DNA of 64,000 nucleotides from Roseovarius sp. MMSF_3281. GTDB taxonomy: Bacteria > Pseudomonadota > Alphaproteobacteria > Rhodobacterales > Rhodobacteraceae. A program made the translations under genes and the position numbers. The DNA is taken from positions 124,001-188,000 of the forward strand of contig NZ_JASHIM010000003.1 in assembly GCF_030733685.1 (NCBI RefSeq). Direction: 5' to 3'. This document shows, piece after piece, positions 1 through 64,000 of this stretch. Position 1 is the first letter of the stretch; the number at the start of each line of letters is the position of its first letter. The notes below the pieces were generated by a model. The model was not told where the DNA came from. It made no database searches and saw only the letters and a program-made list of their open reading frames with translations.

Positions 1-2
1 AA

Positions 3-2041
<2,039 letters not shown>

Positions 2042-2042
<1 letters not shown>

Positions 2043-3004
2043 TGCGGGCGCTTGTCGCGCTGATATTGACGGTCGCCGCCCCGGCGGCGGCCGATCCCCC
2101 TGCCCTGAGCCTGCCGATTGACTGCACGCCGGGCAAATCCTGTTACATCGAAGATTACGTTGACGCGCGTCCCGGCGAAGGGCAGCGTGATTATACCTGC
2201 GGCCTGAAATCGCGCGACGGGCATCGCGGCACCGATATCGTGCTGTTGTCCTTCGAAGATATGCAACGCGGCGTCGATGTTCTGGCCGCCGCGCCGGGCG
2301 TGGTGGATGCCACCCGCGACGGTATGGCCGACGTGGCGGTGACGTCCGAGACCCGCGATGCCATTCGCGGGCGCGAATGTGGCAACGCGGTGCGGATCGA
2401 CCACGGCGACGGCTGGCAGACGCTTTATTGTCATTTGCAAGACGGCAGTTTGCAGGTGGAAAACGGCACGCGGGTCGAGGCCGGGGATGTTCTGGCGCGC
2501 GTGGGCTTGAGCGGGCTGACCAACGTGCCGCATGTGCATCTGAGCGTTTTGAAAGACGGCGAGGTGGTGGACCCTTTCAACCCCGAAACCAGCGAGACCT
2601 GTGGCACGGCACAAGGCGATGGCTTGTGGCAGGATGCGCCGGACTATGACCGCGCGGGCCTGTTCACCGCCGGATTTTCCGGCGATGTCCCGAGTTTCGA
2701 CGCGGTGAAATCGGGCCGTGCGCGGTTTGAAAGCGCGCGGGGTGGGTCGAACCTCGTGCTCTATGGACTCGTGTTTTACGCACAGGCCGGGGACAGGCTG
2801 AACTTTGTGATCAGCGGGCCGGAGGGCGAGGTCTTTCGCAACGAAATCGCCCTGGACGCCCCGCAAGAACAGCTTTTCCGCGCCATGGGCCGCAAGGCGC
2901 CCGAGGGCGGCTGGCCCGCCGGGGATTACCGGGGATACGTGACCCTATCGCGGGAGGGGCGCATCCTTGCGGTGCGGCATGCGGATGTCGAGGTGATGCG
3001 ATAG
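2042..3004 (+). CDS. Secreted M23-family (LytM-like) metallopeptidase
   Basis: A 320-residue protein with a clean Sec signal peptide (MRALVALILTVAAPAAA) and an M23 peptidase core. Zinc-ligand motifs are visible as GHRGTD (HxxxD) and HVHL (HxH). The family cleaves peptide cross-links in peptidoglycan or, when degenerate, activates amidases; both metal motifs are present here, so activity is plausible. A C-terminal region after about residue 210 looks beta-rich and of unknown role. The ATG at 2042 shares its A with the TGA of clpA, so the two are probably translationally coupled; a TTG one codon earlier is a less likely start. The substrate is inferred from the family. Confidence 0.88.
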
Positions 3005-3333
3005 CGACGCGGGGCACGTCGGGACGAAGCGGGCGCTCCATCAAGTGTGACAAGCCGCGACAGCGACGGGCCGCGGCGCGGCGAACCAACCCCGGTTCGG
3101 CAGGGCTTTATCCAAGTTACTGGCGCGCGATGAATAATCTGCTTACCAAGGCCGACCCAATCGCCGGGCCGAGGGTGCGGCCCGACGATGGCGCGGCGGC
3201 CTTCGGCCTTGAGTCCGCGCCTTGGGTTTCTGCCGAATGCCGTTGTCAGTAAACTCGGGAATGCCCCGCAAGGGCTTGCAAAGGGCGAATTATAACGCGG
3301 AAGGGCAAATGCCCTGATTATCGACAGTTGCCC
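3005..3333. other. Intergenic region with no supported gene
   Basis: About 330 bases between the convergent M23 peptidase and OmpA/MotB-like genes. It is GC-rich, and the short frames in it have no recognisable product. Small inverted repeats are present (for example GGGCCG with CGGCCC near 3175-3193, and GGGCAAATGCCC near 3303-3314). I see no signature of a known structured RNA. Confidence 0.5.
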
Positions 3334-3360
3334 AAAAGCCGCCGCGTCCAGGGCGCGGCG
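3334..3360 (-). terminator. Putative rho-independent terminator of the motor-pair operon
   Basis: Read on the minus strand, CGCCGCG (3360-3354) pairs with CGCGGCG (3346-3340) around a seven-base loop and is followed by GCTTTTG. It lies five bases after the stop codon of the 3365-5260 gene. Confidence 0.5.
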
Positions 3361-3364
3361 CAGG

Positions 3365-5260
3365 TTATTTCCCGGTGAATTTCAATTCGATCCGCCGGTT
3401 TTGCGCGCGGGCATCCGGCGTGTCGGCACCGTTCACCGGCTGGTACTGACCAAAGCCATTGGCCGAAAGCCGTTCGGGCGGCAGGCCAAGGAAGTTGATC
3501 ATGTAGCGCACCACCGACAGGGCGCGCGCCTGGCTGAGTTCCCAGTTGTCGGCGAATTCCGCGCCGGCGCGCACCGGCACGTTATCGGTATGACCATCCA
3601 CTTGCAGCACCCAGTCGATACCCTCGGGAATCTCGCTGATCACGTTGCGCAGGATGTCGGCCACCTTGGCGATTTCACGTTCCCCGCTGGTCGAAAGTTC
3701 GGCCTCGCCGGGGGCGAAAAGCACCTCGGAGGAAAAGACGAAACGGTCGCCGACGATGCGCACGCCTTCCTGCGCGCCCAGAAGGTCACGCAGGCGGCCA
3801 AAGAATTCCGAGCGGTATTTTTCGAGATTCTGGTTTTGCTCTTCCAGAAGCTTGGCGCGGGCGCGTTCCTCGGCGGCGACACGGGCAAGGGCGGCGTTGA
3901 GATCCCGGCCCAGTGATTGAATTTGGACATCCTGCGCCGCTTCGCGCGCCTTGGCATCGTCCAGCAGCGCCTGTAGCTGGCCCAGTTGGTCGCGCAGGGC
4001 CGAGACCTGACGGTTGAGCAGGGCCTGCTGTTTCTGGGCCTCGCTGGCGATTTCCTCTTGCTCGGCCAGTTCGGCGCGGGCTTGGGCCAGAAGGGCGGCG
4101 CGTTCCTCGGCCTCGGTCATTGTTTCGGCGGCTTGGGCTTCGGCAGCTTCCTTGGCGGCAAGGGCGCGGGTCAGCTGGGCGCGCACCTCCTCGGCCTCAA
4201 GGGCCTGGGTTTCGGCGATGGTGCTTTGCGCGACAACTTCGGCAAGGCGCGCCTTGGTGGCGTCCAGTTCGGCGCGCAGGGTTGCAAGATCGGCGTTGGC
4301 CTCGCTTGCGCCGGTTTCGGCCTTGCGCAACTCTTCCTCCAAAGCGGCGATGCGGGCGTCGCGGTCGGCAAGGCTTTGGCTGGTTTCCTCCTGGTCCAGA
4401 AGGGCGGCGGCCAGCCGGGTATCAAGATCCTCCTGCGCGTCGCGGGCGGCGGCCAGAAGGGTCAGGGTTTCCTCGGCGCGTTTGCGCTGTTCTTCCAGTG
4501 CCAGCGTCATCGCGGAGAGTTCGCTATCGGCGTTTTGCAGCTTTTCGCGCAGGGCTTCGGCGGCGGCGGCCTCGGCCAGGCGGGTCTTTTCGGCCTCGGA
4601 AAGCTCGGATTCGAGGGTTTCGATCTGGGCGGCCATCTCGTTTTGGGTCTCTTCCGAGGATTGGCGCAGATCGGCCACGAGGGCCTCAAGCGCCTCGCGG
4701 CGGGCGGCGGCAAGGCGGGCGGCCTCGGATTGGGCGTCGACCTCCTCGCGCAGGGAGGCAAGGGTAAGTTCCAGCGCCTCTTGCTCGGACAAAAGCGCGT
4801 CACGCTCGCCTTCCAGCTCGGCCACCTGGCCAAGGGCGGTGTCACGCTCGGACAACAGGCCCGCGACCTGTTCCTCGAAGCTGGCGATACGAGACTGTGC
4901 GGCGCTGAGGGCCTCGGCCTGCTGGGCGGTCTGGTTTTGCAATTGCGCGATCAGGGCGGCCTGTTGCTGTTCGCGTTCGCGGGCATCGCCAAGGGTGCTG
5001 GTCAATTCGCCCACCCGGTCGGTGAGCGTGGCGTTGCGATCCTGTTCCAGCCCGAGGGCCTGCGCCAGGGCGGCCACTTCGGCGGACAGTTCATCCAGTT
5101 TGCTGGCCTGCCCGGTGATGGTTTCGCGCAGGACGAATTGCACCACCATGAAGATCGTCAGCACGAACATCAGCACCAGCAGAAGGCCGGTCATCGCATC
5201 GACGAACCCGGGCCAGATCGAGGCTTGAAACCGTGTGCCTGTGCGCCGCGAAAGGGCCAT
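3365..5260 (-). CDS. MotB/OmpA-type peptidoglycan-binding protein with very long coiled coil
   Basis: A 631-residue probable stator partner of the next gene. One transmembrane helix (about 19-45) carries Asp21 in the context GFVDAMTGLL, matching the proton-binding Asp of MotB/TolR proteins. Residues about 50-470 are an almost unbroken Ala/Glu/Gln/Leu-rich coiled coil. Residues about 490-631 form an OmpA domain with HTDNVP and the ELSQARALSVV peptidoglycan-binding helix. By topology the coil is periplasmic. MotB and ZorB have far shorter linkers. It lies 3 bp after the MotA-like gene, so the two are one operon. Function is inferred: a proton-driven, wall-anchored motor of unknown task. The opposite strand is also open for long stretches, a by-product of the repetitive high-GC coding. 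Confidence 0.85.
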   Translation of the reverse strand: MALSRRTGTRFQASIWPGFVDAMTGLLLVLMFVLTIFMVVQFVLRETITGQASKLDELSAEVAALAQALGLEQDRNATLTDRVGELTSTLGDAREREQQQAALIAQLQNQTAQQAEALSAAQSRIASFEEQVAGLLSERDTALGQVAELEGERDALLSEQEALELTLASLREEVDAQSEAARLAAARREALEALVADLRQSSEETQNEMAAQIETLESELSEAEKTRLAEAAAAEALREKLQNADSELSAMTLALEEQRKRAEETLTLLAAARDAQEDLDTRLAAALLDQEETSQSLADRDARIAALEEELRKAETGASEANADLATLRAELDATKARLAEVVAQSTIAETQALEAEEVRAQLTRALAAKEAAEAQAAETMTEAEERAALLAQARAELAEQEEIASEAQKQQALLNRQVSALRDQLGQLQALLDDAKAREAAQDVQIQSLGRDLNAALARVAAEERARAKLLEEQNQNLEKYRSEFFGRLRDLLGAQEGVRIVGDRFVFSSEVLFAPGEAELSTSGEREIAKVADILRNVISEIPEGIDWVLQVDGHTDNVPVRAGAEFADNWELSQARALSVVRYMINFLGLPPERLSANGFGQYQPVNGADTPDARAQNRRIELKFTGK

Positions 5261-5263
5261 GGA

Positions 5264-6502
5264 TCAGCCCTCCTGCGTTGGGGGCGTATGGCGCGATGAT
5301 TGCCCGGTGCCGCGGGCGCGTTGCGGGCCGCCGCCACGCGGCAAGGAGCGGATCGCGGAGGACAGCGCGGCAATATCGGTGCGCAACTCGGTCATGGTTT
5401 CCTGACGGCCGGCGCTGATTTCTTCGAGGATGCGCAGCATCTGCACGTCGATCGAGCGCAGGCGCATCCGGCTTTCGGCATCCAACCCGGCCTCGCCCGC
5501 GTGTTCGCCTTGGCGTTCCATCAGGTCGATCAGGCGCTCCTGCCCCTCGGCAACGCGGGTCAGCGCGTTGTTCACCGGGTTTGCGTCGCTCATCCGGTGG
5601 GTCAGGCGTTCGACGGAATCGGCCAGAACGCCCAGCTTCTCATCGACCATCGAGCGGCTGACATCCGATTGCGTCAGCATCATTTGCAGGCTTTCCATCT
5701 GCTCGGCCATGTAATCGACGACCGGGGCCATCGCCGCCGCCTCGCCCGAGGCGTCGCCATCGCTGCCGGCAAAGCCGACGCGGGTGATGGTGGACATCCA
5801 TTCCTCAAGCTCGCGGTAGAACCGGTTTTGTCCGTGACCCGCGAAAAGCTCCAACAGCCCCACGACAAGCGACCCGGCCAAGCCCAGAAGCGAGGAGGCA
5901 AAGGCCACGCCCATGCCGCCAAGCTGTGCCTCAAGCCCGGTCATCAGGCGGTTGAACACCTCGACCCCGCCTTCGCCGTCTTGCGGTGCGAGGCTGCGGA
6001 TGGTGTCGACCACGGCAGGCACGGTGGTTGCCAAGCCGTAAAAGGTGCCCAACAGCCCCAGGAAGATCAGCATGTTGACGATATAGCGGGTGATCTCGCG
6101 CGCCTCGTCGATCCTTTGGGCGACGGAATCGAGGATCGAGCGCGCCGAGGTCTGGGCGATCTGCAGCCGCTGTTTGCCGCGTTGCCGCAAAAGCGAGGCC
6201 AAGGGCGCCAGAAGCTGTGGCGCCTTGGTCATCTCGTGGCCCGGGGTTTCGGCGGCGAAACCTTCGATCCAGCGGACCGACCCGATCAGTTGAAAGACCT
6301 GCCAGAAACAGGCGACCACCCCGATCAGGAAGACAAAGACGATAAAGCCATTGAGATAGGGGTTTGCCTGAAAGACGGGCAGCACCCTTGGCAGCGCCAA
6401 GAAGGCCCCGAAACATGTCAGCCCCAGCACGATCAGCATCAGCATGATCTGGCGGAAGGGATGTGAAAACTTGGGCTCGACCTCACGGTCCGGCTGCGCC
6501 AT
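5264..6502 (-). CDS. MotA/TolQ/ExbB-family proton channel protein
   Basis: A 412-residue inner-membrane protein. Two N-terminal transmembrane helices (about 14-70) are followed by a cytoplasmic stretch and then the MotA_ExbB core with two more helices (around NMLIFLGLLGTFYGL and ASSLLGLAGSLVVGLL). A roughly 170-residue cytoplasmic tail, mostly helical, ends in an Arg/Gly-rich segment. The start at 6502 is preferred over the longer frame (6553) because GGGAG sits about 8 bases upstream and the extra N-terminus is poor. With the OmpA-domain partner immediately downstream it should form a MotAB-like stator. I see no ZorC or ZorD gene beside it, so Zorya defence is not supported. Confidence 0.85.
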   Translation of the reverse strand: MAQPDREVEPKFSHPFRQIMLMLIVLGLTCFGAFLALPRVLPVFQANPYLNGFIVFVFLIGVVACFWQVFQLIGSVRWIEGFAAETPGHEMTKAPQLLAPLASLLRQRGKQRLQIAQTSARSILDSVAQRIDEAREITRYIVNMLIFLGLLGTFYGLATTVPAVVDTIRSLAPQDGEGGVEVFNRLMTGLEAQLGGMGVAFASSLLGLAGSLVVGLLELFAGHGQNRFYRELEEWMSTITRVGFAGSDGDASGEAAAMAPVVDYMAEQMESLQMMLTQSDVSRSMVDEKLGVLADSVERLTHRMSDANPVNNALTRVAEGQERLIDLMERQGEHAGEAGLDAESRMRLRSIDVQMLRILEEISAGRQETMTELRTDIAALSSAIRSLPRGGGPQRARGTGQSSRHTPPTQEG

Positions 6503-6572
6503 TGGCACGGGCTCCCGGCGGTGGTTTTTTGTTGCGCCAACCCTACGCGTCAAAACTCCTCAAGCCAAGGTT

Positions 6573-7103
6573 TTATGCGCATAAATGCCGGACACGCGCG
6601 GCCAGCCAATCGAGTTCCGCATCACGAATGCCCAACTCGTGCAAATGGGCGGCAGTATTGTAAAGGTATTCGGTATTCGGGCCGCGCCCGCCGACGGCAT
6701 TTGCGATGATCCGGGCCTGTTCCTCGAGGTCCAGACCACCGCAATATTGCACATGGTCGGCGTCGATCACATAGGTCACCGCCTCGACCACCCGGCCATC
6801 GGCCAGTTCGATATCCAGCATCCTTTCCAGATAGGCCGCCGAGACGAGTTCACGCTCGCGCAAATAGTCCAGGGTCGCCGCCTCCTCGCCCTTGGCCACT
6901 GAAAGCGCCACGCCGTGACAGCGCGCCCCTTCCATCGCATCGAGCGCCAGCACAAGGCCCGGGTCCTTTTCGGTGCCGCGATGGTGAATCGAGCGCATGC
7001 AAAAGCTACGGTGATAATCCGGCAAGGTGGCAATCACCCGCTCCGCGACATTGAACCCCGGATTCCACACCAAAGAGCCATAGCCGAAAACCCACATCGT
7101 CAT
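6573..7103 (-). CDS. ChaC-like gamma-glutamylcyclotransferase
   Basis: A 176-residue protein of the ChaC/GGCT fold that splits gamma-glutamyl compounds, in the ChaC branch glutathione, into 5-oxoproline and the remaining peptide. The diagnostic substrate-binding loop VFGYGSLVWNPGF opens the protein, and the catalytic Glu is expected in the YLRERE segment (about residues 80-85). Length fits the short ChaC group. AAGGAA lies about 9 bases before the chosen ATG at 7103; a second ATG at 7097 is possible. It stands alone, divergent from the DUF2125 gene. Its substrate links it to the peptide cluster at 34-43 kb, but only by inference. Confidence 0.85.
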   Translation of the reverse strand: MTMWVFGYGSLVWNPGFNVAERVIATLPDYHRSFCMRSIHHRGTEKDPGLVLALDAMEGARCHGVALSVAKGEEAATLDYLRERELVSAAYLERMLDIELADGRVVEAVTYVIDADHVQYCGGLDLEEQARIIANAVGGRGPNTEYLYNTAAHLHELGIRDAELDWLAARVRHLCA

Positions 7104-7172
7104 TTTACTGTTCCTTGTGTCATAGAGGCCTTAAACACCAACCCGAGAGAGCAGAAAAGGGGGCCTGCGCCC

Positions 7173-8180
7173 ATGCGTTTACTGGGGACACTTTTGATCG
7201 CGGTTGTCGCGCTCTGGTCGGGGTACTGGTTCATCGGATCAAGCGGCGTGCAATCGGGGTTTGCCACGTGGTTCGAGGAACGGCGCACCGAAGGTTGGGT
7301 GGCCGAATACAGCGACCTGACCGTGCAGGGCTTTCCCAGCCGTTTTGACACGGTGATCGCGGATCTGGCGCTGGCCGATCCCGACACCGGGCTGGCATGG
7401 GAGGCCCCGCGGTTCCAGATCAATGCGCTAAGCTATAACCCCGGGCATGTGATCGCCGTCTGGCCCGAGACACAATTGATCGCCACACCCATGGAAAAAT
7501 ACAATCTGGAAAGCCGCGACATGCGTGCCAGCGTGGTTGTGGGCGTCAATTCGCAGCTTCCGCTTGAGCGCAGCACCTTGACGGCGGAGGCTTTGGAAAT
7601 CTCCCCCACCCGCCGGGACGAACCAACACGGGTTGCCGCCTTGAGCCTTGCGATTGAAACCGTGCCGGCCAGTGACGACCCGGTGTATCGTCTGGGCCTG
7701 CGGGCCGATGGGGTGGCGCCTTCGGTACCGGTGCGTGCGCGGCTGGATCCGCGCGGCAGCCTGCCCGAAACACTTGAGGCCTTGCAGGCCGACATGGTGG
7801 TGGAGTTCGACAAACCCTGGGATCGCAGCGCCATCGAAGAGGCCCGCCCGCAACCCCGCCGGGTCAAGGTGAAACTGGCGCAGGCGCGTTGGGGGCGGCT
7901 GGAGCTTCAGGCGGCAGGCGAGGTGACGGTGGACGCGCGCGGCGTGCCCACCGGCGAGATCACCGTGAAAGCGCGCAACTGGCGCGAAATTCTGGAATTG
8001 GCGGTGACGGCGGGGGCGATCCCGGAAGGCTTTGCCGGGACGCTGGAGGATGGGCTTTCCCTGCTGTCGCAGATGGCGGGCAACCCCAAGACGCTGGATA
8101 TTCCGCTTGGTTTTCGCGGGGGCCGCGTGATGCTGGGGCCGGTGCCGATTGGCCCCGCGCCGGTCATTCGGTTGCGGTAG
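7173..8180 (+). CDS. DUF2125 family protein, membrane-anchored
   Basis: A 335-residue protein with an N-terminal membrane anchor or uncleaved signal (MRLLGTLLIAVVALWSGYWF), followed by a beta-rich extracytoplasmic domain typical of the alphaproteobacterial DUF2125 family (start GWVAEYSDLTVQGFPSRFD). The family has no established function; its repeated strand pattern recalls AsmA/LPS-transport-like proteins, but that is only an impression. The start at 7173 is chosen because an AAAAGGGGG tract lies about 10 bases upstream and the signal segment begins there, although the frame is open far upstream. It is divergent from the ChaC gene. Confidence 0.8.
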   Translation: MRLLGTLLIAVVALWSGYWFIGSSGVQSGFATWFEERRTEGWVAEYSDLTVQGFPSRFDTVIADLALADPDTGLAWEAPRFQINALSYNPGHVIAVWPETQLIATPMEKYNLESRDMRASVVVGVNSQLPLERSTLTAEALEISPTRRDEPTRVAALSLAIETVPASDDPVYRLGLRADGVAPSVPVRARLDPRGSLPETLEALQADMVVEFDKPWDRSAIEEARPQPRRVKVKLAQARWGRLELQAAGEVTVDARGVPTGEITVKARNWREILELAVTAGAIPEGFAGTLEDGLSLLSQMAGNPKTLDIPLGFRGGRVMLGPVPIGPAPVIRLR

Positions 8181-8186
8181 GGGATT

Positions 8187-8256
8187 GGGGGCTTTGCCCC
8201 CGACGTTGAAAATCACGATTTTCAACGCCTCCCCCAGGATATTTTTGAAAAGAAGA
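8187..8256. repeat. REP-like palindromic intergenic element
   Basis: Two perfect inverted repeats in tandem: GGGGGC-TTT-GCCCCC (8187-8201) and an 11-bp stem CGTTGAAAATC / GATTTTCAACG with a two-base loop (8204-8227), then CCCCCAGGATATTTTTGAAAAGAAG. The arrangement resembles a short dispersed element I associate with intergenic regions of Rhodobacterales genomes. It sits between convergent genes, so it may also act as a bidirectional terminator. Confidence 0.6.
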
Positions 8257-8306
8257 AAGCCGGAATGGCGGGATTGTAGGGTGCGCATTACTGCGCACCG
8301 CAGACC

Positions 8307-8912
8307 TCAGCGGCAATAGGGCCCATAGCCGTGTTCTGCCGTGTCGAAGTGAAAGTGATCCTGGTGGTGGCGGTCGGAATTCGGGCCGAGCACCGTGCCG
8401 AAGGGGCCGCAGGCGCTTTTGTGCAACTGGCGCAGGATGCGGCCCTTGTGGCCGCTGTTCCAGTCGCCGAGGACGGTGATGTCATCGCCGTCGCGCAACT
8501 GGATCGCGGCGATGTCGATGGCATTGCCCTTGGCGTGTTCCGACAGGCGCGCGCCGGGTTGGTGGTTACGGGTGCGGCAGGCGTAATGCGCCGCCACCTT
8601 GAGCCCGGAGACGCCGCCGCCCATCTTGCCGACGGCGGGGGTCAGGCCGGTATCGACCCAGCCCTTGAGGGTGCGCGCGGTGCGGCAGTTCATCAATGAC
8701 GATTGGCTGAGCGTAATCCCGCCCACCGAGGTTACGCGCACCGCCGCGTCGATGCCGCAGGCCCCGTTTCCGGGCACCGATCCGACGACCACGCCCTTGA
8801 TCGTGGGATCGCCGCAGACCGAGCCCTTGGAGGAAACGACCGGCTTTTCCGAGCCTCCGCCAATCAGGGAACATCCCATTAGAATCAAGGGGATAAGGAA
8901 AGCTACACGCAT
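8307..8912 (-). CDS. Extensin-like domain lipoprotein
   Basis: A 201-residue probable lipoprotein with a lipobox at LMGC (residues 12-15) and an extensin-like C-terminal domain (from about residue 55), recognised by ALLLH-type spacing of Cys residues, SEHAKGNAIDIAA and HHQDHFHFD. The HxxxxxD and HFH elements resemble metal sites of D-Ala-D-Ala carboxypeptidase-like (VanY/peptidase M15-like) folds, so a cell-wall role is possible but unproven. It follows tyrC by 3 bp and is likely the last gene of the hisC-tyrC transcript. Confidence 0.8.
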   Translation of the reverse strand: MRVAFLIPLILMGCSLIGGGSEKPVVSSKGSVCGDPTIKGVVVGSVPGNGACGIDAAVRVTSVGGITLSQSSLMNCRTARTLKGWVDTGLTPAVGKMGGGVSGLKVAAHYACRTRNHQPGARLSEHAKGNAIDIAAIQLRDGDDITVLGDWNSGHKGRILRQLHKSACGPFGTVLGPNSDRHHQDHFHFDTAEHGYGPYCR

Positions 8913-8915
8913 GGA

Positions 8916-9839
8916 TCAGCCCTTTTTCACACGTCCGAAATCAGGGGCATCGGTATCCTGCCCCGCCTCGATGATACCGCGCCGGATGGCGCGCGTGCGG
9001 GTAAAGTAATCGAACAGGTGGTCGCCGTCACCCGTGCGGATGGCACGTTGCAGGGCAAAGAGTTCCTCGGTGAAGCGCCCGAGGATTTCCAGCGTCGCCT
9101 CCCTGTTGGTCAGGAAGACGTCGCGCCACATGGTGGGGTCGCTGGCGGCGATGCGGGTGAAGTCGCGAAAGCCCGCGGCGGAGTACTTGATCACCTCGCT
9201 GTCGGTCACGCGGCGCAGGTCATCGGCCACGCCGACCATCGTGTAGGCGATCAGGTGCGGCGCGTGGGAGGTGACGGCAAGCACGAGGTCATGGTGTTCG
9301 GCGTCCATCTCATCGGTGAGTGCGCCCATGCCCTGCCAAAGCTGCTCGACCCGCTCCACCGCCGCGCGGTCGCTGCCCTCGACCGGGACGATCAGGGACC
9401 AGCGGTTTTCGAAAAGTTCGGCAAAGCCCGAGGTGGGGCCGGAATGTTCGGTACCCGCCAGCGGGTGGGCGGGAACGAAATGCACGCCTTCGGGCAGATG
9501 CGGGCCGACGGCCTCGATCACCGCTTTCTTGACCGAACCGACATCGGACACCGTGGCGCCGGGTTTCAGGGCCGGGGCAATCTCGGAGGCGACACCGCCC
9601 ATAGCCCCCACCGGGACGCAAAGCACCACCAGATCGGCGCCTTCCACGGCGTCAAGCGCGCTGTCGCAGACGCGATCACACAGGCCGATCTCGCGCGCCG
9701 TGGCGCGGGTTTCCTGGGAACGGGCAAAGCCCGTGACCTCACCGGCCAGCCCATGTCGCTTCATCGCCCAGTACATCGACGAGGCAATGAGGCCCAGACC
9801 GATCAGCGCGACGCGTTTGTATATCGGTGCGCCGCTCAT
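8916..9839 (-). CDS. tyrC: Prephenate/arogenate (cyclohexadienyl) dehydrogenase
   Basis: A 307-residue NAD(P)-dependent enzyme of tyrosine synthesis that oxidatively decarboxylates prephenate and/or arogenate. Seen: the Rossmann motif [11 protein letters not shown] near the N-terminus, the substrate motif [11 protein letters not shown], and a helical C-terminal dimer domain. The ATG at 9839 overlaps the TGA of hisC by four bases (ATGA), which decides the start against a longer frame to 9920. Pairing with an HisC-type aminotransferase is common in alphaproteobacteria, where the aminotransferase also serves the aromatic branch. The choice between prephenate and arogenate cannot be made from sequence alone. 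Confidence 0.93.
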
Positions 9840-10921
9840 CTTGCGTTGCCCATGAACTGACCCACCGCGTGGGCCACGCGGCGGCAGCTTGCCTCGTCGC
9901 CCACAGTGATCCGCAGGCAATGGGGCAGGTTGTAGCCCGCCACCGGCCGCACGATCAGGCCTTCGGACTTGAGGTGGGCGTCACAGCCTTCGGCCTCTTC
10001 GCGGCTGGCAAAGCGGGCAAGGATGAAATTCGCGGTCGAGGTGTCCGAGGGCACGCCGTGTTCGGCCAGGGCCTCGGCCAGCCATGCGCGCAGGCGGGTG
10101 TTGTCCTCGCGGCACTTGGTGGCCCATGACTCATCGCGCACCGCCGCTTCGGCGGTGACGAGGGCCGCTTGGGAAAGGTTGAAGGGGCCGCGCATGCGGT
10201 TCAGAACATCGACGACATGCTGCGGGCCATAGCCCCAGCCGACGCGCAAACCGCCCAGCCCGTAAAGCTTGGAAAAGGTGCGGGTCATGACCACGTTCTC
10301 GCGACTGTCCACAAGACCCGCGCCGCCATCGTAGCCTTCGACATATTCGGCATAGGCCCCATCAAGGACCAAAAGCACGTGATCGGGCAGGTTTTCGGCC
10401 AGACGCGCGACCTCGCCCTCTCCGATCATTGTGCCGGTGGGGTTGTTGGGGTTGGCGATGAAGACCAGCTTGGTGTTCTTGTTACAGGCGGCAAGGATCG
10501 CGTCCACATCGGTGACGCGCTCGCGCTCGGGCACTTCGACGGGCGTGGCGCCATTGGCCTTGGCGCTGATCTTGTACATGGCAAAGCCGTGTTCGGTGTG
10601 GATCACCTCGTCGCCCGGGCCGGCGTAGGCCTGGCACAGGAAGGCGATGATCTCGTCGCTGCCCACGCCGCAAACCACGCGCGCCGGGTCAAGCCCATGC
10701 ACCTCGCCAATCGCCTCGCGCAGGGCGCGGTGGTCGGTGGGGGGGTAGCGGTGCAGGTCATAGGCGGCCTTGCGGAACGCCTCCTTCGCGGCCTCGCTGG
10801 GGCCGAAAGGGTTTTCATTCGAGCTGAGTTTCACCACGTTCGAAAGGCCCGCCACGTGGCTGGCCCCGCCTTGGTAAAGCTCAATATCCATGATCCCCGG
10901 CTGGGGTGTGATCTTGGTCAT
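9836..10921 (-). CDS. hisC: Histidinol-phosphate / aromatic aminotransferase
   Basis: A 361-residue fold-type I PLP aminotransferase that transaminates histidinol phosphate and often aromatic keto acids. Seen: [11 protein letters not shown] near the N-terminus, [11 protein letters not shown], and the PLP-lysine region [20 protein letters not shown], followed by the C-terminal NFILARF and [14 protein letters not shown] segments. AAGGGAGA precedes the start by about 8 bases. The overlap with tyrC indicates one operon and suggests this copy serves tyrosine/phenylalanine synthesis as well as, or instead of, histidine. Confidence 0.93.
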
Positions 10922-11037
10922 GTGGACATCTCCCTTGGCGAGGTTCTAGCCCTGCCCCTTGGCCTTGACCAGAAGCAAAAACCTATGGCTGATAATGTGT
11001 CGCCTTGCTGCATCCATTGGGTGGCTCGACACCCTGA

Positions 11038-11676
11038 TCAATCGTGAGGCAGATTGGATTTAATCATCTCAAGCAGCTCAGCGGCATTCGGAACTTGCTC
11101 GAACGCGACTGGCACGGTGATCTTCCCCCAATGAACCGGTTGACCGAGATGCGATAGCCCAAATCCAAATGGATTAAGCTCCTGTTGATCCATCAACGCC
11201 CCTATTTTCAGGGATGGGTGGGGCCGGGTCAAAAGGACTTCATACGGGTAGGTCGCGGAATGCGCATTCGACACCACGTAAAGCCGGATGCCAGCGTGCC
11301 AGTTGCGCCCACGGCGACAAACAATGGAGCGTTTATTGGTCACAAAATAGACCAAGGTACAAAGAACAGTTTGCCTTTCATGGGCCGACCACATCGCGGC
11401 AAATATGAAAGCAAGGGACGCCGCGCCATACACCCATATGGCATCAACCCGCCCGAAGAGCGCCTTATCCGGGATGAAAGGCAAGGTACTCCACATTGCC
11501 AGGGCTCCGAATACCATCGAGATAAGGAGAGTCCGCTCGGTGCCGATAGGCTGAAAGAACCGGCGTCCATATTCGGGCCGTCCTGTCCAGACCACGCGTT
11601 CATCGGCATCCAGAATGGTGTTAAGCTCACCATGCGGAAAAACGTCGATTGAAACACCACTCATTCTGCAAAACAT
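11038..11676 (-). CDS. Small membrane protein with PH-like domain
   Basis: A 212-residue protein of unknown function. An N-terminal motif DERVVWTGRP resembles the opening of bacterial PH-like (YdbT/bPH) proteins. Two transmembrane helices lie at about 46-62 and 78-97, followed by a beta-rich segment with VTNKRSIVCRR, also typical of that fold. A second ATG four codons in (11664) is equally possible; neither has a strong ribosome site. Its base composition is visibly less GC-rich than its neighbours, which could mean recent acquisition. It stands alone between hisC and rpsD. Confidence 0.6.
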   Translation of the reverse strand: MFCRMSGVSIDVFPHGELNTILDADERVVWTGRPEYGRRFFQPIGTERTLLISMVFGALAMWSTLPFIPDKALFGRVDAIWVYGAASLAFIFAAMWSAHERQTVLCTLVYFVTNKRSIVCRRGRNWHAGIRLYVVSNAHSATYPYEVLLTRPHPSLKIGALMDQQELNPFGFGLSHLGQPVHWGKITVPVAFEQVPNAAELLEMIKSNLPHD

Positions 11677-11752
11677 CCATTAACCGAAGCACAGACCAGA
11701 CGTGCCACAAATCCGTAAGCAACTACGTCGTTTATACTACATCCCCAACACC

Positions 11753-11789
11753 AAAAAGAAAAAGCCGCGGCGGGTTTCCCCGTCGCGGC
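11753..11789 (-). terminator. Rho-independent terminator of rpsD
   Basis: On the minus strand, an 11-bp stem (GCCGCGACGGG with CCCGCCGCGGC, one mismatch) closes a GAAA tetraloop and runs into TTTTTCTTTTT. It lies 25 bases beyond the rpsD stop. Confidence 0.9.
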
Positions 11790-11813
11790 CTTGGATCCTG
11801 TGGCGCAGAGGTC

Positions 11814-12434
11814 TTAGTTCTGCGCGTAGAATTCGATGACGAGGTTCGGTTCCATCTGCACGGGATAAGGCACATCGCCCAGACCCGGGGTGCGAACGAA
11901 TTTCGCGGTCATTTTCGAATGGTCGGCCTCGATATAGTCGGGCACGTCACGCTCGGGCAGTTGGGTGGCTTCGAGAAGCGCGGTCATCTGCTTGGAACGG
12001 TCGCGGACCTCGACAACGTCGCCCTCTTTCACACGGTAGGAGGGGATGTTGACCTTCTTGCCGTTCACACGGACATGGCCGTGGTTCACGAATTGACGGG
12101 CGGCAAAGACGGTGGCCACGAACTTGGCACGGTAAACAACCGCGTCCAGGCGGCTTTCCAGCAGGCCGATCAGTTGCTCACCGGTGTCGCCGCGCAGACG
12201 CTCGGCCTCGGCAAAGATGCGGCGGAACTGTTTTTCCGTCAGGTCGCCGTAGTAGCCTTTCAGCTTCTGCTTGGCACGAAGCTGCAGGCCGAAGTCGGAC
12301 ATCTTGCCCTTGCGGCGCTGACCGTGTTGGCCGGGGCCGTATTCACGGCGGTTGACGGGGGATTTCGGACGACCCCAGATGTTTTCGCCCATCCGGCGGT
12401 CAATCTTGTACTTGGCAGACGTGCGTTTGGTCAC
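11814..12434 (-). CDS. rpsD: 30S ribosomal protein S4
   Basis: A 206-residue primary 16S rRNA-binding protein of the small subunit, also a translational repressor in many bacteria. It begins [25 protein letters not shown] and has the S4 RNA-binding domain with [11 protein letters not shown] and [21 protein letters not shown]. The start codon is GTG at 12434, supported by AAGGAG about 8 bases upstream. It is monocistronic here, with its own strong terminator, as is usual in alphaproteobacteria where rpsD is separate from the alpha operon. Confidence 0.97.
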
Positions 12435-12461
12435 GGCTGATCTCCTTTATGGTGGCAGTTC

Positions 12462-12520
12462 AGCTTGATCCGAAAACCGGTTCCCACTTTTCGGGCTGAA
12501 ATCGCGTTTCAGCTTGAACC
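12462..12520. repeat. Dispersed palindromic motif upstream of rpsD
   Basis: The segment contains CCGAAAA (12471-12477) and TTTTCGG (12488-12494) around CCGGTTCCCAC, then TGAAA-TCGCG-TTTCA. The first part resembles a short intergenic repeat I associate with alphaproteobacterial genomes. No gene is seen in the rest of 12435-12690. Confidence 0.4.
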
Positions 12521-12690
12521 ATGGGGCCGTCAGGCGGATCGCCTCGTGCCGTTGCTAAAGGGCGTTGTCCTTTGGTCTTACCCGGTTGCCCGGCGCCCGA
12601 CAGGCATCCCCTTGCGGGGGCCGCCAACACCAATGAAGCCGCGCTTATACGCGCGTCATGTGCAGAGTCAACCGCACAAATGCCACTGTC

Positions 12691-13755
12691 TCAGGCCGCG
12701 TCGTGCAGCAGGATGGCCGCCTCGGAACTGTTCAGGCTGCGCCGTGCGAAACTGCCGTAGGTATGCGGCTCGGATTCTAGGTGCGGGTTGAGGCCCAGAA
12801 GCCTTGCGCGATCCTCGTCCGCCAGGGTGGCCAAGGATGTGCTGGCGGGGTGGAAGCTTTCGGTTTCCACGCCATTGGCCCAAAGCACCTGGTGGCGCGG
12901 GAGCATGAGGTGGATATAGGTCACCTCGCGCAGGGCGGCATCCACCGTTACCGTGGACTGGTTCACCAGATCGCGGGCGGTGACCAGAACCTCGGGCGTG
13001 TTGAACAGCGCGCGGGCCTCGTCACCGTCCAGAAGCATGCGGTGACTGGGCGAGACCAGCAGTTCCTCGTCCGGGCGGTCGCCGCCAAAGGCCCCGGCCT
13101 TGATCCGGATGGGCCGCAGGTAGGGCATGGCAAAGAGCCGCGCACCACTCATCCGGCGGCTGCCGATCCACTGGATTTCCTCGGCCCCGTTGTCCTTGGT
13201 TTGCACCATGTCGCCTTCGCGCAGGTCCTCGACAAGGCGCGGCCCGTCGGGGGTATGGATGCGCGTGCCGAGGGTAAAACAGATCACCCCGCCGGTTTCC
13301 GGCCCGGTCGAGGGATGCCGCAACCCTTCCAGCGATTGGTGCACCACCCACATTTCCGTATCGCGCGGAGGGATTTCATCCACGAACAGCAAAAGCGGCG
13401 GTGCCCCGCCGCCCACTTCGATCAAGGTTACGGTGAAGCTGCGCGCGCCGTCGGTGACAACGAAACCGCTGTCCATCAAAGGCTCGTTCACCTCGACGCT
13501 GTGAATATCCTTGGTGTTGGTTCGCGCCGCCCCCACGAGGCGCCGCACAAGTCGTGCCGCCCGTTTGCGGCAATTTGTTTCGTCGTCTGCCCGTTCCAGT
13601 CGCAGGACCTCGCTGGGTCCGTCGACGCGTACTGCATCGCCACGCCAAGACCACGCGGCCCCCACACTGAGTGCTTGTACGGGGCCGGATTCGAGTCCGT
13701 CCACTTCCGTCTGCGACCAGGAGATGACAAACGCGCCACGAAAGCCCGTCTTCAT
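12691..13755 (-). CDS. Hint (hedgehog/intein-type) domain protein
   Basis: A 354-residue protein with a Hint_2 domain at about 157-300. The nucleophile-type cysteine is Cys159 in CFTLGTRIHTPDG, followed by LVEDLREGD and the block-B histidine motif SPSHRMLLDG. The intein-like terminal His-Asn is absent, so thioester formation or N-terminal cleavage could occur but not full splicing. The N-terminal about 155 residues are beta-rich and unrecognised. Such single-Hint proteins are common in Rhodobacterales, often with secreted or RTX partners, but none is adjacent here. The upstream 90 bases are markedly A/T-rich and probably hold the promoter. Confidence 0.82.
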   Translation of the reverse strand: MKTGFRGAFVISWSQTEVDGLESGPVQALSVGAAWSWRGDAVRVDGPSEVLRLERADDETNCRKRAARLVRRLVGAARTNTKDIHSVEVNEPLMDSGFVVTDGARSFTVTLIEVGGGAPPLLLFVDEIPPRDTEMWVVHQSLEGLRHPSTGPETGGVICFTLGTRIHTPDGPRLVEDLREGDMVQTKDNGAEEIQWIGSRRMSGARLFAMPYLRPIRIKAGAFGGDRPDEELLVSPSHRMLLDGDEARALFNTPEVLVTARDLVNQSTVTVDAALREVTYIHLMLPRHQVLWANGVETESFHPASTSLATLADEDRARLLGLNPHLESEPHTYGSFARRSLNSSEAAILLHDAA

Positions 13756-13845
13756 TACCCGTATGCCTGCCTATTTTATTTTTTTATTAACCAATAATTT
13801 AACAAAAACGAATCACCCTGAGAAGCCCTCAAGAATCACTTTTGG

Positions 13846-14778
13846 TTAGAATTTCAGGTCTAAACGTATAGATCCTACAACCTGTGATTGGCGTTGGGCC
13901 TTGAATTCCTTGTCAAGCCACGTCACGCCATAGAACAGCTTGCTGCCCCCGGCCCCCTCCCAATGGACGCCCGCACGCAGGCGGTTGCGCGTATCGGTCA
14001 GGCGATAGCCACGGGATGAGGGCAGGAAGATACTGTCGGCCACATAGGCCAGGTCGCCGCCCAGAACGAATTTCAGGCCCTCGGTTTCATCGTCAATCCC
14101 CTTGTAGAGGTGCCCGGTCACCGGCTCGCGCAGCATCAGCCCCCCTGCCCCGAGGCCGTCGAACATCACGTCCGCCCCGGCGCGCAGCATGGACTCGGCC
14201 CCAAGCCGCGCTTCGACAAAGGGGCGCAGGGCGGTGCCGCCCGATCCAAGCCGATAGGTCCGGCCCAGTTCCATCACCGCCGTGGCGTGAACATCGTTGC
14301 CGATCTGCGCCGCCTTGGTGGCGGGCGCAGGGTCCAGCCCGCCCAGCGCATCGTGCAGCGCCTCCTGCACCGTATCCAGGCCCAGTTGCGGCCCCGTCAC
14401 CGTCACATCAGCGCCCAGCGCCACCTCGGAGGCCCCCGCCATGAAATGGCTGTGCAGGCCCATGGTCAGCATCTGCGCATAGGGCCGGTCGCCCGCGGCG
14501 GGGGCGGCAAGGTTTTCCGGCCCCATGATTTCGGCGTTGAAGCGCAATTCCAGCATCCGGCCGAAGGCATCGGGGCGCTGCCCCTGCCATTCCGGCCCCC
14601 AAAGATAACTGAGCGCAATCGAGCCTGTGCGCCACCTGTCATAGCCATCGCCGATCACGTCATTGGTGATCAGGCGGCCATGGCCCAGATACCCGCGCCC
14701 CTCGGCCTGTGCGGAGTTTACGGCAAAGCCGGCCAAGGCAAGGGCCGTGGCCAGCACGGCGGCGAAAAGGCGCGTCAT
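13846..14778 (-). CDS. LpxR-like (DUF2219) outer-membrane lipid A deacylase family protein
   Basis: A 310-residue predicted beta-barrel with signal peptide (TRLFAAVLATALALAGF, cleavage after NSAQA) and a C-terminal Phe as in outer-membrane proteins. Family features: an N-terminal TNDVIGDGYDRW segment, AGDRPYAQMLTMG and the VTGPQLGLDTVQEALHDALGG segment carrying the histidine expected at the active site. LpxR removes the 3'-acyloxyacyl chain of lipid A; activity of this distant member is inferred. The start at 14778 gives a standard signal peptide; a start seven codons earlier (14799) is also possible. Confidence 0.72.
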   Translation of the reverse strand: MTRLFAAVLATALALAGFAVNSAQAEGRGYLGHGRLITNDVIGDGYDRWRTGSIALSYLWGPEWQGQRPDAFGRMLELRFNAEIMGPENLAAPAAGDRPYAQMLTMGLHSHFMAGASEVALGADVTVTGPQLGLDTVQEALHDALGGLDPAPATKAAQIGNDVHATAVMELGRTYRLGSGGTALRPFVEARLGAESMLRAGADVMFDGLGAGGLMLREPVTGHLYKGIDDETEGLKFVLGGDLAYVADSIFLPSSRGYRLTDTRNRLRAGVHWEGAGGSKLFYGVTWLDKEFKAQRQSQVVGSIRLDLKF

Positions 14779-14893
14779 TGTAATCCATCCCGAATTCATC
14801 GCCCCCCGGCACAGGCCGGGATACCATCCTGCCGGGGATCTGACCAGTTGGCAGATGACACTCGCCTGCCGGGTGTGTCCGGTTTGCGCCGCT

Positions 14894-16036
14894 TCAGGCG
14901 ATATGCGGGCCGGTCGGCGTGGTGGTCAGGCATTCCGCCCCGTCCGGCCCCAAAAGCACGGTGTTGGAAACAAAGAAATTGCCGCGCCCGGTTTCGGTGA
15001 ACCATGACATCAGGTGGAAGGTCATGCCCGCTTCCATCAGCAGATCGGAATCATGCCGCAGGCCGGTCACCCGTGGCCCACCCGTCCACGAGGGCGGAAA
15101 GCCGATGCCCACCAGGTAGCCGCAGTGATGGCGGCGATACTCGGGCATGCCTGCCGCATCCACCACCGCCTGCCAGCCGTTGTAAACATCCTTGGCCGTG
15201 ACCCCTGGCTTGAGCGCCGCCAGCGTGGCGGCAAAGGCGCGTTGCGCAAGATCGGCCATCTCGGCGTCCTCATCGGAGATTCCGCCGATATTCACCAGCC
15301 GCCCCATGGGCGCGTTATAGCGCGCGACACATCCGGCGATTTCCAGGAACACCGCCTCGCGATGCACCCCCTCGCCCCAGCTTGTGTGCTCTTCGGCCAT
15401 CCGCGCGGCGGGGCGCAGGAAGGGGCCAAAGCCGGGCGGCGTTCCGCCCGCGCGGGTCATGGCGGAGAGGCATTCGGCAGCCACATCGGCCTCGGCCGCG
15501 CCATCGTGCACGGCGGCAATCGCGGCTTGCGTGCCTGCATCGGCGGCCTTGGCCGCGCGCCGCATGAAGCCCTGCTCCTCGGGCGATTTGACCAGCCGCA
15601 GGTGATCGACCATGCCGGTGATGTCCTGCCACGCGCCCACCTCAAGCCCCGCCTTGATCCGTGCGCCCATGCCATAGGCAAGGCCCGGGGACATTTCCTC
15701 GACCCCCACGGTCTTGCCCGCCGCCCTGCCCGCCATATGGCGCAGCAAAACGTCTGCGGCAGACTCGGAATCGCTGTGGCCCAGGAAGGCGGCATTGCGC
15801 ACCATGTTGCGAATGGCCACGTGCTCCATCTGTCGTGTGATCAGGGTCATATCGCCCGTCGCCGGTACGATCAGGACATGCGGCGCGAAATACCCCCAGT
15901 GGTCCAGCCCGATCAGGTAAAAGATATTCTCGGGCGAGGACAAAAGCGCGATATCAACGCCCCTTTCCGCCATGGCCTTGCGCGTCGCGGCGAGGCGGCG
16001 ATCCAATTCGGCGTCACAGAACGGGTTGCTGTGCAT
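14894..16036 (-). CDS. M24-fold hydrolase resembling ectoine hydrolase DoeA/EutD
   Basis: A 380-residue creatinase/prolidase-fold protein. The N-terminal domain (about 10-130) and the C-terminal pita-bread domain are complete, but the five metal-ligand positions of true M24 peptidases are not kept: the Asp of the first strand is Glu (VFLEIAGCVARY), the second Asp is lost near APMGRLV, and the late Glu positions read MTFHLMSW and FFVSNTVLL. This recalls creatinase and DoeA/EutD, which hydrolyse small cyclic amides or ureas. The start at 16036 is supported by AGGAAGGA. A racemase-family gene related to EutA diverges from it. The substrate is inferred and uncertain. Confidence 0.7.
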   Translation of the reverse strand: MHSNPFCDAELDRRLAATRKAMAERGVDIALLSSPENIFYLIGLDHWGYFAPHVLIVPATGDMTLITRQMEHVAIRNMVRNAAFLGHSDSESAADVLLRHMAGRAAGKTVGVEEMSPGLAYGMGARIKAGLEVGAWQDITGMVDHLRLVKSPEEQGFMRRAAKAADAGTQAAIAAVHDGAAEADVAAECLSAMTRAGGTPPGFGPFLRPAARMAEEHTSWGEGVHREAVFLEIAGCVARYNAPMGRLVNIGGISDEDAEMADLAQRAFAATLAALKPGVTAKDVYNGWQAVVDAAGMPEYRRHHCGYLVGIGFPPSWTGGPRVTGLRHDSDLLMEAGMTFHLMSWFTETGRGNFFVSNTVLLGPDGAECLTTTPTGPHIA

Positions 16037-16176
16037 GCTGCTGATCCTTCCTGTTTCGCGGGAAATGGTCGGCGGGGGCCTGCGGCAGACCTGTCCTGAT
16101 TGCGCCTTTTCCCGGCCACTTCGCGACAAAGTACAAGCGCATTTACAAATGGCTTCACCCGTCGGAATATAGCCCC

Positions 16177-16953
16177 ATGGCCAAGGATCTTGATCAGGCA
16201 GAACGCGAGGCCATCCTCGCACAGCCACGCTTTGACGACGGGTTGAACGCCCGCGCCAAGATCGGCTTTGTCCTCATTCCCAACGAACAGACCACCGAGG
16301 CCGAGATGACGCGCCTCGTGCCCGAAGGTGTCGGCACCTATTTTTCCCGCGTGGTCATGCCGCGCGAGATTTCCACCGAAAGCTTGGGCCAGGTGCGCGG
16401 GTCGCTGGCCGAAACGGCGGCCCGTATCCTGCCCGACGATGGGCTGGACGTGGTGGCCTATGCCTGCACCTCTGGCACCGTGGCCTTGGGCGAGGATGTC
16501 ACCCACGCCGAACTTGCCCGCGCGGTGCCGGGGGCCAAACCCACTTCGCTTGCGGGGGCGGTGCGCAAGGCGCTTTCGGCGATGGGGGTCAAGCGGTTGG
16601 TCCTTGGCAGCCCCTATATCCCCGAGTTGAACGCCAACGTGGTGCGCTATCTCGAAGGGGCCGGGTTCGAGGTGCTGGCCGCCCATGGCATGGGCTTGCA
16701 TTACGACACCGAGATGACCCGCGTAGCACCCGATTACATCGCCGATTACGCCCGCGCCATCGACCGCGCAGAGGCCGACGCCGTACTGCTGAGTTGCGGT
16801 GCCCTGCGCAGTATCGAGGTGGTGGACCGTATCGAGCAGGATCTGGGCAAGCCGGTGATCTGCTCCAATCAGGCCCTTCTCTGGGATTGCCTGCGGCTGG
16901 CCGGGATAGGTGATGCCCTACCCGGTTTGGGGCGGCTCTTTCGGGAACATTGA
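16177..16953 (+). CDS. Asp/Glu racemase-family protein (EutA / arylmalonate decarboxylase-like)
   Basis: A 258-residue protein of the aspartate/glutamate/hydantoin racemase superfamily. The two catalytic-position cysteines are visible in AYACTSGT (about residue 103) and LLSCGALRS (about residue 199), so a two-base or cysteine-dependent reaction is possible. Maleate isomerase, arylmalonate decarboxylase and EutA of ectoine catabolism share this layout. It is divergent from the DoeA/EutD-like gene with a 140-base shared promoter region, which suggests a two-gene pathway. No ectoine transporter, EutB or EutC gene is in the window. Confidence 0.72.
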   Translation: MAKDLDQAEREAILAQPRFDDGLNARAKIGFVLIPNEQTTEAEMTRLVPEGVGTYFSRVVMPREISTESLGQVRGSLAETAARILPDDGLDVVAYACTSGTVALGEDVTHAELARAVPGAKPTSLAGAVRKALSAMGVKRLVLGSPYIPELNANVVRYLEGAGFEVLAAHGMGLHYDTEMTRVAPDYIADYARAIDRAEADAVLLSCGALRSIEVVDRIEQDLGKPVICSNQALLWDCLRLAGIGDALPGLGRLFREH

Positions 16954-17119
16954 CCGGCCCCCGGGGTGCGCGGGGCATGTTTGGTCATGAGGGAGAATTT
17001 TTAGCTTCATCCCGCCTTGTTTGCTCCGCAAGGGGTGTTCGACCACCCGGCGCTTTGAGCAAGGTGGAGGCCCTGCTGAAGGCGACCCACGGCAAGCGGC
17101 GCAGGCATCAAGGCAAGAT

Positions 17120-17439
17120 ATGTCGGATACCCGGCGTCCTCACCATTCTCACCGTGCAAACAGGGGGGTTCGCCGCGGTCTCGCTTCAGAACTCATTGCC
17201 TTTGTCAGCCACTTCATGGCCCCATCGCGCTCACCTTCGCGCGCCAGGACGAGGTGTTCACAAAACTCCTCGAAGATGCGCCTTTCCGCAAAGACATCTC
17301 CGCCGGGCTTCTGGGCGAAGGCATACAGGCCTTCGCCATTCAGGCCCTCGCCCTGGACTTCTGCACGATCAACAATGAAATGCCCTTGGAAGACCGGCTG
17401 TCGGTTTATCTGGAGGCTTGGTTACTGCCCCAAACCTGA
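17120..17439 (+). pseudogene. Small gene, apparently split by a one-base frameshift
   Basis: From ATG 17120 (AAGG about 8 bases upstream) one frame reads MSDTRRPHHSH ... LIAFVSHFMAP up to about 17222. The next frame continues as IALTFARQDEVFTKLLEDAP ... LSVYLEAWLLPQT and stops at 17439. Both halves have coding-like codon use. Adding one C to the run of four at 17219-17222 would join them into a single 106-residue, acidic, mainly helical protein. I do not recognise a family. It could be a sequencing error, a recent pseudogene or a genuine recoding event. A GTG at 17254 could otherwise start a 61-residue protein alone. The 165 bases before 17120 show nothing else. Confidence 0.45.
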
Positions 17440-17441
17440 TG

Positions 17442-18305
17442 TCATTCGGCCGCGAGGGGCGTCGATTTCGGGCTGCCGATCTGGACCAATTCCGCGATCA
17501 CCCCTTCCAGCAATCGCTTGAAGCCTTCGAAATTGCCGTTCGGGCGGATCAACTGCTCGTTCATGTAAAGCGCCCTGTCAATCTCGATCTGCACGGCATG
17601 GCGACCGCGCGAGGGGCGGCCATAACGCTGCGTGATATAGGCACCGGCAAAGGGCGTGTTACGCACCACGATAAGCCCCGCCGCCTGAAAGGCCGCCTCG
17701 ATCCGGCTGACCACCTCGTCACTGGCCGAGGCGCCGAAACGATCGCCCAAGACCACTTCGGGCCGCCTGGCCCCCATGCGCACCACCGAATCCATCGCCT
17801 CGTGCGGCATCGAATGACAATCCAGAAGAACCGACTGCCCAAAAATCGTTTGCGCCTGATCCAGTTGCCCGGCCAAGGCCTCGTGGTAGGGCCGCCAATA
17901 GGTGTCAATACGCCGCTCGGCCTCGGCGCGTTGCAGTTTGCCGGTATAAATCGCGCGACCGTTGGCCACGACGCGCGGGATCACCCCCAGCCCCGAGGCA
18001 ACGCGCGGATTATGCCGTAACTTGCCAACCCCTTCGATCAGTGCCGGGTCCAGTTCATCGGCGCTCCGGTTCAAATCCACGTAAGCGCGCGGCGCTCCTG
18101 CCTTCAGCAAAGGCGCACCGAAACGGGGCGCCGCCTCAAACAGGTCATCCACGAAAGCATCTTCCGATGACCGCACCTGGTGCTGATCAAGGGCCGTCTT
18201 GCGCAGGAAAGACCATGGATAATCCCGCCCGCTGTGGGGCGAGGCAAAGACCACGCTGGTGGTCCGTCGCTCGGGGTGCGTCAGATGAAATGCGGCCTTT
18301 GGCAT
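17442..18305 (-). CDS. N-formylglutamate amidohydrolase family protein
   Basis: A 287-residue FGase-family enzyme that hydrolyses N-formyl-L-glutamate to formate and glutamate, the last step of one histidine degradation route. Seen: FASPHSGRDYP near the N-terminus, AYVDLNRSADELDP, a LLDCHSMP metal-site motif and GRPSRGRHAVQIEIDRALYM near the C-terminus. AGGAGG six bases before the ATG at 18305 decides the start over the longer frame (18323). No other hut gene is nearby, so the true substrate may be another N-acyl amino acid. It converges on the split small gene with only 2 bases between stops. Confidence 0.85.
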   Translation of the reverse strand: MPKAAFHLTHPERRTTSVVFASPHSGRDYPWSFLRKTALDQHQVRSSEDAFVDDLFEAAPRFGAPLLKAGAPRAYVDLNRSADELDPALIEGVGKLRHNPRVASGLGVIPRVVANGRAIYTGKLQRAEAERRIDTYWRPYHEALAGQLDQAQTIFGQSVLLDCHSMPHEAMDSVVRMGARRPEVVLGDRFGASASDEVVSRIEAAFQAAGLIVVRNTPFAGAYITQRYGRPSRGRHAVQIEIDRALYMNEQLIRPNGNFEGFKRLLEGVIAELVQIGSPKSTPLAAE

Positions 18306-18358
18306 CCGTCCCTCCTGTTGCATTGCATCATAGACTGAAAATGTGTTTCTAAAAGCCC

Positions 18359-18387
18359 TTGATCCCCCCGCCGACTCCTTTTATAGA
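18359..18387 (+). promoter_or_regulatory. Sigma-70-type promoter of tRNA-Val
   Basis: TTGATC (18359-18364), a 17-base spacer and TATAGA (18382-18387). The tRNA begins 65 bases beyond the -10 element. Confidence 0.5.
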
Positions 18388-18451
18388 CCCGGCCTACTGG
18401 CGCGGGATTCCGCGCCCCTATTCGTTGGGGCGGATCCGCAAAGGTATTCAT

Positions 18452-18526
18452 GGGCGATTAGCTCAGCGGTAGAGCACTTCGTTGACATCGAAGGGGTCAC
18501 TAGTTCGAACCTAGTATCGCCCACCA
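18452..18526 (+). tRNA. tRNA-Val (anticodon GAC)
   Basis: A 75-nt cloverleaf. The acceptor stem GGGCGAT pairs with ATCGCCC, the D-arm is AGCTCAGCGGTAGAGC, the anticodon arm is CTTCG-TTGACAT-CGAAG with anticodon GAC, the T-arm contains GTTCGAA, and the encoded 3' end is ACCA. It decodes GUC and GUU. Confidence 0.95.
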
Positions 18527-18607
18527 TGAATTCACTGTTTCGCCTCTCGCGCGGAACGCCCGTAACCCCAGGCGCTGGCCCGCGCCGCGACAAAGTAGGA
18601 GAAGACC

Positions 18608-18733
18608 ATGAAGGTCAAGAACTCGCTCCGCTCGCTGAAGAACCGGCACCGTGACTGCCGGGTCGTGCGCCGCAAAGGCCGCGTCTATGTCATCAACAAG
18701 ACTCAGCGTCGGTTCAAAGCCCGTCAGGGCTGA
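18608..18733 (+). CDS. rpmJ: 50S ribosomal protein L36 (zinc-free type)
   Basis: A 41-residue basic protein, [17 protein letters not shown] at its start and [10 protein letters not shown] at its end, matching bacterial L36 in the variant without the zinc-ribbon Cys set (a single Cys17). L36 binds 23S rRNA domains II, V and VI. AGGAGA lies about 8 bases before the ATG. It is monocistronic with its own terminator, as is usual in alphaproteobacteria. Confidence 0.95.
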
Positions 18734-18753
18734 TCCGGACGGATCCGAATTTC

Positions 18754-18786
18754 AAGGCCTCGCCACCCGGCGGGGCCTTTTCTTTT
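18754..18786 (+). terminator. Rho-independent terminator of rpmJ
   Basis: AAGGCCTCGCC (18754-18764) pairs with GGCGGGGCCTT (18769-18779) with one wobble and runs into TTTTCTTTT. Confidence 0.9.
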
Positions 18787-18910
18787 GGCGATGATAACGT
18801 GATCGCCCGCAACTCCGAACAGCAATCAGACGGTATTGCCGATTCCGTACTTGCGCGACGCGCTGCGCCGACCGTACCTTGACAACATGGAGCCATCACA
18901 GGGACGCGTC

Positions 18911-19036
18911 ATGTATTTGCGGGCCTCAGCCATCCCCGCAACACTTGTCGCCACTGGCGGGGCGATATGGGCACTTGCCGAAGGTGGCGGGTATATTCGT
19001 GGGAAACTCAATCCTACCGGGCCAGGAGTTGCTTGA
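18911..19036 (+). CDS. Possible 41-residue membrane peptide upstream of the DUF900 hydrolase
   Basis: A short frame starting MYLRASAIPATLV with one hydrophobic helix (about residues 6-23). Its TGA shares the A with the ATG of the following gene (TGATG), which would allow translational coupling. There is no strong ribosome site and no recognised family, so it may simply be leader sequence. Confidence 0.2.
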   Translation: MYLRASAIPATLVATGGAIWALAEGGGYIRGKLNPTGPGVA

Positions 19037-20709
19037 TGAAACACGTGAAAGTCATGGCGCTGATCCTTGGTGTCATCTGGGCCGGAAATGCCACGGCGCA
19101 AGAGGCCACGAAACTTCCGCAAATCGCGCTGATCGAAGCATTTGCCGAGTATGAAGCACTGTACCAGGACGATCCACAGGCCGCGTTTGCCATGGCCGAC
19201 ACCATCTTGGCACAGGCGGATGATCCTGATCTCAGGCTGATCTTTGGCCGTGCTGCCCTGGATGCCGGCGAGGGATTGCGCGCAAAAGACTATCTGGACC
19301 CGTTGGCCGATCAACTTGCGCAAACCGATCCGAGGTTGACGCAGGCCCTGGACTTGTTGGTCGCGGTGCACGATCTGCTTGGGCAAGAAGCCGAGGCGCT
19401 GACATATGCCTTGCTGGCCTTTGACACGGCTGCGGCGCGATTGGGCGAGGAAAACCCGGCTTTGCTGGCGCGGTTGGAAAACCTGGAGCCGCGTGCGGAA
19501 AAACTGCGGCCCAACTTGCTGCCACGCATTGCCGATTTTCGTGCCGCGATACTGGCGGGGCCACGGCAACTCCGGGACGTTCCGAACAAACGTGAACCAA
19601 CTGCGATTGACCTTTGGTACGGGACCAACCGGGTGGCAACCGGTTCAACCGACCCCTCGCAGTTTTACGGCACGGATCTGGGCGGTTTGAGCCTCGGCAA
19701 GCTCACTGTTACGATTCCCCCGGGGCATCTGGCAGGGCTTATCGAGCGGCCGTCGGGTTGGTTTTTTACGGACCATCTTGATCCGAACAAGCACGTCGTT
19801 CTGGCCAAGCTGGAAGAACTGACCAATGATGCCTTTGCCGAAGGCTGTTGTGACGAGGCCGACCGGTTGCTGTTTGTGCACGGGTATAATGTGTCGTTTC
19901 ACGATGGCGCGTTGCGCGCGGCGCAACTGGCCTTTGACCTCGAATTTCCGGGGCAGGCGATGTACTATAGCTGGCCGTCGAAATCTTCGATCTATGGCTA
20001 CCTCAACGATGCCAACAACGTGGTGCCCTCGCGCTCGGCCATGGAAGAATTTCTTGAGATCGCCACGCGCGGCGAAGGTAAGCTTCACATCATCGCGCAC
20101 TCCATGGGCAATCGCTACGCCCTGGAGGCGCTGGAAACCTTTCTTTTGCGCAATCCGGATCGGCGGATCGGGCAACTGATCCTCGCTGCACCGGATGTCG
20201 ATCGCGCGGGGTTCCAGGCACGTTTCAGCAGCATTCGTGACAATGCGGATGGCATCACCCTCTATGCCTCGCGCCATGATTTGGCGTTGCAGGTCTCGCG
20301 GCGGCTAAACGGGGGGTATAGATTGGGTGATGCCAATGGCGAGATCATGCACTTGGCCGGGCTCGACACGGTGGACGCCTCGCAGATCGAAGCCGACGCG
20401 CTTGGGCATTCCTATTTCGGCGATGCCCCCCAGTTGCTGGGCGATATCCTTGGGGTTGTACGGCTTGGTTGGGCGCCACAGGAACGCTGTAGCGTGGCAA
20501 TGCGCAACACCGGCGAGGCCAGCAATATCTGGGAGGTCCGCGAGGATGGATGCCCGGTGGAACAAGTCCGCGTTGCAGGTGACCTGATCCGCAAATTCGG
20601 CGGCAAGGCCCTGTCCGAGGCGCAACAGCGCTTCAACAAAGCATCGGACGACCAGGTGGATTTCTGGCTGGGGGTACTCGACGTGGTGGAATCGCGCCTC
20701 GAAAAGTGA
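19036..20709 (+). CDS. Secreted alpha/beta hydrolase, DUF900 family
   Basis: A 557-residue exported protein (signal peptide KVMALILGVIWAGNATA). Residues about 25-175 form a helical, TPR-like region. From about 200 (LWYGTNR) follows a DUF900 alpha/beta-hydrolase domain with the oxyanion motif LFVHGYN, the nucleophile elbow AHSMGN and a late ALGHSYFG histidine, which together give a plausible Ser-Asp-His triad. DUF900 proteins are lipase/esterase-like with unknown substrates. AGGAG before ATG 19036 fixes the start. The helix-rich N-terminal part suggests protein-protein contact in the periplasm. Confidence 0.8.
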   Translation: MKHVKVMALILGVIWAGNATAQEATKLPQIALIEAFAEYEALYQDDPQAAFAMADTILAQADDPDLRLIFGRAALDAGEGLRAKDYLDPLADQLAQTDPRLTQALDLLVAVHDLLGQEAEALTYALLAFDTAAARLGEENPALLARLENLEPRAEKLRPNLLPRIADFRAAILAGPRQLRDVPNKREPTAIDLWYGTNRVATGSTDPSQFYGTDLGGLSLGKLTVTIPPGHLAGLIERPSGWFFTDHLDPNKHVVLAKLEELTNDAFAEGCCDEADRLLFVHGYNVSFHDGALRAAQLAFDLEFPGQAMYYSWPSKSSIYGYLNDANNVVPSRSAMEEFLEIATRGEGKLHIIAHSMGNRYALEALETFLLRNPDRRIGQLILAAPDVDRAGFQARFSSIRDNADGITLYASRHDLALQVSRRLNGGYRLGDANGEIMHLAGLDTVDASQIEADALGHSYFGDAPQLLGDILGVVRLGWAPQERCSVAMRNTGEASNIWEVREDGCPVEQVRVAGDLIRKFGGKALSEAQQRFNKASDDQVDFWLGVLDVVESRLEK

Positions 20710-20824
20710 CGTCGGCAAGGGGTTTTCCCGTTAAAGCAATGACTTACCCCCGATGGCCACTTCCCCGCTTGCCGTGCCTTGCAACCTCCGCTTAGATGCC
20801 CCCGAACCACCACCCCGAGGGCCC

Positions 20825-22060
20825 ATGACCCACCCAAAGAAAATCGTCGTCATCGGCGCAGGTATCTGCGGCCTCAGTTCCGCCATCTGGCTGCGCCGCG
20901 CGGGCCATGAGGTTACTTTGGTGGATCGGGACCACCCCGGGGCCGGGGCCTCCTTTGGCAACGCGGGGCTTCTGGCACAATGGGCCGTGGTGCCCGTCAA
21001 CACGCCCGACATCATCACGACGGGCCTGAAATACCTCGCGAACCCCGACTCTCCATTGTTCATGCAATGGTCCTACCTGCCTCGTATGCTGCCGTGGCTG
21101 GCACGCTTTGTGGCCAAGTCGCGCGATTGCGATCACATGGTCCAAAGCCTGATCCCACTTTTGACCGACAGCGTTGACCAACACCGCGCCCTGACGCGCG
21201 GCACCCGCGCCGAACACTGGATCGCCAGCAGCAATTTCAGCTATGCCTATGAAACCAAGGCAGATTTTGAGGCTGACAAGTTTGGCTGGGACTACAAGCG
21301 CAAGGCCGGTTTCATCCCCGAGGTTCTGGAAGGCCCCGCCGTGCAAGAGGCCGAACCGATCCTCGGCCCCCGCATCCAGTGCCTTGCCACCCTAAAGGGC
21401 CACGGCCATATCCTTAATCCGGGCGCCTACATGGCCGATCTTGCGCGCGTGCTGGAGGATGAGGGCGGCACATATGCCCGTGCCAAAGTTACTGATATCA
21501 CTTTGGAAAATGGCCACATCACCCAAGTGGAAACCGATACCGCCCCCCTGATTTGCGATGCCGCGGTGCTGGCCGCCGGCATCTGGTCCAAGCCCATACT
21601 GCGCAAGCTGGGGATCAAGGTGCCGCTAGAGGCCGAGCGCGGCTATCACCTGCATTTTTCGAACCCCTCGCAGATGGTCCGCAACCCGATGACGGTGGCC
21701 AAGGGCAAGTTCGCGGTAAACCCCATGGAAAACGGCCTGCGCTGCGCTGGCACGGTTGAACTGGGCGGGATCGAGAAAGGCCCTTCCAAGGCCCCCCTCG
21801 CACTGATTCACCAGCACGTCAAACGCGCCTTCCCGAATCTCAGCTATGACCATGTCGAGGAATGGATGGGCTTCCGCCCGTCCACGCCCGACAGCCTGCC
21901 CTTGATCGGGGAAATCGGCCAAACCGGGGTGCATGCGGCCTTCGGGCATCAGCACATCGGCCTGACGGCCGGCCCCAAGACGGGCCGTCTTCTGGCCGAC
22001 CGCCTCGGCGGGCGACACCCCAATATCGACATGGCGCCCTACGACGCCAACCGCTTCTGA
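20825..22060 (+). CDS. FAD-dependent D-amino-acid dehydrogenase-like oxidoreductase (DadA family)
   Basis: A 411-residue DAO/DadA-family flavoprotein. The dinucleotide-binding motif VVIGAGICGLSSA opens the protein, GASFGNAGLLA follows, and the C-terminal flavin motif reads SLPLIGE with AFGHQHIGLTAGPKTGR. Family members oxidise D-amino acids or related amines to keto acids, passing electrons to the quinone pool. The ATG at 20825 starts directly before the Rossmann strand; the longer frame to 20753 adds a poor N-terminus. Substrate unknown; no racemase or deaminase partner is adjacent. Confidence 0.82.
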   Translation: MTHPKKIVVIGAGICGLSSAIWLRRAGHEVTLVDRDHPGAGASFGNAGLLAQWAVVPVNTPDIITTGLKYLANPDSPLFMQWSYLPRMLPWLARFVAKSRDCDHMVQSLIPLLTDSVDQHRALTRGTRAEHWIASSNFSYAYETKADFEADKFGWDYKRKAGFIPEVLEGPAVQEAEPILGPRIQCLATLKGHGHILNPGAYMADLARVLEDEGGTYARAKVTDITLENGHITQVETDTAPLICDAAVLAAGIWSKPILRKLGIKVPLEAERGYHLHFSNPSQMVRNPMTVAKGKFAVNPMENGLRCAGTVELGGIEKGPSKAPLALIHQHVKRAFPNLSYDHVEEWMGFRPSTPDSLPLIGEIGQTGVHAAFGHQHIGLTAGPKTGRLLADRLGGRHPNIDMAPYDANRF

Positions 22061-22078
22061 TTAAAGGCTTTTCCTGGT

Positions 22079-23299
22079 TCAGTCGTAGCTGCGCTGATCC
22101 TCGATCACCTTGCCGTCATTGGGCAGGCTTCCGGGGGCCACGACCTCGATCTTGCCTTTCAACTTCAGGGCATCGGCCACCGACCCGGCATAGCACTCCG
22201 CATCGCCCCCCGCGGCCTCGATCTGCACGATCATCACGTCCATCTCGCCTTCGCGGCTGGCAATGACCCGCGCCTTGGCAATCTCGTCATGCTTGGCCAC
22301 AAGCGCCGCCACCTGCTCGGGGCGTACGAACATGCCCTTGATCTTGGTGGTCTGATCGGCCCGGCCCATCCAGCCCTTGATGCGGGTATTGGTACGGCCA
22401 CAGGGGCTTTCGCCTTCCATGATCGCACTCAAATCCCCCGTCGCAAAACGAATGAGCGGATAATCGGGGTTCAGCGTGGTCACCACGACCTCGCCCACCT
22501 CGCCGGGGGCGACGGGATCACCGGTGCCGGGGGTCACGATTTCGACGATCACACCCTCGTCGATGATCAACCCTTCCTGCGCCTCGCTTTCGTAGGCGAT
22601 ATTGCCAAGATCGGCGGTGGCATAACATTGCAGACAGGCGATTCCCCGGTCCGCGTATTCCTGCCGCAACGACGGGAACAGCGCCCCGCCGCCCACGGCG
22701 GCCTTGGTAATCCCAAGCGGCAGGCCCATCGCATCGGCCTTGTCCAGAATGATCTTCAGGTAATCGGGCGTCCCCGCATAGGCGGTCACGCCAATATCAT
22801 GCGCCGCCCGCGCCTGAAGCTCGGTCTGGCCAGTGCCGGCAGGCAGAACAGCGGCGCCGACAGCGCGCGCGCCATTCTCGAAAATCATCCCCGCCGGCGT
22901 CAGGTGGTAACCGAAACAGTTCTGCACGATGTCGCCCTTGCCCACGCCACAGGCGTGCAGGAAACGGCCCATACGCCACCAGTCATGGCTGTCACCACCC
23001 GGTTCGTAAATCGGGCCAGGCGATTGAAAAATATGGGCAAACTGCGATGCCGCCCGCGTGGTCAGCCCGCCGAAGGGCGCCGAGGCCCCCTGCGCCTGGC
23101 CAAGGTCGGATTTGCGCAACACGGGCAACGCGGCCAAGTCAGCCACGCCCTTGACCGCCGCCGGATCAACCGCTTTCAACCGGTCGCCATAGCCCGCCAA
23201 GCCCTTGGCGCGCTCGATCTGTTCCGGCAGGGCGCGGGCATGGCTTGCGGCCCGCTCATCCGCGCTGCGACGTTCCAGTTCATCAAAATATTTGCTCAT
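22079..23299 (-). CDS. Phenylacetate-CoA ligase-like AMP-forming enzyme
   Basis: A 406-residue member of the PaaK branch of adenylate-forming enzymes. Seen: the phosphate loop region FQSPGPIYEPGG, AAVGGGALFP, the CYATADLGNIAYES segment, LIRFATGDLS and a C-terminal lid with GWMGRADQTTKIKGMFV. The P-loop lacks the usual TSGTTG and reads FQSPGP, so activity is likely but not certain. It lies downstream of livF on the same strand (148-bp gap). With the long-chain-type ligase at the other end of the operon, it suggests uptake and CoA activation of a carboxylic acid. GGGGGA before the ATG at 23299 sets the start. Confidence 0.82.
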   Translation of the reverse strand: MSKYFDELERRSADERAASHARALPEQIERAKGLAGYGDRLKAVDPAAVKGVADLAALPVLRKSDLGQAQGASAPFGGLTTRAASQFAHIFQSPGPIYEPGGDSHDWWRMGRFLHACGVGKGDIVQNCFGYHLTPAGMIFENGARAVGAAVLPAGTGQTELQARAAHDIGVTAYAGTPDYLKIILDKADAMGLPLGITKAAVGGGALFPSLRQEYADRGIACLQCYATADLGNIAYESEAQEGLIIDEGVIVEIVTPGTGDPVAPGEVGEVVVTTLNPDYPLIRFATGDLSAIMEGESPCGRTNTRIKGWMGRADQTTKIKGMFVRPEQVAALVAKHDEIAKARVIASREGEMDVMIVQIEAAGGDAECYAGSVADALKLKGKIEVVAPGSLPNDGKVIEDQRSYD

Positions 23300-23447
23300 A
23301 CCGTCATCCCCCAAGTGCCACTCTGCTCCACGTGGCGGAAACTTGACCTATTGATGTAAGGCACCTCATCGGCCCCCTTTCGAAATCCAGTTCAGCCTGG
23401 CCCACCCACGGCGACCGCCCCTGCACGGTAGCCACCGTTCGGCGCCC

Positions 23448-24272
23448 TTAGCTCAGCCACCGCTTGCGGCGGCGGTAGCTGCGCACATCGCGGAACGATT
23501 TGCGCCCCTCGTCCGACATGCCCAGATAAAACTCCTTCACGTCGGGGTTTTCGCGCAGGTCCTTGGCCGGGCCATCCATCACAACGCGACCCGACTCTAG
23601 GATGTACCCATAGTGTGCAAAACGCAGGGCGACGTTCGTGTTCTGCTCGGCCAACAGGAAGGTATATCCCTCTTCCTCGTTAAGCTTTTTCACGATGTTG
23701 AAAATCTGCTCCACAAGCTGCGGGGCAAGGCCCATGCTGGGTTCGTCCAGAAGGATGGTCTCGGGGCGGCTCATGAGCGCCCGACCGATGGCCACCATCT
23801 GCTGCTCCCCGCCCGAAGTATAGCCCGCCTGTGAGCGGCGGCGCTCTTTCAAGCGCGGGAAATATTCGTAAACCATGTTCAGATCGGCGTCGATCTCACC
23901 CCGGCTCGATCCGCGGGTATAAGCGCCTGTCAACAGGTTTTCCTCGACGGTCAGGTGCTCAAAGCAATGCCGCCCTTCCATGACCTGAATGACGCCCTTC
24001 TTCACCAGATCCGAAGGCACAAGGTCTTGCACCCGCGCGCCGCGATAGGTGATCGACCCCTTCGTCACCTCGCCGCGTTCCGATTTCAGAAGGTTGGAAA
24101 CCGCCTTGAGCGTGGTTGTCTTGCCCGCGCCGTTGCCCCCCAGAAGCGCGGTGATCCCGCCCTTCGGCACGCTCAGGCTGACACCCTTCAGCACAAGGAT
24201 CACGTGGTTATAGATCACCTCGATATTGTTGACCTCAAGCAGTGTCTCTTCTGTGCGTCCTGCGTCGAGCAT
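23448..24272 (-). CDS. ABC transporter ATP-binding protein, LivF type
   Basis: A 274-residue cytoplasmic ATPase of a branched-chain-amino-acid-type (HAAT) importer. Seen: Walker A GGNGAGKTTT, the signature YTSGGEQQMVAIGRA and Walker B TILLDEPSMGLAP. It is slightly longer than classical LivF (about 235), with a C-terminal tail ending in SYRRRKRW. It forms a heterodimer with the LivG-type gene at 28147. The substrate is set by the binding protein upstream. Confidence 0.93.
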   Translation of the reverse strand: MLDAGRTEETLLEVNNIEVIYNHVILVLKGVSLSVPKGGITALLGGNGAGKTTTLKAVSNLLKSERGEVTKGSITYRGARVQDLVPSDLVKKGVIQVMEGRHCFEHLTVEENLLTGAYTRGSSRGEIDADLNMVYEYFPRLKERRRSQAGYTSGGEQQMVAIGRALMSRPETILLDEPSMGLAPQLVEQIFNIVKKLNEEEGYTFLLAEQNTNVALRFAHYGYILESGRVVMDGPAKDLRENPDVKEFYLGMSDEGRKSFRDVRSYRRRKRWLS

Positions 24273-24368
24273 GGTGTATCTCCGTCATGGTCCCCTGACC
24301 GGAACCTTGGTGTTTTAAGCTGTGGGTGCGGCGGCCGACCCGCCGCACCCGATCTCGTCACAACCTGA

Positions 24369-25652
24369 TCAGTTGCAGCGCATTTCGATGCCGTTTTCCT
24401 CGGCAAAGGCTTTCGAGTCTTCCTCGACCAGCGGCGCAAGCACGTCTTGATCCGACTGGAAATACTCGGTGATGAGTTCGAACTCACCCGCCTCGGCATT
24501 CCACTGCGACACCGCGCCAAAGCCGTTCCCGCCGTGGTTTTCACAGCTCACCTTGAACTCGGGGCCAAAGTTCGGAAGGCCAAGTGCGGCCATCTTCTCT
24601 TCGGTCATTTCAAGGTTTTCCATGCCGTCGCGCATCTGGGCGGCATTGATCGCCGAAGTGCCGTGCATCTCCTGCGCGGTCTTGATCGCCTCGGCGGCCA
24701 GCATCGCGGCATACATCCCGCGGTTATACAGAACCGACCCGATCTGATCGCCCGCACCGGCGGCATTGCCGGTTTCGACGACGTGTTTCTGGATGTCGTC
24801 ATAAACCGGGTAGTCGCTGCCGATGTTGTGGAAGGTCAGCGCCTTGTAGCCATCGGCACGCTCGCCCGCGGGTTTCACGTCGTTTTCCGACCCCGACCAC
24901 CACACGCCGATGAAGTTTTCCATCGGATAGCGGATGTTCACGGCTTCCTGGATCGCAACCTGGTTCATCACGCCCCACCCCCACATGATCACGTAATCGG
25001 GCTTTTCACGGCGGATTTGCAGCCACTGGGATTTCTGCTCCTGACCGGGGTGATCCACCGGCAGCAGGGTCAGGTCGAAGCCATGCTTTTCGGACAGGCC
25101 CTCAAGGGTCCGGATCGGCTCCTTGCCGTACGCCGAGTTGTGATAGACAAGCGCGATGGTCTTATCGCTGATGTCGCCGTCGTTCTCTTCCACGATGTGG
25201 GTCACGGCATGGCTTGCCCCATCCCAGTAGTTCGCGGGATAGTTGAAGACCCACTCGAAGACCTTGCCGTTCTTGGCCGAAGTCCGGCCATAGCCCATGG
25301 TGTGAAGCGGGATGCCATCAGCAGTCGCTTTCGGGATCAGCTGATAGGTGATGCCGGTCGAAAGCGGCTGGTACACGAGCGCGTCTTCGCCCTTGGTCGA
25401 CTCGTAGCATTCCACACCCTTCTCGGTGTTATAGCCGGTCTCGCATTCCACGAGGTTGATCATCTCGCCACCGATGCCGCCATCACGCTGGTTCAGCAGG
25501 GTGAAGTAATCCTGATAACCGTCCGAGAACGGGATACCGTTCGCGGCATAAGGCCCGGTGCGATAGCTGGTATCGACGATCGTCAGATCCGCCAGCGCCG
25601 GGGCTGCGGCCATCACGGCCGCCACGGCTGTGCCAAAGATTGTCTTTTTCAT
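24369..25652 (-). CDS. Periplasmic substrate-binding protein, Leu/Ile/Val-binding type
   Basis: A 427-residue periplasmic binding protein (signal KKTIFGTAVAAVMAAAPALA) of the type I fold used by HAAT importers. It starts LTIVDTSYRTGPYA and contains NLVECETGYNTEKG and IALVYHNSAYGKEP. It is longer than classical LivK (about 370), like relatives that bind aromatic or aliphatic acids instead of amino acids. It lies between livF and livM in the operon. AAGGGAGG precedes the start. Ligand unknown; the flanking CoA ligases point to a carboxylate. Confidence 0.9.
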   Translation of the reverse strand: MKKTIFGTAVAAVMAAAPALADLTIVDTSYRTGPYAANGIPFSDGYQDYFTLLNQRDGGIGGEMINLVECETGYNTEKGVECYESTKGEDALVYQPLSTGITYQLIPKATADGIPLHTMGYGRTSAKNGKVFEWVFNYPANYWDGASHAVTHIVEENDGDISDKTIALVYHNSAYGKEPIRTLEGLSEKHGFDLTLLPVDHPGQEQKSQWLQIRREKPDYVIMWGWGVMNQVAIQEAVNIRYPMENFIGVWWSGSENDVKPAGERADGYKALTFHNIGSDYPVYDDIQKHVVETGNAAGAGDQIGSVLYNRGMYAAMLAAEAIKTAQEMHGTSAINAAQMRDGMENLEMTEEKMAALGLPNFGPEFKVSCENHGGNGFGAVSQWNAEAGEFELITEYFQSDQDVLAPLVEEDSKAFAEENGIEMRCN

Positions 25653-25740
25653 CGGTTCATTTCCTCCCTTGGTGTTGTTCCGATGTTGCGATGTGCCGGG
25701 GTTTCGCGCCCCCGATCCATTTTCTCCTCTCGGGCCCGTC

Positions 25741-26817
25741 CTAGTGCGGGAAGGGCCAAAGCCTCAGTTTCTCTTTCGCCACGCGCCAAAGCTGCGCAAG
25801 GCCATGGGGCTCGGCGATCAGGAAGATCACGATAAGGCCCCCGACGATCATGAATTCCAGATGTGCCGCCAAATCCGTGGGCCAGCCAAGCGTGCCGACC
25901 AGAAGGTTTTTCAAGAGCACCGGCAAAAGCACGAGAAAGGCCGCCCCGGCAAAGCTGCCAAAGATCGACCCAAGCCCGCCGATGATCACCATGAACAGAA
26001 CAAGGAACGACTTGGTGATGCCAAAGGCCTCGCCGACCTCGACCGCGCCAAGATAGACGGCGAAAAACAAGGCCCCCGCGATCCCGACGAAAAAGCCCGA
26101 GATGCCAAAGGCGCTTAGCTTTGCACGCAGCGGGTTCACCCCGATAATCTCGGCGGCAATGTCCATATCCCGAATGGCCATCCACTTGCGGCCCGCCATG
26201 CCCCGCGTCAGGTTTCGCGCCAGGATCGCGCAAGCCACGGTAAAGACAAGACAGAACAGGTAGGCCGCCCAAGGTGCCGTTTCCGCGCCGGTCACAGCCG
26301 TGCCAAACACAGTACGTTCCGGCGCGTTGATCTGCCCCGAGGCCGAATAGTTGTAGAACCACGACACCCGGTTGAACATCCAAACAAGGAAGAACTGCGC
26401 CGCCAGCGTCGCCACGGCAAGATAGAACCCCTTGATCCGCAAGCTGGGCAGGCCGAACAGCACGCAGACTCCGGCGGTGATCCCGCCCGCGCATATGACA
26501 TGAAAGAAGATGTTTACTTCGGGAAAGGCCGTCATCAACTTGTAACAGGCATAAGCCCCCACGGCCATGAACCCCCCGGTCCCAAGGCTCACCTGCCCGC
26601 AATAGCCGACAAGGATATTCAGGCCAATCGCCGCGATCGAGTAGATCAGGAACGGCAGGAAGACCGCGTTCACCCAATAGTCATTGATGATAAAGGGCAC
26701 CACGGCAAAGGCCGCGATCAGAACCGCGTAATACCGGTAACGGTCGAATTTGATCGGGAAGGTCTGGCCGTCCTCGACATAGGAGGTTTTGAAATCCCCC
26801 GCCTCACGATAGAACAT
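25741..26817 (-). CDS. ABC transporter permease, LivM type
   Basis: A 358-residue inner-membrane permease with about 9-10 hydrophobic helices; family segments are LNILVGYCGQVSLGTGGFMAVGA and GISGFFVGIAGALFF. The N-terminus has a soluble extension of about 28 residues before the first helix. Its ATG overlaps the TAA of the small membrane gene upstream by one base, showing tight coupling. It pairs with the LivH-type permease. Confidence 0.93.
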   Translation of the reverse strand: MFYREAGDFKTSYVEDGQTFPIKFDRYRYYAVLIAAFAVVPFIINDYWVNAVFLPFLIYSIAAIGLNILVGYCGQVSLGTGGFMAVGAYACYKLMTAFPEVNIFFHVICAGGITAGVCVLFGLPSLRIKGFYLAVATLAAQFFLVWMFNRVSWFYNYSASGQINAPERTVFGTAVTGAETAPWAAYLFCLVFTVACAILARNLTRGMAGRKWMAIRDMDIAAEIIGVNPLRAKLSAFGISGFFVGIAGALFFAVYLGAVEVGEAFGITKSFLVLFMVIIGGLGSIFGSFAGAAFLVLLPVLLKNLLVGTLGWPTDLAAHLEFMIVGGLIVIFLIAEPHGLAQLWRVAKEKLRLWPFPH

Positions 26818-27074
26818 TACAGAACCTCCCCATGAATTTCGTCGTCATCCTCGCGCTTTTCCGCGCGGTTTGCGGGCTTGGCATATCCCGTCTGCTCCGA
26901 GTGGCGCACCAGCCAGAAGAAGGCCAGCATCCCCACCCCGCCACCAAAGGCGGCCAAAATCGCGGCCGTCACCATCTGGCCGGTCTGGTCCACACCCGCC
27001 GTCAGGGCGAGATACCCAAAGGCCCAGAACCCCGACCACGCGATGACATTGGCAATCGCAATCAGCTTTTGCAT
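26817..27074 (-). CDS. Small two-helix membrane protein inside the transporter operon
   Basis: An 85-residue protein with two transmembrane helices (about 4-26 and 34-56) and a charged C-terminal tail containing EKREDDDE. It sits between the two permease genes, 2 bp after livH and overlapping livM by one base, so it must be translated with them. I do not recognise a family. By position it could be an accessory subunit that stabilises the permease pair. Confidence 0.75.
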   Translation of the reverse strand: MQKLIAIANVIAWSGFWAFGYLALTAGVDQTGQMVTAAILAAFGGGVGMLAFFWLVRHSEQTGYAKPANRAEKREDDDEIHGEVL

Positions 27075-27076
27075 CG

Positions 27077-28063
27077 CTACACCCTCTCGATGATCTTCTC
27101 ACCGAACAGGCCCTGCGGCCGGAACACGAGGAAGATCAGCGCCAGAACATAAGCAAACCAGTTCTCGGTCGCCCCGCCCAGCATCTGGCCGAACGAGAAC
27201 TCGAACAGCTTCTCACCAACCCCGATGATCAGGCCACCCACGATGGCCCCGGGGATCGAGGTAAAGCCGCCCAGCATCAGAACCGGCAGCGCCTTCAGGG
27301 CGATCAGCGACAGGCTGAACTGCACACCCGATTTCGTGCCCCACATGATGCCCGCGACCAGCGCCACGAAGCCGGCCAGCGACCAGACCATCACCCAGAT
27401 GAAGTTCAGGCTGATACCAACCGAAAGCGCCGCCTGGTGGTCATCGGCAACGGCCCGCATGGCGCGGCCCTGTTTGCTGTACTGCGCGAACACCACCAGC
27501 GAGAACACCAGCGCCGCCGCGATCGCCGTGGCAAAGAGGTCAAGATTGTCGATGAAGAAACCGTAGTCGAAAATCTGGTAGGTGAACTCGTCAATGCTGG
27601 TGTTAATGCCCTGCGGCAGGCCCACGTCCAGATTCTTGATGTCACTGCCCCACATCATGTCGCCAAAACCTTCAAGGAAATAGGCAAGGCCAATGGTCGC
27701 CATGAACAGGATGATCGGCTCTTGGTTCACCAGGTGGCGGAACACGAACTGGTTCACCGCCCAAGCCAGTAAGACCATCACCGCCATGGTAAACAGGATC
27801 GCCAACACCGCTGGCACGTGCCAGCCAAAGTGGTGAATCTCGGTACCCAGAACGGCGTTGATCAGGTGACTGAAAGGCACTTGCCCTTCCATGATCCCCA
27901 CCAAGGTCAGCGCCGCGAACAGCGCCATGACCCCTTGGGCATAATTGAAGATACCGGACGCCTTGTAGATCAGGACGAACCCGAGCGCGACGAGGGCATA
28001 AAGAACGCCCGCCATCAGGCCATTCAGGAAGACCTCCATTCCCCAGACAAACTGTTCAGGCAT
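27077..28063 (-). CDS. ABC transporter permease, LivH type
   Basis: A 328-residue permease with about eight helices. Family segments: LNGLMAGVLYALVALGFVLIYKASG, FNYAQGVMA near the N-terminus, and GGFTSIPGAIVGGLIIGVGE near the C-terminus. A long loop (about 60-95 and 125-165) is larger than in classical LivH. GGAGG lies about 9 bases before the ATG. It is the first of the two permease genes. Confidence 0.93.
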   Translation of the reverse strand: MPEQFVWGMEVFLNGLMAGVLYALVALGFVLIYKASGIFNYAQGVMALFAALTLVGIMEGQVPFSHLINAVLGTEIHHFGWHVPAVLAILFTMAVMVLLAWAVNQFVFRHLVNQEPIILFMATIGLAYFLEGFGDMMWGSDIKNLDVGLPQGINTSIDEFTYQIFDYGFFIDNLDLFATAIAAALVFSLVVFAQYSKQGRAMRAVADDHQAALSVGISLNFIWVMVWSLAGFVALVAGIMWGTKSGVQFSLSLIALKALPVLMLGGFTSIPGAIVGGLIIGVGEKLFEFSFGQMLGGATENWFAYVLALIFLVFRPQGLFGEKIIERV

Positions 28064-28146
28064 GGCTCAAGCCTCCGTTTTGCGTGTTTCCCTGCGGCAC
28101 TGGCGCCATACCGGCGCGATACCGACGTGTTTCCGAAATTGAAAAA

Positions 28147-28965
28147 TCAATCATGCGCCACCCCCAGATAAGCGTCGATCACGGCCTGGTTGTTGCGCAC
28201 TTCATCGGGCGTTCCGTCACCGATTTTCTTGCCGTAATCCATCACGACCACCCGGTCGGAAAGGTCCATGACCACGCCCATGTCATGCTCGATCAGGGCA
28301 ATCGTGGTGCCGAACTCGTCGTTCACGTCCAGGATAAAGCGGCTCATGTCTTCTTTTTCCTCGACGTTCATACCCGCCATCGGCTCGTCCAAAAGCAGGA
28401 TCGACGGCTCGGCGGCCAGCGCCCGTGCCAGCTCAACCCGTTTTTTCAAACCATAGGGCAACCGGCCCACGGGGGTTTTGCGGATGTGCTGGATTTCCAA
28501 GAAATCAATAATCTTTTCAACGGTTTCGCGGTTCTCAACCTCTTCGCGCTCGGCCTTACCCTTCCAGATCGCCTGCGCGAAAATACCGGCATCCATTTGC
28601 CGAATACGGCCGGTCATGATGTTGTCCAGCACAGACATACCGTCAAACAGCGCGATGTTCTGGAAGGTCCGCGCGATCCCTTGGCGCGCCACTTGGTACG
28701 GCTTCATCTGCGGGCGCAATGCCCCCTTGTAGAAAACCTGACCGTCTTGCGGGTTGTAGAACCCGCTGATCACGTTCAGCATCGAAGATTTCCCGGCCCC
28801 GTTCGGCCCGATGATGGCGCGGATCTCGCCCTCGCGAATATCGAAACTGATATCCTTGATCGCCACCACGCCGCCAAATCGCAGCGTGATGTTCTTCATC
28901 TCCATCACCACCCCGCCGATCTTGCGGCCATCCTCGGTGGTATACCCTTCTGAGGCGTCAAGCAT
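28147..28965 (-). CDS. ABC transporter ATP-binding protein, LivG type
   Basis: A 272-residue ATPase with Walker A GPNGAGKSSM, signature region LPYGLKKRVELARAL (a non-canonical LSGGQ), Walker B SILLLDEPMAGMN and the C-terminal BCA_ABC tail ending in VIDAYLGV. The N-terminal about 17 residues precede the usual LivG start. AAGGAGAG supports the ATG at 28965. It lies between the acyl-CoA ligase and livH. Confidence 0.93.
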   Translation of the reverse strand: MLDASEGYTTEDGRKIGGVVMEMKNITLRFGGVVAIKDISFDIREGEIRAIIGPNGAGKSSMLNVISGFYNPQDGQVFYKGALRPQMKPYQVARQGIARTFQNIALFDGMSVLDNIMTGRIRQMDAGIFAQAIWKGKAEREEVENRETVEKIIDFLEIQHIRKTPVGRLPYGLKKRVELARALAAEPSILLLDEPMAGMNVEEKEDMSRFILDVNDEFGTTIALIEHDMGVVMDLSDRVVVMDYGKKIGDGTPDEVRNNQAVIDAYLGVAHD

Positions 28966-29064
28966 TTGTTCTCTCCTTCGGCGAGGATGCGTTCATCACG
29001 CCCATCCGGGCTTTCTTCACGAAGAAGGCCGTCAGGCCTGATAAGTGGTGCGGGCGCAACTGCA

Positions 29065-31041
29065 TCATTCCGCAGCCACCTTGCCCGGGGCCTCCACGGG
29101 CACCACCTCGGCGTCGATGATTTTCAAGGTCGCGCTGATAGACCCCTTGCGCCCATCCTCATAAGTCACTTCGGTCGTGGTAAATATCTCGTCCGACCCA
29201 TCGTAAAGCGCCCCCAGAAGATCCTCGAACTTCTCGGCAATCACCCCTCGGCGCACCTTGCGTGTGCGGGTCATTTCGCCATCGTCGGCGTCCAACTCCT
29301 TGTGCAGCACCAGGAAGCGATGCACTTGGCAATGCGCCAGCATCGGATCGTCCGAGAGGCTGCGGTTCACTTCCTCGACATGCTCTTTCACGGTTTCAAG
29401 AACACGCGGATGACCGGCCAGTTCCTGGTACGAGGCATAGCCGATGTTGTTCCGCTCGGCCCAGTTGCCAACCGCCGTCAGGTCGATGTTGATAAAGGCC
29501 GTGCATTGCTCCCGCTGGTTGCCGAACACCACCGCTTCCAGAATGTTGGGGAAGAACTTTAGCTTGTTTTCCACGTACTTGGGCGCGAACATCCGGCCAT
29601 CGGCCATTTTGCCCACGTCCTTGGCGCGGTCGATGATCCGCAAATGCCCGCTGCCTTCTTCGAAAAAGCCCGCATCGCCCGTGGCAACCCATCCTTCGGG
29701 GTCCTTGGTGCTCTTGGTGCTTTCCTCGTTCTTGTAGTAATATTCGAAGGTGCCGGGGCTGCGATAGAAAACCTCGCCGCGCTCATCAATCCTGATCTCG
29801 ACCCCGGGGGCCGGAACGCCGACGGTATCGTTGCGCACCTCCCCATCGGGTTGAACGGTGATAAAGACGCTGGCCTCGGTCTGGCCGTAAAGCTGCTTCA
29901 GGTTGATCCCCAGCGAGCGGTAGAATTCAAAAATTTCCGGCCCGATCGCCTCGCCCGCGGTATAGCCCACACGCACGTTGCCAAACCCAAGCGTATCCTT
30001 GAGCGGCCCGTAAACCAACAGATTGCCAAGGGAATACTTCAAACGGTCCCAACCACCCACGGCTTTTCCGTCCAGAATGGCCGGGCCCACCTTGCGGGCA
30101 TGCTCCATGAAGTGGTGGAACAGCCATTTCTTGAAACGGCCGGCATCTTCCATCCGGATCATCACGTTGGTCAACTGCGTTTCGAACACACGCGGCGGGG
30201 CAAAGTAATAGGTCGGCCCGATCTCGCGCAGGTCGGTCTGCATCGTATCGGCACTTTCCGGGCAGTTCACGCAAAAGCCTGTCCAATAGGCCTGCCCGAT
30301 GGAAAAGATGAAATCGCCCACCCATGCCATCGGCAGATAGGCCAGAACCTCGTCATCCTTGTTCAGGTTGTCGAACTCGGCCGAGGATTTCGAGGCCTCG
30401 ATGATATTGCGGTTCGACAATACAACGCCCTTGGGCTTGCCCGTCGTCCCCGAGGTATAAAGCATCACGCAAACGCTGTCATACGTCAGCTTCTCGCGCC
30501 GTTCCCTGAGGTCCTCGATGAACTCCCAATAGGCCGCGCGCCCCTGTTCCTGAACGCCGGTGAAGGTGTGCAGCTTGTGGTGATCGTATTTCCGCAAACC
30601 ACGCGGATCGACATAGATCATATGCTCGAACTGATGCAGGTCGTCCTGAATATCGATCAGTTTATCGACCTGCTCCTGATCCTCGACAATCGCAAACCGC
30701 GCGCCGCAGTGATCCATGACATAGGCCATCTCCTCGGCGGCCGAGTCCTGATACAACGGCACCGGGATCGCCCCAACCGATTGCGCGGCCACCATCGACC
30801 AATAGAAATGCGGGCGGTTACGCCCGATCACGGCGACGAAATCGCCTTCCTTGATGCCCAGATTGATGAATCCAAGCGCAAGCGCCTCGATCTCTTTCTC
30901 GGTTTCCGCCCAGGTCCAGCACTGCCAGATGCCGTATTCCTTTTCGCGATACGCCATCTTGGATGCGTATTGCGTGGCGTTGCGTTGCAATAGCGCCGGA
31001 ATGGACGCAAGTCCTTCCGCCGCCTGAGACGACTGTACCAA
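29065..31041 (-). CDS. AMP-binding long-chain-type acyl-CoA synthetase
   Basis: A 658-residue adenylate-forming ligase: P-loop MLYTSGTTGKPKG, the A5 motif LYGQTEAS, the TGD motif of A7 in WVATGDAGF, the hinge IIDRAKDVGKMADG and a long C-terminal domain. It resembles the FadD15/long-chain group found beside HAAT transporters. It is the first gene of the operon. The start is taken at the TTG 31041 because GGAGGAG lies five bases upstream; an ATG at 31056 would place that ribosome site inside the coding region. The activated acid is unknown. Confidence 0.88.
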   Translation of the reverse strand: MVQSSQAAEGLASIPALLQRNATQYASKMAYREKEYGIWQCWTWAETEKEIEALALGFINLGIKEGDFVAVIGRNRPHFYWSMVAAQSVGAIPVPLYQDSAAEEMAYVMDHCGARFAIVEDQEQVDKLIDIQDDLHQFEHMIYVDPRGLRKYDHHKLHTFTGVQEQGRAAYWEFIEDLRERREKLTYDSVCVMLYTSGTTGKPKGVVLSNRNIIEASKSSAEFDNLNKDDEVLAYLPMAWVGDFIFSIGQAYWTGFCVNCPESADTMQTDLREIGPTYYFAPPRVFETQLTNVMIRMEDAGRFKKWLFHHFMEHARKVGPAILDGKAVGGWDRLKYSLGNLLVYGPLKDTLGFGNVRVGYTAGEAIGPEIFEFYRSLGINLKQLYGQTEASVFITVQPDGEVRNDTVGVPAPGVEIRIDERGEVFYRSPGTFEYYYKNEESTKSTKDPEGWVATGDAGFFEEGSGHLRIIDRAKDVGKMADGRMFAPKYVENKLKFFPNILEAVVFGNQREQCTAFINIDLTAVGNWAERNNIGYASYQELAGHPRVLETVKEHVEEVNRSLSDDPMLAHCQVHRFLVLHKELDADDGEMTRTRKVRRGVIAEKFEDLLGALYDGSDEIFTTTEVTYEDGRKGSISATLKIIDAEVVPVEAPGKVAAE

Positions 31042-31239
31042 GTTTTCTCCTCCCATTGTCCGCCAAGCGAACCGCGCGCCCTATGCTTGGGCGATTCTTG
31101 CGTCCCTTAAGGGTGCTGACGGAAACCTTGCCGTCAACTTTTACCTGATGTTTTCGCAATCCTTTCGAATTGTAACAGCGGCGGAAACGGCTTTGCGCCA
31201 CCCCTTTATGGTGCTAGCCAGTTTTCGAAGGAAAACCCG

Positions 31240-33147
31240 ATGAGTTCGCACAAGACAGATACCAATGCCATGACAATGGCGGGCCTGAACCTGATCCAGC
31301 AGGCCATCTCGATCTATGATGCGGACCTGCAACTGGCTGTCTGCAATCATCGGTTTCAGGAAATGTTCGATCTGCCCGACTGGCTGGTGACACCGGGGGC
31401 CGCCTTTGCCGATACCATCCATTTTCTGGCCAAACGTGGCGATTACGGCAAAGTGACGGACCTGGACGAATTCGTGCGCACCCGTGTCGAACAGGCCCGC
31501 GCGTTCGAGCCGCATTACATGGAACGCACCCGCGCCAATGGCCGGACAATCAGCGTCGAAGGCACCCCATTGCCGCAAGGCGGCTGGGTGACTGTCTATA
31601 CTGACATCACCCGCACCAAACGGCAGGAAAGCCTGCTGCGCGCCCGGTCCGAGGAACTGTCGGGCCAGCTCCTGACCTATTCCGAAGAAATCGCCGCCAC
31701 CAACCGCGAACTCTCCTCCACCATCACAGCGCTGGAAGAAACCAAGCGGCAGCTGACCGCGTCTGAGGCGCGCACACGCCTGACCACCGAGATGATGCCG
31801 GCCCACATCGCGCATGTCGGGGCCGACCGGCGCTATACCTATTCAAACCGACGGCTCAGCGCCGTCATGCCCGGCAGCAAATCCGACATCATCGGCCTGC
31901 CCATCGAGGAGGTTCTGGGCGCGCAACCCTATGCCACGATCAGGCCCTATCTCGACGATGCCTTCTCCGGCAAAGCTTCGGTCTTCGAATTCACCCACGA
32001 GCCCAGTTCCCGCCGCATCCGCGTGGCCCTTACCCCCGAGGATGCCCAGGGCGGGATCTACATCCTGTCGATGGACATTACCGAAGAGGTGCAGACACGC
32101 TCGGCCCTGCAACAGACACGCCGCCGCGAAATGGCCGCGCAGCTGACCAGCGGGCTGGCGCATGATTTCTCCAACCTGCTGACCATCATCCTCGGGATGC
32201 AATCGAAACTGCAACGCATGGATTTGGGAGAAGAGGCCGAAACCCTGATCTCTGCCACCCTGGGCGCGGCACGGCGCGGCGGCGGGTTGCTCAACCGCAT
32301 TGCCGATATGACCGGCCCGCGTGAACACACCCCGGCGGCCACCGATCTATCGGCCTTCCTGAACGATCTGGAAACTCTGGCCCGCTCCACCCTGCCCGAC
32401 GACGTGGAGTTTACCATCAACAATCTCGCTCATCCGGGCCATTACTTGCTGGATGCGGGCATGTTGCAGGATTCACTGCTGAACCTGGTGATCAACGCCC
32501 GCGATGCCGTGGGCCCGAACGGGGCGATCAGGCTCACCACCACCTGTTTGCAGGATACCTGGCTGGAATTCACCGTCACCGATACCGGCCCCGGGTTTTC
32601 GAAATCCGCGCTGACTCATGCGCTTGATCCCTTCTATACCACCAAGGGCGGCGAAGGCTCTGGCCTTGGCCTGTCGATGGTTTATGACATGACCAAATTG
32701 GCCGGCGGTCGCGTGAAGCTGTCGAACACCGACACCGGCGGGCGCGTATCGCTCCGGTTGCCCATGCGCCGCGCCGAAGCCGTGGACACCACGGGAATGG
32801 TCCTTCTGGTGGAAGACAGCCCCGATTTGCGGGACACCATCCGCGACATGCTCCGCAATCGGGGCCACACGGTGATCGAGGCCAGCTCCGCCGACGAAGC
32901 CGCCGCGCTCTTGCAAGAACTGCCCGAGATATCCGCGCTGCTGTCCGATATTTCGCTGGAAGGCGACAAGACCGGCCTTGACCTGATCAAAGCCTTGCCC
33001 AAGGGGCATTGCCCGGCTTACCTGATGACCTCGCTGCCCCCGGGCGACCCGCTCTACGAGGCTGCCTGCAAAACCGCGCCAGTCCTCCGAAAGCCCTTCG
33101 ACGCGGCGCGCCTTGATGCCTTTCTCAATCCGGATGCCCCACAATGA
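31240..33147 (+). CDS. Hybrid sensor histidine kinase with two PAS domains and a C-terminal receiver
   Basis: A 635-residue cytoplasmic kinase. PAS domains lie at about 15-125 and 175-285, separated by a coiled coil. The HisKA H-box GLAHDFSNLL has His308; the ATPase domain shows NLVINARDAVG, DTGPGFS and GSGLGLS. A receiver at about 520-630 has LLVEDSPD, phosphoacceptor Asp570 and Lys618 in RKPFD. No transmembrane helices are seen. It overlaps the following response regulator by four bases (ATGA). It is divergent from the acyl-CoA ligase/transporter operon, 198 bases from the ligase start, so it likely controls that operon; this is inference from position. Confidence 0.9.
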   Translation: MSSHKTDTNAMTMAGLNLIQQAISIYDADLQLAVCNHRFQEMFDLPDWLVTPGAAFADTIHFLAKRGDYGKVTDLDEFVRTRVEQARAFEPHYMERTRANGRTISVEGTPLPQGGWVTVYTDITRTKRQESLLRARSEELSGQLLTYSEEIAATNRELSSTITALEETKRQLTASEARTRLTTEMMPAHIAHVGADRRYTYSNRRLSAVMPGSKSDIIGLPIEEVLGAQPYATIRPYLDDAFSGKASVFEFTHEPSSRRIRVALTPEDAQGGIYILSMDITEEVQTRSALQQTRRREMAAQLTSGLAHDFSNLLTIILGMQSKLQRMDLGEEAETLISATLGAARRGGGLLNRIADMTGPREHTPAATDLSAFLNDLETLARSTLPDDVEFTINNLAHPGHYLLDAGMLQDSLLNLVINARDAVGPNGAIRLTTTCLQDTWLEFTVTDTGPGFSKSALTHALDPFYTTKGGEGSGLGLSMVYDMTKLAGGRVKLSNTDTGGRVSLRLPMRRAEAVDTTGMVLLVEDSPDLRDTIRDMLRNRGHTVIEASSADEAAALLQELPEISALLSDISLEGDKTGLDLIKALPKGHCPAYLMTSLPPGDPLYEAACKTAPVLRKPFDAARLDAFLNPDAPQ

Positions 33148-33845
33148 CACAACCGCTTGTCGCCATCCTCGATGACGAACCGGCCATTCGCACCATGCTT
33201 GCGGATGCACTCGAAGAGGCCGGGTTTCAAACCATGGCCTTTGGCCGCGCCACCGAGTTCGAAGCCGCCCTGCGCAGCGCAACGCCCGATGTCTGCCTTG
33301 TGGACCTCTCGCTGCCCGACCGCGACGGGCTGACGCTGGTTCACCGGCTCGCGCTGGAACAAGGCGCCACCGTGATCATCATATCGGGCCGCGCCGAGGT
33401 GCAGGACAAGATCACCGGGCTGGAACTGGGGGCCGACGATTACATCATCAAACCCTTCGATCCGGCCGAGGTGGTGGCCCGCATCCGCGCCCGCCTGCGC
33501 CGCGAAAGCAGCACGCCGCAAACCGGCGAAACCGCCCGCTTCAACGGCTGGACCGCGCATTTCGACCGCTACGTGCTTGAGGATGAGACCGGCGCGGAAA
33601 CCCCCTTTTCCCACGCCGAGGGCGAGGTGCTGCGCCTGTTCCTGGAGCGCCCCAAGCGCCTGATTTCGCGCAATGCGATGCAAGAGGCACTTGGCGGCGC
33701 GGCGGGCGAAAGCTTTGACCGCGCGATGGACGTACGCATCTCGCGCCTGCGCACCAAGCTGCGCGAAGACCCGAAAAACCCGCGCCTGATCAAGACGATC
33801 TACGGCGCAGGCTATATTTTCCTGGGCGATATAAGCTGGACCTGA
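33144..33845 (+). CDS. OmpR/PhoB-type response regulator
   Basis: A 233-residue regulator. The receiver (1-115) has the acidic pair in LDDEP, phosphoacceptor Asp54 (CLVDLSLPD) and Lys103 (IIKPFD). A winged-helix DNA-binding domain follows at about 130-230, ending in KTIYGAGYIF. It is translationally coupled to the kinase gene. Phosphate could pass His308 to Asp570 within the kinase and compete with, or be separate from, this regulator, because no HPt domain is visible here. Confidence 0.92.
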   Translation: MTQPLVAILDDEPAIRTMLADALEEAGFQTMAFGRATEFEAALRSATPDVCLVDLSLPDRDGLTLVHRLALEQGATVIIISGRAEVQDKITGLELGADDYIIKPFDPAEVVARIRARLRRESSTPQTGETARFNGWTAHFDRYVLEDETGAETPFSHAEGEVLRLFLERPKRLISRNAMQEALGGAAGESFDRAMDVRISRLRTKLREDPKNPRLIKTIYGAGYIFLGDISWT

Positions 33846-33921
33846 CAGGTGTCACCCGCCCCGATATTCCGCAGAGACAGGGGAATTCGCCAGACATTCC
33901 CCTGCCCCTAAATCACCTGCT

Positions 33922-35307
33922 TCACCGCGGCGCGCCGCCTTCACCGACATCCCAGAAAAGGCCGGCCATCAACCTGAGTGCATCGCGGCACACCGGCTTG
34001 AGTACATGTTCGTCGGGCGCGTGCTGTGAGCATCCTCGATAAGAATGGGGCACCCACACGGTGGGCAGGCCAAGGATGTCGACAAAGGCGTCATTGGGCA
34101 GTGATCCGGCGAGGTTCGGCAGGATATGCGGATTCTGTCCCGAGGTTTCTTCAAGCGAGTTGGCGACGAATGTCACCCAAGGGTGATCCGGGGCAAGCCG
34201 GGTCGCGCGAAAGAAACCACGGTCGTGCGGTATGATCTTCACGGCCTCGAACCCCAGTGCATCAAGGTGGCGTCGCAGCGCAGGAATGATGTCTTCCGGG
34301 TCGGTTCCGACGACATAGCGAAGTTGACAGGTGGCGCGGGCGTGGGCCGATATCGCGTTGACCGGCGCCTCGGGCACGCCGCTTTTCATGGCGAGGATGG
34401 CAAAGCTGTTCCAGCCATAGGCGCGTTCTGTCGGGGTCAGGCTTTCTTCGCCCCAATCCTCGTCGATCGTGGGACCATCGCCCCCGGCGATCGGCAAGCC
34501 GTCAAGGGCGGCGCGTACATCATCGGTAAGGCTATCCGGACGCCATTCGGGGATGCGTATCTGACCGCGCGCATCTGTAATGGTGGCCAAGGCCTGCGCC
34601 AGGATCATCGCAGGGTCCGCCAGAAGCCCCCCCCAGTTGCCCGAGTGATGCGCGCCGTCACGCAGGTCAACGACCAGATCAAAGCTTACACCACCGCGCG
34701 AGCCCATGAACATCGTGGGGGTCTCAGGCTGCAGGCGCGGCCCGTCCGAGGCAATCAGGACATCGGCGGATAGGTCATCCTTATGCGCCTCGAAGAACTC
34801 GGCCAATCCGGGGGATCCGGTCTCTTCACCGGTTTCGATCACCACCCGACAGTTGAAGCCAAGTTTGCCACGGGTCTGCAAGACCGCATCAAGGGCCGCG
34901 ATATTGATTAGGTGCTGCCCCTTGTTGTCGGCGCTTCCTCGCCCATACAGGCGGTCACCCTCTTCGATCAGTTTGAAGGGATGCAAGCCTTCTCGCCACT
35001 GGTCGGTCTGGGCACGGATCACGTCACCATGCCCATAGGTCAGAACGGTGGTCAGGTCATCGCCCTCGTGGCGTTCGGCCACAAGGATCGGCCCCGCGCC
35101 CTCGACCGGGTTGGGGTGTATTTCACAAGCAAAGCCCATGGCGGTCAGGCGTGCGGTCATCGCCTTATCGAGATAACGCGCCAATTCCGGGGCCTGATCG
35201 GGGTTTTGGCTTTCTGTTTCGTAGGCAACCAGGTCACCCAATTCGGCCTGAAAGCGGCCGTCGTCGAAATATGCGGAAACGGTGTCGATGGCGGAATTGC
35301 GTGTCAT
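33922..35307 (-). CDS. M20-family dipeptidase
   Basis: A 461-residue zinc dipeptidase of the PepV/carnosinase-like M20 group. Metal and catalytic motifs: TYGHGDV (His and Asp), [11 protein letters not shown] (bridging Asp), TGEETGS (catalytic Glu plus ligand Glu), ASDGPR (Asp) and a late CSQHAPDEH (His). A lid/dimerisation domain occupies about 190-350. There is no signal peptide, so it is cytoplasmic. It is the last gene of the peptide-transport operon, 3 bp after the gamma-glutamyltransferase gene, and would hydrolyse imported dipeptides such as Cys-Gly. Confidence 0.9.
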
Positions 35308-35310
35308 GGT

Positions 35311-36888
35311 TTACCTGTCTGGTTCTTCACAAATGGCATCGCCCCAAGGCGACATGATTTCGGTGCAGCCGCTGTTGATGCGGCCTTGGCGCATCACACC
35401 TGCCGGGCAGGCAAAGGCATAGGGGAACGGACTGCGGCGTGTGGTGACAACCGGGTGCCGGGCTTTCAGGGCGTCTGTCACCTCGGCTGGCAGCGTGTCG
35501 TCCGCGACAATGGTATCGCCCCCCGAGACATCTATACGCGGGTGGTGGAACGCGGCCTCGGCATCCATTCCGAAATCGGCAACGAACGAGGCCATCTGCG
35601 CCATGGCCGAAACGATCTTGCGACCACCCGAAGCCCCGAATGCAAAACGCGTATCGCCCGTTTCGCCCAGAACTGGACAGACATTCATCAAGCAGCGCTT
35701 GCCCGCCTCAAGCGAATTGGGACGCCCCTGAACCGGATCGAACCACATGATCCCATTGTTCATCAGAAAGCCGGTCGAAGGCGAAATTATGCGTGCCCCG
35801 AAGATGGATAGAAGAGTCTGGGTTTGGCTCACCATGTTGCCGTCCCGGTCCACGACCGAGAAATGCGTGGTACAGCCTGCATGGGTTTCAGTCTCGCCAG
35901 TGTCACCCATGGTTTGAAGGCGGGCCTCATAGGCATTGAACAGCCCCTCGGAGGCCGCCACGAAGGAGGTCGCATCGGGTGCGCTGCCAAACTCCGTAGC
36001 TTCCATGGTGGCAAGCGCCTGGCGGAAAGTCGGCCCGGCTGTCAGGCCGGGAACGGCATGAAGCCGCGCGTTGCGATAGTCAAAGCTGAGCGGTTCGGAA
36101 AACTCCGCGCGATAGGCGCGCAAATCCTCGTGGCTCAGGCTGCCGCCCTTGGCCTGTATATCCGCGGCCATGGCGGCGCCAAGGTCACCGTCATAAAACT
36201 CCCGCGCCCCTTTGAAAGCCAGACGCTCAAGGCTGTCGGCCATTTGTGACTGATCCAGACGTTGTTCCGCCAGTGCGGTCCAGCCGCTGATCTTGGGCCA
36301 TTGCCCATCGTCCAGAAATAGCGCGGCGGCGTCCGTATCCTTGGCCAGTTCGCGGGTTGCCGAGGCAATCACAAGTGCCGCGTACCAATCCACGAGAAGC
36401 CCTTCCCGCGCATAATCCACGGCGGGCGACAGCAGATCGGCCCAGGGCAACCGGCCATAGCGTTCATGCATCTGGCCCATACCATCCACGACACCCGGCA
36501 CGGCAACTGCGGTTGCGCCTTGCACATTGCGGTTGCCCTCGACCTCTTGCCACGGAAACAGGTCTCCCGCGACGCCGTTGCCGGTCAAAGGATAATCCGC
36601 CGGGTTCAGGCCTGCCGGGGCACGCATCCCATAGTTCAGGGCCTCGGCCCGGTCCTCATCAGCACGCCAGAGCATCAGCGCCCCGCCCCCCGCCGGGCCA
36701 CTCATCCAGGGTTCCAGCACACCGATAGCAAAAGAGGTTGCAATCGCCGCATCCACGGCATCGCCGCCCGCGGCAAGAACATCCGCCCCGGCCTGGGCGG
36801 CCAGCCTGTGCTGGGCCGCGACAACGCCGTGTTCGGTTTCAATAACGGTTTTCCGGGTCTTCGCAGTGCGCGAAAGGTTTACCGACAT
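35311..36888 (-). CDS. Gamma-glutamyltransferase-family Ntn hydrolase, cytoplasmic
   Basis: A 525-residue GGT-family protein. The autoprocessing and catalytic Thr is Thr340 in GCTTHFSVVDRDGN, the equivalent of the TTHYSVV start of the E. coli small subunit. No signal peptide is present, unlike secreted GGTs, so it probably acts in the cytosol on imported gamma-glutamyl peptides. The start at 36888 is one base after the ATP-binding gene stop; the frame continues upstream inside that gene without function. GGT-family proteins also include cephalosporin acylases, so the donor is inferred from context. Confidence 0.88.
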   Translation of the reverse strand: MSVNLSRTAKTRKTVIETEHGVVAAQHRLAAQAGADVLAAGGDAVDAAIATSFAIGVLEPWMSGPAGGGALMLWRADEDRAEALNYGMRAPAGLNPADYPLTGNGVAGDLFPWQEVEGNRNVQGATAVAVPGVVDGMGQMHERYGRLPWADLLSPAVDYAREGLLVDWYAALVIASATRELAKDTDAAALFLDDGQWPKISGWTALAEQRLDQSQMADSLERLAFKGAREFYDGDLGAAMAADIQAKGGSLSHEDLRAYRAEFSEPLSFDYRNARLHAVPGLTAGPTFRQALATMEATEFGSAPDATSFVAASEGLFNAYEARLQTMGDTGETETHAGCTTHFSVVDRDGNMVSQTQTLLSIFGARIISPSTGFLMNNGIMWFDPVQGRPNSLEAGKRCLMNVCPVLGETGDTRFAFGASGGRKIVSAMAQMASFVADFGMDAEAAFHHPRIDVSGGDTIVADDTLPAEVTDALKARHPVVTTRRSPFPYAFACPAGVMRQGRINSGCTEIMSPWGDAICEEPDR

Positions 36889-36889
36889 C

Positions 36890-37888
36890 TCAGGCCACCT
36901 TCGCGTCATGCATGGGGCTTTGCGGATCAAACAGATGGCACTCCACCCGGCCGCGCGCGGTTTCGACAGGGCGCGGCGCCACGCGCTTGCAGTGATCCGT
37001 GGCCACGGGACAACGCGGATGGAACTGGCATCCCGAAGGTGGGGCGATCGGGTTGGGATAGGCCATGCCAAGCTGTGTATCGGGAACGCCCAGTCCCGGT
37101 TCGGGTGTCAGGACCGATTTCAGCAACGCTTGGGTATATGGATGCCCCGCCTCGTCGAAGAGGCCGGCCACATCCGATTCCTCGACGATCCGGCCAAGAT
37201 ACATCACCGCGACACGTGTCGCGAGATGCTCGACGACGGCAAGGTCGTGGCTGATGAACAGATAGGTCAGGCCGAATTCACGGCGCAAGTCGCCAAGCAG
37301 GTTCAGAATCTGGCTTTGCACCGACACGTCCAACGCCGATGTGGGTTCGTCGCAGATCACGATTTCGGGCTTCATGATAAGGGCCCTTGCAATCGCAACG
37401 CGTTGGCGTTGCCCGCCCGACATCTGGCTGGGGTAAGTGTTCATAACCCGTGCCGGCAATCCGACAATATCGAGAATTTCGCGCACCTTGCGGTCCCACT
37501 CCTGCGGGTCGCCTACGCCATGGACGCGCAAAGGCAACGATACGATGTCGAAGATGCTCTTGCGCGGGTTCAGCGAGGAATAGGGATCCTGAAAGATCGG
37601 CTGAATGCGGCGCGCAAGGCTAAGCCTGTCTTGTGCCAGGATTTCCTTACCGTCGATCAAGACCTGACCGCTTGTCGGCGTTTCCAGCCCCAGCAATATC
37701 TTGGCGAGGGTGGATTTGCCGCAACCCGATTCCCCCACAAGCCCAAGGACTTCGCCACGAGGCAGGGACAACGAGACATCGTTGACGGCTGTCAGGGGCT
37801 TTGCCTTGCCGAAAATACCCTGTTTGACGCGGTAGGTCTTGGTAACGTTACGCAGTTCCAGAACGGGGGCTGAGGTCTCAGGGCTCAT
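36890..37888 (-). CDS. Dipeptide/oligopeptide ABC transporter ATP-binding protein, DppF type
   Basis: A 332-residue ATPase: Walker A GESGCGKSTL, signature MSGGQRQRVAIARAL, Walker B IVICDEPTSALDVS, and the C-terminal oligopeptide-transporter extension with a Cys cluster (CQFHPRCPVATDHC), which in this family can bind an iron-sulfur cluster. Its start overlaps the end of the DppD-type gene (ATGA). Confidence 0.93.
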   Translation of the reverse strand: MSPETSAPVLELRNVTKTYRVKQGIFGKAKPLTAVNDVSLSLPRGEVLGLVGESGCGKSTLAKILLGLETPTSGQVLIDGKEILAQDRLSLARRIQPIFQDPYSSLNPRKSIFDIVSLPLRVHGVGDPQEWDRKVREILDIVGLPARVMNTYPSQMSGGQRQRVAIARALIMKPEIVICDEPTSALDVSVQSQILNLLGDLRREFGLTYLFISHDLAVVEHLATRVAVMYLGRIVEESDVAGLFDEAGHPYTQALLKSVLTPEPGLGVPDTQLGMAYPNPIAPPSGCQFHPRCPVATDHCKRVAPRPVETARGRVECHLFDPQSPMHDAKVA

Positions 37889-38883
37889 GCGGGCACCTCC
37901 TCTTCGGCGTGGCGTTTGCCGTCTGCATGGATGCAGCGGAATTCGTGGCTGTCATCGCCATGCATCGGGATCGTGTCCTGACAGGCGGCTTCGGCATAGG
38001 GGCACCGGGTCCGGAAGGCGCATCCATGCACATCGCCGACCAAGGAAGGGACGATGCCCGGTATCGTGCCAAGCTCGCTGCCACGCTCGGTCTTGCCGGG
38101 CAATGGAATGCAGCGCAAAAGGCCCCGGGTGTAGGGGTGCGAGGGCGTGTTGAAAACCTCGGCGGCCGGTCCGGTCTCGACCAGTTCACCGGCATACATC
38201 ACCGCGACCTTGTCGGCCACGCGCGCCACCACGCCCAGGTCATGGGTGATCAGGATCATCGCCATGTTCATTTCGCGGCCCAGATCGTACAGCAGCCGCA
38301 GGATTTGGGCCTGAATGGTCACGTCAAGCGCGGTGGTCGGCTCGTCGGCGATGATCAATTCGGGCTCACACATCAGGGCCATGGCGATCATCACCCGCTG
38401 GCGCAACCCACCCGAAAGCTGGTGGGGATATTGCGACAGGCGGCTTTCGGCGGCGGTGATCCCGACCTTCTCCAGCAGTTCCACGGCACGGGCGCGGGCC
38501 GCTTTGCGGCCAACGGGCTTGTGCAGCAAAAGTGCCTCAACAAGTTGATCCCCGATCGTGTATGCCGGGTTGAGCGAGGTCATCGGCTCCTGGAAAATCA
38601 TCGACATCCGCCCGCCACGCAGCGCGCGCATGGTGCGCGGGCTGGCGGTGGTCAGGTCGGTCCCGTCGAACTCAAGTTGGTCGGCGCTGCGGCGGATGTT
38701 GTTTCCCAACAGGCCCATCACCGCCAAAGACGTCAGCGATTTTCCCGATCCGCTTTCACCGACGATGCAAAGAGTTTCGCCGCGATCGAGGTCAAAGTCG
38801 ATTCCGCGCACAGCATGAAGCGTGCCAGATCCGACCGGGATGTCGATTGTAAGATTGCGGACGCTCAGCAAGGGTTTGCTCAT
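37885..38883 (-). CDS. Dipeptide/oligopeptide ABC transporter ATP-binding protein, DppD type
   Basis: A 332-residue ATPase: Walker [12 protein letters not shown], signature [15 protein letters not shown], Walker [15 protein letters not shown], and the C-terminal extension with [14 protein letters not shown]. It forms a heterodimer with the DppF-type protein. It lies 4 bp after the DppC-type permease gene in one operon. Confidence 0.93.
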
Positions 38884-38887
38884 TGTG

Positions 38888-39790
38888 TCAGCTCCGGTTT
38901 TCCGGGGCGGTCACGTCACGCAGACCGTCCCCCATGAGATTGATCGCCAGCACCAGCAGGAAAAGCACTGCCCCGGGGATAAGCACCATCCACGGTTCAA
39001 ACAGCATCATGTTCTTGCCCTCCGAGACCATGAGGCCCCAGCTTGGTGTCGGTGGCTGAACGCCCAGGCCCAGGAAGGACAAGGCCGCTTCAAGCAGGAT
39101 GGCATGCGCCATCTCCAGCGTGACCACGACGATCAGGTTGTTGGCGATATTCGGCATGATTTCGGACAGGATCACCCGTGGCGTCGAAGCCCCGATGGCC
39201 CGGGCGGCGGCAACGTATTCACGGCCCCGCACCTGAAGCGTCGAGGCGCGCATGACCACGGCGAACCGATCCCACAAAAGAAGCCCGAGAACGACGATAA
39301 CCACCTGCAACGATCCACCAAGGATCGCCACGACCGCAAGGGCCACCAGAACCACGGGCATGGCCAGCCGCACGTTGATCAGGAAGGTCACCACCATATC
39401 GACACGGCCACCGAAATACCCGGCGGCCACGCCCATCGCGGTGCCGATCACCCCCGAGATAAGCGCCGCAATGGCCCCGATCATCAACGAGACACGCGCA
39501 CCGTAGATCAGGCGCGACAGGTAGTCCCGCCCAAGATGGTCGGTGCCCAAGGGATGCTCCCAGCTTCCGCCAAGGAACACGGGCGGCTCCATCCGGCTCA
39601 TCAGGCTTTGCGCATAAGGGTCATGCGGTGCTAGAAGCGGCGCGAAGATCGCCACGAAAAGCAGAACGCCCAACACGCCTGCGCCGATCAACAGGCCCTG
39701 GTGCCCGAAAACGCGCTTGCGCAGCATCTGTGCAGGCGTCGGGCCGGTGATCTCCTGCAAAAGAGGGTCATTTGTTTCGGTCGTCGCCAT
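38888..39790 (-). CDS. Dipeptide ABC transporter permease, DppC type
   Basis: A 300-residue permease with the N-terminal OppC helix (about 28-50), a periplasmic stretch containing HPLGTDHLGRDYLSR, and the BPD_transp_1 core including the EAA-type loop EYVAAARAIGASTPRVI. It lies one base after the DppB-type gene. Confidence 0.93.
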   Translation of the reverse strand: MATTETNDPLLQEITGPTPAQMLRKRVFGHQGLLIGAGVLGVLLFVAIFAPLLAPHDPYAQSLMSRMEPPVFLGGSWEHPLGTDHLGRDYLSRLIYGARVSLMIGAIAALISGVIGTAMGVAAGYFGGRVDMVVTFLINVRLAMPVVLVALAVVAILGGSLQVVIVVLGLLLWDRFAVVMRASTLQVRGREYVAAARAIGASTPRVILSEIMPNIANNLIVVVTLEMAHAILLEAALSFLGLGVQPPTPSWGLMVSEGKNMMLFEPWMVLIPGAVLFLLVLAINLMGDGLRDVTAPENRS

Positions 39791-39791
39791 G

Positions 39792-40715
39792 TCAGCTACT
39801 CCGCATCCGGGGGTCCAGCCACGCGTTCAACACGTCTGCCAGAAAGGTGAAAACGATGTAGAACATCGAGAAAACGAGGATCAGCGCCTGCACCGTGGGC
39901 AGGTCATTCCGTGCGATGCTTTCCCATGCCAGATAGCCGGCCCCGTGCAGGGCAAAGATCGATTCAACGACGATCGAACCGCCCAGCATGAAACCCATCT
40001 GAACAGCGGCCAGCGAAACCACCGGAATGATGGCATTACGCAGGGCGTGCCGGAACAGCACTCTGCCCTCGGACGCCCCCTTGGCGCGTGCCGTCCGGAT
40101 ATACTCGGACGACAAGACCTCAAGCATCCCGGCCCGTGTCAGGCGCATGATGGCGGGCATGGCATAGTAGCCCAGAACGATGGTCGGCATGATGAAATGC
40201 ATGGGCGACGATGCACCCGAAGGCGGCAGCCATCCAAGTTGAATGGCAAAAATCACGATCAGGATCAGGCCGAACCAGAAGCTGGGCATCGCCTGTCCGG
40301 CGACCGACAGGAACAGGGCCATCCGGTCAATCAGGGAATTCGGCCGGATCGCGGCAGCCACACCAAGCGGCACTGCCGTGAGCAGGGCAAAGGTAATCCC
40401 GCAGACACCCAGCGTCATGGTCACGCTGAGGCGCTCCACGATCAACGACGACACGGGCAAGCGGAAGTAATAACTTTCGCCAAAGTCGCCCTGGACCGCC
40501 GAGAGCAACCAGTCGAGGTATTGCACCAGCATGGGGCGGTCAAAGCCGTAAAGCTTTCGGATGGCTTCGATGTCTTCGCCACTGGCGGTTTCACCGGCCA
40601 AAGCCGCGGCCGGATCGCCCGCGAGAAAGAGAAGCGTGAAGCTGATGAAGGAGACGGTGAAGGCCACAACAATGGCCAACCCCAGTCGTTTGGCAATAAA
40701 AATGAGCACGGGCAA
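39792..40715 (-). CDS. Dipeptide ABC transporter permease, DppB type
   Basis: A 307-residue permease with six helices. The EAA-type loop reads EYIRTARAKGASEGRVL, the N-terminus is IAKRLGLAIVVAFTVSF and the C-terminus FLADVLNAWLDPR. It follows the binding-protein gene after 109 bases that hold a 13-G tract and a hairpin. Confidence 0.93.
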   Translation of the reverse strand: MPVLIFIAKRLGLAIVVAFTVSFISFTLLFLAGDPAAALAGETASGEDIEAIRKLYGFDRPMLVQYLDWLLSAVQGDFGESYYFRLPVSSLIVERLSVTMTLGVCGITFALLTAVPLGVAAAIRPNSLIDRMALFLSVAGQAMPSFWFGLILIVIFAIQLGWLPPSGASSPMHFIMPTIVLGYYAMPAIMRLTRAGMLEVLSSEYIRTARAKGASEGRVLFRHALRNAIIPVVSLAAVQMGFMLGGSIVVESIFALHGAGYLAWESIARNDLPTVQALILVFSMFYIVFTFLADVLNAWLDPRMRSS

Positions 40716-40784
40716 ACCCTTTATGCATTGCTCGCACCAGTGCGAGGAGTCTGTCAGGTGTCAGGCTGTTCGGAAGAGTGTGGC

Positions 40785-40815
40785 GGGGGGGGGGGGGCGC
40801 GGGGTTATCCCGCGC
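40785..40815 (-). promoter_or_regulatory. 13-G homopolymer and hairpin between binding protein and permeases
   Basis: A run of 13 G (40785-40797) touches a perfect 7-bp stem GCGCGGG/CCCGCGC (40797-40803 with 40809-40815). In the direction of transcription the hairpin comes first, just after the binding-protein stop, then 13 C. Such hairpins commonly protect or attenuate messages so that the binding protein is made in excess over the permeases. Confidence 0.5.
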
Positions 40816-40824
40816 CCGGTCAGG

Positions 40825-42342
40825 TCACTTCCAGGACATGGTCGTGAAACGCAGGACCTCGTCGGCCGTCGGCGTATACTCGACTTCTTTGGTGAACACG
40901 TAGTTCGTATTGTACGAGAACATCGGTGCCCAGTAGGCCTGTTCGGTGATGCGCTTGATCGCCTTGGAATAGTGCTCGATCCGCTCTTCGGGGTCGGTCG
41001 AGCTGTCAGCCACGTTCAGATCCGCCAGCACCTGATCGTCTCGCGCATCGTCCAGCGAGCCATGCTTGAAGAACTGGCTGACCATGGCAGACGCGTCGTT
41101 GATCGAGAAGCTGCCCCAGGTCAGGAAGGCCAGCGGCACCTCGCCCTTCATGTTCATTTCACGCAAAGCGGAATACTGAAGGAATTTGAAGTCCGTCTTG
41201 ATGCCGACCGCGTTCAGGTAGCTGATGATGGCCTCGGCGTACTCGCGGTTGCGATAGGCGTAAAGCTCGGTTGTGAAACCGTCGGAATACCCGGCCTCGG
41301 CCAGAAGCGCCTTGGCTTTCTCGGGGTCGTACTCATAGGTCTGCGCCGCGTCTTCGTCGCAACCGAACTGGCTGGGGAAACACGGTGTCCAGACGACTTT
41401 CGACTTCCCTTGCAAAAGCGCGTCGACCAACTCCTGACGATTGATCGCGTGGTTCACGGCCTGCCGCACACGCAGATCCGAGAACGGCGTATCGCCCGAC
41501 CGGCTGGCCGCATCCATCGACAGATAACCGACCCGCATCGTGGATTCGTTCTTCACGGTGAACTGGCCCATCTCGGACAGCTTCTCGGCCTGATCGGCAG
41601 GCACTTGCCAGATCACGTCGAGAGAGCCGCTGAACAGTTCGGCCATCTGCGTGTTCACGTCGGGGATTGTCCGAATATCGACATTGCCAATTTCGGGCTG
41701 CCCCTTGGGGCTGTCGTGGTAGTTCTCGTTTTTCTCAAGCACAAAATGCTGCCCGGGCACGACCGAGACAACCTTGTAGGGGCCGGTCCCTACCGGCTCA
41801 AGGCCCATGCCGCTGGGTCCGACTTCGGCATAGTACTGATCGGGGTACATCGACACCGGGCCGGACAGGAATTCGATGGCCGCCGGGAACTTTTCCTTCA
41901 GGTTGATGCGAACGGTGTAGTCGTCGACCTTCTCGGCTGATTCCATCCAGTTCACGTTGCGCTGTGTCTTAACGCCGTTTTCCTCTTTCGAGACGAAATT
42001 GACGGTATAGACGACGTCGTCGGCGTTGAACGGCTCACCGTTGTGAAAGGTGACGCCCTCGCGCAGCTTGAGTTCCAGCGTGGTGTCGTCAATCCATTCC
42101 CAGGACGTTGCCAGGTTGCCGGTATATTCGTTGGTCACCGGATCGCGATAGATCAGGCCGTCCCAGATGGCGCGCTGCAGAACAACGCCTTCGCGCGACG
42201 AGTTGAAAAAGCTGTCGACATTCTCAAGCTCCTTCGTGAAAGCAACGCGCAGCGTGTCATTGGCCTTTTCAGCCGACGCAGCGCCCGCCACGGCGCACAG
42301 CGCGAGGCCAGCGATTGAGGATTTCAACCAGGATGTTTGCAT
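40825..42342 (-). CDS. Periplasmic peptide-binding protein (SBP_bac_5 family)
   Basis: A 505-residue solute-binding protein with signal peptide (QTSWLKSSIAGLALCAVAGAAS). It belongs to the DppA/OppA/NikA/GsiB type, with an early DTLRVAFTKELENVD, the family segment LATSWEWIDDTTLELKLREGVTFHNG, and the late RVGYLSMDAAS and RQAVNHAINRQELVD. AGGGAG before the ATG at 42342 sets the start against a longer frame (42372). It is the first gene of the peptide operon and diverges from the iclR-type gene. GsiB (glutathione) is a family member, which fits the downstream GGT, but the ligand is inferred. Confidence 0.9.
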   Translation of the reverse strand: MQTSWLKSSIAGLALCAVAGAASAEKANDTLRVAFTKELENVDSFFNSSREGVVLQRAIWDGLIYRDPVTNEYTGNLATSWEWIDDTTLELKLREGVTFHNGEPFNADDVVYTVNFVSKEENGVKTQRNVNWMESAEKVDDYTVRINLKEKFPAAIEFLSGPVSMYPDQYYAEVGPSGMGLEPVGTGPYKVVSVVPGQHFVLEKNENYHDSPKGQPEIGNVDIRTIPDVNTQMAELFSGSLDVIWQVPADQAEKLSEMGQFTVKNESTMRVGYLSMDAASRSGDTPFSDLRVRQAVNHAINRQELVDALLQGKSKVVWTPCFPSQFGCDEDAAQTYEYDPEKAKALLAEAGYSDGFTTELYAYRNREYAEAIISYLNAVGIKTDFKFLQYSALREMNMKGEVPLAFLTWGSFSINDASAMVSQFFKHGSLDDARDDQVLADLNVADSSTDPEERIEHYSKAIKRITEQAYWAPMFSYNTNYVFTKEVEYTPTADEVLRFTTMSWK

Positions 42343-42405
42343 TGTTGTCTCCCTGTAGTCTGTTGTGCCCATTTTTGTTGCGGGCAGTGGATTTGCTTCT
42401 TGATC

Positions 42406-42423
42406 ATTGTATTACATTACAAT
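42406..42423. promoter_or_regulatory. Candidate IclR operator
   Basis: A perfect inverted repeat ATTGTA-TTACAT-TACAAT in the A/T-rich 142-base gap between the divergent peptide operon and iclR-type gene; GTATT (42409) and AATAC (42421) form a second nested pair. Its position fits control of both directions. Confidence 0.5.
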
Positions 42424-42514
42424 ACGAATAACCTTTATATGATCCATTAACGCGTTTCGTCATAAAACCGTCAACCCTTTTCCGCTGTTTCGCGGTAAGC
42501 TTTTTGGTAATTGC

Positions 42515-43324
42515 ATGAAATCAAAACAGAACACGCTCTATGTCGCTTCGGTTGCCAAGGGGTTGCGCCTTTTGCAGGCATTTGACGAAGGTCATACCGA
42601 ACTCTCCTTGGGCGAGCTGGCACAGCGCAGCGGCCTTGACAAAAGCGCGACTCAGCGTCTGGCGAATACGCTTCACATGGAAGGAATGCTGGACAAGGAT
42701 CCCGATACACGGCGCTTCCGGCCATCCCACGCATGGCTGCAATTGGCCTATGCCTATTACTGGTCGGACCCCCTTGTCGGACAAGCGATGCCCAAGCTGA
42801 TCGACCTGTCACAGGATTTGGGCGAAACGATCAACCTTGCCGAACTGTCCGGTGATCACATTGTTTATGTCAGCCGCCTGCCGTGCAAACGCACGTATTT
42901 TGCCGCCACGGTCATCGGCCGCCGTCTTCCGGCACTGTCCACCTCGGCAGGGCGCGCGATGCTATCGACTTTTCCGGAAAACGAACGCAAGCACGCGGTT
43001 GAAAACTGGCCGATCAAGCGCTTCACGCCAAGCACGACGACAGATCGTGTCAAGATACGCGAAAAAGTTGAGCAGGCCGTTGTTGATGGTTTCGCGATCT
43101 CGACGGGGCAGATGATCCTAAACGAAATCGGGATCGCAACCCCGATTACCAGTCATGACGGCCGCGCCTACGCGGCGGTGCAATGCTCAGTTTCCGCTCA
43201 CACCTATACCCAAGAGAAAATCGAGAAAGACCTGCTCCCCAAGCTTCAGGATGCTGCAAACTCGATTTCTCCCTCTTTCCAACTAAATCGCGAAAATCAC
43301 ACCAAACCACCGGTTGGAAGTTAA
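42515..43324 (+). CDS. IclR-family transcriptional regulator
   Basis: A 269-residue regulator. The winged helix-turn-helix is at about 8-70 (LSLGELAQRSGLDKSATQRLANTL), and the IclR effector domain at about 85-255 contains GETINLAELSGDHIVYVSRL, PALSTSAGRAML and a late GIATPI. It is divergent from the dipeptide-type transporter / GGT / M20 operon and is its likely repressor or activator. The effector is probably a peptide or breakdown product. Confidence 0.9.
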   Translation: MKSKQNTLYVASVAKGLRLLQAFDEGHTELSLGELAQRSGLDKSATQRLANTLHMEGMLDKDPDTRRFRPSHAWLQLAYAYYWSDPLVGQAMPKLIDLSQDLGETINLAELSGDHIVYVSRLPCKRTYFAATVIGRRLPALSTSAGRAMLSTFPENERKHAVENWPIKRFTPSTTTDRVKIREKVEQAVVDGFAISTGQMILNEIGIATPITSHDGRAYAAVQCSVSAHTYTQEKIEKDLLPKLQDAANSISPSFQLNRENHTKPPVGS

Positions 43325-43391
43325 GGTACCAGAACCGTCGATTGCAGAGCACCGAACTGAATCGACGCCCCCCGCAGCAGAGATTTAAAAT

Positions 43392-43416
43392 GGGCCAAGT
43401 CCATCGGACTCGGCCC
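43392..43416. terminator. Bidirectional terminator between iclR-type and formate dehydrogenase genes
   Basis: GGGCCAAGTCC (43392-43402) pairs with GGACTCGGCCC (43406-43416) around a three-base loop, with one wobble. On the minus strand it is followed by ATTTTAAAT, so it best terminates the formate dehydrogenase transcript. Confidence 0.65.
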
Positions 43417-43464
43417 AACGTCTTTCCAACGCATTCAACACCGATGACCGGTGCAGGCGGCAGG

Positions 43465-46245
43465 TTATTGCGCCGCCATCTGCGCCCCTGCCGCCTCGAC
43501 CCGGACAGCCGAGTATTTGAACTCGGGGATTTTGCCATAGGGGTCCAGCGCGGGGTTGGTCAGGATATTGGCCGCCGCTTCAACATAGGCAAAGGGCAGG
43601 AAGACCATGTCGGGGGCCACGGCGCGGTCGGCGCGGGCCATGACATTGACGCTGCCGCGCTTGGTGGTCAGGCGCACCATGCCGCCCGGCTCTACCCCCA
43701 GCCTGCGCAGGGTCGAGGGGTGCAGGGAACAGTTCGCCTCGGGCTCCACCGCGTCCAGCACGCTGGCGCGGCGCGTCATCGACCCGGTGTGCCAATGCTC
43801 CAACTGCCGCCCCGTGGTCAGAACCATGGGATAGTCCTCATCGGGCATGTCATCGGGCGGAATGACACTGGCGGGCGTGAACCGCGCACGCCCTTCGGGC
43901 CGCGGGAAGCCATCGCCGAAGACCACCGGCTCGCCCGGCCCTTCGGGATCGTTGCAGGGGTAGGTCACAGCGTTTTCACGCTCCAGCCGCGCCCAGGAGA
44001 TATTGTTGAGCGATTTCATGTTCAGCTTCATCTCGGCAAAAACGTCCGCCGGGCTGTCGTAGAACCAGTGCAGGCCCATCCGGTTGGCAAGCTCCACCGT
44101 GATCACCCAATCCTCACGCGCCTCGCCCGGGGGCGTCACGGCGGGGCGGCCCATCTGGACCTGCCGGTTGGTGTTCGTGACCGTGCCGGATTTTTCGTAA
44201 AAGGCCGAAGCAGGCAGGATCACGTCGGCATAGTTCGCGGTTTCGGTGATGAAGATATCCTGCACCACCAAGTGATCGAGCTTGGCCAAGGCATCGCGGG
44301 CATGTTCTACATCCGGGTCCGACATGGCCGGGTTTTCACCAAGGATATACATCCCCTTGATCTGATCGTCGTGCACCGCATCCATGATTTCGGTCACGGT
44401 CAGGCCCTTCTCATCCGAGAAATCGCCCGACTTCCAGACCTCGGTAAAGGCATTGCGCACGCCATCGTCGGTGACCGACTGGTAATCGGGCAGGAACATC
44501 GGAACCAACCCCGCGTCAGAGGCCCCTTGCACGTTGTTCTGCCCGCGCAGCGGGTGCAGCCCTGCACCGGGCCGCCCAACCTGCCCCGTCATCAGCGCAA
44601 GACTGATAAGGCAGCGCGAATTGTCGGTGCCGTGGATGTGCTGGCTCACGCCCATCCCCCAAAAGATCATCGCGGCCTTGGCCCCGGCGAATTCGCGCGC
44701 CACCTCCCGCAGGGTTTCGGCGGGAATGCCGCAAAGCTCTTGCATCTTCTCGGGCGGGAACTGCGCCAGATGCTCTTTCTCGGCCTCCCAGTTCTCGGTG
44801 AAGGCCTCGATATATTGCTGATCGTACAGCCTCTCTTCGACGATCACATGCATGATCGCGTTGAGCATCGAAACATCCGCGCCCGGCTTGAACTGCAACA
44901 TATGGCTGGCGAACCGGCGCAGGCCCACACCCCGCGGGTCCATCACGATCAGCTTGCCACCGCGCTTGGTGAACTGCTTGAAATAGGTCGCCGCGACGGG
45001 ATGGTTCTCAATCGGGTTGGCGCCGATGACAATCGCCACATCGGCGTTTTCGATCTCGTTGAAGGTCGCGGTCACCGCGCCCGAGCCGACGTTTTCCATC
45101 AGTGCCGCAACCGATGACGCGTGGCAAAGCCGCGTACAGTGGTCGACGTTGTTATGGCCAAAGCCTTGCCGGATGAACTTCTGGAACAGGTACGCCTCTT
45201 CGTTGGTGCATTTCGCACTGCCGAAGCCCGCCACGGATTTGCCGCCGTGGTCGTCTTTCAGGCGCTTGAGGCCCCCGGCAGCCACGTCCAGCGCCTCGTC
45301 CCACTCCGCCTCGCGGAAGAACTGATGCCAGTTGCCCGGGTCCACGTTCAGCCCCTTGGCCGGCGCATCCTCGCGCCGGATAAGCGGCTTGGTCAGGCGG
45401 TGATCGTGGTGAATATAGTCAAAGCCAAAGCGGCCCTTCACGCACAAACGGCCTTCGTTCGCGGGGCCATTGATCCCCTCGACGTATTTCACCTTGCCAT
45501 CCTTGACCTTCAGGCTGACTTGGCAGCCAACGCCGCAGAAGGGGCAGACGCTTTCGACTTCGCTGTCGTAATCGGCGCTATCGCCCACTTGCGCGTCATC
45601 CACCACCGTCGCGGGCATCAGGGCCCCGGTCGGACAGGCCTGCACACATTCGCCACAGGCCACACAGGTACTTTCCCCCATCGGGTCGTCAAAATCGAAC
45701 ACCGGATAGGCATCATGCCCCCGGCCGGCCATGCCGATCACGTCGTTGACCTGCACATCGCGGCAGGCACGCACGCAAAGGTTACACTGAATGCAGGCGT
45801 CCAGATTGACACGCATCGCCACGTGGCTGTCATCCAGAAGCGGCACGCGGTCTTGTTCCAGCTTGGGAAAGCGGCTTGTCGTGACGCCGTTCAACGCGGC
45901 CATATCCCAAAGGTGGCTGGATTGGTCATGCGACGCGTCACGCTCGGGCTGATCGGCCAGCAACAGCTCCATCACCATCTTGCGCGAGGTCTCGGCCCGG
46001 GCCGAATCCGTGGTCACCACCATGCCGTCGGCGGCCTCGCGGATGCAGGACGCCACAAGCGTGCGTTCGCCCTCAACCTCGACCATGCAGGCCCGGCAGT
46101 TGCCATCGGGCTTATAGCCCGGCGCAGGCTTGTGACACAGATGCGGAATCTTCAGCCCCCGACCATTGGCCACTTCCCAAAGGGTCATGCCTTTCTCGGC
46201 TTCTACTTCCTTGCCGTTCAGGGTCAGTTTGATGGTCTCGGACAT
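43465..46245 (-). CDS. Formate dehydrogenase alpha (molybdopterin) subunit, orphan
   Basis: A 926-residue Mo/W-bis-MGD oxidoreductase. The N-terminus has a 2Fe-2S domain (CHKPAP, CRACMV), an NADH_G-type 4Fe-4S segment, then two 4Fe-4S motifs (CIQCNLCVRAC and CVACGECVQAC). The catalytic part opens with CPFCGVGC. The metal-ligand Cys is expected in DHCTRLCHASS, so the enzyme is the cysteine (not selenocysteine) form. A molydopterin-binding C-terminal domain completes it. NAD-dependent soluble FDHs need beta and gamma subunits, but neither neighbour encodes them. It resembles the single-subunit FDHs of Bacillus (YrhE/YjgC). The electron acceptor is unknown. Confidence 0.88.
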   Translation of the reverse strand: MSETIKLTLNGKEVEAEKGMTLWEVANGRGLKIPHLCHKPAPGYKPDGNCRACMVEVEGERTLVASCIREAADGMVVTTDSARAETSRKMVMELLLADQPERDASHDQSSHLWDMAALNGVTTSRFPKLEQDRVPLLDDSHVAMRVNLDACIQCNLCVRACRDVQVNDVIGMAGRGHDAYPVFDFDDPMGESTCVACGECVQACPTGALMPATVVDDAQVGDSADYDSEVESVCPFCGVGCQVSLKVKDGKVKYVEGINGPANEGRLCVKGRFGFDYIHHDHRLTKPLIRREDAPAKGLNVDPGNWHQFFREAEWDEALDVAAGGLKRLKDDHGGKSVAGFGSAKCTNEEAYLFQKFIRQGFGHNNVDHCTRLCHASSVAALMENVGSGAVTATFNEIENADVAIVIGANPIENHPVAATYFKQFTKRGGKLIVMDPRGVGLRRFASHMLQFKPGADVSMLNAIMHVIVEERLYDQQYIEAFTENWEAEKEHLAQFPPEKMQELCGIPAETLREVAREFAGAKAAMIFWGMGVSQHIHGTDNSRCLISLALMTGQVGRPGAGLHPLRGQNNVQGASDAGLVPMFLPDYQSVTDDGVRNAFTEVWKSGDFSDEKGLTVTEIMDAVHDDQIKGMYILGENPAMSDPDVEHARDALAKLDHLVVQDIFITETANYADVILPASAFYEKSGTVTNTNRQVQMGRPAVTPPGEAREDWVITVELANRMGLHWFYDSPADVFAEMKLNMKSLNNISWARLERENAVTYPCNDPEGPGEPVVFGDGFPRPEGRARFTPASVIPPDDMPDEDYPMVLTTGRQLEHWHTGSMTRRASVLDAVEPEANCSLHPSTLRRLGVEPGGMVRLTTKRGSVNVMARADRAVAPDMVFLPFAYVEAAANILTNPALDPYGKIPEFKYSAVRVEAAGAQMAAQ

Positions 46246-46445
46246 GGCGGGCCTCCTTGCTCAGGCATGGTAAAGCATGTGCGACAAATTGGGAGTCTTA
46301 CAATCCCGACACCTCGCCGCGAATTTGCGCCGTACTCCGGCGATAAAGTTTCCGATCAGCAACAGGTTGCGCCTTCGGAAAAATCCCGCGCCCCGCCTTC
46401 CAAGTGGCGGCACCCTGTCCTATGCATATGCGCAGGAGGACGCGC

Positions 46446-47099
46446 ATGACCGAAATCACACTGGTCCGGCACGGGCAGGCCAACGCCGCCGCCAAGGATC
46501 CCGACAGCTATGATTACCTGTCCGGTCTGGGCCACGATCAGGCCCGGTGGCTAGGCGAATATGTCGCCCCGCTGGCCCGGTATGACCGCGTCGTATCCGG
46601 CACCCTGCGCCGCCAGTTGGGCACCGCCGAAGGGGCCAATCCAACCGGCCTGCCGCATGGCACCGACGCGCGCCTCAATGAACTGGATTACTACGGGCTT
46701 GCCCATTCCCTGCGCGACAGCCACGGCATCCCCTTCCCCGACAGTCCCGAAGGTTTCGCCGCCCATGTGCCGCATGTTCTGGCTGTCTGGCGGTCGGGCG
46801 GCATGTCGCCCGACCTGGAAAGCTACGAGGGTTTTCGCACCCGTATCATGGAGGCCCTGCAAGACATCGCCAAGGATGGCCCCGGCGCCTTGGTCGTCAC
46901 TTCCACGGGCGTGATTGCCACGCTGACGGCGATTGCCCTAGGGCTGGACACCTCGGCAAAGACCAAGATGTTCCTGACCGTGGCCCACACCTCCATGCAT
47001 AAATTCGAATTGCGCCGCGACGGGGTATACCTCACCCAATACGGGGCCACCCCGCATCTTGACCCCCCTGAGCGGGCCTTTGCCCGCACTTTCGTATGA
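46446..47099 (+). CDS. Histidine phosphatase family protein
   Basis: A 217-residue phosphoglycerate-mutase-like phosphatase. The catalytic RHG motif is in ITLVRHGQAN near the N-terminus, the proton-donor Glu in LNELDYYG, and the second His may lie in VAHTSMHKFEL (the usual SHG is replaced by TSTG plus a later histidine). AGGAGG lies 7 bases before the ATG at 46446. It overlaps the glutathione-transferase gene by four bases (ATGA). Substrate unknown. Confidence 0.82.
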   Translation: MTEITLVRHGQANAAAKDPDSYDYLSGLGHDQARWLGEYVAPLARYDRVVSGTLRRQLGTAEGANPTGLPHGTDARLNELDYYGLAHSLRDSHGIPFPDSPEGFAAHVPHVLAVWRSGGMSPDLESYEGFRTRIMEALQDIAKDGPGALVVTSTGVIATLTAIALGLDTSAKTKMFLTVAHTSMHKFELRRDGVYLTQYGATPHLDPPERAFARTFV

Positions 47100-47731
47100 A
47101 AGGCCTGAAACCGATGAAGTTCTTCTACGCCCCCAAAACCATCGCGGTCGCCACCGCCGTCATGCTCGAAGAAACCGGCCTGCCCTACGAGGGCATCAAG
47201 GTCGATTTCGCCAATCAAGAGCAAACCAGCCCCGAGTATCTGGCCATCAACCCCAAGGGCCGCGTGCCCTCCATCGTGACCGAGGATGGAATCCTTACCG
47301 AAACCGGCGCGATCCTTGAATATCTTGCCACCCAGGCCCCCGACAAGGTGACCATCCCCACTGCCCCCTGGGCCGCCGCGCAACTGCGCAGCGTGATGTA
47401 CTATCTCGCCTCCACCTTCCACGTGAACCACGGCCACCTGCGCCGCGGTCATCGCTGGGCGAACGAGGAAAGCTCGTTCCGCGACATGGCCGCGAAGGTG
47501 CCCGAAACCATGGCCGCCTCGGCCCGGTTCATCGAGGAAAACTGCGCCCTGTCCCCCTTCGTCATGGGCGCGGCAATCACCCCCGCCGACCCATGGCTTT
47601 TCGCCATCTGCACATGGCTTGAAGGCGATGGCGTGGACATCGCCAAAACCCCCAAACTCGCCGCTCATTTCGACATGATGAACGCCCGCCCTTCGGTTGC
47701 CGCCGTGCGCGAAATGGGCATTCTCGACTAA
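47096..47731 (+). CDS. Glutathione S-transferase family protein
   Basis: A 211-residue GST. The thioredoxin-fold domain (about 6-85) has the glutathione-binding ILTETGAILEYLA with Glu-Thr in the usual Glu-Ser place, and GRVPSIVTEDG with the cis-Pro. The helical domain carries the N-capping segment ITPADPWLFAI. The ATG at 47096 overlaps the phosphatase stop; an ATG six codons on (47114), directly before KFFYAPKT, is a likely alternative. It may conjugate or isomerise an unknown substrate; it precedes the saccharopine genes by 10 bp. Confidence 0.87.
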   Translation: MKGLKPMKFFYAPKTIAVATAVMLEETGLPYEGIKVDFANQEQTSPEYLAINPKGRVPSIVTEDGILTETGAILEYLATQAPDKVTIPTAPWAAAQLRSVMYYLASTFHVNHGHLRRGHRWANEESSFRDMAAKVPETMAASARFIEENCALSPFVMGAAITPADPWLFAICTWLEGDGVDIAKTPKLAAHFDMMNARPSVAAVREMGILD

Positions 47732-47741
47732 GGAAAACCGC

Positions 47742-48797
47742 ATGACACACCTCTGGGTCCGATCCGAGCAACGCCCAAACGAAGACCGCACCGGCCTGAC
47801 ACCCGAAGGCGCGGGTAAACTCATCGCCAAGGGCCTGCGCGTCACCGTCGAGGAAAGCAGCAGCCGCATCATCCCGATTGACGGCTACCGCAACGCGGGA
47901 TGCGAAATAGCCCCCGAAAATTCATGGCCCGACGCCCCGCGCGATGCCATCATCTTCGGCCTCAAGGAACTGCCCGACGACGGCACGCCCCTGCCGCATC
48001 GCCACATCATGTTCGGCCATGCCTTCAAGGGCCAACACGCGGGCCGCCGCCTTCTGGAACGTTTCAAGGCCGGGGGCGGCACGCTTTATGACCTCGAATA
48101 CCTCGTCGACCCCGAGGGTCGCCGCGTTGCCGCCTTCGGCTACTGGGCCGGCTACGCGGGGGCGGCGGTCAGCCTCATGGCATGGGCCGCGCAGAAATCC
48201 GGCGGCCTTTGCGGCCCGGTCTCGGCCTACCCCGACAAACACGCCATGCAAAAAGACCTCGGCCAACAACTCGACGCCACCGGCCTGCCGCGCCCCTCGG
48301 CCATCGTGATCGGCGCAATGGGGCGCGTCGGATCAGGTGCCGCCGACCTTTGCACCGCTATGGGCGTCACCCCCACCCGTTGGGACATGGAGGAAACCGC
48401 CCACGGCGGCCCCTTCCCCGAAATCCTGCAACACGACATCTTCCTCAACTGCATCTTCGCACGCCCCGGCACGCCGGTCTTCGTGCCGAAAGACGCGCTC
48501 ACGGCGGATCGTAATCTCTCGGTCATCGGCGATGTCGCCTGCGACCCCGACAGCGATTACAACCCCGTGCCGGTTTATTCGGAAGCCACCACTTGGGATG
48601 CCCCCGCAACCCGCGTGCATGACACACCCCCGCTCGACGTGATGGCAATCGACAACCTGCCCTCCCTGCTGCCGCTGGAATCCTCCCAGGATTACGCGGC
48701 ACAACTCTTGCCCTCCCTGCTGACCTTGGACAGGTTAGATCAAGATGTCTGGGCGCGGGCCGAGGCCACATTCAACGACAACATGAAAGGGATCTGA
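47742..48797 (+). CDS. Saccharopine dehydrogenase (lysine-forming type, LYS1/LKR-like)
   Basis: A 351-residue enzyme of the alanine dehydrogenase/PNT-like saccharopine dehydrogenase family, which interconverts lysine plus 2-oxoglutarate with saccharopine. Seen: the N-terminal WVRSEQRPNEDRTGLTP with the Arg/Glu substrate residues, FGHAFKGQH, YDLEYLVD and a Rossmann segment with VIGAMGRVGSGAAD. It starts 10 bp after the GST gene and is followed after 3 bp by a second saccharopine dehydrogenase, so the pair would take lysine to 2-aminoadipate semialdehyde. The degradative direction is inferred from related marine bacteria. Confidence 0.85.
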   Translation: MTHLWVRSEQRPNEDRTGLTPEGAGKLIAKGLRVTVEESSSRIIPIDGYRNAGCEIAPENSWPDAPRDAIIFGLKELPDDGTPLPHRHIMFGHAFKGQHAGRRLLERFKAGGGTLYDLEYLVDPEGRRVAAFGYWAGYAGAAVSLMAWAAQKSGGLCGPVSAYPDKHAMQKDLGQQLDATGLPRPSAIVIGAMGRVGSGAADLCTAMGVTPTRWDMEETAHGGPFPEILQHDIFLNCIFARPGTPVFVPKDALTADRNLSVIGDVACDPDSDYNPVPVYSEATTWDAPATRVHDTPPLDVMAIDNLPSLLPLESSQDYAAQLLPSLLTLDRLDQDVWARAEATFNDNMKGI

Positions 48798-48800
48798 GCG

Positions 48801-49943
48801 ATGACAATTCACTGGTGCGGCACTGGCCTTTCGGCCATCCCCGGACTTCGCCGCCTGATCAAGGCGGGCCACGACATCTGCGTCTGGAACCGCTCGACCG
48901 ACAAGGCGCAAAGCGCCGTGGGCGACCTCACTGACAAGATCAAGGCCTTCGATTTCGATAGCCTCTCGGGCGAGGTTTCCGAGGGTGATCTGGTGGTGTC
49001 CATGCTGCCGGGCGACTGGCACGTACCACTGGCCGAAATGTGCATCAACAAGGGCGCGCATTTCGTCTCAAGCTCCTACATCGCGCCGGAAATGCGTGAC
49101 CTGCACGCAAAGGCCGTCGTGCGCGGCATCTGCGCGGTCAATGAAATCGGGCTTGATCCGGGTATCGACCACCTGATGGCGCATCACCTCGTGGCCGAGT
49201 ACAAGGCCTCCGACGCCTACGACCCCGAAAATGACCTCAGCTTCACTTCCTACTGCGGCGGCATCCCGAAAACCCCCAATCCGTTTCGGTACAAGTTCAG
49301 CTGGTCACCTTTGGGCGTGCTCAAGGCGCTACGCTCCCCCTCGCGCTCGATCCGCGATTTCGAAGAACTCAACGTCGCCCGCCCATGGGACGCGATCAGC
49401 AGCTACACCGCACCCTTGCCCGAGGCGGAAACCTTCGAGGTCTACCCCAACCGCGATTCCATCCCCTTCATCGAGGACTACCAATTTGCCCCCGACTGGC
49501 GGGTCAAGCAATTCGTCCGCGGCACCCTGCGCCTCAACGGCTGGACCGACGCCTGGGCCGACGTCTTCCGCGAAATCGAAACGCTGGAAGGCGAAGCCGG
49601 CGAAGCTCGGCTCAAGGAAATGTCCGATCAGTTCTGGCGCGACAACGCCTATGACGAGGGCGAACCGGACCGCGTCGTGCTTTGTGTCTCGCTCAAGGCC
49701 GAACGCGGGGGCGAAACCGTCTGGCACAAGACCTACGTCATGGACGCATGGGGCGACGAGAACGGCACCGCCATGGCGCGGCTTGTCTCGATTCCCGTAT
49801 CACTTGCCATCGAATCCGTCCTCAATGGCGAGATCGAACCGGGCGTTTCCCCCGCCCCGCACGACCCCAAACTGGTCGAACGCTACTTGGGCGAAGTCGG
49901 CAAACTCGCCCAACATTTGGCAGTGGTCGACCATCTTGCCTAA
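48801..49943 (+). CDS. Saccharopine dehydrogenase (glutamate-forming type, LYS9/SDH-like)
   Basis: A 380-residue enzyme. The Rossmann start IHWCGTGLSAIPGLRRL is followed by VSMLPGDWHVPLAEMC, VSSSYIAPEM, and the family hallmark NEIGLDPGIDHLMAHHL, then a SYCGGIPKT loop. It would cleave saccharopine to glutamate and 2-aminoadipate 6-semialdehyde. The expected semialdehyde dehydrogenase gene is not in the window. A strong hairpin follows the stop, so it ends the operon. Confidence 0.88.
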   Translation: MTIHWCGTGLSAIPGLRRLIKAGHDICVWNRSTDKAQSAVGDLTDKIKAFDFDSLSGEVSEGDLVVSMLPGDWHVPLAEMCINKGAHFVSSSYIAPEMRDLHAKAVVRGICAVNEIGLDPGIDHLMAHHLVAEYKASDAYDPENDLSFTSYCGGIPKTPNPFRYKFSWSPLGVLKALRSPSRSIRDFEELNVARPWDAISSYTAPLPEAETFEVYPNRDSIPFIEDYQFAPDWRVKQFVRGTLRLNGWTDAWADVFREIETLEGEAGEARLKEMSDQFWRDNAYDEGEPDRVVLCVSLKAERGGETVWHKTYVMDAWGDENGTAMARLVSIPVSLAIESVLNGEIEPGVSPAPHDPKLVERYLGEVGKLAQHLAVVDHLA

Positions 49944-49951
49944 CATATGAA

Positions 49952-49986
49952 CCAAGACGCCCCGGGCCTCGTCCGGGGCGTCTTGG
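49952..49986 (+). terminator. Strong hairpin after the saccharopine operon
   Basis: A perfect 14-bp stem CCAAGACGCCCCGG / CCGGGGCGTCTTGG around a seven-base loop. It lacks a T-tract, so it may act with Rho or as a message stabiliser. Confidence 0.7.
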
Positions 49987-50021
49987 CACTATCGCCACAC
50001 CAGTCAGCCTGCCGCCCGGAC

Positions 50022-50046
50022 GGAACAAACCGGCCAGCGCTGCGTT
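50022..50046 (+). promoter_or_regulatory. Sigma-EcfG promoter of csbD
   Basis: GGAAC (50022-50026), 16 bases, CGTT (50043-50046): an exact match to the alphaproteobacterial general-stress promoter. Transcription would start near 50053, 30 bases before the csbD ATG. Confidence 0.8.
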
Positions 50047-50082
50047 TCTTTCCCAAGATGATGAAACAGAAAGGAGTTCGTC

Positions 50083-50283
50083 ATGAATTGGGAACAAGTC
50101 CAAGGCAAATGGGATCAAGTCAAAGGCAGCGCACGTATCGAATGGGCCAAGCTCACCGATCAGGATGTCGAGAAAATCGCCGGTGAGCGCGATAAGCTCG
50201 TGGGGCTCATCGAGGAAAAATACGGCCGCACCAAGGAAGAAGCCGAGGAAGAAGTTGACAGCTGGAGCCGGAGGGTGGCCTGA
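50083..50283 (+). CDS. CsbD family stress protein
   Basis: A 66-residue, highly charged helical protein (MNWEQVQGKWDQVKGSAR) of the CsbD family. In Bacillus csbD is a sigma-B general-stress gene; its molecular role is unknown. AAAGGAG precedes the ATG. The TGA shares a base with the next ATG, coupling it to the PNPOx-like gene. A sigma-EcfG promoter lies just upstream. Confidence 0.9.
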   Translation: MNWEQVQGKWDQVKGSARIEWAKLTDQDVEKIAGERDKLVGLIEEKYGRTKEEAEEEVDSWSRRVA

Positions 50284-50771
50284 TGGCGGATATCGCAGAC
50301 CTCAAACGCGAATTCTGGCGTCGCCTTGAAGACCAGACCGCTGGCATGATGGGCGTTGAGGGAACGCAGATGCACATGCGCCCCATGACGCCCTATGTCG
50401 ATCCTGAAAAGAACTCGGTTTGGTTTCTTTGTGCGCCCGACAACCAATTGGCGCAAGCTGAAGACACGGGCAAAGCGCATTTCACCATGCAAAGCCCGGA
50501 CGAAAAGTTCTACGCCTGCGTCAGCGGCAGACTTGATGTAAGCCGAGATGAAAAGAAACTTGGTGAGTTGTGGAATATCTTCGCCTCGGCCTTTTTCGAG
50601 GGCGGCCCAGACGACTCCGACGCGATCCTGCTCGAATTCAAAGTCGAAGAGGCAGAAGTCTGGACCGTCGAAGCAGGCGGCATGCAATTCGCGGCCGAAA
50701 TCGCGCGCTCGGCATTCGGAGACAAAGACCACCCGGACCTTGGAACGCACGAGGTGATCCGGCTGAATTGA
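50283..50771 (+). CDS. General stress protein of the PNPOx-like flavin-binding fold
   Basis: A 162-residue split-barrel protein related to general stress protein 26 (YdaG) and pyridoxamine-phosphate oxidase-like proteins. The start is ADIADLKREFWRRLEDQTAGMM, with HMRPMTPYVD and WFLCAPDNQLA in the barrel. It may bind FMN or F420-like cofactors; the exact reaction is unknown. It is co-transcribed with csbD. Confidence 0.85.
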   Translation: MADIADLKREFWRRLEDQTAGMMGVEGTQMHMRPMTPYVDPEKNSVWFLCAPDNQLAQAEDTGKAHFTMQSPDEKFYACVSGRLDVSRDEKKLGELWNIFASAFFEGGPDDSDAILLEFKVEEAEVWTVEAGGMQFAAEIARSAFGDKDHPDLGTHEVIRLN

Positions 50772-50790
50772 TACGGCATGGCGCGATCAT

Positions 50791-50818
50791 GGAACCAAAC
50801 GCCCGCTTGGGCGTTTGG
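50791..50818 (+). promoter_or_regulatory. Sigma-EcfG promoter match that is also a hairpin, before mscS
   Basis: GGAAC (50791-50795), 16 bases, CGTT (50812-50815). The same bases form a perfect 10-bp stem CCAAACGCCC/GGGCGTTTGG (50795-50804 with 50809-50818), so it may instead, or also, terminate the csbD transcript. If used as promoter, transcription would start at the mscS ATG itself. Confidence 0.55.
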
Positions 50819-50823
50819 CCTTC

Positions 50824-52482
50824 ATGTCTGCTGCCATCCGATTGCTTATCATCGCCGCCACGGTCCTGTTTTCCTCAGGCGCGACAGCGCAGGAGAATTC
50901 TGACGCATGGTATGCCGCCGAGGTCTTGAACGAAGGCCTCGGGCCGGCCCCCGAGGACATGACACTCGCCACGCCACGCTCCGCGATGCGGAGCTTCGTC
51001 GAATTAGGCCAGGACGAACGCTTCGATGACGCGGGCCACGTTCTGAACCTGGAAAATATCCCCCCCGCCGAACAGCCCGACACGGCCGAACAGATCGCCC
51101 GGCAACTTTATCAGGTCATTGATCGCCGCGTTTGGGTCGATTGGTCGGGCTTGCCTTCCCGTCCGGATGCAAAGCGCGAACAATCCGCAGGCGGCAGCAA
51201 TAGCGCCTCCGAGGTGCGGCGCGATCTGGGCATCAAGCTTTTCGAGTTGAACGGCCGCGCCTATGAAATCCGCATCGCCCGCTACAAGGCAGGCGAAAAC
51301 AGCGAAGCGGTTTGGCTTTTCACCCCGCAAACGGTTGAAGACGTCCCCGCCCTGCACGACGCTTACGGTCCCCGTGCCTTCGAAAAATTCATCCCGCGCG
51401 AGATGAAACAGCAAATCGGCGCGTTGCGTATCTGGGAATGGGTCGGCCTGCCCATCATGCTTGGCGTGATGATCGCGATCGGCTGGTCGGTCAACGCCAT
51501 CGTCACCATCCTGTCGCGCAAGGCCCCCTATGCCTTCCTGCAATACGCCTTTTCCCGCGCGGGGTTTCCCCTTGCGCTTTTTGCCGTGGCCGTGGTCGCG
51601 CAACTTGTCCTAAGCCTTGCGGTCTCTTTTTCCGGCCCTGTCACAAGTATCGTCCAACCCGTCTTGATCATCATCATGGCCTCGGGTGTGGGGGTGGCGG
51701 CCCTGCGCATCGTTGACGCGATCCTCGATCGCGTCACACAGCGCTACGTCGGCGAGATCGACGATACCCGCAACCTCGACAAACGCGAGCTTTATACCTC
51801 GATCTACGCCCTGCGCCGCATCATCGTCTTGTTGATGGTCGGGTTCGCCGTGATTTACGTCCTCAGCCGCCTCAACCTCTTTGCATCCATCGGCATGACC
51901 CTGCTTGCATCCGCCGGTGTTCTCACGGTGCTACTGGGTATCGCCGGGCAAGCGGTCCTCGGCAACATCCTTGCCTCGCTGCAAATCGCCTTGGCCAAAC
52001 CCGTGCGCATCGGCGACAGCGTCCTTTTCGAAGGCGATTGGGCCTACGTGGAGAGTATCTTTTACACCTTCATGCGCCTGCGCACATGGGATGAACGGCG
52101 CATCATCGTACCCGTCCGCCATTTCGTCTCGCGTCCTTTTGAAAACTGGTCGGTAAAAGATGCCCGGATCATGCGCGCGGTGCACCTTCACCTGGATCAC
52201 AGCGCCGATCCGGACATCCTGCGCGACAAGTTCATCGAGATCGCCAAAGCCGACGAAGGCGTCATCGAATACGCACAACTCGCTTGCTACGTCACCGCAC
52301 ATACCGACCAGGGGCAGGTGATAACCTTTTATGCCATGTCGCCCGACCCCTCGACCGGATGGCAGACGGAAATGCGCCTGCGCGAGGGGCTCTTGGGCTT
52401 CATTCGTGCAAACCACCCCGACTGGTGGCCGCGCGAACGCATCGCCGGGTCCGATGCCGGAACAACACCCCTCCCGGAATGA
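50824..52482 (+). CDS. Mechanosensitive ion channel, MscS family
   Basis: A 552-residue channel with a signal peptide (SAAIRLLIIAATVLFSSGATA), a periplasmic domain of about 190 residues, several membrane helices (from about 210), and an MscS core: the pore-helix region SIGMTLLASAGVLTVLLGIAGQAVLGNILASL and the beta-domain start VRIGDSVLFEG. MscS channels release solutes on osmotic down-shock, which fits a stress regulon. The frame could start at TTG 50815, but ATG 50824 gives the proper signal peptide. Confidence 0.9.
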   Translation: MSAAIRLLIIAATVLFSSGATAQENSDAWYAAEVLNEGLGPAPEDMTLATPRSAMRSFVELGQDERFDDAGHVLNLENIPPAEQPDTAEQIARQLYQVIDRRVWVDWSGLPSRPDAKREQSAGGSNSASEVRRDLGIKLFELNGRAYEIRIARYKAGENSEAVWLFTPQTVEDVPALHDAYGPRAFEKFIPREMKQQIGALRIWEWVGLPIMLGVMIAIGWSVNAIVTILSRKAPYAFLQYAFSRAGFPLALFAVAVVAQLVLSLAVSFSGPVTSIVQPVLIIIMASGVGVAALRIVDAILDRVTQRYVGEIDDTRNLDKRELYTSIYALRRIIVLLMVGFAVIYVLSRLNLFASIGMTLLASAGVLTVLLGIAGQAVLGNILASLQIALAKPVRIGDSVLFEGDWAYVESIFYTFMRLRTWDERRIIVPVRHFVSRPFENWSVKDARIMRAVHLHLDHSADPDILRDKFIEIAKADEGVIEYAQLACYVTAHTDQGQVITFYAMSPDPSTGWQTEMRLREGLLGFIRANHPDWWPRERIAGSDAGTTPLPE

Positions 52483-52490
52483 TCACGGCC

Positions 52491-53222
52491 TCAGATCAAG
52501 GGCCGCTGCATCACGCCCTCGTCGCTGTCCAGATGCGCAAACTCGCAAAGCCGGTCGTGATCCACGATCGTCAGCGTGCCGTTGCGCCATTCTGCCACAC
52601 CCTCGTCGCGCAACCGCTTGAGCGTCTTGTTGGTATGCACAAGTGAAAGACCAAGCGCATCGGCCAAATCCTGTTGTTTATAGGGCAAAGGCATCTGCGC
52701 GCCCTCCGCCAAACCCAGTGATGAGGCACGCGCGAAAAGCAGCACAAAGGCGCGTGCAATGCGTTCGATCCCGCCCAAATGCCCCAAAACAGCAAGGCTT
52801 TCACCCAGCATATGCTCCTCAACAGCGGCAAGCCAGGTCAGGTCGTAGGCACGTTCCGGATGATCGCGAAACAGGCTCCACAGGTTCTTGCGATCAAAGA
52901 CACAAAGCTTCATCGCCGTCGTGGCTTCGGCGGAATGCTTCATTTCCTGCATCACGCCGGCCTGCAAACCGATAAAATCACCCGGCAACACGATGTTGAT
53001 CACCTGCCGCTCTCCCGAGGGCAAGGTCTTGTATCGCAGCCCCATTCCCTCCAATACGGTAAATAACTGAGGGCTGTTCGATCCCTCCAACATCAATGTC
53101 GCGCCCGCCTCCACGTCAAGCTCGCCCACCTTGAAGGTCGCCATGAAGTCGACTTCACGATCCGACATTGGCGAGAAAACGGGTAACTCGCGCAAAGGAC
53201 AGTTTCGGCAGGATTTCACCAT
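52491..53222 (-). CDS. Crp/Fnr-family transcriptional regulator
   Basis: A 243-residue regulator with a cyclic-nucleotide-binding-like beta-barrel (about 25-130), a dimer helix and a C-terminal helix-turn-helix (QQDLADALGLSLVHTNKTLKRL). The N-terminus has only Cys5 and Cys8 (SCRNCPL), not the four cysteines that bind the FNR 4Fe-4S cluster, so it is probably not a classical oxygen sensor. The ligand is unknown. It converges on mscS with 8 bases between stops. Confidence 0.85.
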   Translation of the reverse strand: MVKSCRNCPLRELPVFSPMSDREVDFMATFKVGELDVEAGATLMLEGSNSPQLFTVLEGMGLRYKTLPSGERQVINIVLPGDFIGLQAGVMQEMKHSAEATTAMKLCVFDRKNLWSLFRDHPERAYDLTWLAAVEEHMLGESLAVLGHLGGIERIARAFVLLFARASSLGLAEGAQMPLPYKQQDLADALGLSLVHTNKTLKRLRDEGVAEWRNGTLTIVDHDRLCEFAHLDSDEGVMQRPLI

Positions 53223-53271
53223 GAAAATTTTCCTCTACAACATGTCTTAGTTTAATGCGCGATGCTGCTTT

Positions 53272-53703
53272 ATGCTTCAAGAAGACCCCATGTTAGACAA
53301 AGACGTTAAGAGCGGCAATGTGACCTACCCGAACCCAAGCATTCCCCAGGCAAATCCGGTTTTTCTGGTGCTTGAACGCGATATACTGATCGCCGAGGAC
53401 ATCGTCGCTTCCCTAAAGGACATAGGCCCTTGCCAAACTGTCCACGTAAGCGATCCTCAGGCACTGATTGAGCACTTGAGCGATTACACTCGCATTTCCG
53501 CTGCCTTTCTCGAAATGCGATTTGACCAGATGGTGGAACTCGGACTTGATCGGCGTTTGGCCGACATGGGCGCGCGTGTCGTACTCACGATCGGGGAAGA
53601 CGACGAATCCCTCGCGCTTGCCCACGGATGGTCCATGCTTGTTCGTCCGTTTACAGATGAAATGATCCGCGCAACCCTCGCGAATACCACGTCAAAGGCT
53701 TAA
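53272..53703 (+). CDS. Stand-alone degenerate receiver-domain protein
   Basis: A 143-residue protein with a receiver-like fold from about residue 28. The usual acidic pocket reads LERDILIAED, the phosphoacceptor strand reads AFLEM (Glu in place of Asp), and the conserved Lys is Arg (LVRPF). It thus looks phospho-mimetic or non-phosphorylatable. Its strand-1/helix-1 region resembles that of the PhyR receiver in this window. A second ATG (53290) may be the true start. It overlaps the gene at 53700 tail to tail by four bases. Confidence 0.65.
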   Translation: MLQEDPMLDKDVKSGNVTYPNPSIPQANPVFLVLERDILIAEDIVASLKDIGPCQTVHVSDPQALIEHLSDYTRISAAFLEMRFDQMVELGLDRRLADMGARVVLTIGEDDESLALAHGWSMLVRPFTDEMIRATLANTTSKA

Positions 53704-54065
53704 TCGCCACGCTCACGCATCGCACGACCGGCTTGCATGCCAACCGCGAATCCCTCGGCCATCCGAACGATCGGATCTTTGTCTTCACCGGATCTACCAT
53801 GTTCGGGCGGATCACCAGGCTTTGGGTCGGGTTCGCGCCCTGATTGCGCGCCAAGCGCCATCAGGCCAAAGCCCAAAACGACATAAAGCGCGCCGATGGT
53901 CGTATAAGCCACCAGTGCGCTTTCGTATGCGGCCACGACTATCCATAGCGCAACGGTCAAGAAGCCAAGCCCGGCAAGACCGAAGATCACGCCCATGACG
54001 CTGAACACCGTGGCACGCGCGGCGGCGCGCACCCGGTGTTTGGTTGCGGTAACAAGATCAGGCAT
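53700..54065 (-). CDS. YqjE/phage-holin-superfamily small membrane protein
   Basis: A 121-residue protein with two helices (about 18-43 and 50-72) and a hydrophilic Pro/Glu-rich tail. Annotators often call these 'phage holin family', but chromosomal YqjE-like proteins accompany DUF883 proteins and are stress-linked. It follows the DUF883 gene by 3 bp in the same transcript. No phage genes are nearby. Confidence 0.75.
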
Positions 54066-54068
54066 CGG

Positions 54069-54398
54069 TTACTTCCGCCCGGTCATGAAACCCAGAAGAA
54101 AGCCAAGGCCAACCGCCAATCCAACGGCCGCAGCAGGCTGATTGCGCACGGTATCAGCGGCTTGCTGACCCAGTTCTTCGGCCTTGTGTTGGGCCGAATA
54201 CAAATGCTCTTGCCCCGCGTCGCGCATATGTGCCGCTTGCTGGCGCACATGGTCGCCGGCGGCTTGGCTCGACGACTTGCCAAGCCCCGAAAGCGTTTGC
54301 GATATCTCGGCAATATCCTGTTTCAGTGCCGCGACCTGCTCACCCAGCTGGTCAATGTCTTCTTTTGGCGACGCGTTGCTGGTTTTGGCTTGTGCCAT
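54069..54398 (-). CDS. DUF883 (ElaB/YqjD-like) membrane-anchored protein
   Basis: A 109-residue protein: a long helix with [20 protein letters not shown], then a C-terminal anchor [18 protein letters not shown]. coli YqjD/ElaB are stationary-phase inner-membrane proteins that bind ribosomes. AAGGAG before ATG 54398 sets the start. A sigma-EcfG promoter match lies 35 bases upstream. Confidence 0.87.
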
Positions 54399-54432
54399 GA
54401 TCAACTCCTTCAATTGCAAGACTTGCGTATAC

Positions 54433-54457
54433 AACGCGCCCGCGAAGGGGTTGTTCC
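54433..54457 (-). promoter_or_regulatory. Sigma-EcfG promoter of the DUF883/YqjE operon
   Basis: On the minus strand GGAAC (54457-54453), 16 bases, CGTT (54436-54433): an exact match. Confidence 0.8.
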
Positions 54458-54504
54458 AAGGGCGGGGGAAAAAGCCTGTGCAAGATGCGCACCGCAAATT
54501 GTCG

Positions 54505-54530
54505 GGAACTTTTCGGCGCATTCGCGGGTT
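54505..54530 (+). promoter_or_regulatory. Sigma-EcfG promoter of the DUF1328 gene
   Basis: GGAAC (54505-54509), 17 bases, GGTT (54527-54530). Transcription would start about 30 bases before the ATG at 54567. Confidence 0.65.
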
Positions 54531-54566
54531 CTCTTAACAATCGCAATCAACCATTGGAGGCACGCT

Positions 54567-54728
54567 ATGCTTTACTGGGCACTTCTTTTCTTCATCGTTG
54601 CACTGGTCGCCGGTGTTTTCGGATTTGGCGGCATCGCATCTGCATCGGCCGGGATTGCGCAAATTCTTTTCGTGATCTTCCTGGTGCTGTTCGTCGCGGC
54701 ACTCGTGATGCGCGCGGTACGAGGGTGA
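54567..54728 (+). CDS. DUF1328 (YtjA-like) small membrane protein
   Basis: A 53-residue protein with two hydrophobic helices ([21 protein letters not shown] and [18 protein letters not shown]). The family is widespread in stress regulons, but its role is unknown. GGAGG precedes the ATG by about 7 bases. Divergent from the DUF883 gene. Confidence 0.9.
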
Positions 54729-54784
54729 TCGCCCGAAAACCGCAACAGACAAGCCTGCCACGCAAAGTGGCTTAAAGCGTTTCA

Positions 54785-54823
54785 CGGACGGCGCGGCACG
54801 CATGCTTTGGGCCGCGCCGTCCG
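54785..54823. terminator. 13-bp hairpin downstream of the DUF1328 gene
   Basis: CGGACGGCGCGGC (54785-54797) pairs perfectly with GCCGCGCCGTCCG (54811-54823); no T-tract. It is preceded by TAAAGCGTTTC, which also begins the composite repeat at 58768. Confidence 0.5.
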
Positions 54824-54852
54824 AAGAATACACCGATTTGAAGACTCGACTT

Positions 54853-54881
54853 GGCCCGCGCAAAAATTGCGCGGGCCTTTT
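54853..54881 (+). terminator. Rho-independent terminator
   Basis: GGCCCGCGCAA (54853-54863) pairs with TTGCGCGGGCC (54867-54877) around AAA and is followed by TTTT. It ends plus-strand transcription before the convergent phyR stop at 54884. Confidence 0.8.
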
Positions 54882-54883
54882 GC

Positions 54884-55705
54884 CTACCCGTTAAGCAATG
54901 TCTCGGTACTGGTGAAAAACATCGCTTGGCTTACCGCGGACAGCACCTGATCCTCGGAATAAGGCTTGGTGATCAGGAAAGCAGGCTCAGACCGCTCCCC
55001 TGTCAAAAGGCGTTCCGGGAACGCGGTGATGAAGACCACCGGGACATCGCCAATCTCGTCAAGAATATCCTTCACCGCATCAATGCCCGAGGATTTATCG
55101 GCCAGCTGAATGTCGGCAAGGATCATATCCGGCGGGTCTTTGCGTGCCAATGCCACGGCCTCGTTGCGGGTGCGGGCATTGCCGGTCACGCTGTGGCCCA
55201 TGCTTTCGACGATGGCCGTGATATCCATCGCGATAATCGCCTCATCCTCGATCACCATGACACGCCCACGAATATCGCCCGACATCTCGCGCCGTGCGAT
55301 CGACAAAAGCTCGCTGGCCTCTTCCCGGTCCACATCCAGGATGGCCGCGATCTCGCTGGTTTGAAACCCCTCGACACTATGCAAAAGCAATGCCTCGCGG
55401 GTGTTCGGCGTTAGCCTGGACAACCGAAGCTGCGCTTGCGATTCCGCGCCGCCCTCGCCGGGTTCGTCCTCAACCGGGGCACCGGACGACACCCAGATGC
55501 GGTGAAAGGCCCGAAAGAGCGCCGCACGCGGGCCCAGATCCTGGCGGAAATCCCCCTGATCGACCAAAAGCGCCTCCAGCGTCGCAGCCGCGTAATGATC
55601 CCCGGTTTTCTGACTTCCTGTCAGAGCACGCGCATAGCGGCGCAAAAACGGCAACTCATCGCCAACGGCTTGCGCAAGATCTGGGGTGGTGTGGGTCTCT
55701 GTCAT
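54884..55705 (-). CDS. phyR: General stress response regulator PhyR (sigma-like domain plus receiver)
   Basis: A 273-residue PhyR. Residues 1-140 form the EcfG-like sigma-mimic domain (DELPFLRRYARALTGS and LRLSRLTPNTREALLLHSVEGF). The receiver follows with acidic Glu153-Asp154, phosphoacceptor Asp198 (MILADIQLAD) and Lys247 (ITKPYS). When phosphorylated, the sigma-like domain captures NepR and frees EcfG. GAGGACT before ATG 55705 fixes the start over a longer frame to 55780. It is divergent from nepR-ecfG and shares a promoter dyad with it. Confidence 0.96.
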   Translation of the reverse strand: MTETHTTPDLAQAVGDELPFLRRYARALTGSQKTGDHYAAATLEALLVDQGDFRQDLGPRAALFRAFHRIWVSSGAPVEDEPGEGGAESQAQLRLSRLTPNTREALLLHSVEGFQTSEIAAILDVDREEASELLSIARREMSGDIRGRVMVIEDEAIIAMDITAIVESMGHSVTGNARTRNEAVALARKDPPDMILADIQLADKSSGIDAVKDILDEIGDVPVVFITAFPERLLTGERSEPAFLITKPYSEDQVLSAVSQAMFFTSTETLLNG

Positions 55706-55735
55706 GACAGTCCTCAAAAAAATGCTGCTTTCTAT

Positions 55736-55767
55736 GGAACCAAACGCCGACAAGCGTGTTAGGTTCC
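55736..55767. promoter_or_regulatory. Two interleaved divergent sigma-EcfG promoters
   Basis: Plus strand (nepR): GGAAC 55736-55740, 16 bases, TGTT 55757-55760. Minus strand (phyR): GGAAC 55767-55763, 16 bases, CGTT 55746-55743. The -35 and -10 elements are placed symmetrically about 55751.5, so both promoters share the same 32 bp. Confidence 0.8.
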
Positions 55768-55789
55768 CGGACAGGCGCAAAAATTACGC

Positions 55790-55993
55790 ATGTTCAAGGA
55801 TGGCAGAAAAATCGGTTCAATGGCAAACAAACGCAGGACTTCCCGCTTGGAGCAACAAATAGACGATAACCTTCGGCGCGTCTACGCCGACACGGCGAAC
55901 GAACCCTTGCCCGAGCGGTTCACGCAGTTGCTCGATAGATTGCGCGATCAAGAACAAGACAAATCCGACAAGTCGTCGGAGGATGACGCGTGA
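55790..55993 (+). CDS. nepR: Anti-sigma factor NepR
   Basis: A 67-residue NepR: core EQQIDDNLRRVYADTANEPL followed by PERFTQLLDRLRDQ. It sequesters EcfG until bound by phosphorylated PhyR. ATG 55790 is taken, but ATG 55820 (ANKRRTSRLEQQ) is possible; neither has a strong ribosome site. Its TGA overlaps the GTG start of ecfG (GTGA). Confidence 0.93.
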   Translation: MFKDGRKIGSMANKRRTSRLEQQIDDNLRRVYADTANEPLPERFTQLLDRLRDQEQDKSDKSSEDDA

Positions 55994-56544
55994 CCAAATC
56001 CACAGATCCTAAAGAAGAAATTGTTGAGCATTTGCCAGCCATGCGCGCCTTCGCCATGAGCCTGACACATAACTCTGCCACGGCCGACGACCTGGTTCAG
56101 GATGCGATCGTGAAGGCATGGGGCAATCTCGACAAGTTCCAGCCCGGTACCAATTTGCGGGCCTGGCTTTTCACGATCCTGCGGAACACATATTATTCGC
56201 TCTACCGCAAGCGCCGCCGCGAGGTAGAAGACCCCGATGGAACGATGGCCGGGCAAATGTCGGAAAAACCCGAACACGATGGCCACCTTGCGATGACTGA
56301 TTTCCGCCAGGCCTTCGCGAAACTGACGGACGAACAGCGCGAAGTTCTGGTTCTGGTCGGGGCCGAAGGATTCAGCTACGAAGATGCCGCTGAAATGTGC
56401 GGATGTGCTGTCGGGACCATCAAAAGCCGCACCAACCGCGCCCGCAAACGCCTTGCTGAATTGATGCAGATTGACGACGACGATGAACTCGAAATGACGG
56501 ATGCCGCCACCATGGCCGTCGTTCAAGGCACCTCTTCTGCATGA
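55990..56544 (+). CDS. ecfG: General stress sigma factor EcfG
   Basis: A 184-residue ECF sigma factor. Region 2 includes [18 protein letters not shown] and [15 protein letters not shown]; region 4 includes [22 protein letters not shown] and [18 protein letters not shown]. The start is GTG, overlapping nepR, which enforces balanced synthesis with its anti-sigma factor. It is followed after an ATGA overlap by the kinase gene. It should recognise the GGAAC-N16/17-nGTT promoters found around it, including its own. Confidence 0.95.
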
Positions 56545-58283
56545 CAACACCACCCGCTCCACCGCGGCGCAGACTGCGGCCGGGATTGGCGATACAGCTC
56601 GCCTTCGTCCTTAGCATGGCGATACTTCCGCTCGGCCTGATCTCGGTTTACCAAACCAACAAGGTTTTGGAGGACCGCAAGGAACAGTCCAAGGCCGCCC
56701 TCTTGGAACGCACCCAAGAGGCCGCTTCCGAAAGCCGCGAATTGATCCGCGCGGCCGTGGGGGCAGCCGAAACTCTTGCCGTGCAAATGCCGACATTACT
56801 GTCCCAGGCCGAAACCTGCGCAACCATTATGTCAAAGCTCGTCGAGCGCTCCGAAAGCTTTGCTTTCGCCGGTTACCGGGACAATGAACAAGGCGTTATC
56901 TGTGCCTCCGAACAATTCGGCACCGACGACGGCAACAAACTGGATGCCCTGCCGGCGCTCGAAAAGAACCAACAGGAAGTTCTTATGCTGCCGCTGGAAT
57001 TTCTTGGCGGCATCGCAACCTTTAGCGTAACAGTGCCCGTCGTCGAACAGGGCCGCTTTCTCGGGACAGTCTGGATCGTGGTCCCCGTTTCGGCGCTCAA
57101 TAGCGCGCTGTCGCGCACCGGTGAAAACGTCGATCTCGTCCTGTTTCAAAACCAAGGCGAAATCATCGCGACCGAAGATTTTTCCGAAGAGCGGCGCTCG
57201 GTCCTGCCAGCCGACATGAACCTTCAAGATCTCGCCATCATCGGGCGTCAGACCTTTCGCACCCAGAACCGCGAGGGCCAGCAACGCGATTTCGCAGTCT
57301 CCGCCATCCTCAATGACCGCGTCTTCGCCTTGGGAAGCTGGATGCCCCAGGGCCAGGGTATCGCCCTGCCCGCCTATCAACACCTTTTGGCCCTGTACTT
57401 CCCTATCGCGATCTGGATCATCGCCATCATCGCGGCCTATGTCGGGGTGCACCGTCTGGTCATCCGGCATCTCCGGCGGCTTCGCCTGTGGATGCGCGCC
57501 TATGCCAGTGACAGCGGCGCCAACCTCGACAAGGCCCGCCTCAGGGGGGCACCCGAAGAAATCGAAGTGCTTGCCGAAACCCTGCGCGCCATGACCCGCC
57601 GCCTGTCCGAACAGGATCGCCGCCGCGAAGAGGACCTGCAGGAAAAAACCGTCCTTCTGCGCGAGGTCCACCACCGGGTCAAGAACAACCTGCAACTGAT
57701 CTCCAGCATGATGAACATGCAAATCCGCGCCACGGATAGCGACGAGGCCAAGAATGTCCTGCGCCGGGTGCAGGATCGGGTCATGGCCCTTTCGGCCATT
57801 CACCGCTACCTCTACCTTGCGCGCAAACTGTCGATGCTGCGTGCCGATAAGCTACTCGAAGAGATCATCCAGCAACTCGTGATCGTCGGCACACTGGAAG
57901 AATCCGACCAGAAAATCAGTGTCTCGACCCAACTCGACAAGGTGGAAATCAATCCGGACCAATCCGTGCCGCTTTCGCTTTTGGCCACCGAGGCGGCGAT
58001 GAACGCGGTCAAATACTGCGGCGTGACCTCCGAAGGGGAAGCATGGGTAAACATCGCCCTGAAACTTCAAGAAAACGGCGACCTTTGCCTAAGCATCGTC
58101 AATTCCTGCGCACAGGCCGACAACCCGGAGACCCGGATCGAAAGCTCTGGCCTCGGCTCGCGCCTCATTCGCTCCTTTGCCACGCAGTTGAACGGCACAC
58201 TCGAAACCAGGGACTTGCCCAACCGCTACGAGCTTCACGTGGTTTTCCCCTTGGCATGGCATGACGACTCCAGCGACGATTGA
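56541..58283 (+). CDS. HisKA_2-type membrane sensor kinase, probable PhyR kinase
   Basis: A 580-residue kinase: a transmembrane helix at about 16-38, a periplasmic sensor domain of about 240 residues, a second helix at about 281-303, a HAMP-like linker, then the HisKA_2 dimerisation motif [15 protein letters not shown] (His377/His378) and an ATPase domain with [11 protein letters not shown] and SSGLGSRLI. This kinase class phosphorylates PhyR in related bacteria. Co-transcription with nepR-ecfG supports that role here. The signal is unknown. Confidence 0.92.
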
Positions 58284-58295
58284 TGTGATTTTCGC

Positions 58296-58320
58296 GGAAC
58301 CTTCGCGCGCGTTGCACGTT
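58296..58320 (+). promoter_or_regulatory. Sigma-EcfG promoter of the entericidin-like gene
   Basis: GGAAC (58296-58300), 16 bases, CGTT (58317-58320): an exact match, ending 30 bases before the ATG. Confidence 0.8.
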
Positions 58321-58350
58321 GAACCAACAGCAACAATTGTGGAGGTTCCC

Positions 58351-58491
58351 ATGCTACGCACTCGTATTTCCCTACTTTCGCTTTTGGCCTTTGCCTTCGT
58401 TTCCGCATGCGAGACGATTGAAGGCGCGGGCCAAGACATCGAAAACGCCGGCGAGTCGATTTCCGACACCGCTGAAGAGGCCGACAGCTAA
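58351..58491 (+). CDS. Entericidin-like small lipoprotein
   Basis: A 46-residue lipoprotein precursor: LRTRISLLSLLAFAFVSAC with a lipobox ending at Cys20, then ETIEGAGQDIENAGESISD. This is the layout of the entericidin EcnA/EcnB family, bacteriolytic or membrane-stress lipoproteins under stress sigma control in enterics. GGAGG precedes the ATG. Confidence 0.88.
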   Translation: MLRTRISLLSLLAFAFVSACETIEGAGQDIENAGESISDTAEEADS

Positions 58492-58550
58492 GGTCAGGCC
58501 CTGCCCGAAGGTGCGCTTCGGGCAGCCATCTCATGGGAAGATCCATCGCT

Positions 58551-58736
58551 ATGCCCGCAAAATCCGAAGCCCAACAAAAGGCAGCCGGGGCCGCGCTCGC
58601 CGCCAAGCGCGGCGAGACCGGCGTGTCGGACCTGCAAGGCGCCGCAAAGGGGATGTACGACAGCCTGACCGAGGAAGAACTCGAAAAGCTGGCGTCAACC
58701 TCGCATGACGATATTCCCGAAAACAAAAGCAATTAG
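58551..58736 (+). CDS. DUF3008 family protein
   Basis: A 61-residue basic protein beginning MPAKSEAQQKAAGAALAAKR and ending in the family's LASTSHDDIPE region. Its function is unknown. The ATG at 58551 matches the family start; an ATG six codons earlier (58533) is less likely. It probably shares the transcript of the entericidin-like gene. Confidence 0.85.
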   Translation: MPAKSEAQQKAAGAALAAKRGETGVSDLQGAAKGMYDSLTEEELEKLASTSHDDIPENKSN

Positions 58737-58767
58737 GGTCTGGGCGGATCTGCATTTGTCAGGCCGC

Positions 58768-58885
58768 CTAAAGCGTTTCGCGAAAAACCTGAATCACAGA
58801 TTTTCGCGAAACGCAGTGCTCGGCTCAATCGTGGCACGCGTTCCGCCTTTCGCTGATGCCTCAGGTTAAAGGCGGAACGCTTTAG
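58768..58885. repeat. Composite palindromic element with 10-bp terminal inverted repeats
   Basis: Outer ends CTAAAGCGTT (58768-58777) and AACGCTTTAG (58876-58885) are perfect inverted repeats. Inside are two hairpins: a 14-bp stem GCGTTTCGCGAAAA / TTTTCGCGAAACGC (58773-58786, 58801-58814) and a 13-bp stem GCGTTCCGCCTTT / AAAGGCGGAACGC (58838-58850, 58868-58880). It has the look of a small non-autonomous mobile element. The exoD stop codon lies in its right end. Confidence 0.7.
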
Positions 58886-59466
58886 AACAACACGACAAGA
58901 CCCCCGGCAATGGCCGCTGCAACAAGCAGCCCGATCATGACCAACAGGCCGTCGCCCATGAATATACCGGTCGTAAGAACCGCGATGATCGCTCCGGCAA
59001 TGGACGATGAAAACGGGATTACTTCCAACACCGGCATGATCGCCCCAAGGCCAAAGCAAATCCCTTGCGGAAATCGCACCACGGGCGGCGTTACCAGTCC
59101 GTGAAGCCTCCTTTGGGTCACCCGGTCCAAGCACCGCACGGGCCGCATCAGCCATGACATGCCTTTGCGCGCCTTATGTGTTGCGACGCTTGCCCGACGC
59201 ACCCATCCCGGCAACCAAAGCTTTGGACGTTCCATCATTTGCTGAAGGCTGACGATGGCGATCATGAGACCGCAGACAGTGGTAAACCCCGGCACCCCGC
59301 TCAGCGGTGAGACCAACGCCAAAGCCGGCAACAGGACAAGCGGCGTATAACTGGCAACACCCAGCGCCTCGACCAGTTCACCAATGCTCATCGTGTCGCC
59401 GTTCAACGCGCGCTGCGCGTCACGAAGGACATCACTCGCCGTTTGAGGATGAACTGTGGCTGTCAA
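58882..59466 (-). CDS. ExoD family membrane protein
   Basis: A 194-residue membrane protein of the ExoD family (SIGELVEALGVASYTPLVLLPALALVSPLSGVPG). It has four or so helices in a Gly-rich core (FGLGAIMPVLEVIPFSSSIAGAI). Rhizobial exoD mutants are exopolysaccharide- and alkali-sensitive; the molecular role is unclear. The start is taken at TTG 59466 with GGAG six bases upstream, because the longer frame to 59505 would run into the promoter element. It ends inside the composite repeat. Confidence 0.82.
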   Translation of the reverse strand: MTATVHPQTASDVLRDAQRALNGDTMSIGELVEALGVASYTPLVLLPALALVSPLSGVPGFTTVCGLMIAIVSLQQMMERPKLWLPGWVRRASVATHKARKGMSWLMRPVRCLDRVTQRRLHGLVTPPVVRFPQGICFGLGAIMPVLEVIPFSSSIAGAIIAVLTTGIFMGDGLLVMIGLLVAAAIAGGLVVLF

Positions 59467-59503
59467 AGAAAACTCCGGTCGGCTTGGAACGTCATCCTTG
59501 CAC

Positions 59504-59528
59504 AACGCCTTCGCCGCAGATTGGTTCC
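59504..59528 (-). promoter_or_regulatory. Sigma-EcfG promoter of exoD
   Basis: On the minus strand GGAAC (59528-59524), 16 bases, CGTT (59507-59504). Transcription would start near 59497. Confidence 0.75.
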
Positions 59529-59569
59529 CCCGCCCGTCTCCGCGTCACATAATGGGTCCACGGCAAAAC

Positions 59570-59604
59570 GTACAAAACTCGCGTACAAAACGTACGTTTC
59601 GTAC
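59570..59604. promoter_or_regulatory. Operator-like palindrome upstream of exoD
   Basis: A 22-bp near-perfect palindrome (59583-59604; 10 of 11 pairs) reads GTACAAAACGT / ACGTTTCGTAC, and a further GTACAAAA copy begins at 59570. This is typical of a dimeric regulator's site, for example TetR-type. It lies between the nadE stop and the exoD promoter. Confidence 0.5.
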
Positions 59605-59644
59605 AGAACGCCTTGTTGACGGAATCGGGCCGTGGCGACCGACC

Positions 59645-61309
59645 TCACCTTCCATCCCGCCACCGATTGACGATCGGATACCGTCGGTCCAACCAAAACG
59701 CCCTCTTTGACAACCGCGTTCCCGGCGCTGACTGAAAGCGTTTGTATTCAGAGATATAAAGTAGATGTTCCACCCGCCTAGCGTCATCCCGATCATAGCC
59801 TGCGGCCACGCAATCGGCGATACTGCCATCCTGGTCCACGAGAATTTCAAGGATTCCATCCAGCACTGCATATTCGGGCAGGCTGTCCTGGTCTTTCTGG
59901 TCCGGGGCCAGTTCGGCACTTGGCGGGCGGTCGATAATCCGCTGTGGGATGACCTCCCCCACGGGGCCATGCATCCAGTCCCGGTGCTGTTCATTGCGCC
60001 AGCGACAAGTCTCGAAAACGCGGGTTTTATACATGTCTTTCAATGGGTTATATCCGCCCGACATATCACCGTAAATGGTCGCGTAGCCCACGGCGACCTC
60101 GGATTTGTTACCCGTCGTCAGCAGCATTTCCCCGAACTTGTTGCTTAGCGCCATAAGCAGCAGGCCGCGAAGACGCGACTGGATATTCTCTTCGGTGACA
60201 TCAGGTTCGGTACCCTCAAAAAGCGGTGCAAGCGTGTTCGTAATCGCCTGCCGTCCTTCGGCAATCGGCACGAAGTCATAGCGACAACCAAGGTTTTCCG
60301 CCAAGGCCTGGGCATCCTTCAGCGAAATATCGGCGGTGTACTCCGAGGGCAGCATTACACAGCGCACATTCTGCGCGCCCAATGCATCCACCGCCACCGT
60401 GGCCACCAGCGCCGAGTCGATACCGCCCGATAACCCCAGCAAAACCTTGGAAAATCCGGTTTTGCGCATGTAATCCCGCAGCGCCAGAACCATGGCGTGA
60501 TAGTCCTGCTCATGGGCATCAGGGACGGAGGCAAGATTGCCTTTTTCGATGCGCCACCCCTCGGGTCCACGCTCCATAACAAGATGCGCGACCCCCTCTT
60601 CCATCAAGGGCATTTGCAAGGCCAATTCACCACCGGGGTTCACGGCGAAGGTCCCGCCATCGAACACCTGGTCATCCTGCCCGCCCACGAGGTTGAGGTA
60701 AATCAGCGGCAAACCGGTCTCGATCACCCGTGCCACCATTAACTGATGCCGCACCGCGAGTTTGTCACGGTAATAGGGTGAACCATTTGGAACCAAAAGA
60801 AACTCCGCGCCGGTTTCCGCCAGGGTTTCGGACACGTCCTCGTACCAGCTATCCTCACATATGGGTGAGCCGATCCGCACACCATCCACTGTGTAAGGTC
60901 CGTTCACGGGGCCGGATTCATACAGGCGTTCTTCGTCGAACACGGTTTCATTGGGCAAGTGATGCTTGAGTACCCGGGCGGTGATTTCACCGCCCTTGAG
61001 GATGTAATAAGCGTTATAAAGATCCACGCCTTCCAAGGCTGGGCCACCGATACCAAGCGCCGGACCATCGGCACAGTCCTGCGCCAAAGCCTCGATCGCG
61101 GCAATCGCTTCTTGATGAAAAGCAGGTTTTAAAACAAGATCTTGGGTGTTGTATCCGGTGATGAACATCTCGGGAAGCGCAACCAGATTAGCCCCTGCTT
61201 TCCTACCAGCCTCCCAAGCCGAGCGCGCCTGTTCCGCGTTACCGCCGATATCCCCCACCGTCGGATTCAGCTGTGCCAGTGTCAGACGAAAGCGATCAGA
61301 CATGCCCAT
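59645..61309 (-). CDS. nadE: Glutamine-dependent NAD+ synthetase
   Basis: A 554-residue enzyme that amidates nicotinic acid adenine dinucleotide to NAD+. The N-terminal nitrilase-type glutaminase domain shows the Glu-Lys-Cys triad (ALPEMFITGYN, VLKHHLPN, SPICEDSWYED). The C-terminal synthetase domain has the P-loop LSGGIDSALVATVAVDALG and VGYATIYGDMSGGYNPLKD. The start may be ATG 61309 or 61303. Long enough to be complete. It is monocistronic. Confidence 0.96.
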   Translation of the reverse strand: MGMSDRFRLTLAQLNPTVGDIGGNAEQARSAWEAGRKAGANLVALPEMFITGYNTQDLVLKPAFHQEAIAAIEALAQDCADGPALGIGGPALEGVDLYNAYYILKGGEITARVLKHHLPNETVFDEERLYESGPVNGPYTVDGVRIGSPICEDSWYEDVSETLAETGAEFLLVPNGSPYYRDKLAVRHQLMVARVIETGLPLIYLNLVGGQDDQVFDGGTFAVNPGGELALQMPLMEEGVAHLVMERGPEGWRIEKGNLASVPDAHEQDYHAMVLALRDYMRKTGFSKVLLGLSGGIDSALVATVAVDALGAQNVRCVMLPSEYTADISLKDAQALAENLGCRYDFVPIAEGRQAITNTLAPLFEGTEPDVTEENIQSRLRGLLLMALSNKFGEMLLTTGNKSEVAVGYATIYGDMSGGYNPLKDMYKTRVFETCRWRNEQHRDWMHGPVGEVIPQRIIDRPPSAELAPDQKDQDSLPEYAVLDGILEILVDQDGSIADCVAAGYDRDDARRVEHLLYISEYKRFQSAPGTRLSKRAFWLDRRYPIVNRWRDGR

Positions 61310-61458
61310 ACCCCCGCGGTTGCATTCTGCGCCAGATTTAGCAGATCGTCGCGCAAGGGAAAGCCGATTTACCCAAAACCCGTTGTCAGCCCCGCGTACC
61401 TCCTTTAAATTTCCATTGACCCGCCATATGGGGCGTGCCGGGGTATTGAGGGCAGTTT

Positions 61459-62889
61459 ATGACGAAATCGCTGATAACTTCCGCCATTCTTGGGATATCA
61501 CTTGCCAGTTTTGCCGCCGCGCAAGACGGCGAGGTGCAGACCAAACAATATGACGATGGCGGGGTCTATGAAGGCACCTTCAAAAATGGCCTGCAACATG
61601 GCACGGGCACTTATACGCTCCCCAATGGCTATGAGTATGTGGGCGAGTGGGTCAATGGCGAAATCAAGGGCAAGGGCATCGCACGCTTCCCCAATGGTTC
61701 GGTCTATGAAGGCGAGTTCGAAAAGGGCAAACCCAACGGTGTTGGCAAGATCGTATTCACCGATGGCGGCACCTATGAGGGGACTTGGGCCGATGGCAAG
61801 ATCACCGGACAGGGCGTTGCCGTCTATGCCAACGGCACCCGCTACGAAGGTGGTTTTCGAAACGCGATGCACCACGGCCAAGGCCGCATGGAAAGCGCGG
61901 GCGGCTATGTTTACGAAGGCGAATGGGTCAATGGCGTAAAAGAAGGTCAAGCCACGATCACCTACCCTGATGAGGCGGTTTACGAAGGCGCCGTGCAACG
62001 CGGCGCACGGCATGGCGAAGGTAAGCTGACCATGCCCGATGGCCTGATCTATGAAGGCCTGTGGAAAGACGGCCAGATCGACGGCGAAGGGCGTTTGACC
62101 CAACCCAATGGCGATGTCTACGAAGGACAGCTTGTCAGCGGACGGCGCGAGGGCAAGGGCACTGTGACTTACGAGAACGGCGATGTTTACAAGGGCGACT
62201 TTGAGGATGACCGCCGCCACGGTCAGGGCGTATTCACCGGGGTCGATGGATACCGATACGAAGGGTCATGGGTCGCGGGTAAAATCTCGGGTCAGGGCAA
62301 GGTAACCTACCCCGATGGGTCGGTCTATGAAGGCGAATTTCGCGATGATCTGGCCAATGGCCAAGGCATGATCACCTATCCCGATGGCTCCACCTATGAA
62401 GGGGAATGGAGCGGTGGTGTCATTGATGGCCAAGGCAAGGCAACTTATCCAAATGGCCTTGTCTATGAAGGGGAGTTCGAGAATGCCAAGAACCACGGCT
62501 ATGGCGTGATGACCTATGCCGATGGCTATCGCTATGAAGGCGAGTGGCAGGATGGGCAACGCCACGGCCAAGGCACGGCCACTTATCCTGACGGCACGAT
62601 TTATGAAGGGCAGTTCGCCAATGGGCAGCGCCACGGGCAGGGCAAGATCACCATGCCGGATGGCTTTACCTACGAAGGCGAGTGGCAGCAGGGCGAGATT
62701 TCGGGGCAAGGTGTGGCCACTTACGTCAACGGCGACGTCTATGAAGGCACCTTTCTGAACGGCAAGCGTCAGGGGGAAGGCACAATGCGCTATTCCACCG
62801 GCGAAGAAGCCACGGGCCGCTGGCAAGATGGGGCCTTGGCCGAAGCCACGAGTACCAGTGAGGACGCCACCACCGACACCACTGAATAA
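61459..62889 (+). CDS. Secreted MORN-repeat protein
   Basis: A 476-residue protein: a signal peptide (TKSLITSAILGISLASFAAA), then from about residue 34 to 455 eighteen 23-residue MORN repeats of the type YEGEW-NG-HGQGT-YPDG, a last degenerate one (EATGRWQDG), and a Thr/Glu-rich tail. The repeats should stack into a long beta-hairpin rod. MORN arrays mediate membrane or protein contact in eukaryotes and some bacteria. Exported, they could scaffold the periplasm or surface. No partner gene is adjacent. Confidence 0.9.
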   Translation: MTKSLITSAILGISLASFAAAQDGEVQTKQYDDGGVYEGTFKNGLQHGTGTYTLPNGYEYVGEWVNGEIKGKGIARFPNGSVYEGEFEKGKPNGVGKIVFTDGGTYEGTWADGKITGQGVAVYANGTRYEGGFRNAMHHGQGRMESAGGYVYEGEWVNGVKEGQATITYPDEAVYEGAVQRGARHGEGKLTMPDGLIYEGLWKDGQIDGEGRLTQPNGDVYEGQLVSGRREGKGTVTYENGDVYKGDFEDDRRHGQGVFTGVDGYRYEGSWVAGKISGQGKVTYPDGSVYEGEFRDDLANGQGMITYPDGSTYEGEWSGGVIDGQGKATYPNGLVYEGEFENAKNHGYGVMTYADGYRYEGEWQDGQRHGQGTATYPDGTIYEGQFANGQRHGQGKITMPDGFTYEGEWQQGEISGQGVATYVNGDVYEGTFLNGKRQGEGTMRYSTGEEATGRWQDGALAEATSTSEDATTDTTE

Positions 62890-62891
62890 AC

Positions 62892-62915
62892 AAGGGCCGG
62901 TCGAAACCGGCCCTT
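62892..62915. terminator. Bidirectional terminator between the MORN gene and the acyl-CoA synthetase gene
   Basis: AAGGGCCGGT (62892-62901) pairs with ACCGGCCCTT (62906-62915) around CGAA, with short T-runs on both sides. Confidence 0.75.
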
Positions 62916-62934
62916 TGTAGTTTAGTGTCTGGGT

Positions 62935-64000
62935 CTATTCCTCGATCTGGGCATCTTCCAGCCACTCCCAAGGCCGCACGAACTGCCCCAATATATCTGA
63001 TACGGCGCTGTCTTCGACATCCCCCGTCTTTTCAACCAAGGCGACCAAGCCGCGTTTCTTGGTATCGGCCACGCTGACAACGCGGGCATTAACCCCGGCC
63101 TCTTCAAGAGCGGCGTTGTAGATGCGGGAGATGGCGCGTTTGCGCAGATCGGGCTTGAAGACCTTGCCCACGGCGGTCTTGGGCAATTCGTCCATAACCT
63201 CGACGAACTTCGGCACGGCTGCGCGCTCGTGGACATGCACCTTGCAATGCTCGCGCAACTCCTCGCCGGTGACGGTGCCGCCTTCCACCAGTTCCACATA
63301 TGCGCAAGGGATTTCGCCGGCATGCGCGTCGGGCTGTCCAATTGCGCCCGCCATGGCCACATCGTGATGCGCCATAAGCGCCTCTTCGATATCAGCGGGG
63401 TCGATATTGTGGCCACCGCGAATGATCAAGTCCTTGGCGCGACCTGTGATCCAGAGGTATCCATCCGGGTCGATCCGGCCCAAATCGCCGGTGCGCAGGT
63501 GGGTACCATAGTGGTAGAGATCATGGTTTTTCTCAGCCTCGGTATAGGTGTTACCCGCAAAAACCCCGGGATTTGAAATGCAGATTTCGCCCACCTCATC
63601 GGCGGCACATTCCACGGGGTTGCCATCCGGCCCGACATTAATGATGCGAATATCAGTATAGGGAAACGGAACACCGACCGACCCGACTTTTTTCTCCCCT
63701 TCCGGCGGATTACAAGAAACAAGACAGGTGGCCTCGGTCAGTCCATATCCTTCGATCACGGTCATGCCGGTTGCGCTTTCGAACCGTTTGAACAACTCCA
63801 AAGGCATGGGCGCCGAGCCGGAAAACGCGTTCTTCACAGTGGAAATATCGGCATCCACCGAACGCTGCATCAGCGCCGAAACCGCTGTGGGCACGGTAAT
63901 GACAAAGGTGGTTTTCCAACGTTCGAGCAATTTCCAGAAATTGTCGAACACCCCATCCCCGCGATAACCCGCAGGTGTCGGGAACACCACATGCGCGCCC
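62935..64000 (-). CDS. Acyl-CoA synthetase (AMP-forming), 5' end beyond the window
   Basis: The C-terminal about 355 residues of an adenylate-forming ligase; the frame is open to the right edge. Seen: FSGSAPMPLELF, the A5 motif EGYGLTEATC, the A7 motif LRTGDLGRIDPDGYLWITGR, AKDLIIRGGHNIDP and the late catalytic-lysine motif LPKTAVGKVFKPDLR. The P-loop lies outside. It resembles general acyl-CoA synthetases of Rhodobacterales. Substrate unknown. It is transcribed towards the MORN gene. Confidence 0.92.
   Translation of the reverse strand, partial: GAHVVFPTPAGYRGDGVFDNFWKLLERWKTTFVITVPTAVSALMQRSVDADISTVKNAFSGSAPMPLELFKRFESATGMTVIEGYGLTEATCLVSCNPPEGEKKVGSVGVPFPYTDIRIINVGPDGNPVECAADEVGEICISNPGVFAGNTYTEAEKNHDLYHYGTHLRTGDLGRIDPDGYLWITGRAKDLIIRGGHNIDPADIEEALMAHHDVAMAGAIGQPDAHAGEIPCAYVELVEGGTVTGEELREHCKVHVHERAAVPKFVEVMDELPKTAVGKVFKPDLRKRAISRIYNAALEEAGVNARVVSVADTKKRGLVALVEKTGDVEDSAVSDILGQFVRPWEWLEDAQIEE

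Follow-up and report, generated by a model that had tools for sequence, protein, structure and literature searches.

Interlocked EcfG-type promoters between phyR and nepR-ecfG in Roseovarius sp. MMSF_3281 and its relatives: a probable bidirectional promoter

Overlapping divergent promoters form a general class in which polymerases compete sterically and in which the two sides usually answer to separate regulators. In Alphaproteobacteria, divergent EcfG promoters have been described at the same genes as those considered here, in the same divergent order and with both units autoregulated; according to the accessible text of these papers, both units usually depend on EcfG, their co-regulation probably keeps the stoichiometry, and the consensus reads GAAC/GGAAC-N16,17-C/GGTT (PMC4814048, PMC8103513). 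EcfG-dependent phyR promoters have been reported in other alphaproteobacteria, as far as the available sections tell (PMC4814048, PMC7083833). Bidirectional sigma70 promoters are also close to the present case: in the open portions of two reports, pseudo-symmetric DNA accepts the polymerase in two orientations, one at a time, mRNAs are often driven, and one symmetric -10 is shared, with starts commonly 18 (10, 23) bp apart (PMC12825309, PMC10268837). For the overlapping promoters of this type, the accessible part of PMC12825309 states steric exclusion, reports that at none of the five promoters tested was basal activity high enough for competition, and mentions neither "ECF" nor "sigma factor".

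The window analysed here is the whole stretch of 64,000 nucleotides taken from Roseovarius sp. MMSF_3281. In this window, the Pfam matches delineate a PhyR-NepR-EcfG locus, with phyR divergent from nepR-ecfG and an HWE/HisKA_2 kinase present (Table 1). Between phyR and nepR-ecfG-kinase, at 55736-55767, there is a 32-base site, GGAACC-A-AACG...TGTT-A-GGTTCC, made of two opposite EcfG-type promoters, GGAAC-N17-GTT on each strand. A first-pass annotation, made from the letters of the window, had placed GGAAC at 55736, its mirror GTTCC at 55763 and each -10 within the spacer of the other promoter; the letters confirmed the four elements and their overlap, and 2 bases separate each -35 from the opposing -10. 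The spacing of 16 bases that it gave holds if the -35 is written GGAACC, whereas the spacer from GGAAC to GTT has 17 bases; a pattern search of the window missed the site with N16 and found it with N17. The halves of the dyad match the published consensus quoted above (-35 GGAAC, 16-17 bases, C/GGTT), the reverse one fully, as GGAAC-N16-CGTT, and the forward one, GGAAC-N16-TGTT, with a -10 off by one letter; relatives mostly carry CGTT instead of this TGTT. As for the exactness of the dyad, also claimed at first, the four boxes are indeed symmetric about 55751.5, and they share this mirror point because the spacers are equal; but equal spacers force symmetry on any opposite promoter pair, so exact symmetry was dropped as evidence. 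The letters that match across the mirror are GGAACC-x-AAC-x-C, and the inner core has no match. The information lies in the overlap of the promoters and in the 2 bases that part each -35 from the -10 of the other, not in the symmetry.

Table 1. Promoter elements, genes and neighbouring EcfG-type matches in the window (positions of the window; promoter functions are predicted)
Feature	Position	Strand	Remarks
-35 GGAACC, nepR-ecfG promoter	55736..55741	+	GGAAC = 55736-55740
-10 CGTT, phyR promoter	55743..55746	-	GTT = 55745-55743; sits in spacer of forward promoter
12-base core common to both spacers	55746..55757	.	outer bases are part of the extended -10 boxes
-10 TGTT, nepR-ecfG promoter	55757..55760	+	GTT = 55758-55760; sits in spacer of reverse promoter
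-35 GGAACC (minus strand), phyR promoter	55762..55767	-	GGAAC = 55767-55763
phyR, sigma-like domain and receiver, anti-anti-sigma factor	54884..55705	-	Pfam PF22029, PF22233, PF00072
nepR, anti-sigma factor	55790..55993	+	start 55790 or 55820; Pfam PF18557
ecfG, ECF sigma factor	55990..56544	+	Pfam PF04542, PF08281
HWE/HisKA_2 sensor kinase	56541..58283	+	overlaps ecfG end; Pfam PF07568, PF07536
Second divergent EcfG-type pair, one half	54433..54457	-	back to back with the other half, 47 bases between
Second divergent EcfG-type pair, other half	54505..54530	+	
EcfG-type promoter match near entericidin gene	58296..58320	+	
Entericidin gene	58354..58491		PF08085
EcfG-type promoter match near ExoD gene	59504..59528	-	
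ExoD gene	58882..59505		PF06055

Other EcfG-type matches lie in the same window. The second divergent pair would serve a DUF1328 gene and one resembling DUF883_C at a score below the Pfam cut-off, and, as its promoters are not interlocked, it stands in contrast to the dyad. Furthermore, the entericidin and ExoD genes, each with an EcfG-type match, look like a small stress-regulon cluster beside the locus.

We consider it quite probable that the dyad is one bidirectional promoter of the EcfG RNA polymerase, with two exclusive orientations, acting as a feedback node for the whole partner switch; at the level of the sequence, an EcfG-driven bidirectional promoter is a well supported reading. Since two interlocked EcfG-type promoters lie between phyR and nepR-ecfG, the same holoenzyme should transcribe both units, their EcfG dependence being taken from what is published on the family and not from this locus. 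The EcfG holoenzyme would bind in either orientation: rightward firing (-35 at 55736, -10 at 55757-55760) would lead to nepR-ecfG-kinase and leftward firing (-35 at 55767, -10 at 55746-55743) to phyR; the start sites are predicted to fall immediately beyond either end of the dyad, at a distance of about 34 bp. In either open complex the polymerase would cover the -35 of the other promoter and melt it, which would leave room for one orientation at a time; we infer this mutual exclusion of polymerases on steric grounds. A single site would be in this way a positive-feedback node for all the parts of the partner switch, and competition would split the EcfG polymerase between the two sides, in a ratio set by the two half-promoters. 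A benefit of exclusion for the feedback is hypothetical, and the low basal activity of the sigma70 cases suggests that exclusion may matter only during strong induction. It has also been considered, as an unlikely proposal, that competition of the two half-promoters for a single binding event of the same holoenzyme would hold the firing ratio of phyR to nepR-ecfG constant whatever the EcfG level, and that the interlock was selected to keep this proportion. In an algebraic treatment with invented rate constants, the ratio at a shared site was independent of EcfG, even at saturation, and that of two separate promoters drifted. If the proposal were true, the anti-sigma and anti-anti-sigma factors would be kept proportional through positive feedback.

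The exact register occurs once in its own genome; the sole other interleaved dyad there, at 50022-50053 of the window, has 2 mismatches. In the sample of the order, 54 of the 292 genomes, from 29 of the 112 genera, carry the exact register, and a control pattern read backwards was present in none. Among the 372 genomes of the class sample it was found in 2, namely that of the window and one other (backwards control, 0), and outside the family of the window in 1 of 367. The 54 genomes of the order hold 55 exact dyads, 54 of them beside a phyR match and 53 also beside ecfG; the remaining one (G109) lies inside a reading frame that, judged by eye, is ABC-ATPase-like, and was set aside as chance. 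A scan of named genomes, a set that overlaps the unnamed sample of the order, gave at least 119 stretches with the 18-letter version of the pattern, and among the matches listed 118 of 119 adjoin phyR and/or nepR-ecfG. The carriers include Roseovarius sp. EGI FJ00037, of the same genus as the window, and Cereibacter ovatus, Cereibacter changlensis and Cereibacter johrii; R. sphaeroides we take to belong to Cereibacter. In Bauldia litoralis, a member of another order, an interleaved dyad is flanked by a receiver-only regulator and by a hybrid histidine kinase (L338, 5637-5668). By arithmetic, 18 fixed letters should match about 4 times by chance in 257 billion bases, so an independent origin in this species is suggestive only and chance would also account for it. 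The possibility that the dyad is a general trait of the EcfG regulon was dropped, because the exact dyad is single in its own genome and the nearby divergent pair is back to back; elsewhere the dyad is found almost only at phyR/nepR-ecfG. From these sequence comparisons, the interlock is an old and conserved feature of one order, almost confined to the phyR/nepR-ecfG spot.

NepR (PF18557) was found in 194 of the 292 genomes, and the best-scoring listed places were fetched (L033-L181, 149 loci, own genome excluded), a collection that covers the better-scoring NepR places and leaves out the genomes with lower-scoring NepR. Together with the dyad places and L002, the own-genome place with two mismatches, they made 161 loci, 160 of them anchored. 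A divergent phyR was present in 153 of the 160; the kinase was left out of the scoring, as were the 7 anchored loci with no phyR match next to them. Of the 153, 11 had entered through the dyad or the window; the other 142 had been fetched by NepR alone. Among these best-scoring NepR-fetched divergent loci, 105 of 142 were interleaved, 12 nested and 25 without an overlapping pair, and 50 of the 55 genera had at least one interleaved locus. Loss of the symmetry in relatives keeping the gene order would have gone against the first-pass annotation; these counts did not refute it, and the conservation of the dyad is stronger than first claimed. An interleaved call admitted at most one mismatch per promoter, and 94 of the 105 loci had none; their spacers were 17/17 in 45, 18/18 in 42 and mixed in 18. 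The five genera without an interleaved locus comprise one with 15 loci, two with one locus each and two nested genera. That one genus supplies 15 of the 25 loci without an overlapping pair; in 9 of the 15 there was no reverse match even with one mismatch, and in the other 6 a reverse match with one mismatch was present. In the class (28,18,18), with 9 rows, only L095 has the full GTTCC and was scored nested; the other 8 were scored none, as were two rows with separate promoters. Exact opposite pairs, taken across the 153 loci, have 2 and 2 bases between each -35 and the -10 facing it in 91 cases, and gaps of -3 and -3 in the 12 nested loci, which belong to one clade and have each -10 inside the opposing -35.

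Across the 153 divergent loci, exact GGAAC-N17/18-GTT was present in the intergenic stretch in the forward direction in 145 and in the reverse direction in 123; of 306 length-matched coding stretches taken from these loci, 8 contain such a match on one strand or the other. Both boxes were scored in 118 loci, forward only in 27, reverse only in 5 and neither in 3; forward boxes outlast reverse boxes. This imbalance is in line with the view that only the nepR-ecfG promoter works, the reverse match being a by-product helped by the AAC within GGAAC. So are data from R. sphaeroides, where, in the available text, phyR mRNA did not follow ecfG mRNA and no phyR start was named (PMC5830050). Nevertheless, that AAC inside the -35 is used by the 12 nested loci only, and the 105 interleaved ones need a separate full reverse set. 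Furthermore, the conservation of letters that played no part in the selection extends to the reverse side. It should be noted that the loci of the logo were sorted by GGAAC and GTT, and the invariance of those letters is partly by construction; the sixth -35 base, not among them, is C in 0.80/0.97 of forward and 0.83/0.88 of reverse promoters, and the base before GTT is C in 0.64/0.64 and 0.79/0.76, respectively (genus-weighted fractions for the 17/17 and 18/18 sets). Letters unused in the selection are kept alike on both sides. With the EcfG-dependent phyR promoters of other alphaproteobacteria mentioned before also against it, a solely forward function is distinctly unlikely. The bases immediately flanking the dyad are rich in purines on the reverse side (0.62-0.93) and more weakly so on the forward side (0.50-0.85), as raw fractions with no background control.

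Alternatively, a dimeric regulator might use the inverted repeat as its operator, or the repeat might be transcribed into a hairpin, and some relatives do have 12-base arms that are perfectly complementary. However, for the inner mirror pairs 13 to 16 complementarity does not exceed the expectation across genera, and for pair 13/20 of the 17/17 set it even falls below; small excesses of mirror pairing were seen at pairs 6/27 and 11/22 of the 17/17 set and 7/27 and 11/23 of the 18/18 set. In addition, the predicted transcripts would start outside the dyad, which argues against a hairpin. About six inner positions of the core are nearly random across genera and carry almost no information. A nearly random core with no clear inner mirror pairing is the signature of two promoters and not of a hairpin or a dimer operator, and we regard the latter as extremely unlikely.

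On a FastTree tree of PhyR+EcfG for the 153 loci, in which 46 of the 150 inner branches are open and the change counts are therefore approximate, the label interleaved, nested or none changed 8 times. The nested form arose once (12 loci, support 99), adjoining interleaved lineages, and parsimony gave 23 changes between the 17/17 and 18/18 spacer states. Both spacers change together because a single indel in the shared core shifts both, as the interlock predicts. These data bear on another explanation, concerned with why the dyad is kept and not with what it is, namely that two ordinary autoregulated EcfG promoters overlapped in an ancestor and the register was kept by descent, with the exclusion functionless; an indel in a gap spoils one promoter, and one in the core shifts both. 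We give it about an even chance. An interleaving that is old and rarely changed is what it expects, as are the frequent indels tolerated by both promoters (17 to 18 in the core), and the sigma70 promoters had, at five cases, too little basal activity for competition in the accessible text (PMC12825309). Against it, the nested clade moved to another overlapping register and not to separate promoters, and a nested pair next to nepR is seen in three loci of a family, f13, from outside the order. As the AAC within GGAAC is complementary to GTT, a 5-base deletion in an interleaved dyad gives GGAAC-N17-GTTCC with both promoters kept; because one such deletion turns interleaved into nested, the nested clade is weak evidence for selection. 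The register of the interlock could be kept by lock-in through descent rather than by selection for exclusion.

Outside the family of the window, 46 loci were fetched. In 10 of them, from six families, the -35 boxes near nepR stand back to back with 6-9 bases between (L183, L191, L193, L194, L195, L197, L198, L203, L208 and L216), unlike the interlocked dyad, and this distance is nearly constant across the six families. In several others the exact pairs are wider apart or absent, and the nested form is present in five. The nested GGAAC-N17-GTTCC lies upstream of nepR-ecfG in the f13 loci L186, L188 and L200; a CHASE-HWE kinase gene is divergent from it in L186 and L188, so that the other half of the pair there faces a different stress-pathway gene.

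Transcript data exist for R. sphaeroides. In the available text of PMC5830050, membrane stress raised ecfG mRNA in a PhyR-dependent way and not phyR mRNA, oxidants raised phyR mRNA 2-3 fold and not ecfG mRNA, and the dRNA-seq account names a promoter upstream of nepR and a kinase start and none for phyR. These results speak against a simple co-induction, unless further promoters drive phyR or its mRNA differs in stability. A genome that is probably that of R. sphaeroides, with a nepR of 68 codons (counted by eye) as in the accessible part of PMC5830050, has a dyad with perfectly complementary 12-base arms; given the unequal mRNAs, symmetric letters do not guarantee symmetric output. The linked transcription of phyR and nepR-ecfG predicted at first is partly supported, by the interlocked EcfG-type promoters but not by these mRNAs, which rose under different stresses.

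The claim that such a device was undescribed has to be narrowed, as EcfG control of both units (PMC4814048, PMC8103513) and exclusive bidirectional sigma70 promoters (PMC12825309) are published, to judge from the open text of these papers; what stands is the geometry. In the literature within reach, mostly outside subscription journals, we found no description of interlocked EcfG promoters and no paper joining EcfG, "bidirectional promoter" and "general stress response". For Rubellimicrobium thermophilum, the accessible text of PMC12148442 reports consensus-based promoter prediction at its two GSR loci, and its authors may have met the overlap there.

The known kinds to which the site seems to belong are thus bidirectional promoters and divergent general-stress-response promoters, and what would be new is an interlocked ECF version. 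It shows the general feature of bidirectional promoters, the overlap of elements of both directions, since each -10 is within the spacer of the other promoter; it lacks the single shared symmetric -10 of the sigma70 type, as 12 bases lie between its GTT boxes. Unlike the sigma70 type, it would use an ECF sigma factor that is also among its own products; it has a complete -35 on either side and a -10 of its own for each direction, placed next to the -35 of the other promoter, and its starts are predicted to be some 34 bp from each other. Such ECF sites can arise easily, because the complement of the -10 is already contained in the -35 box. In partner-switch stress responses the three proteins have to stay in proportion, with all of them under positive feedback, and an interlocked promoter conserved across many genera would be a compact and mutable object in which to test whether exclusion sets this proportion. 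The dyad would extend the idea of the bidirectional promoter from sigma70, with a shared -10, to an ECF sigma factor, and, compared with the general class of overlapping promoters, a single sigma factor, itself encoded there, should govern both of its halves.
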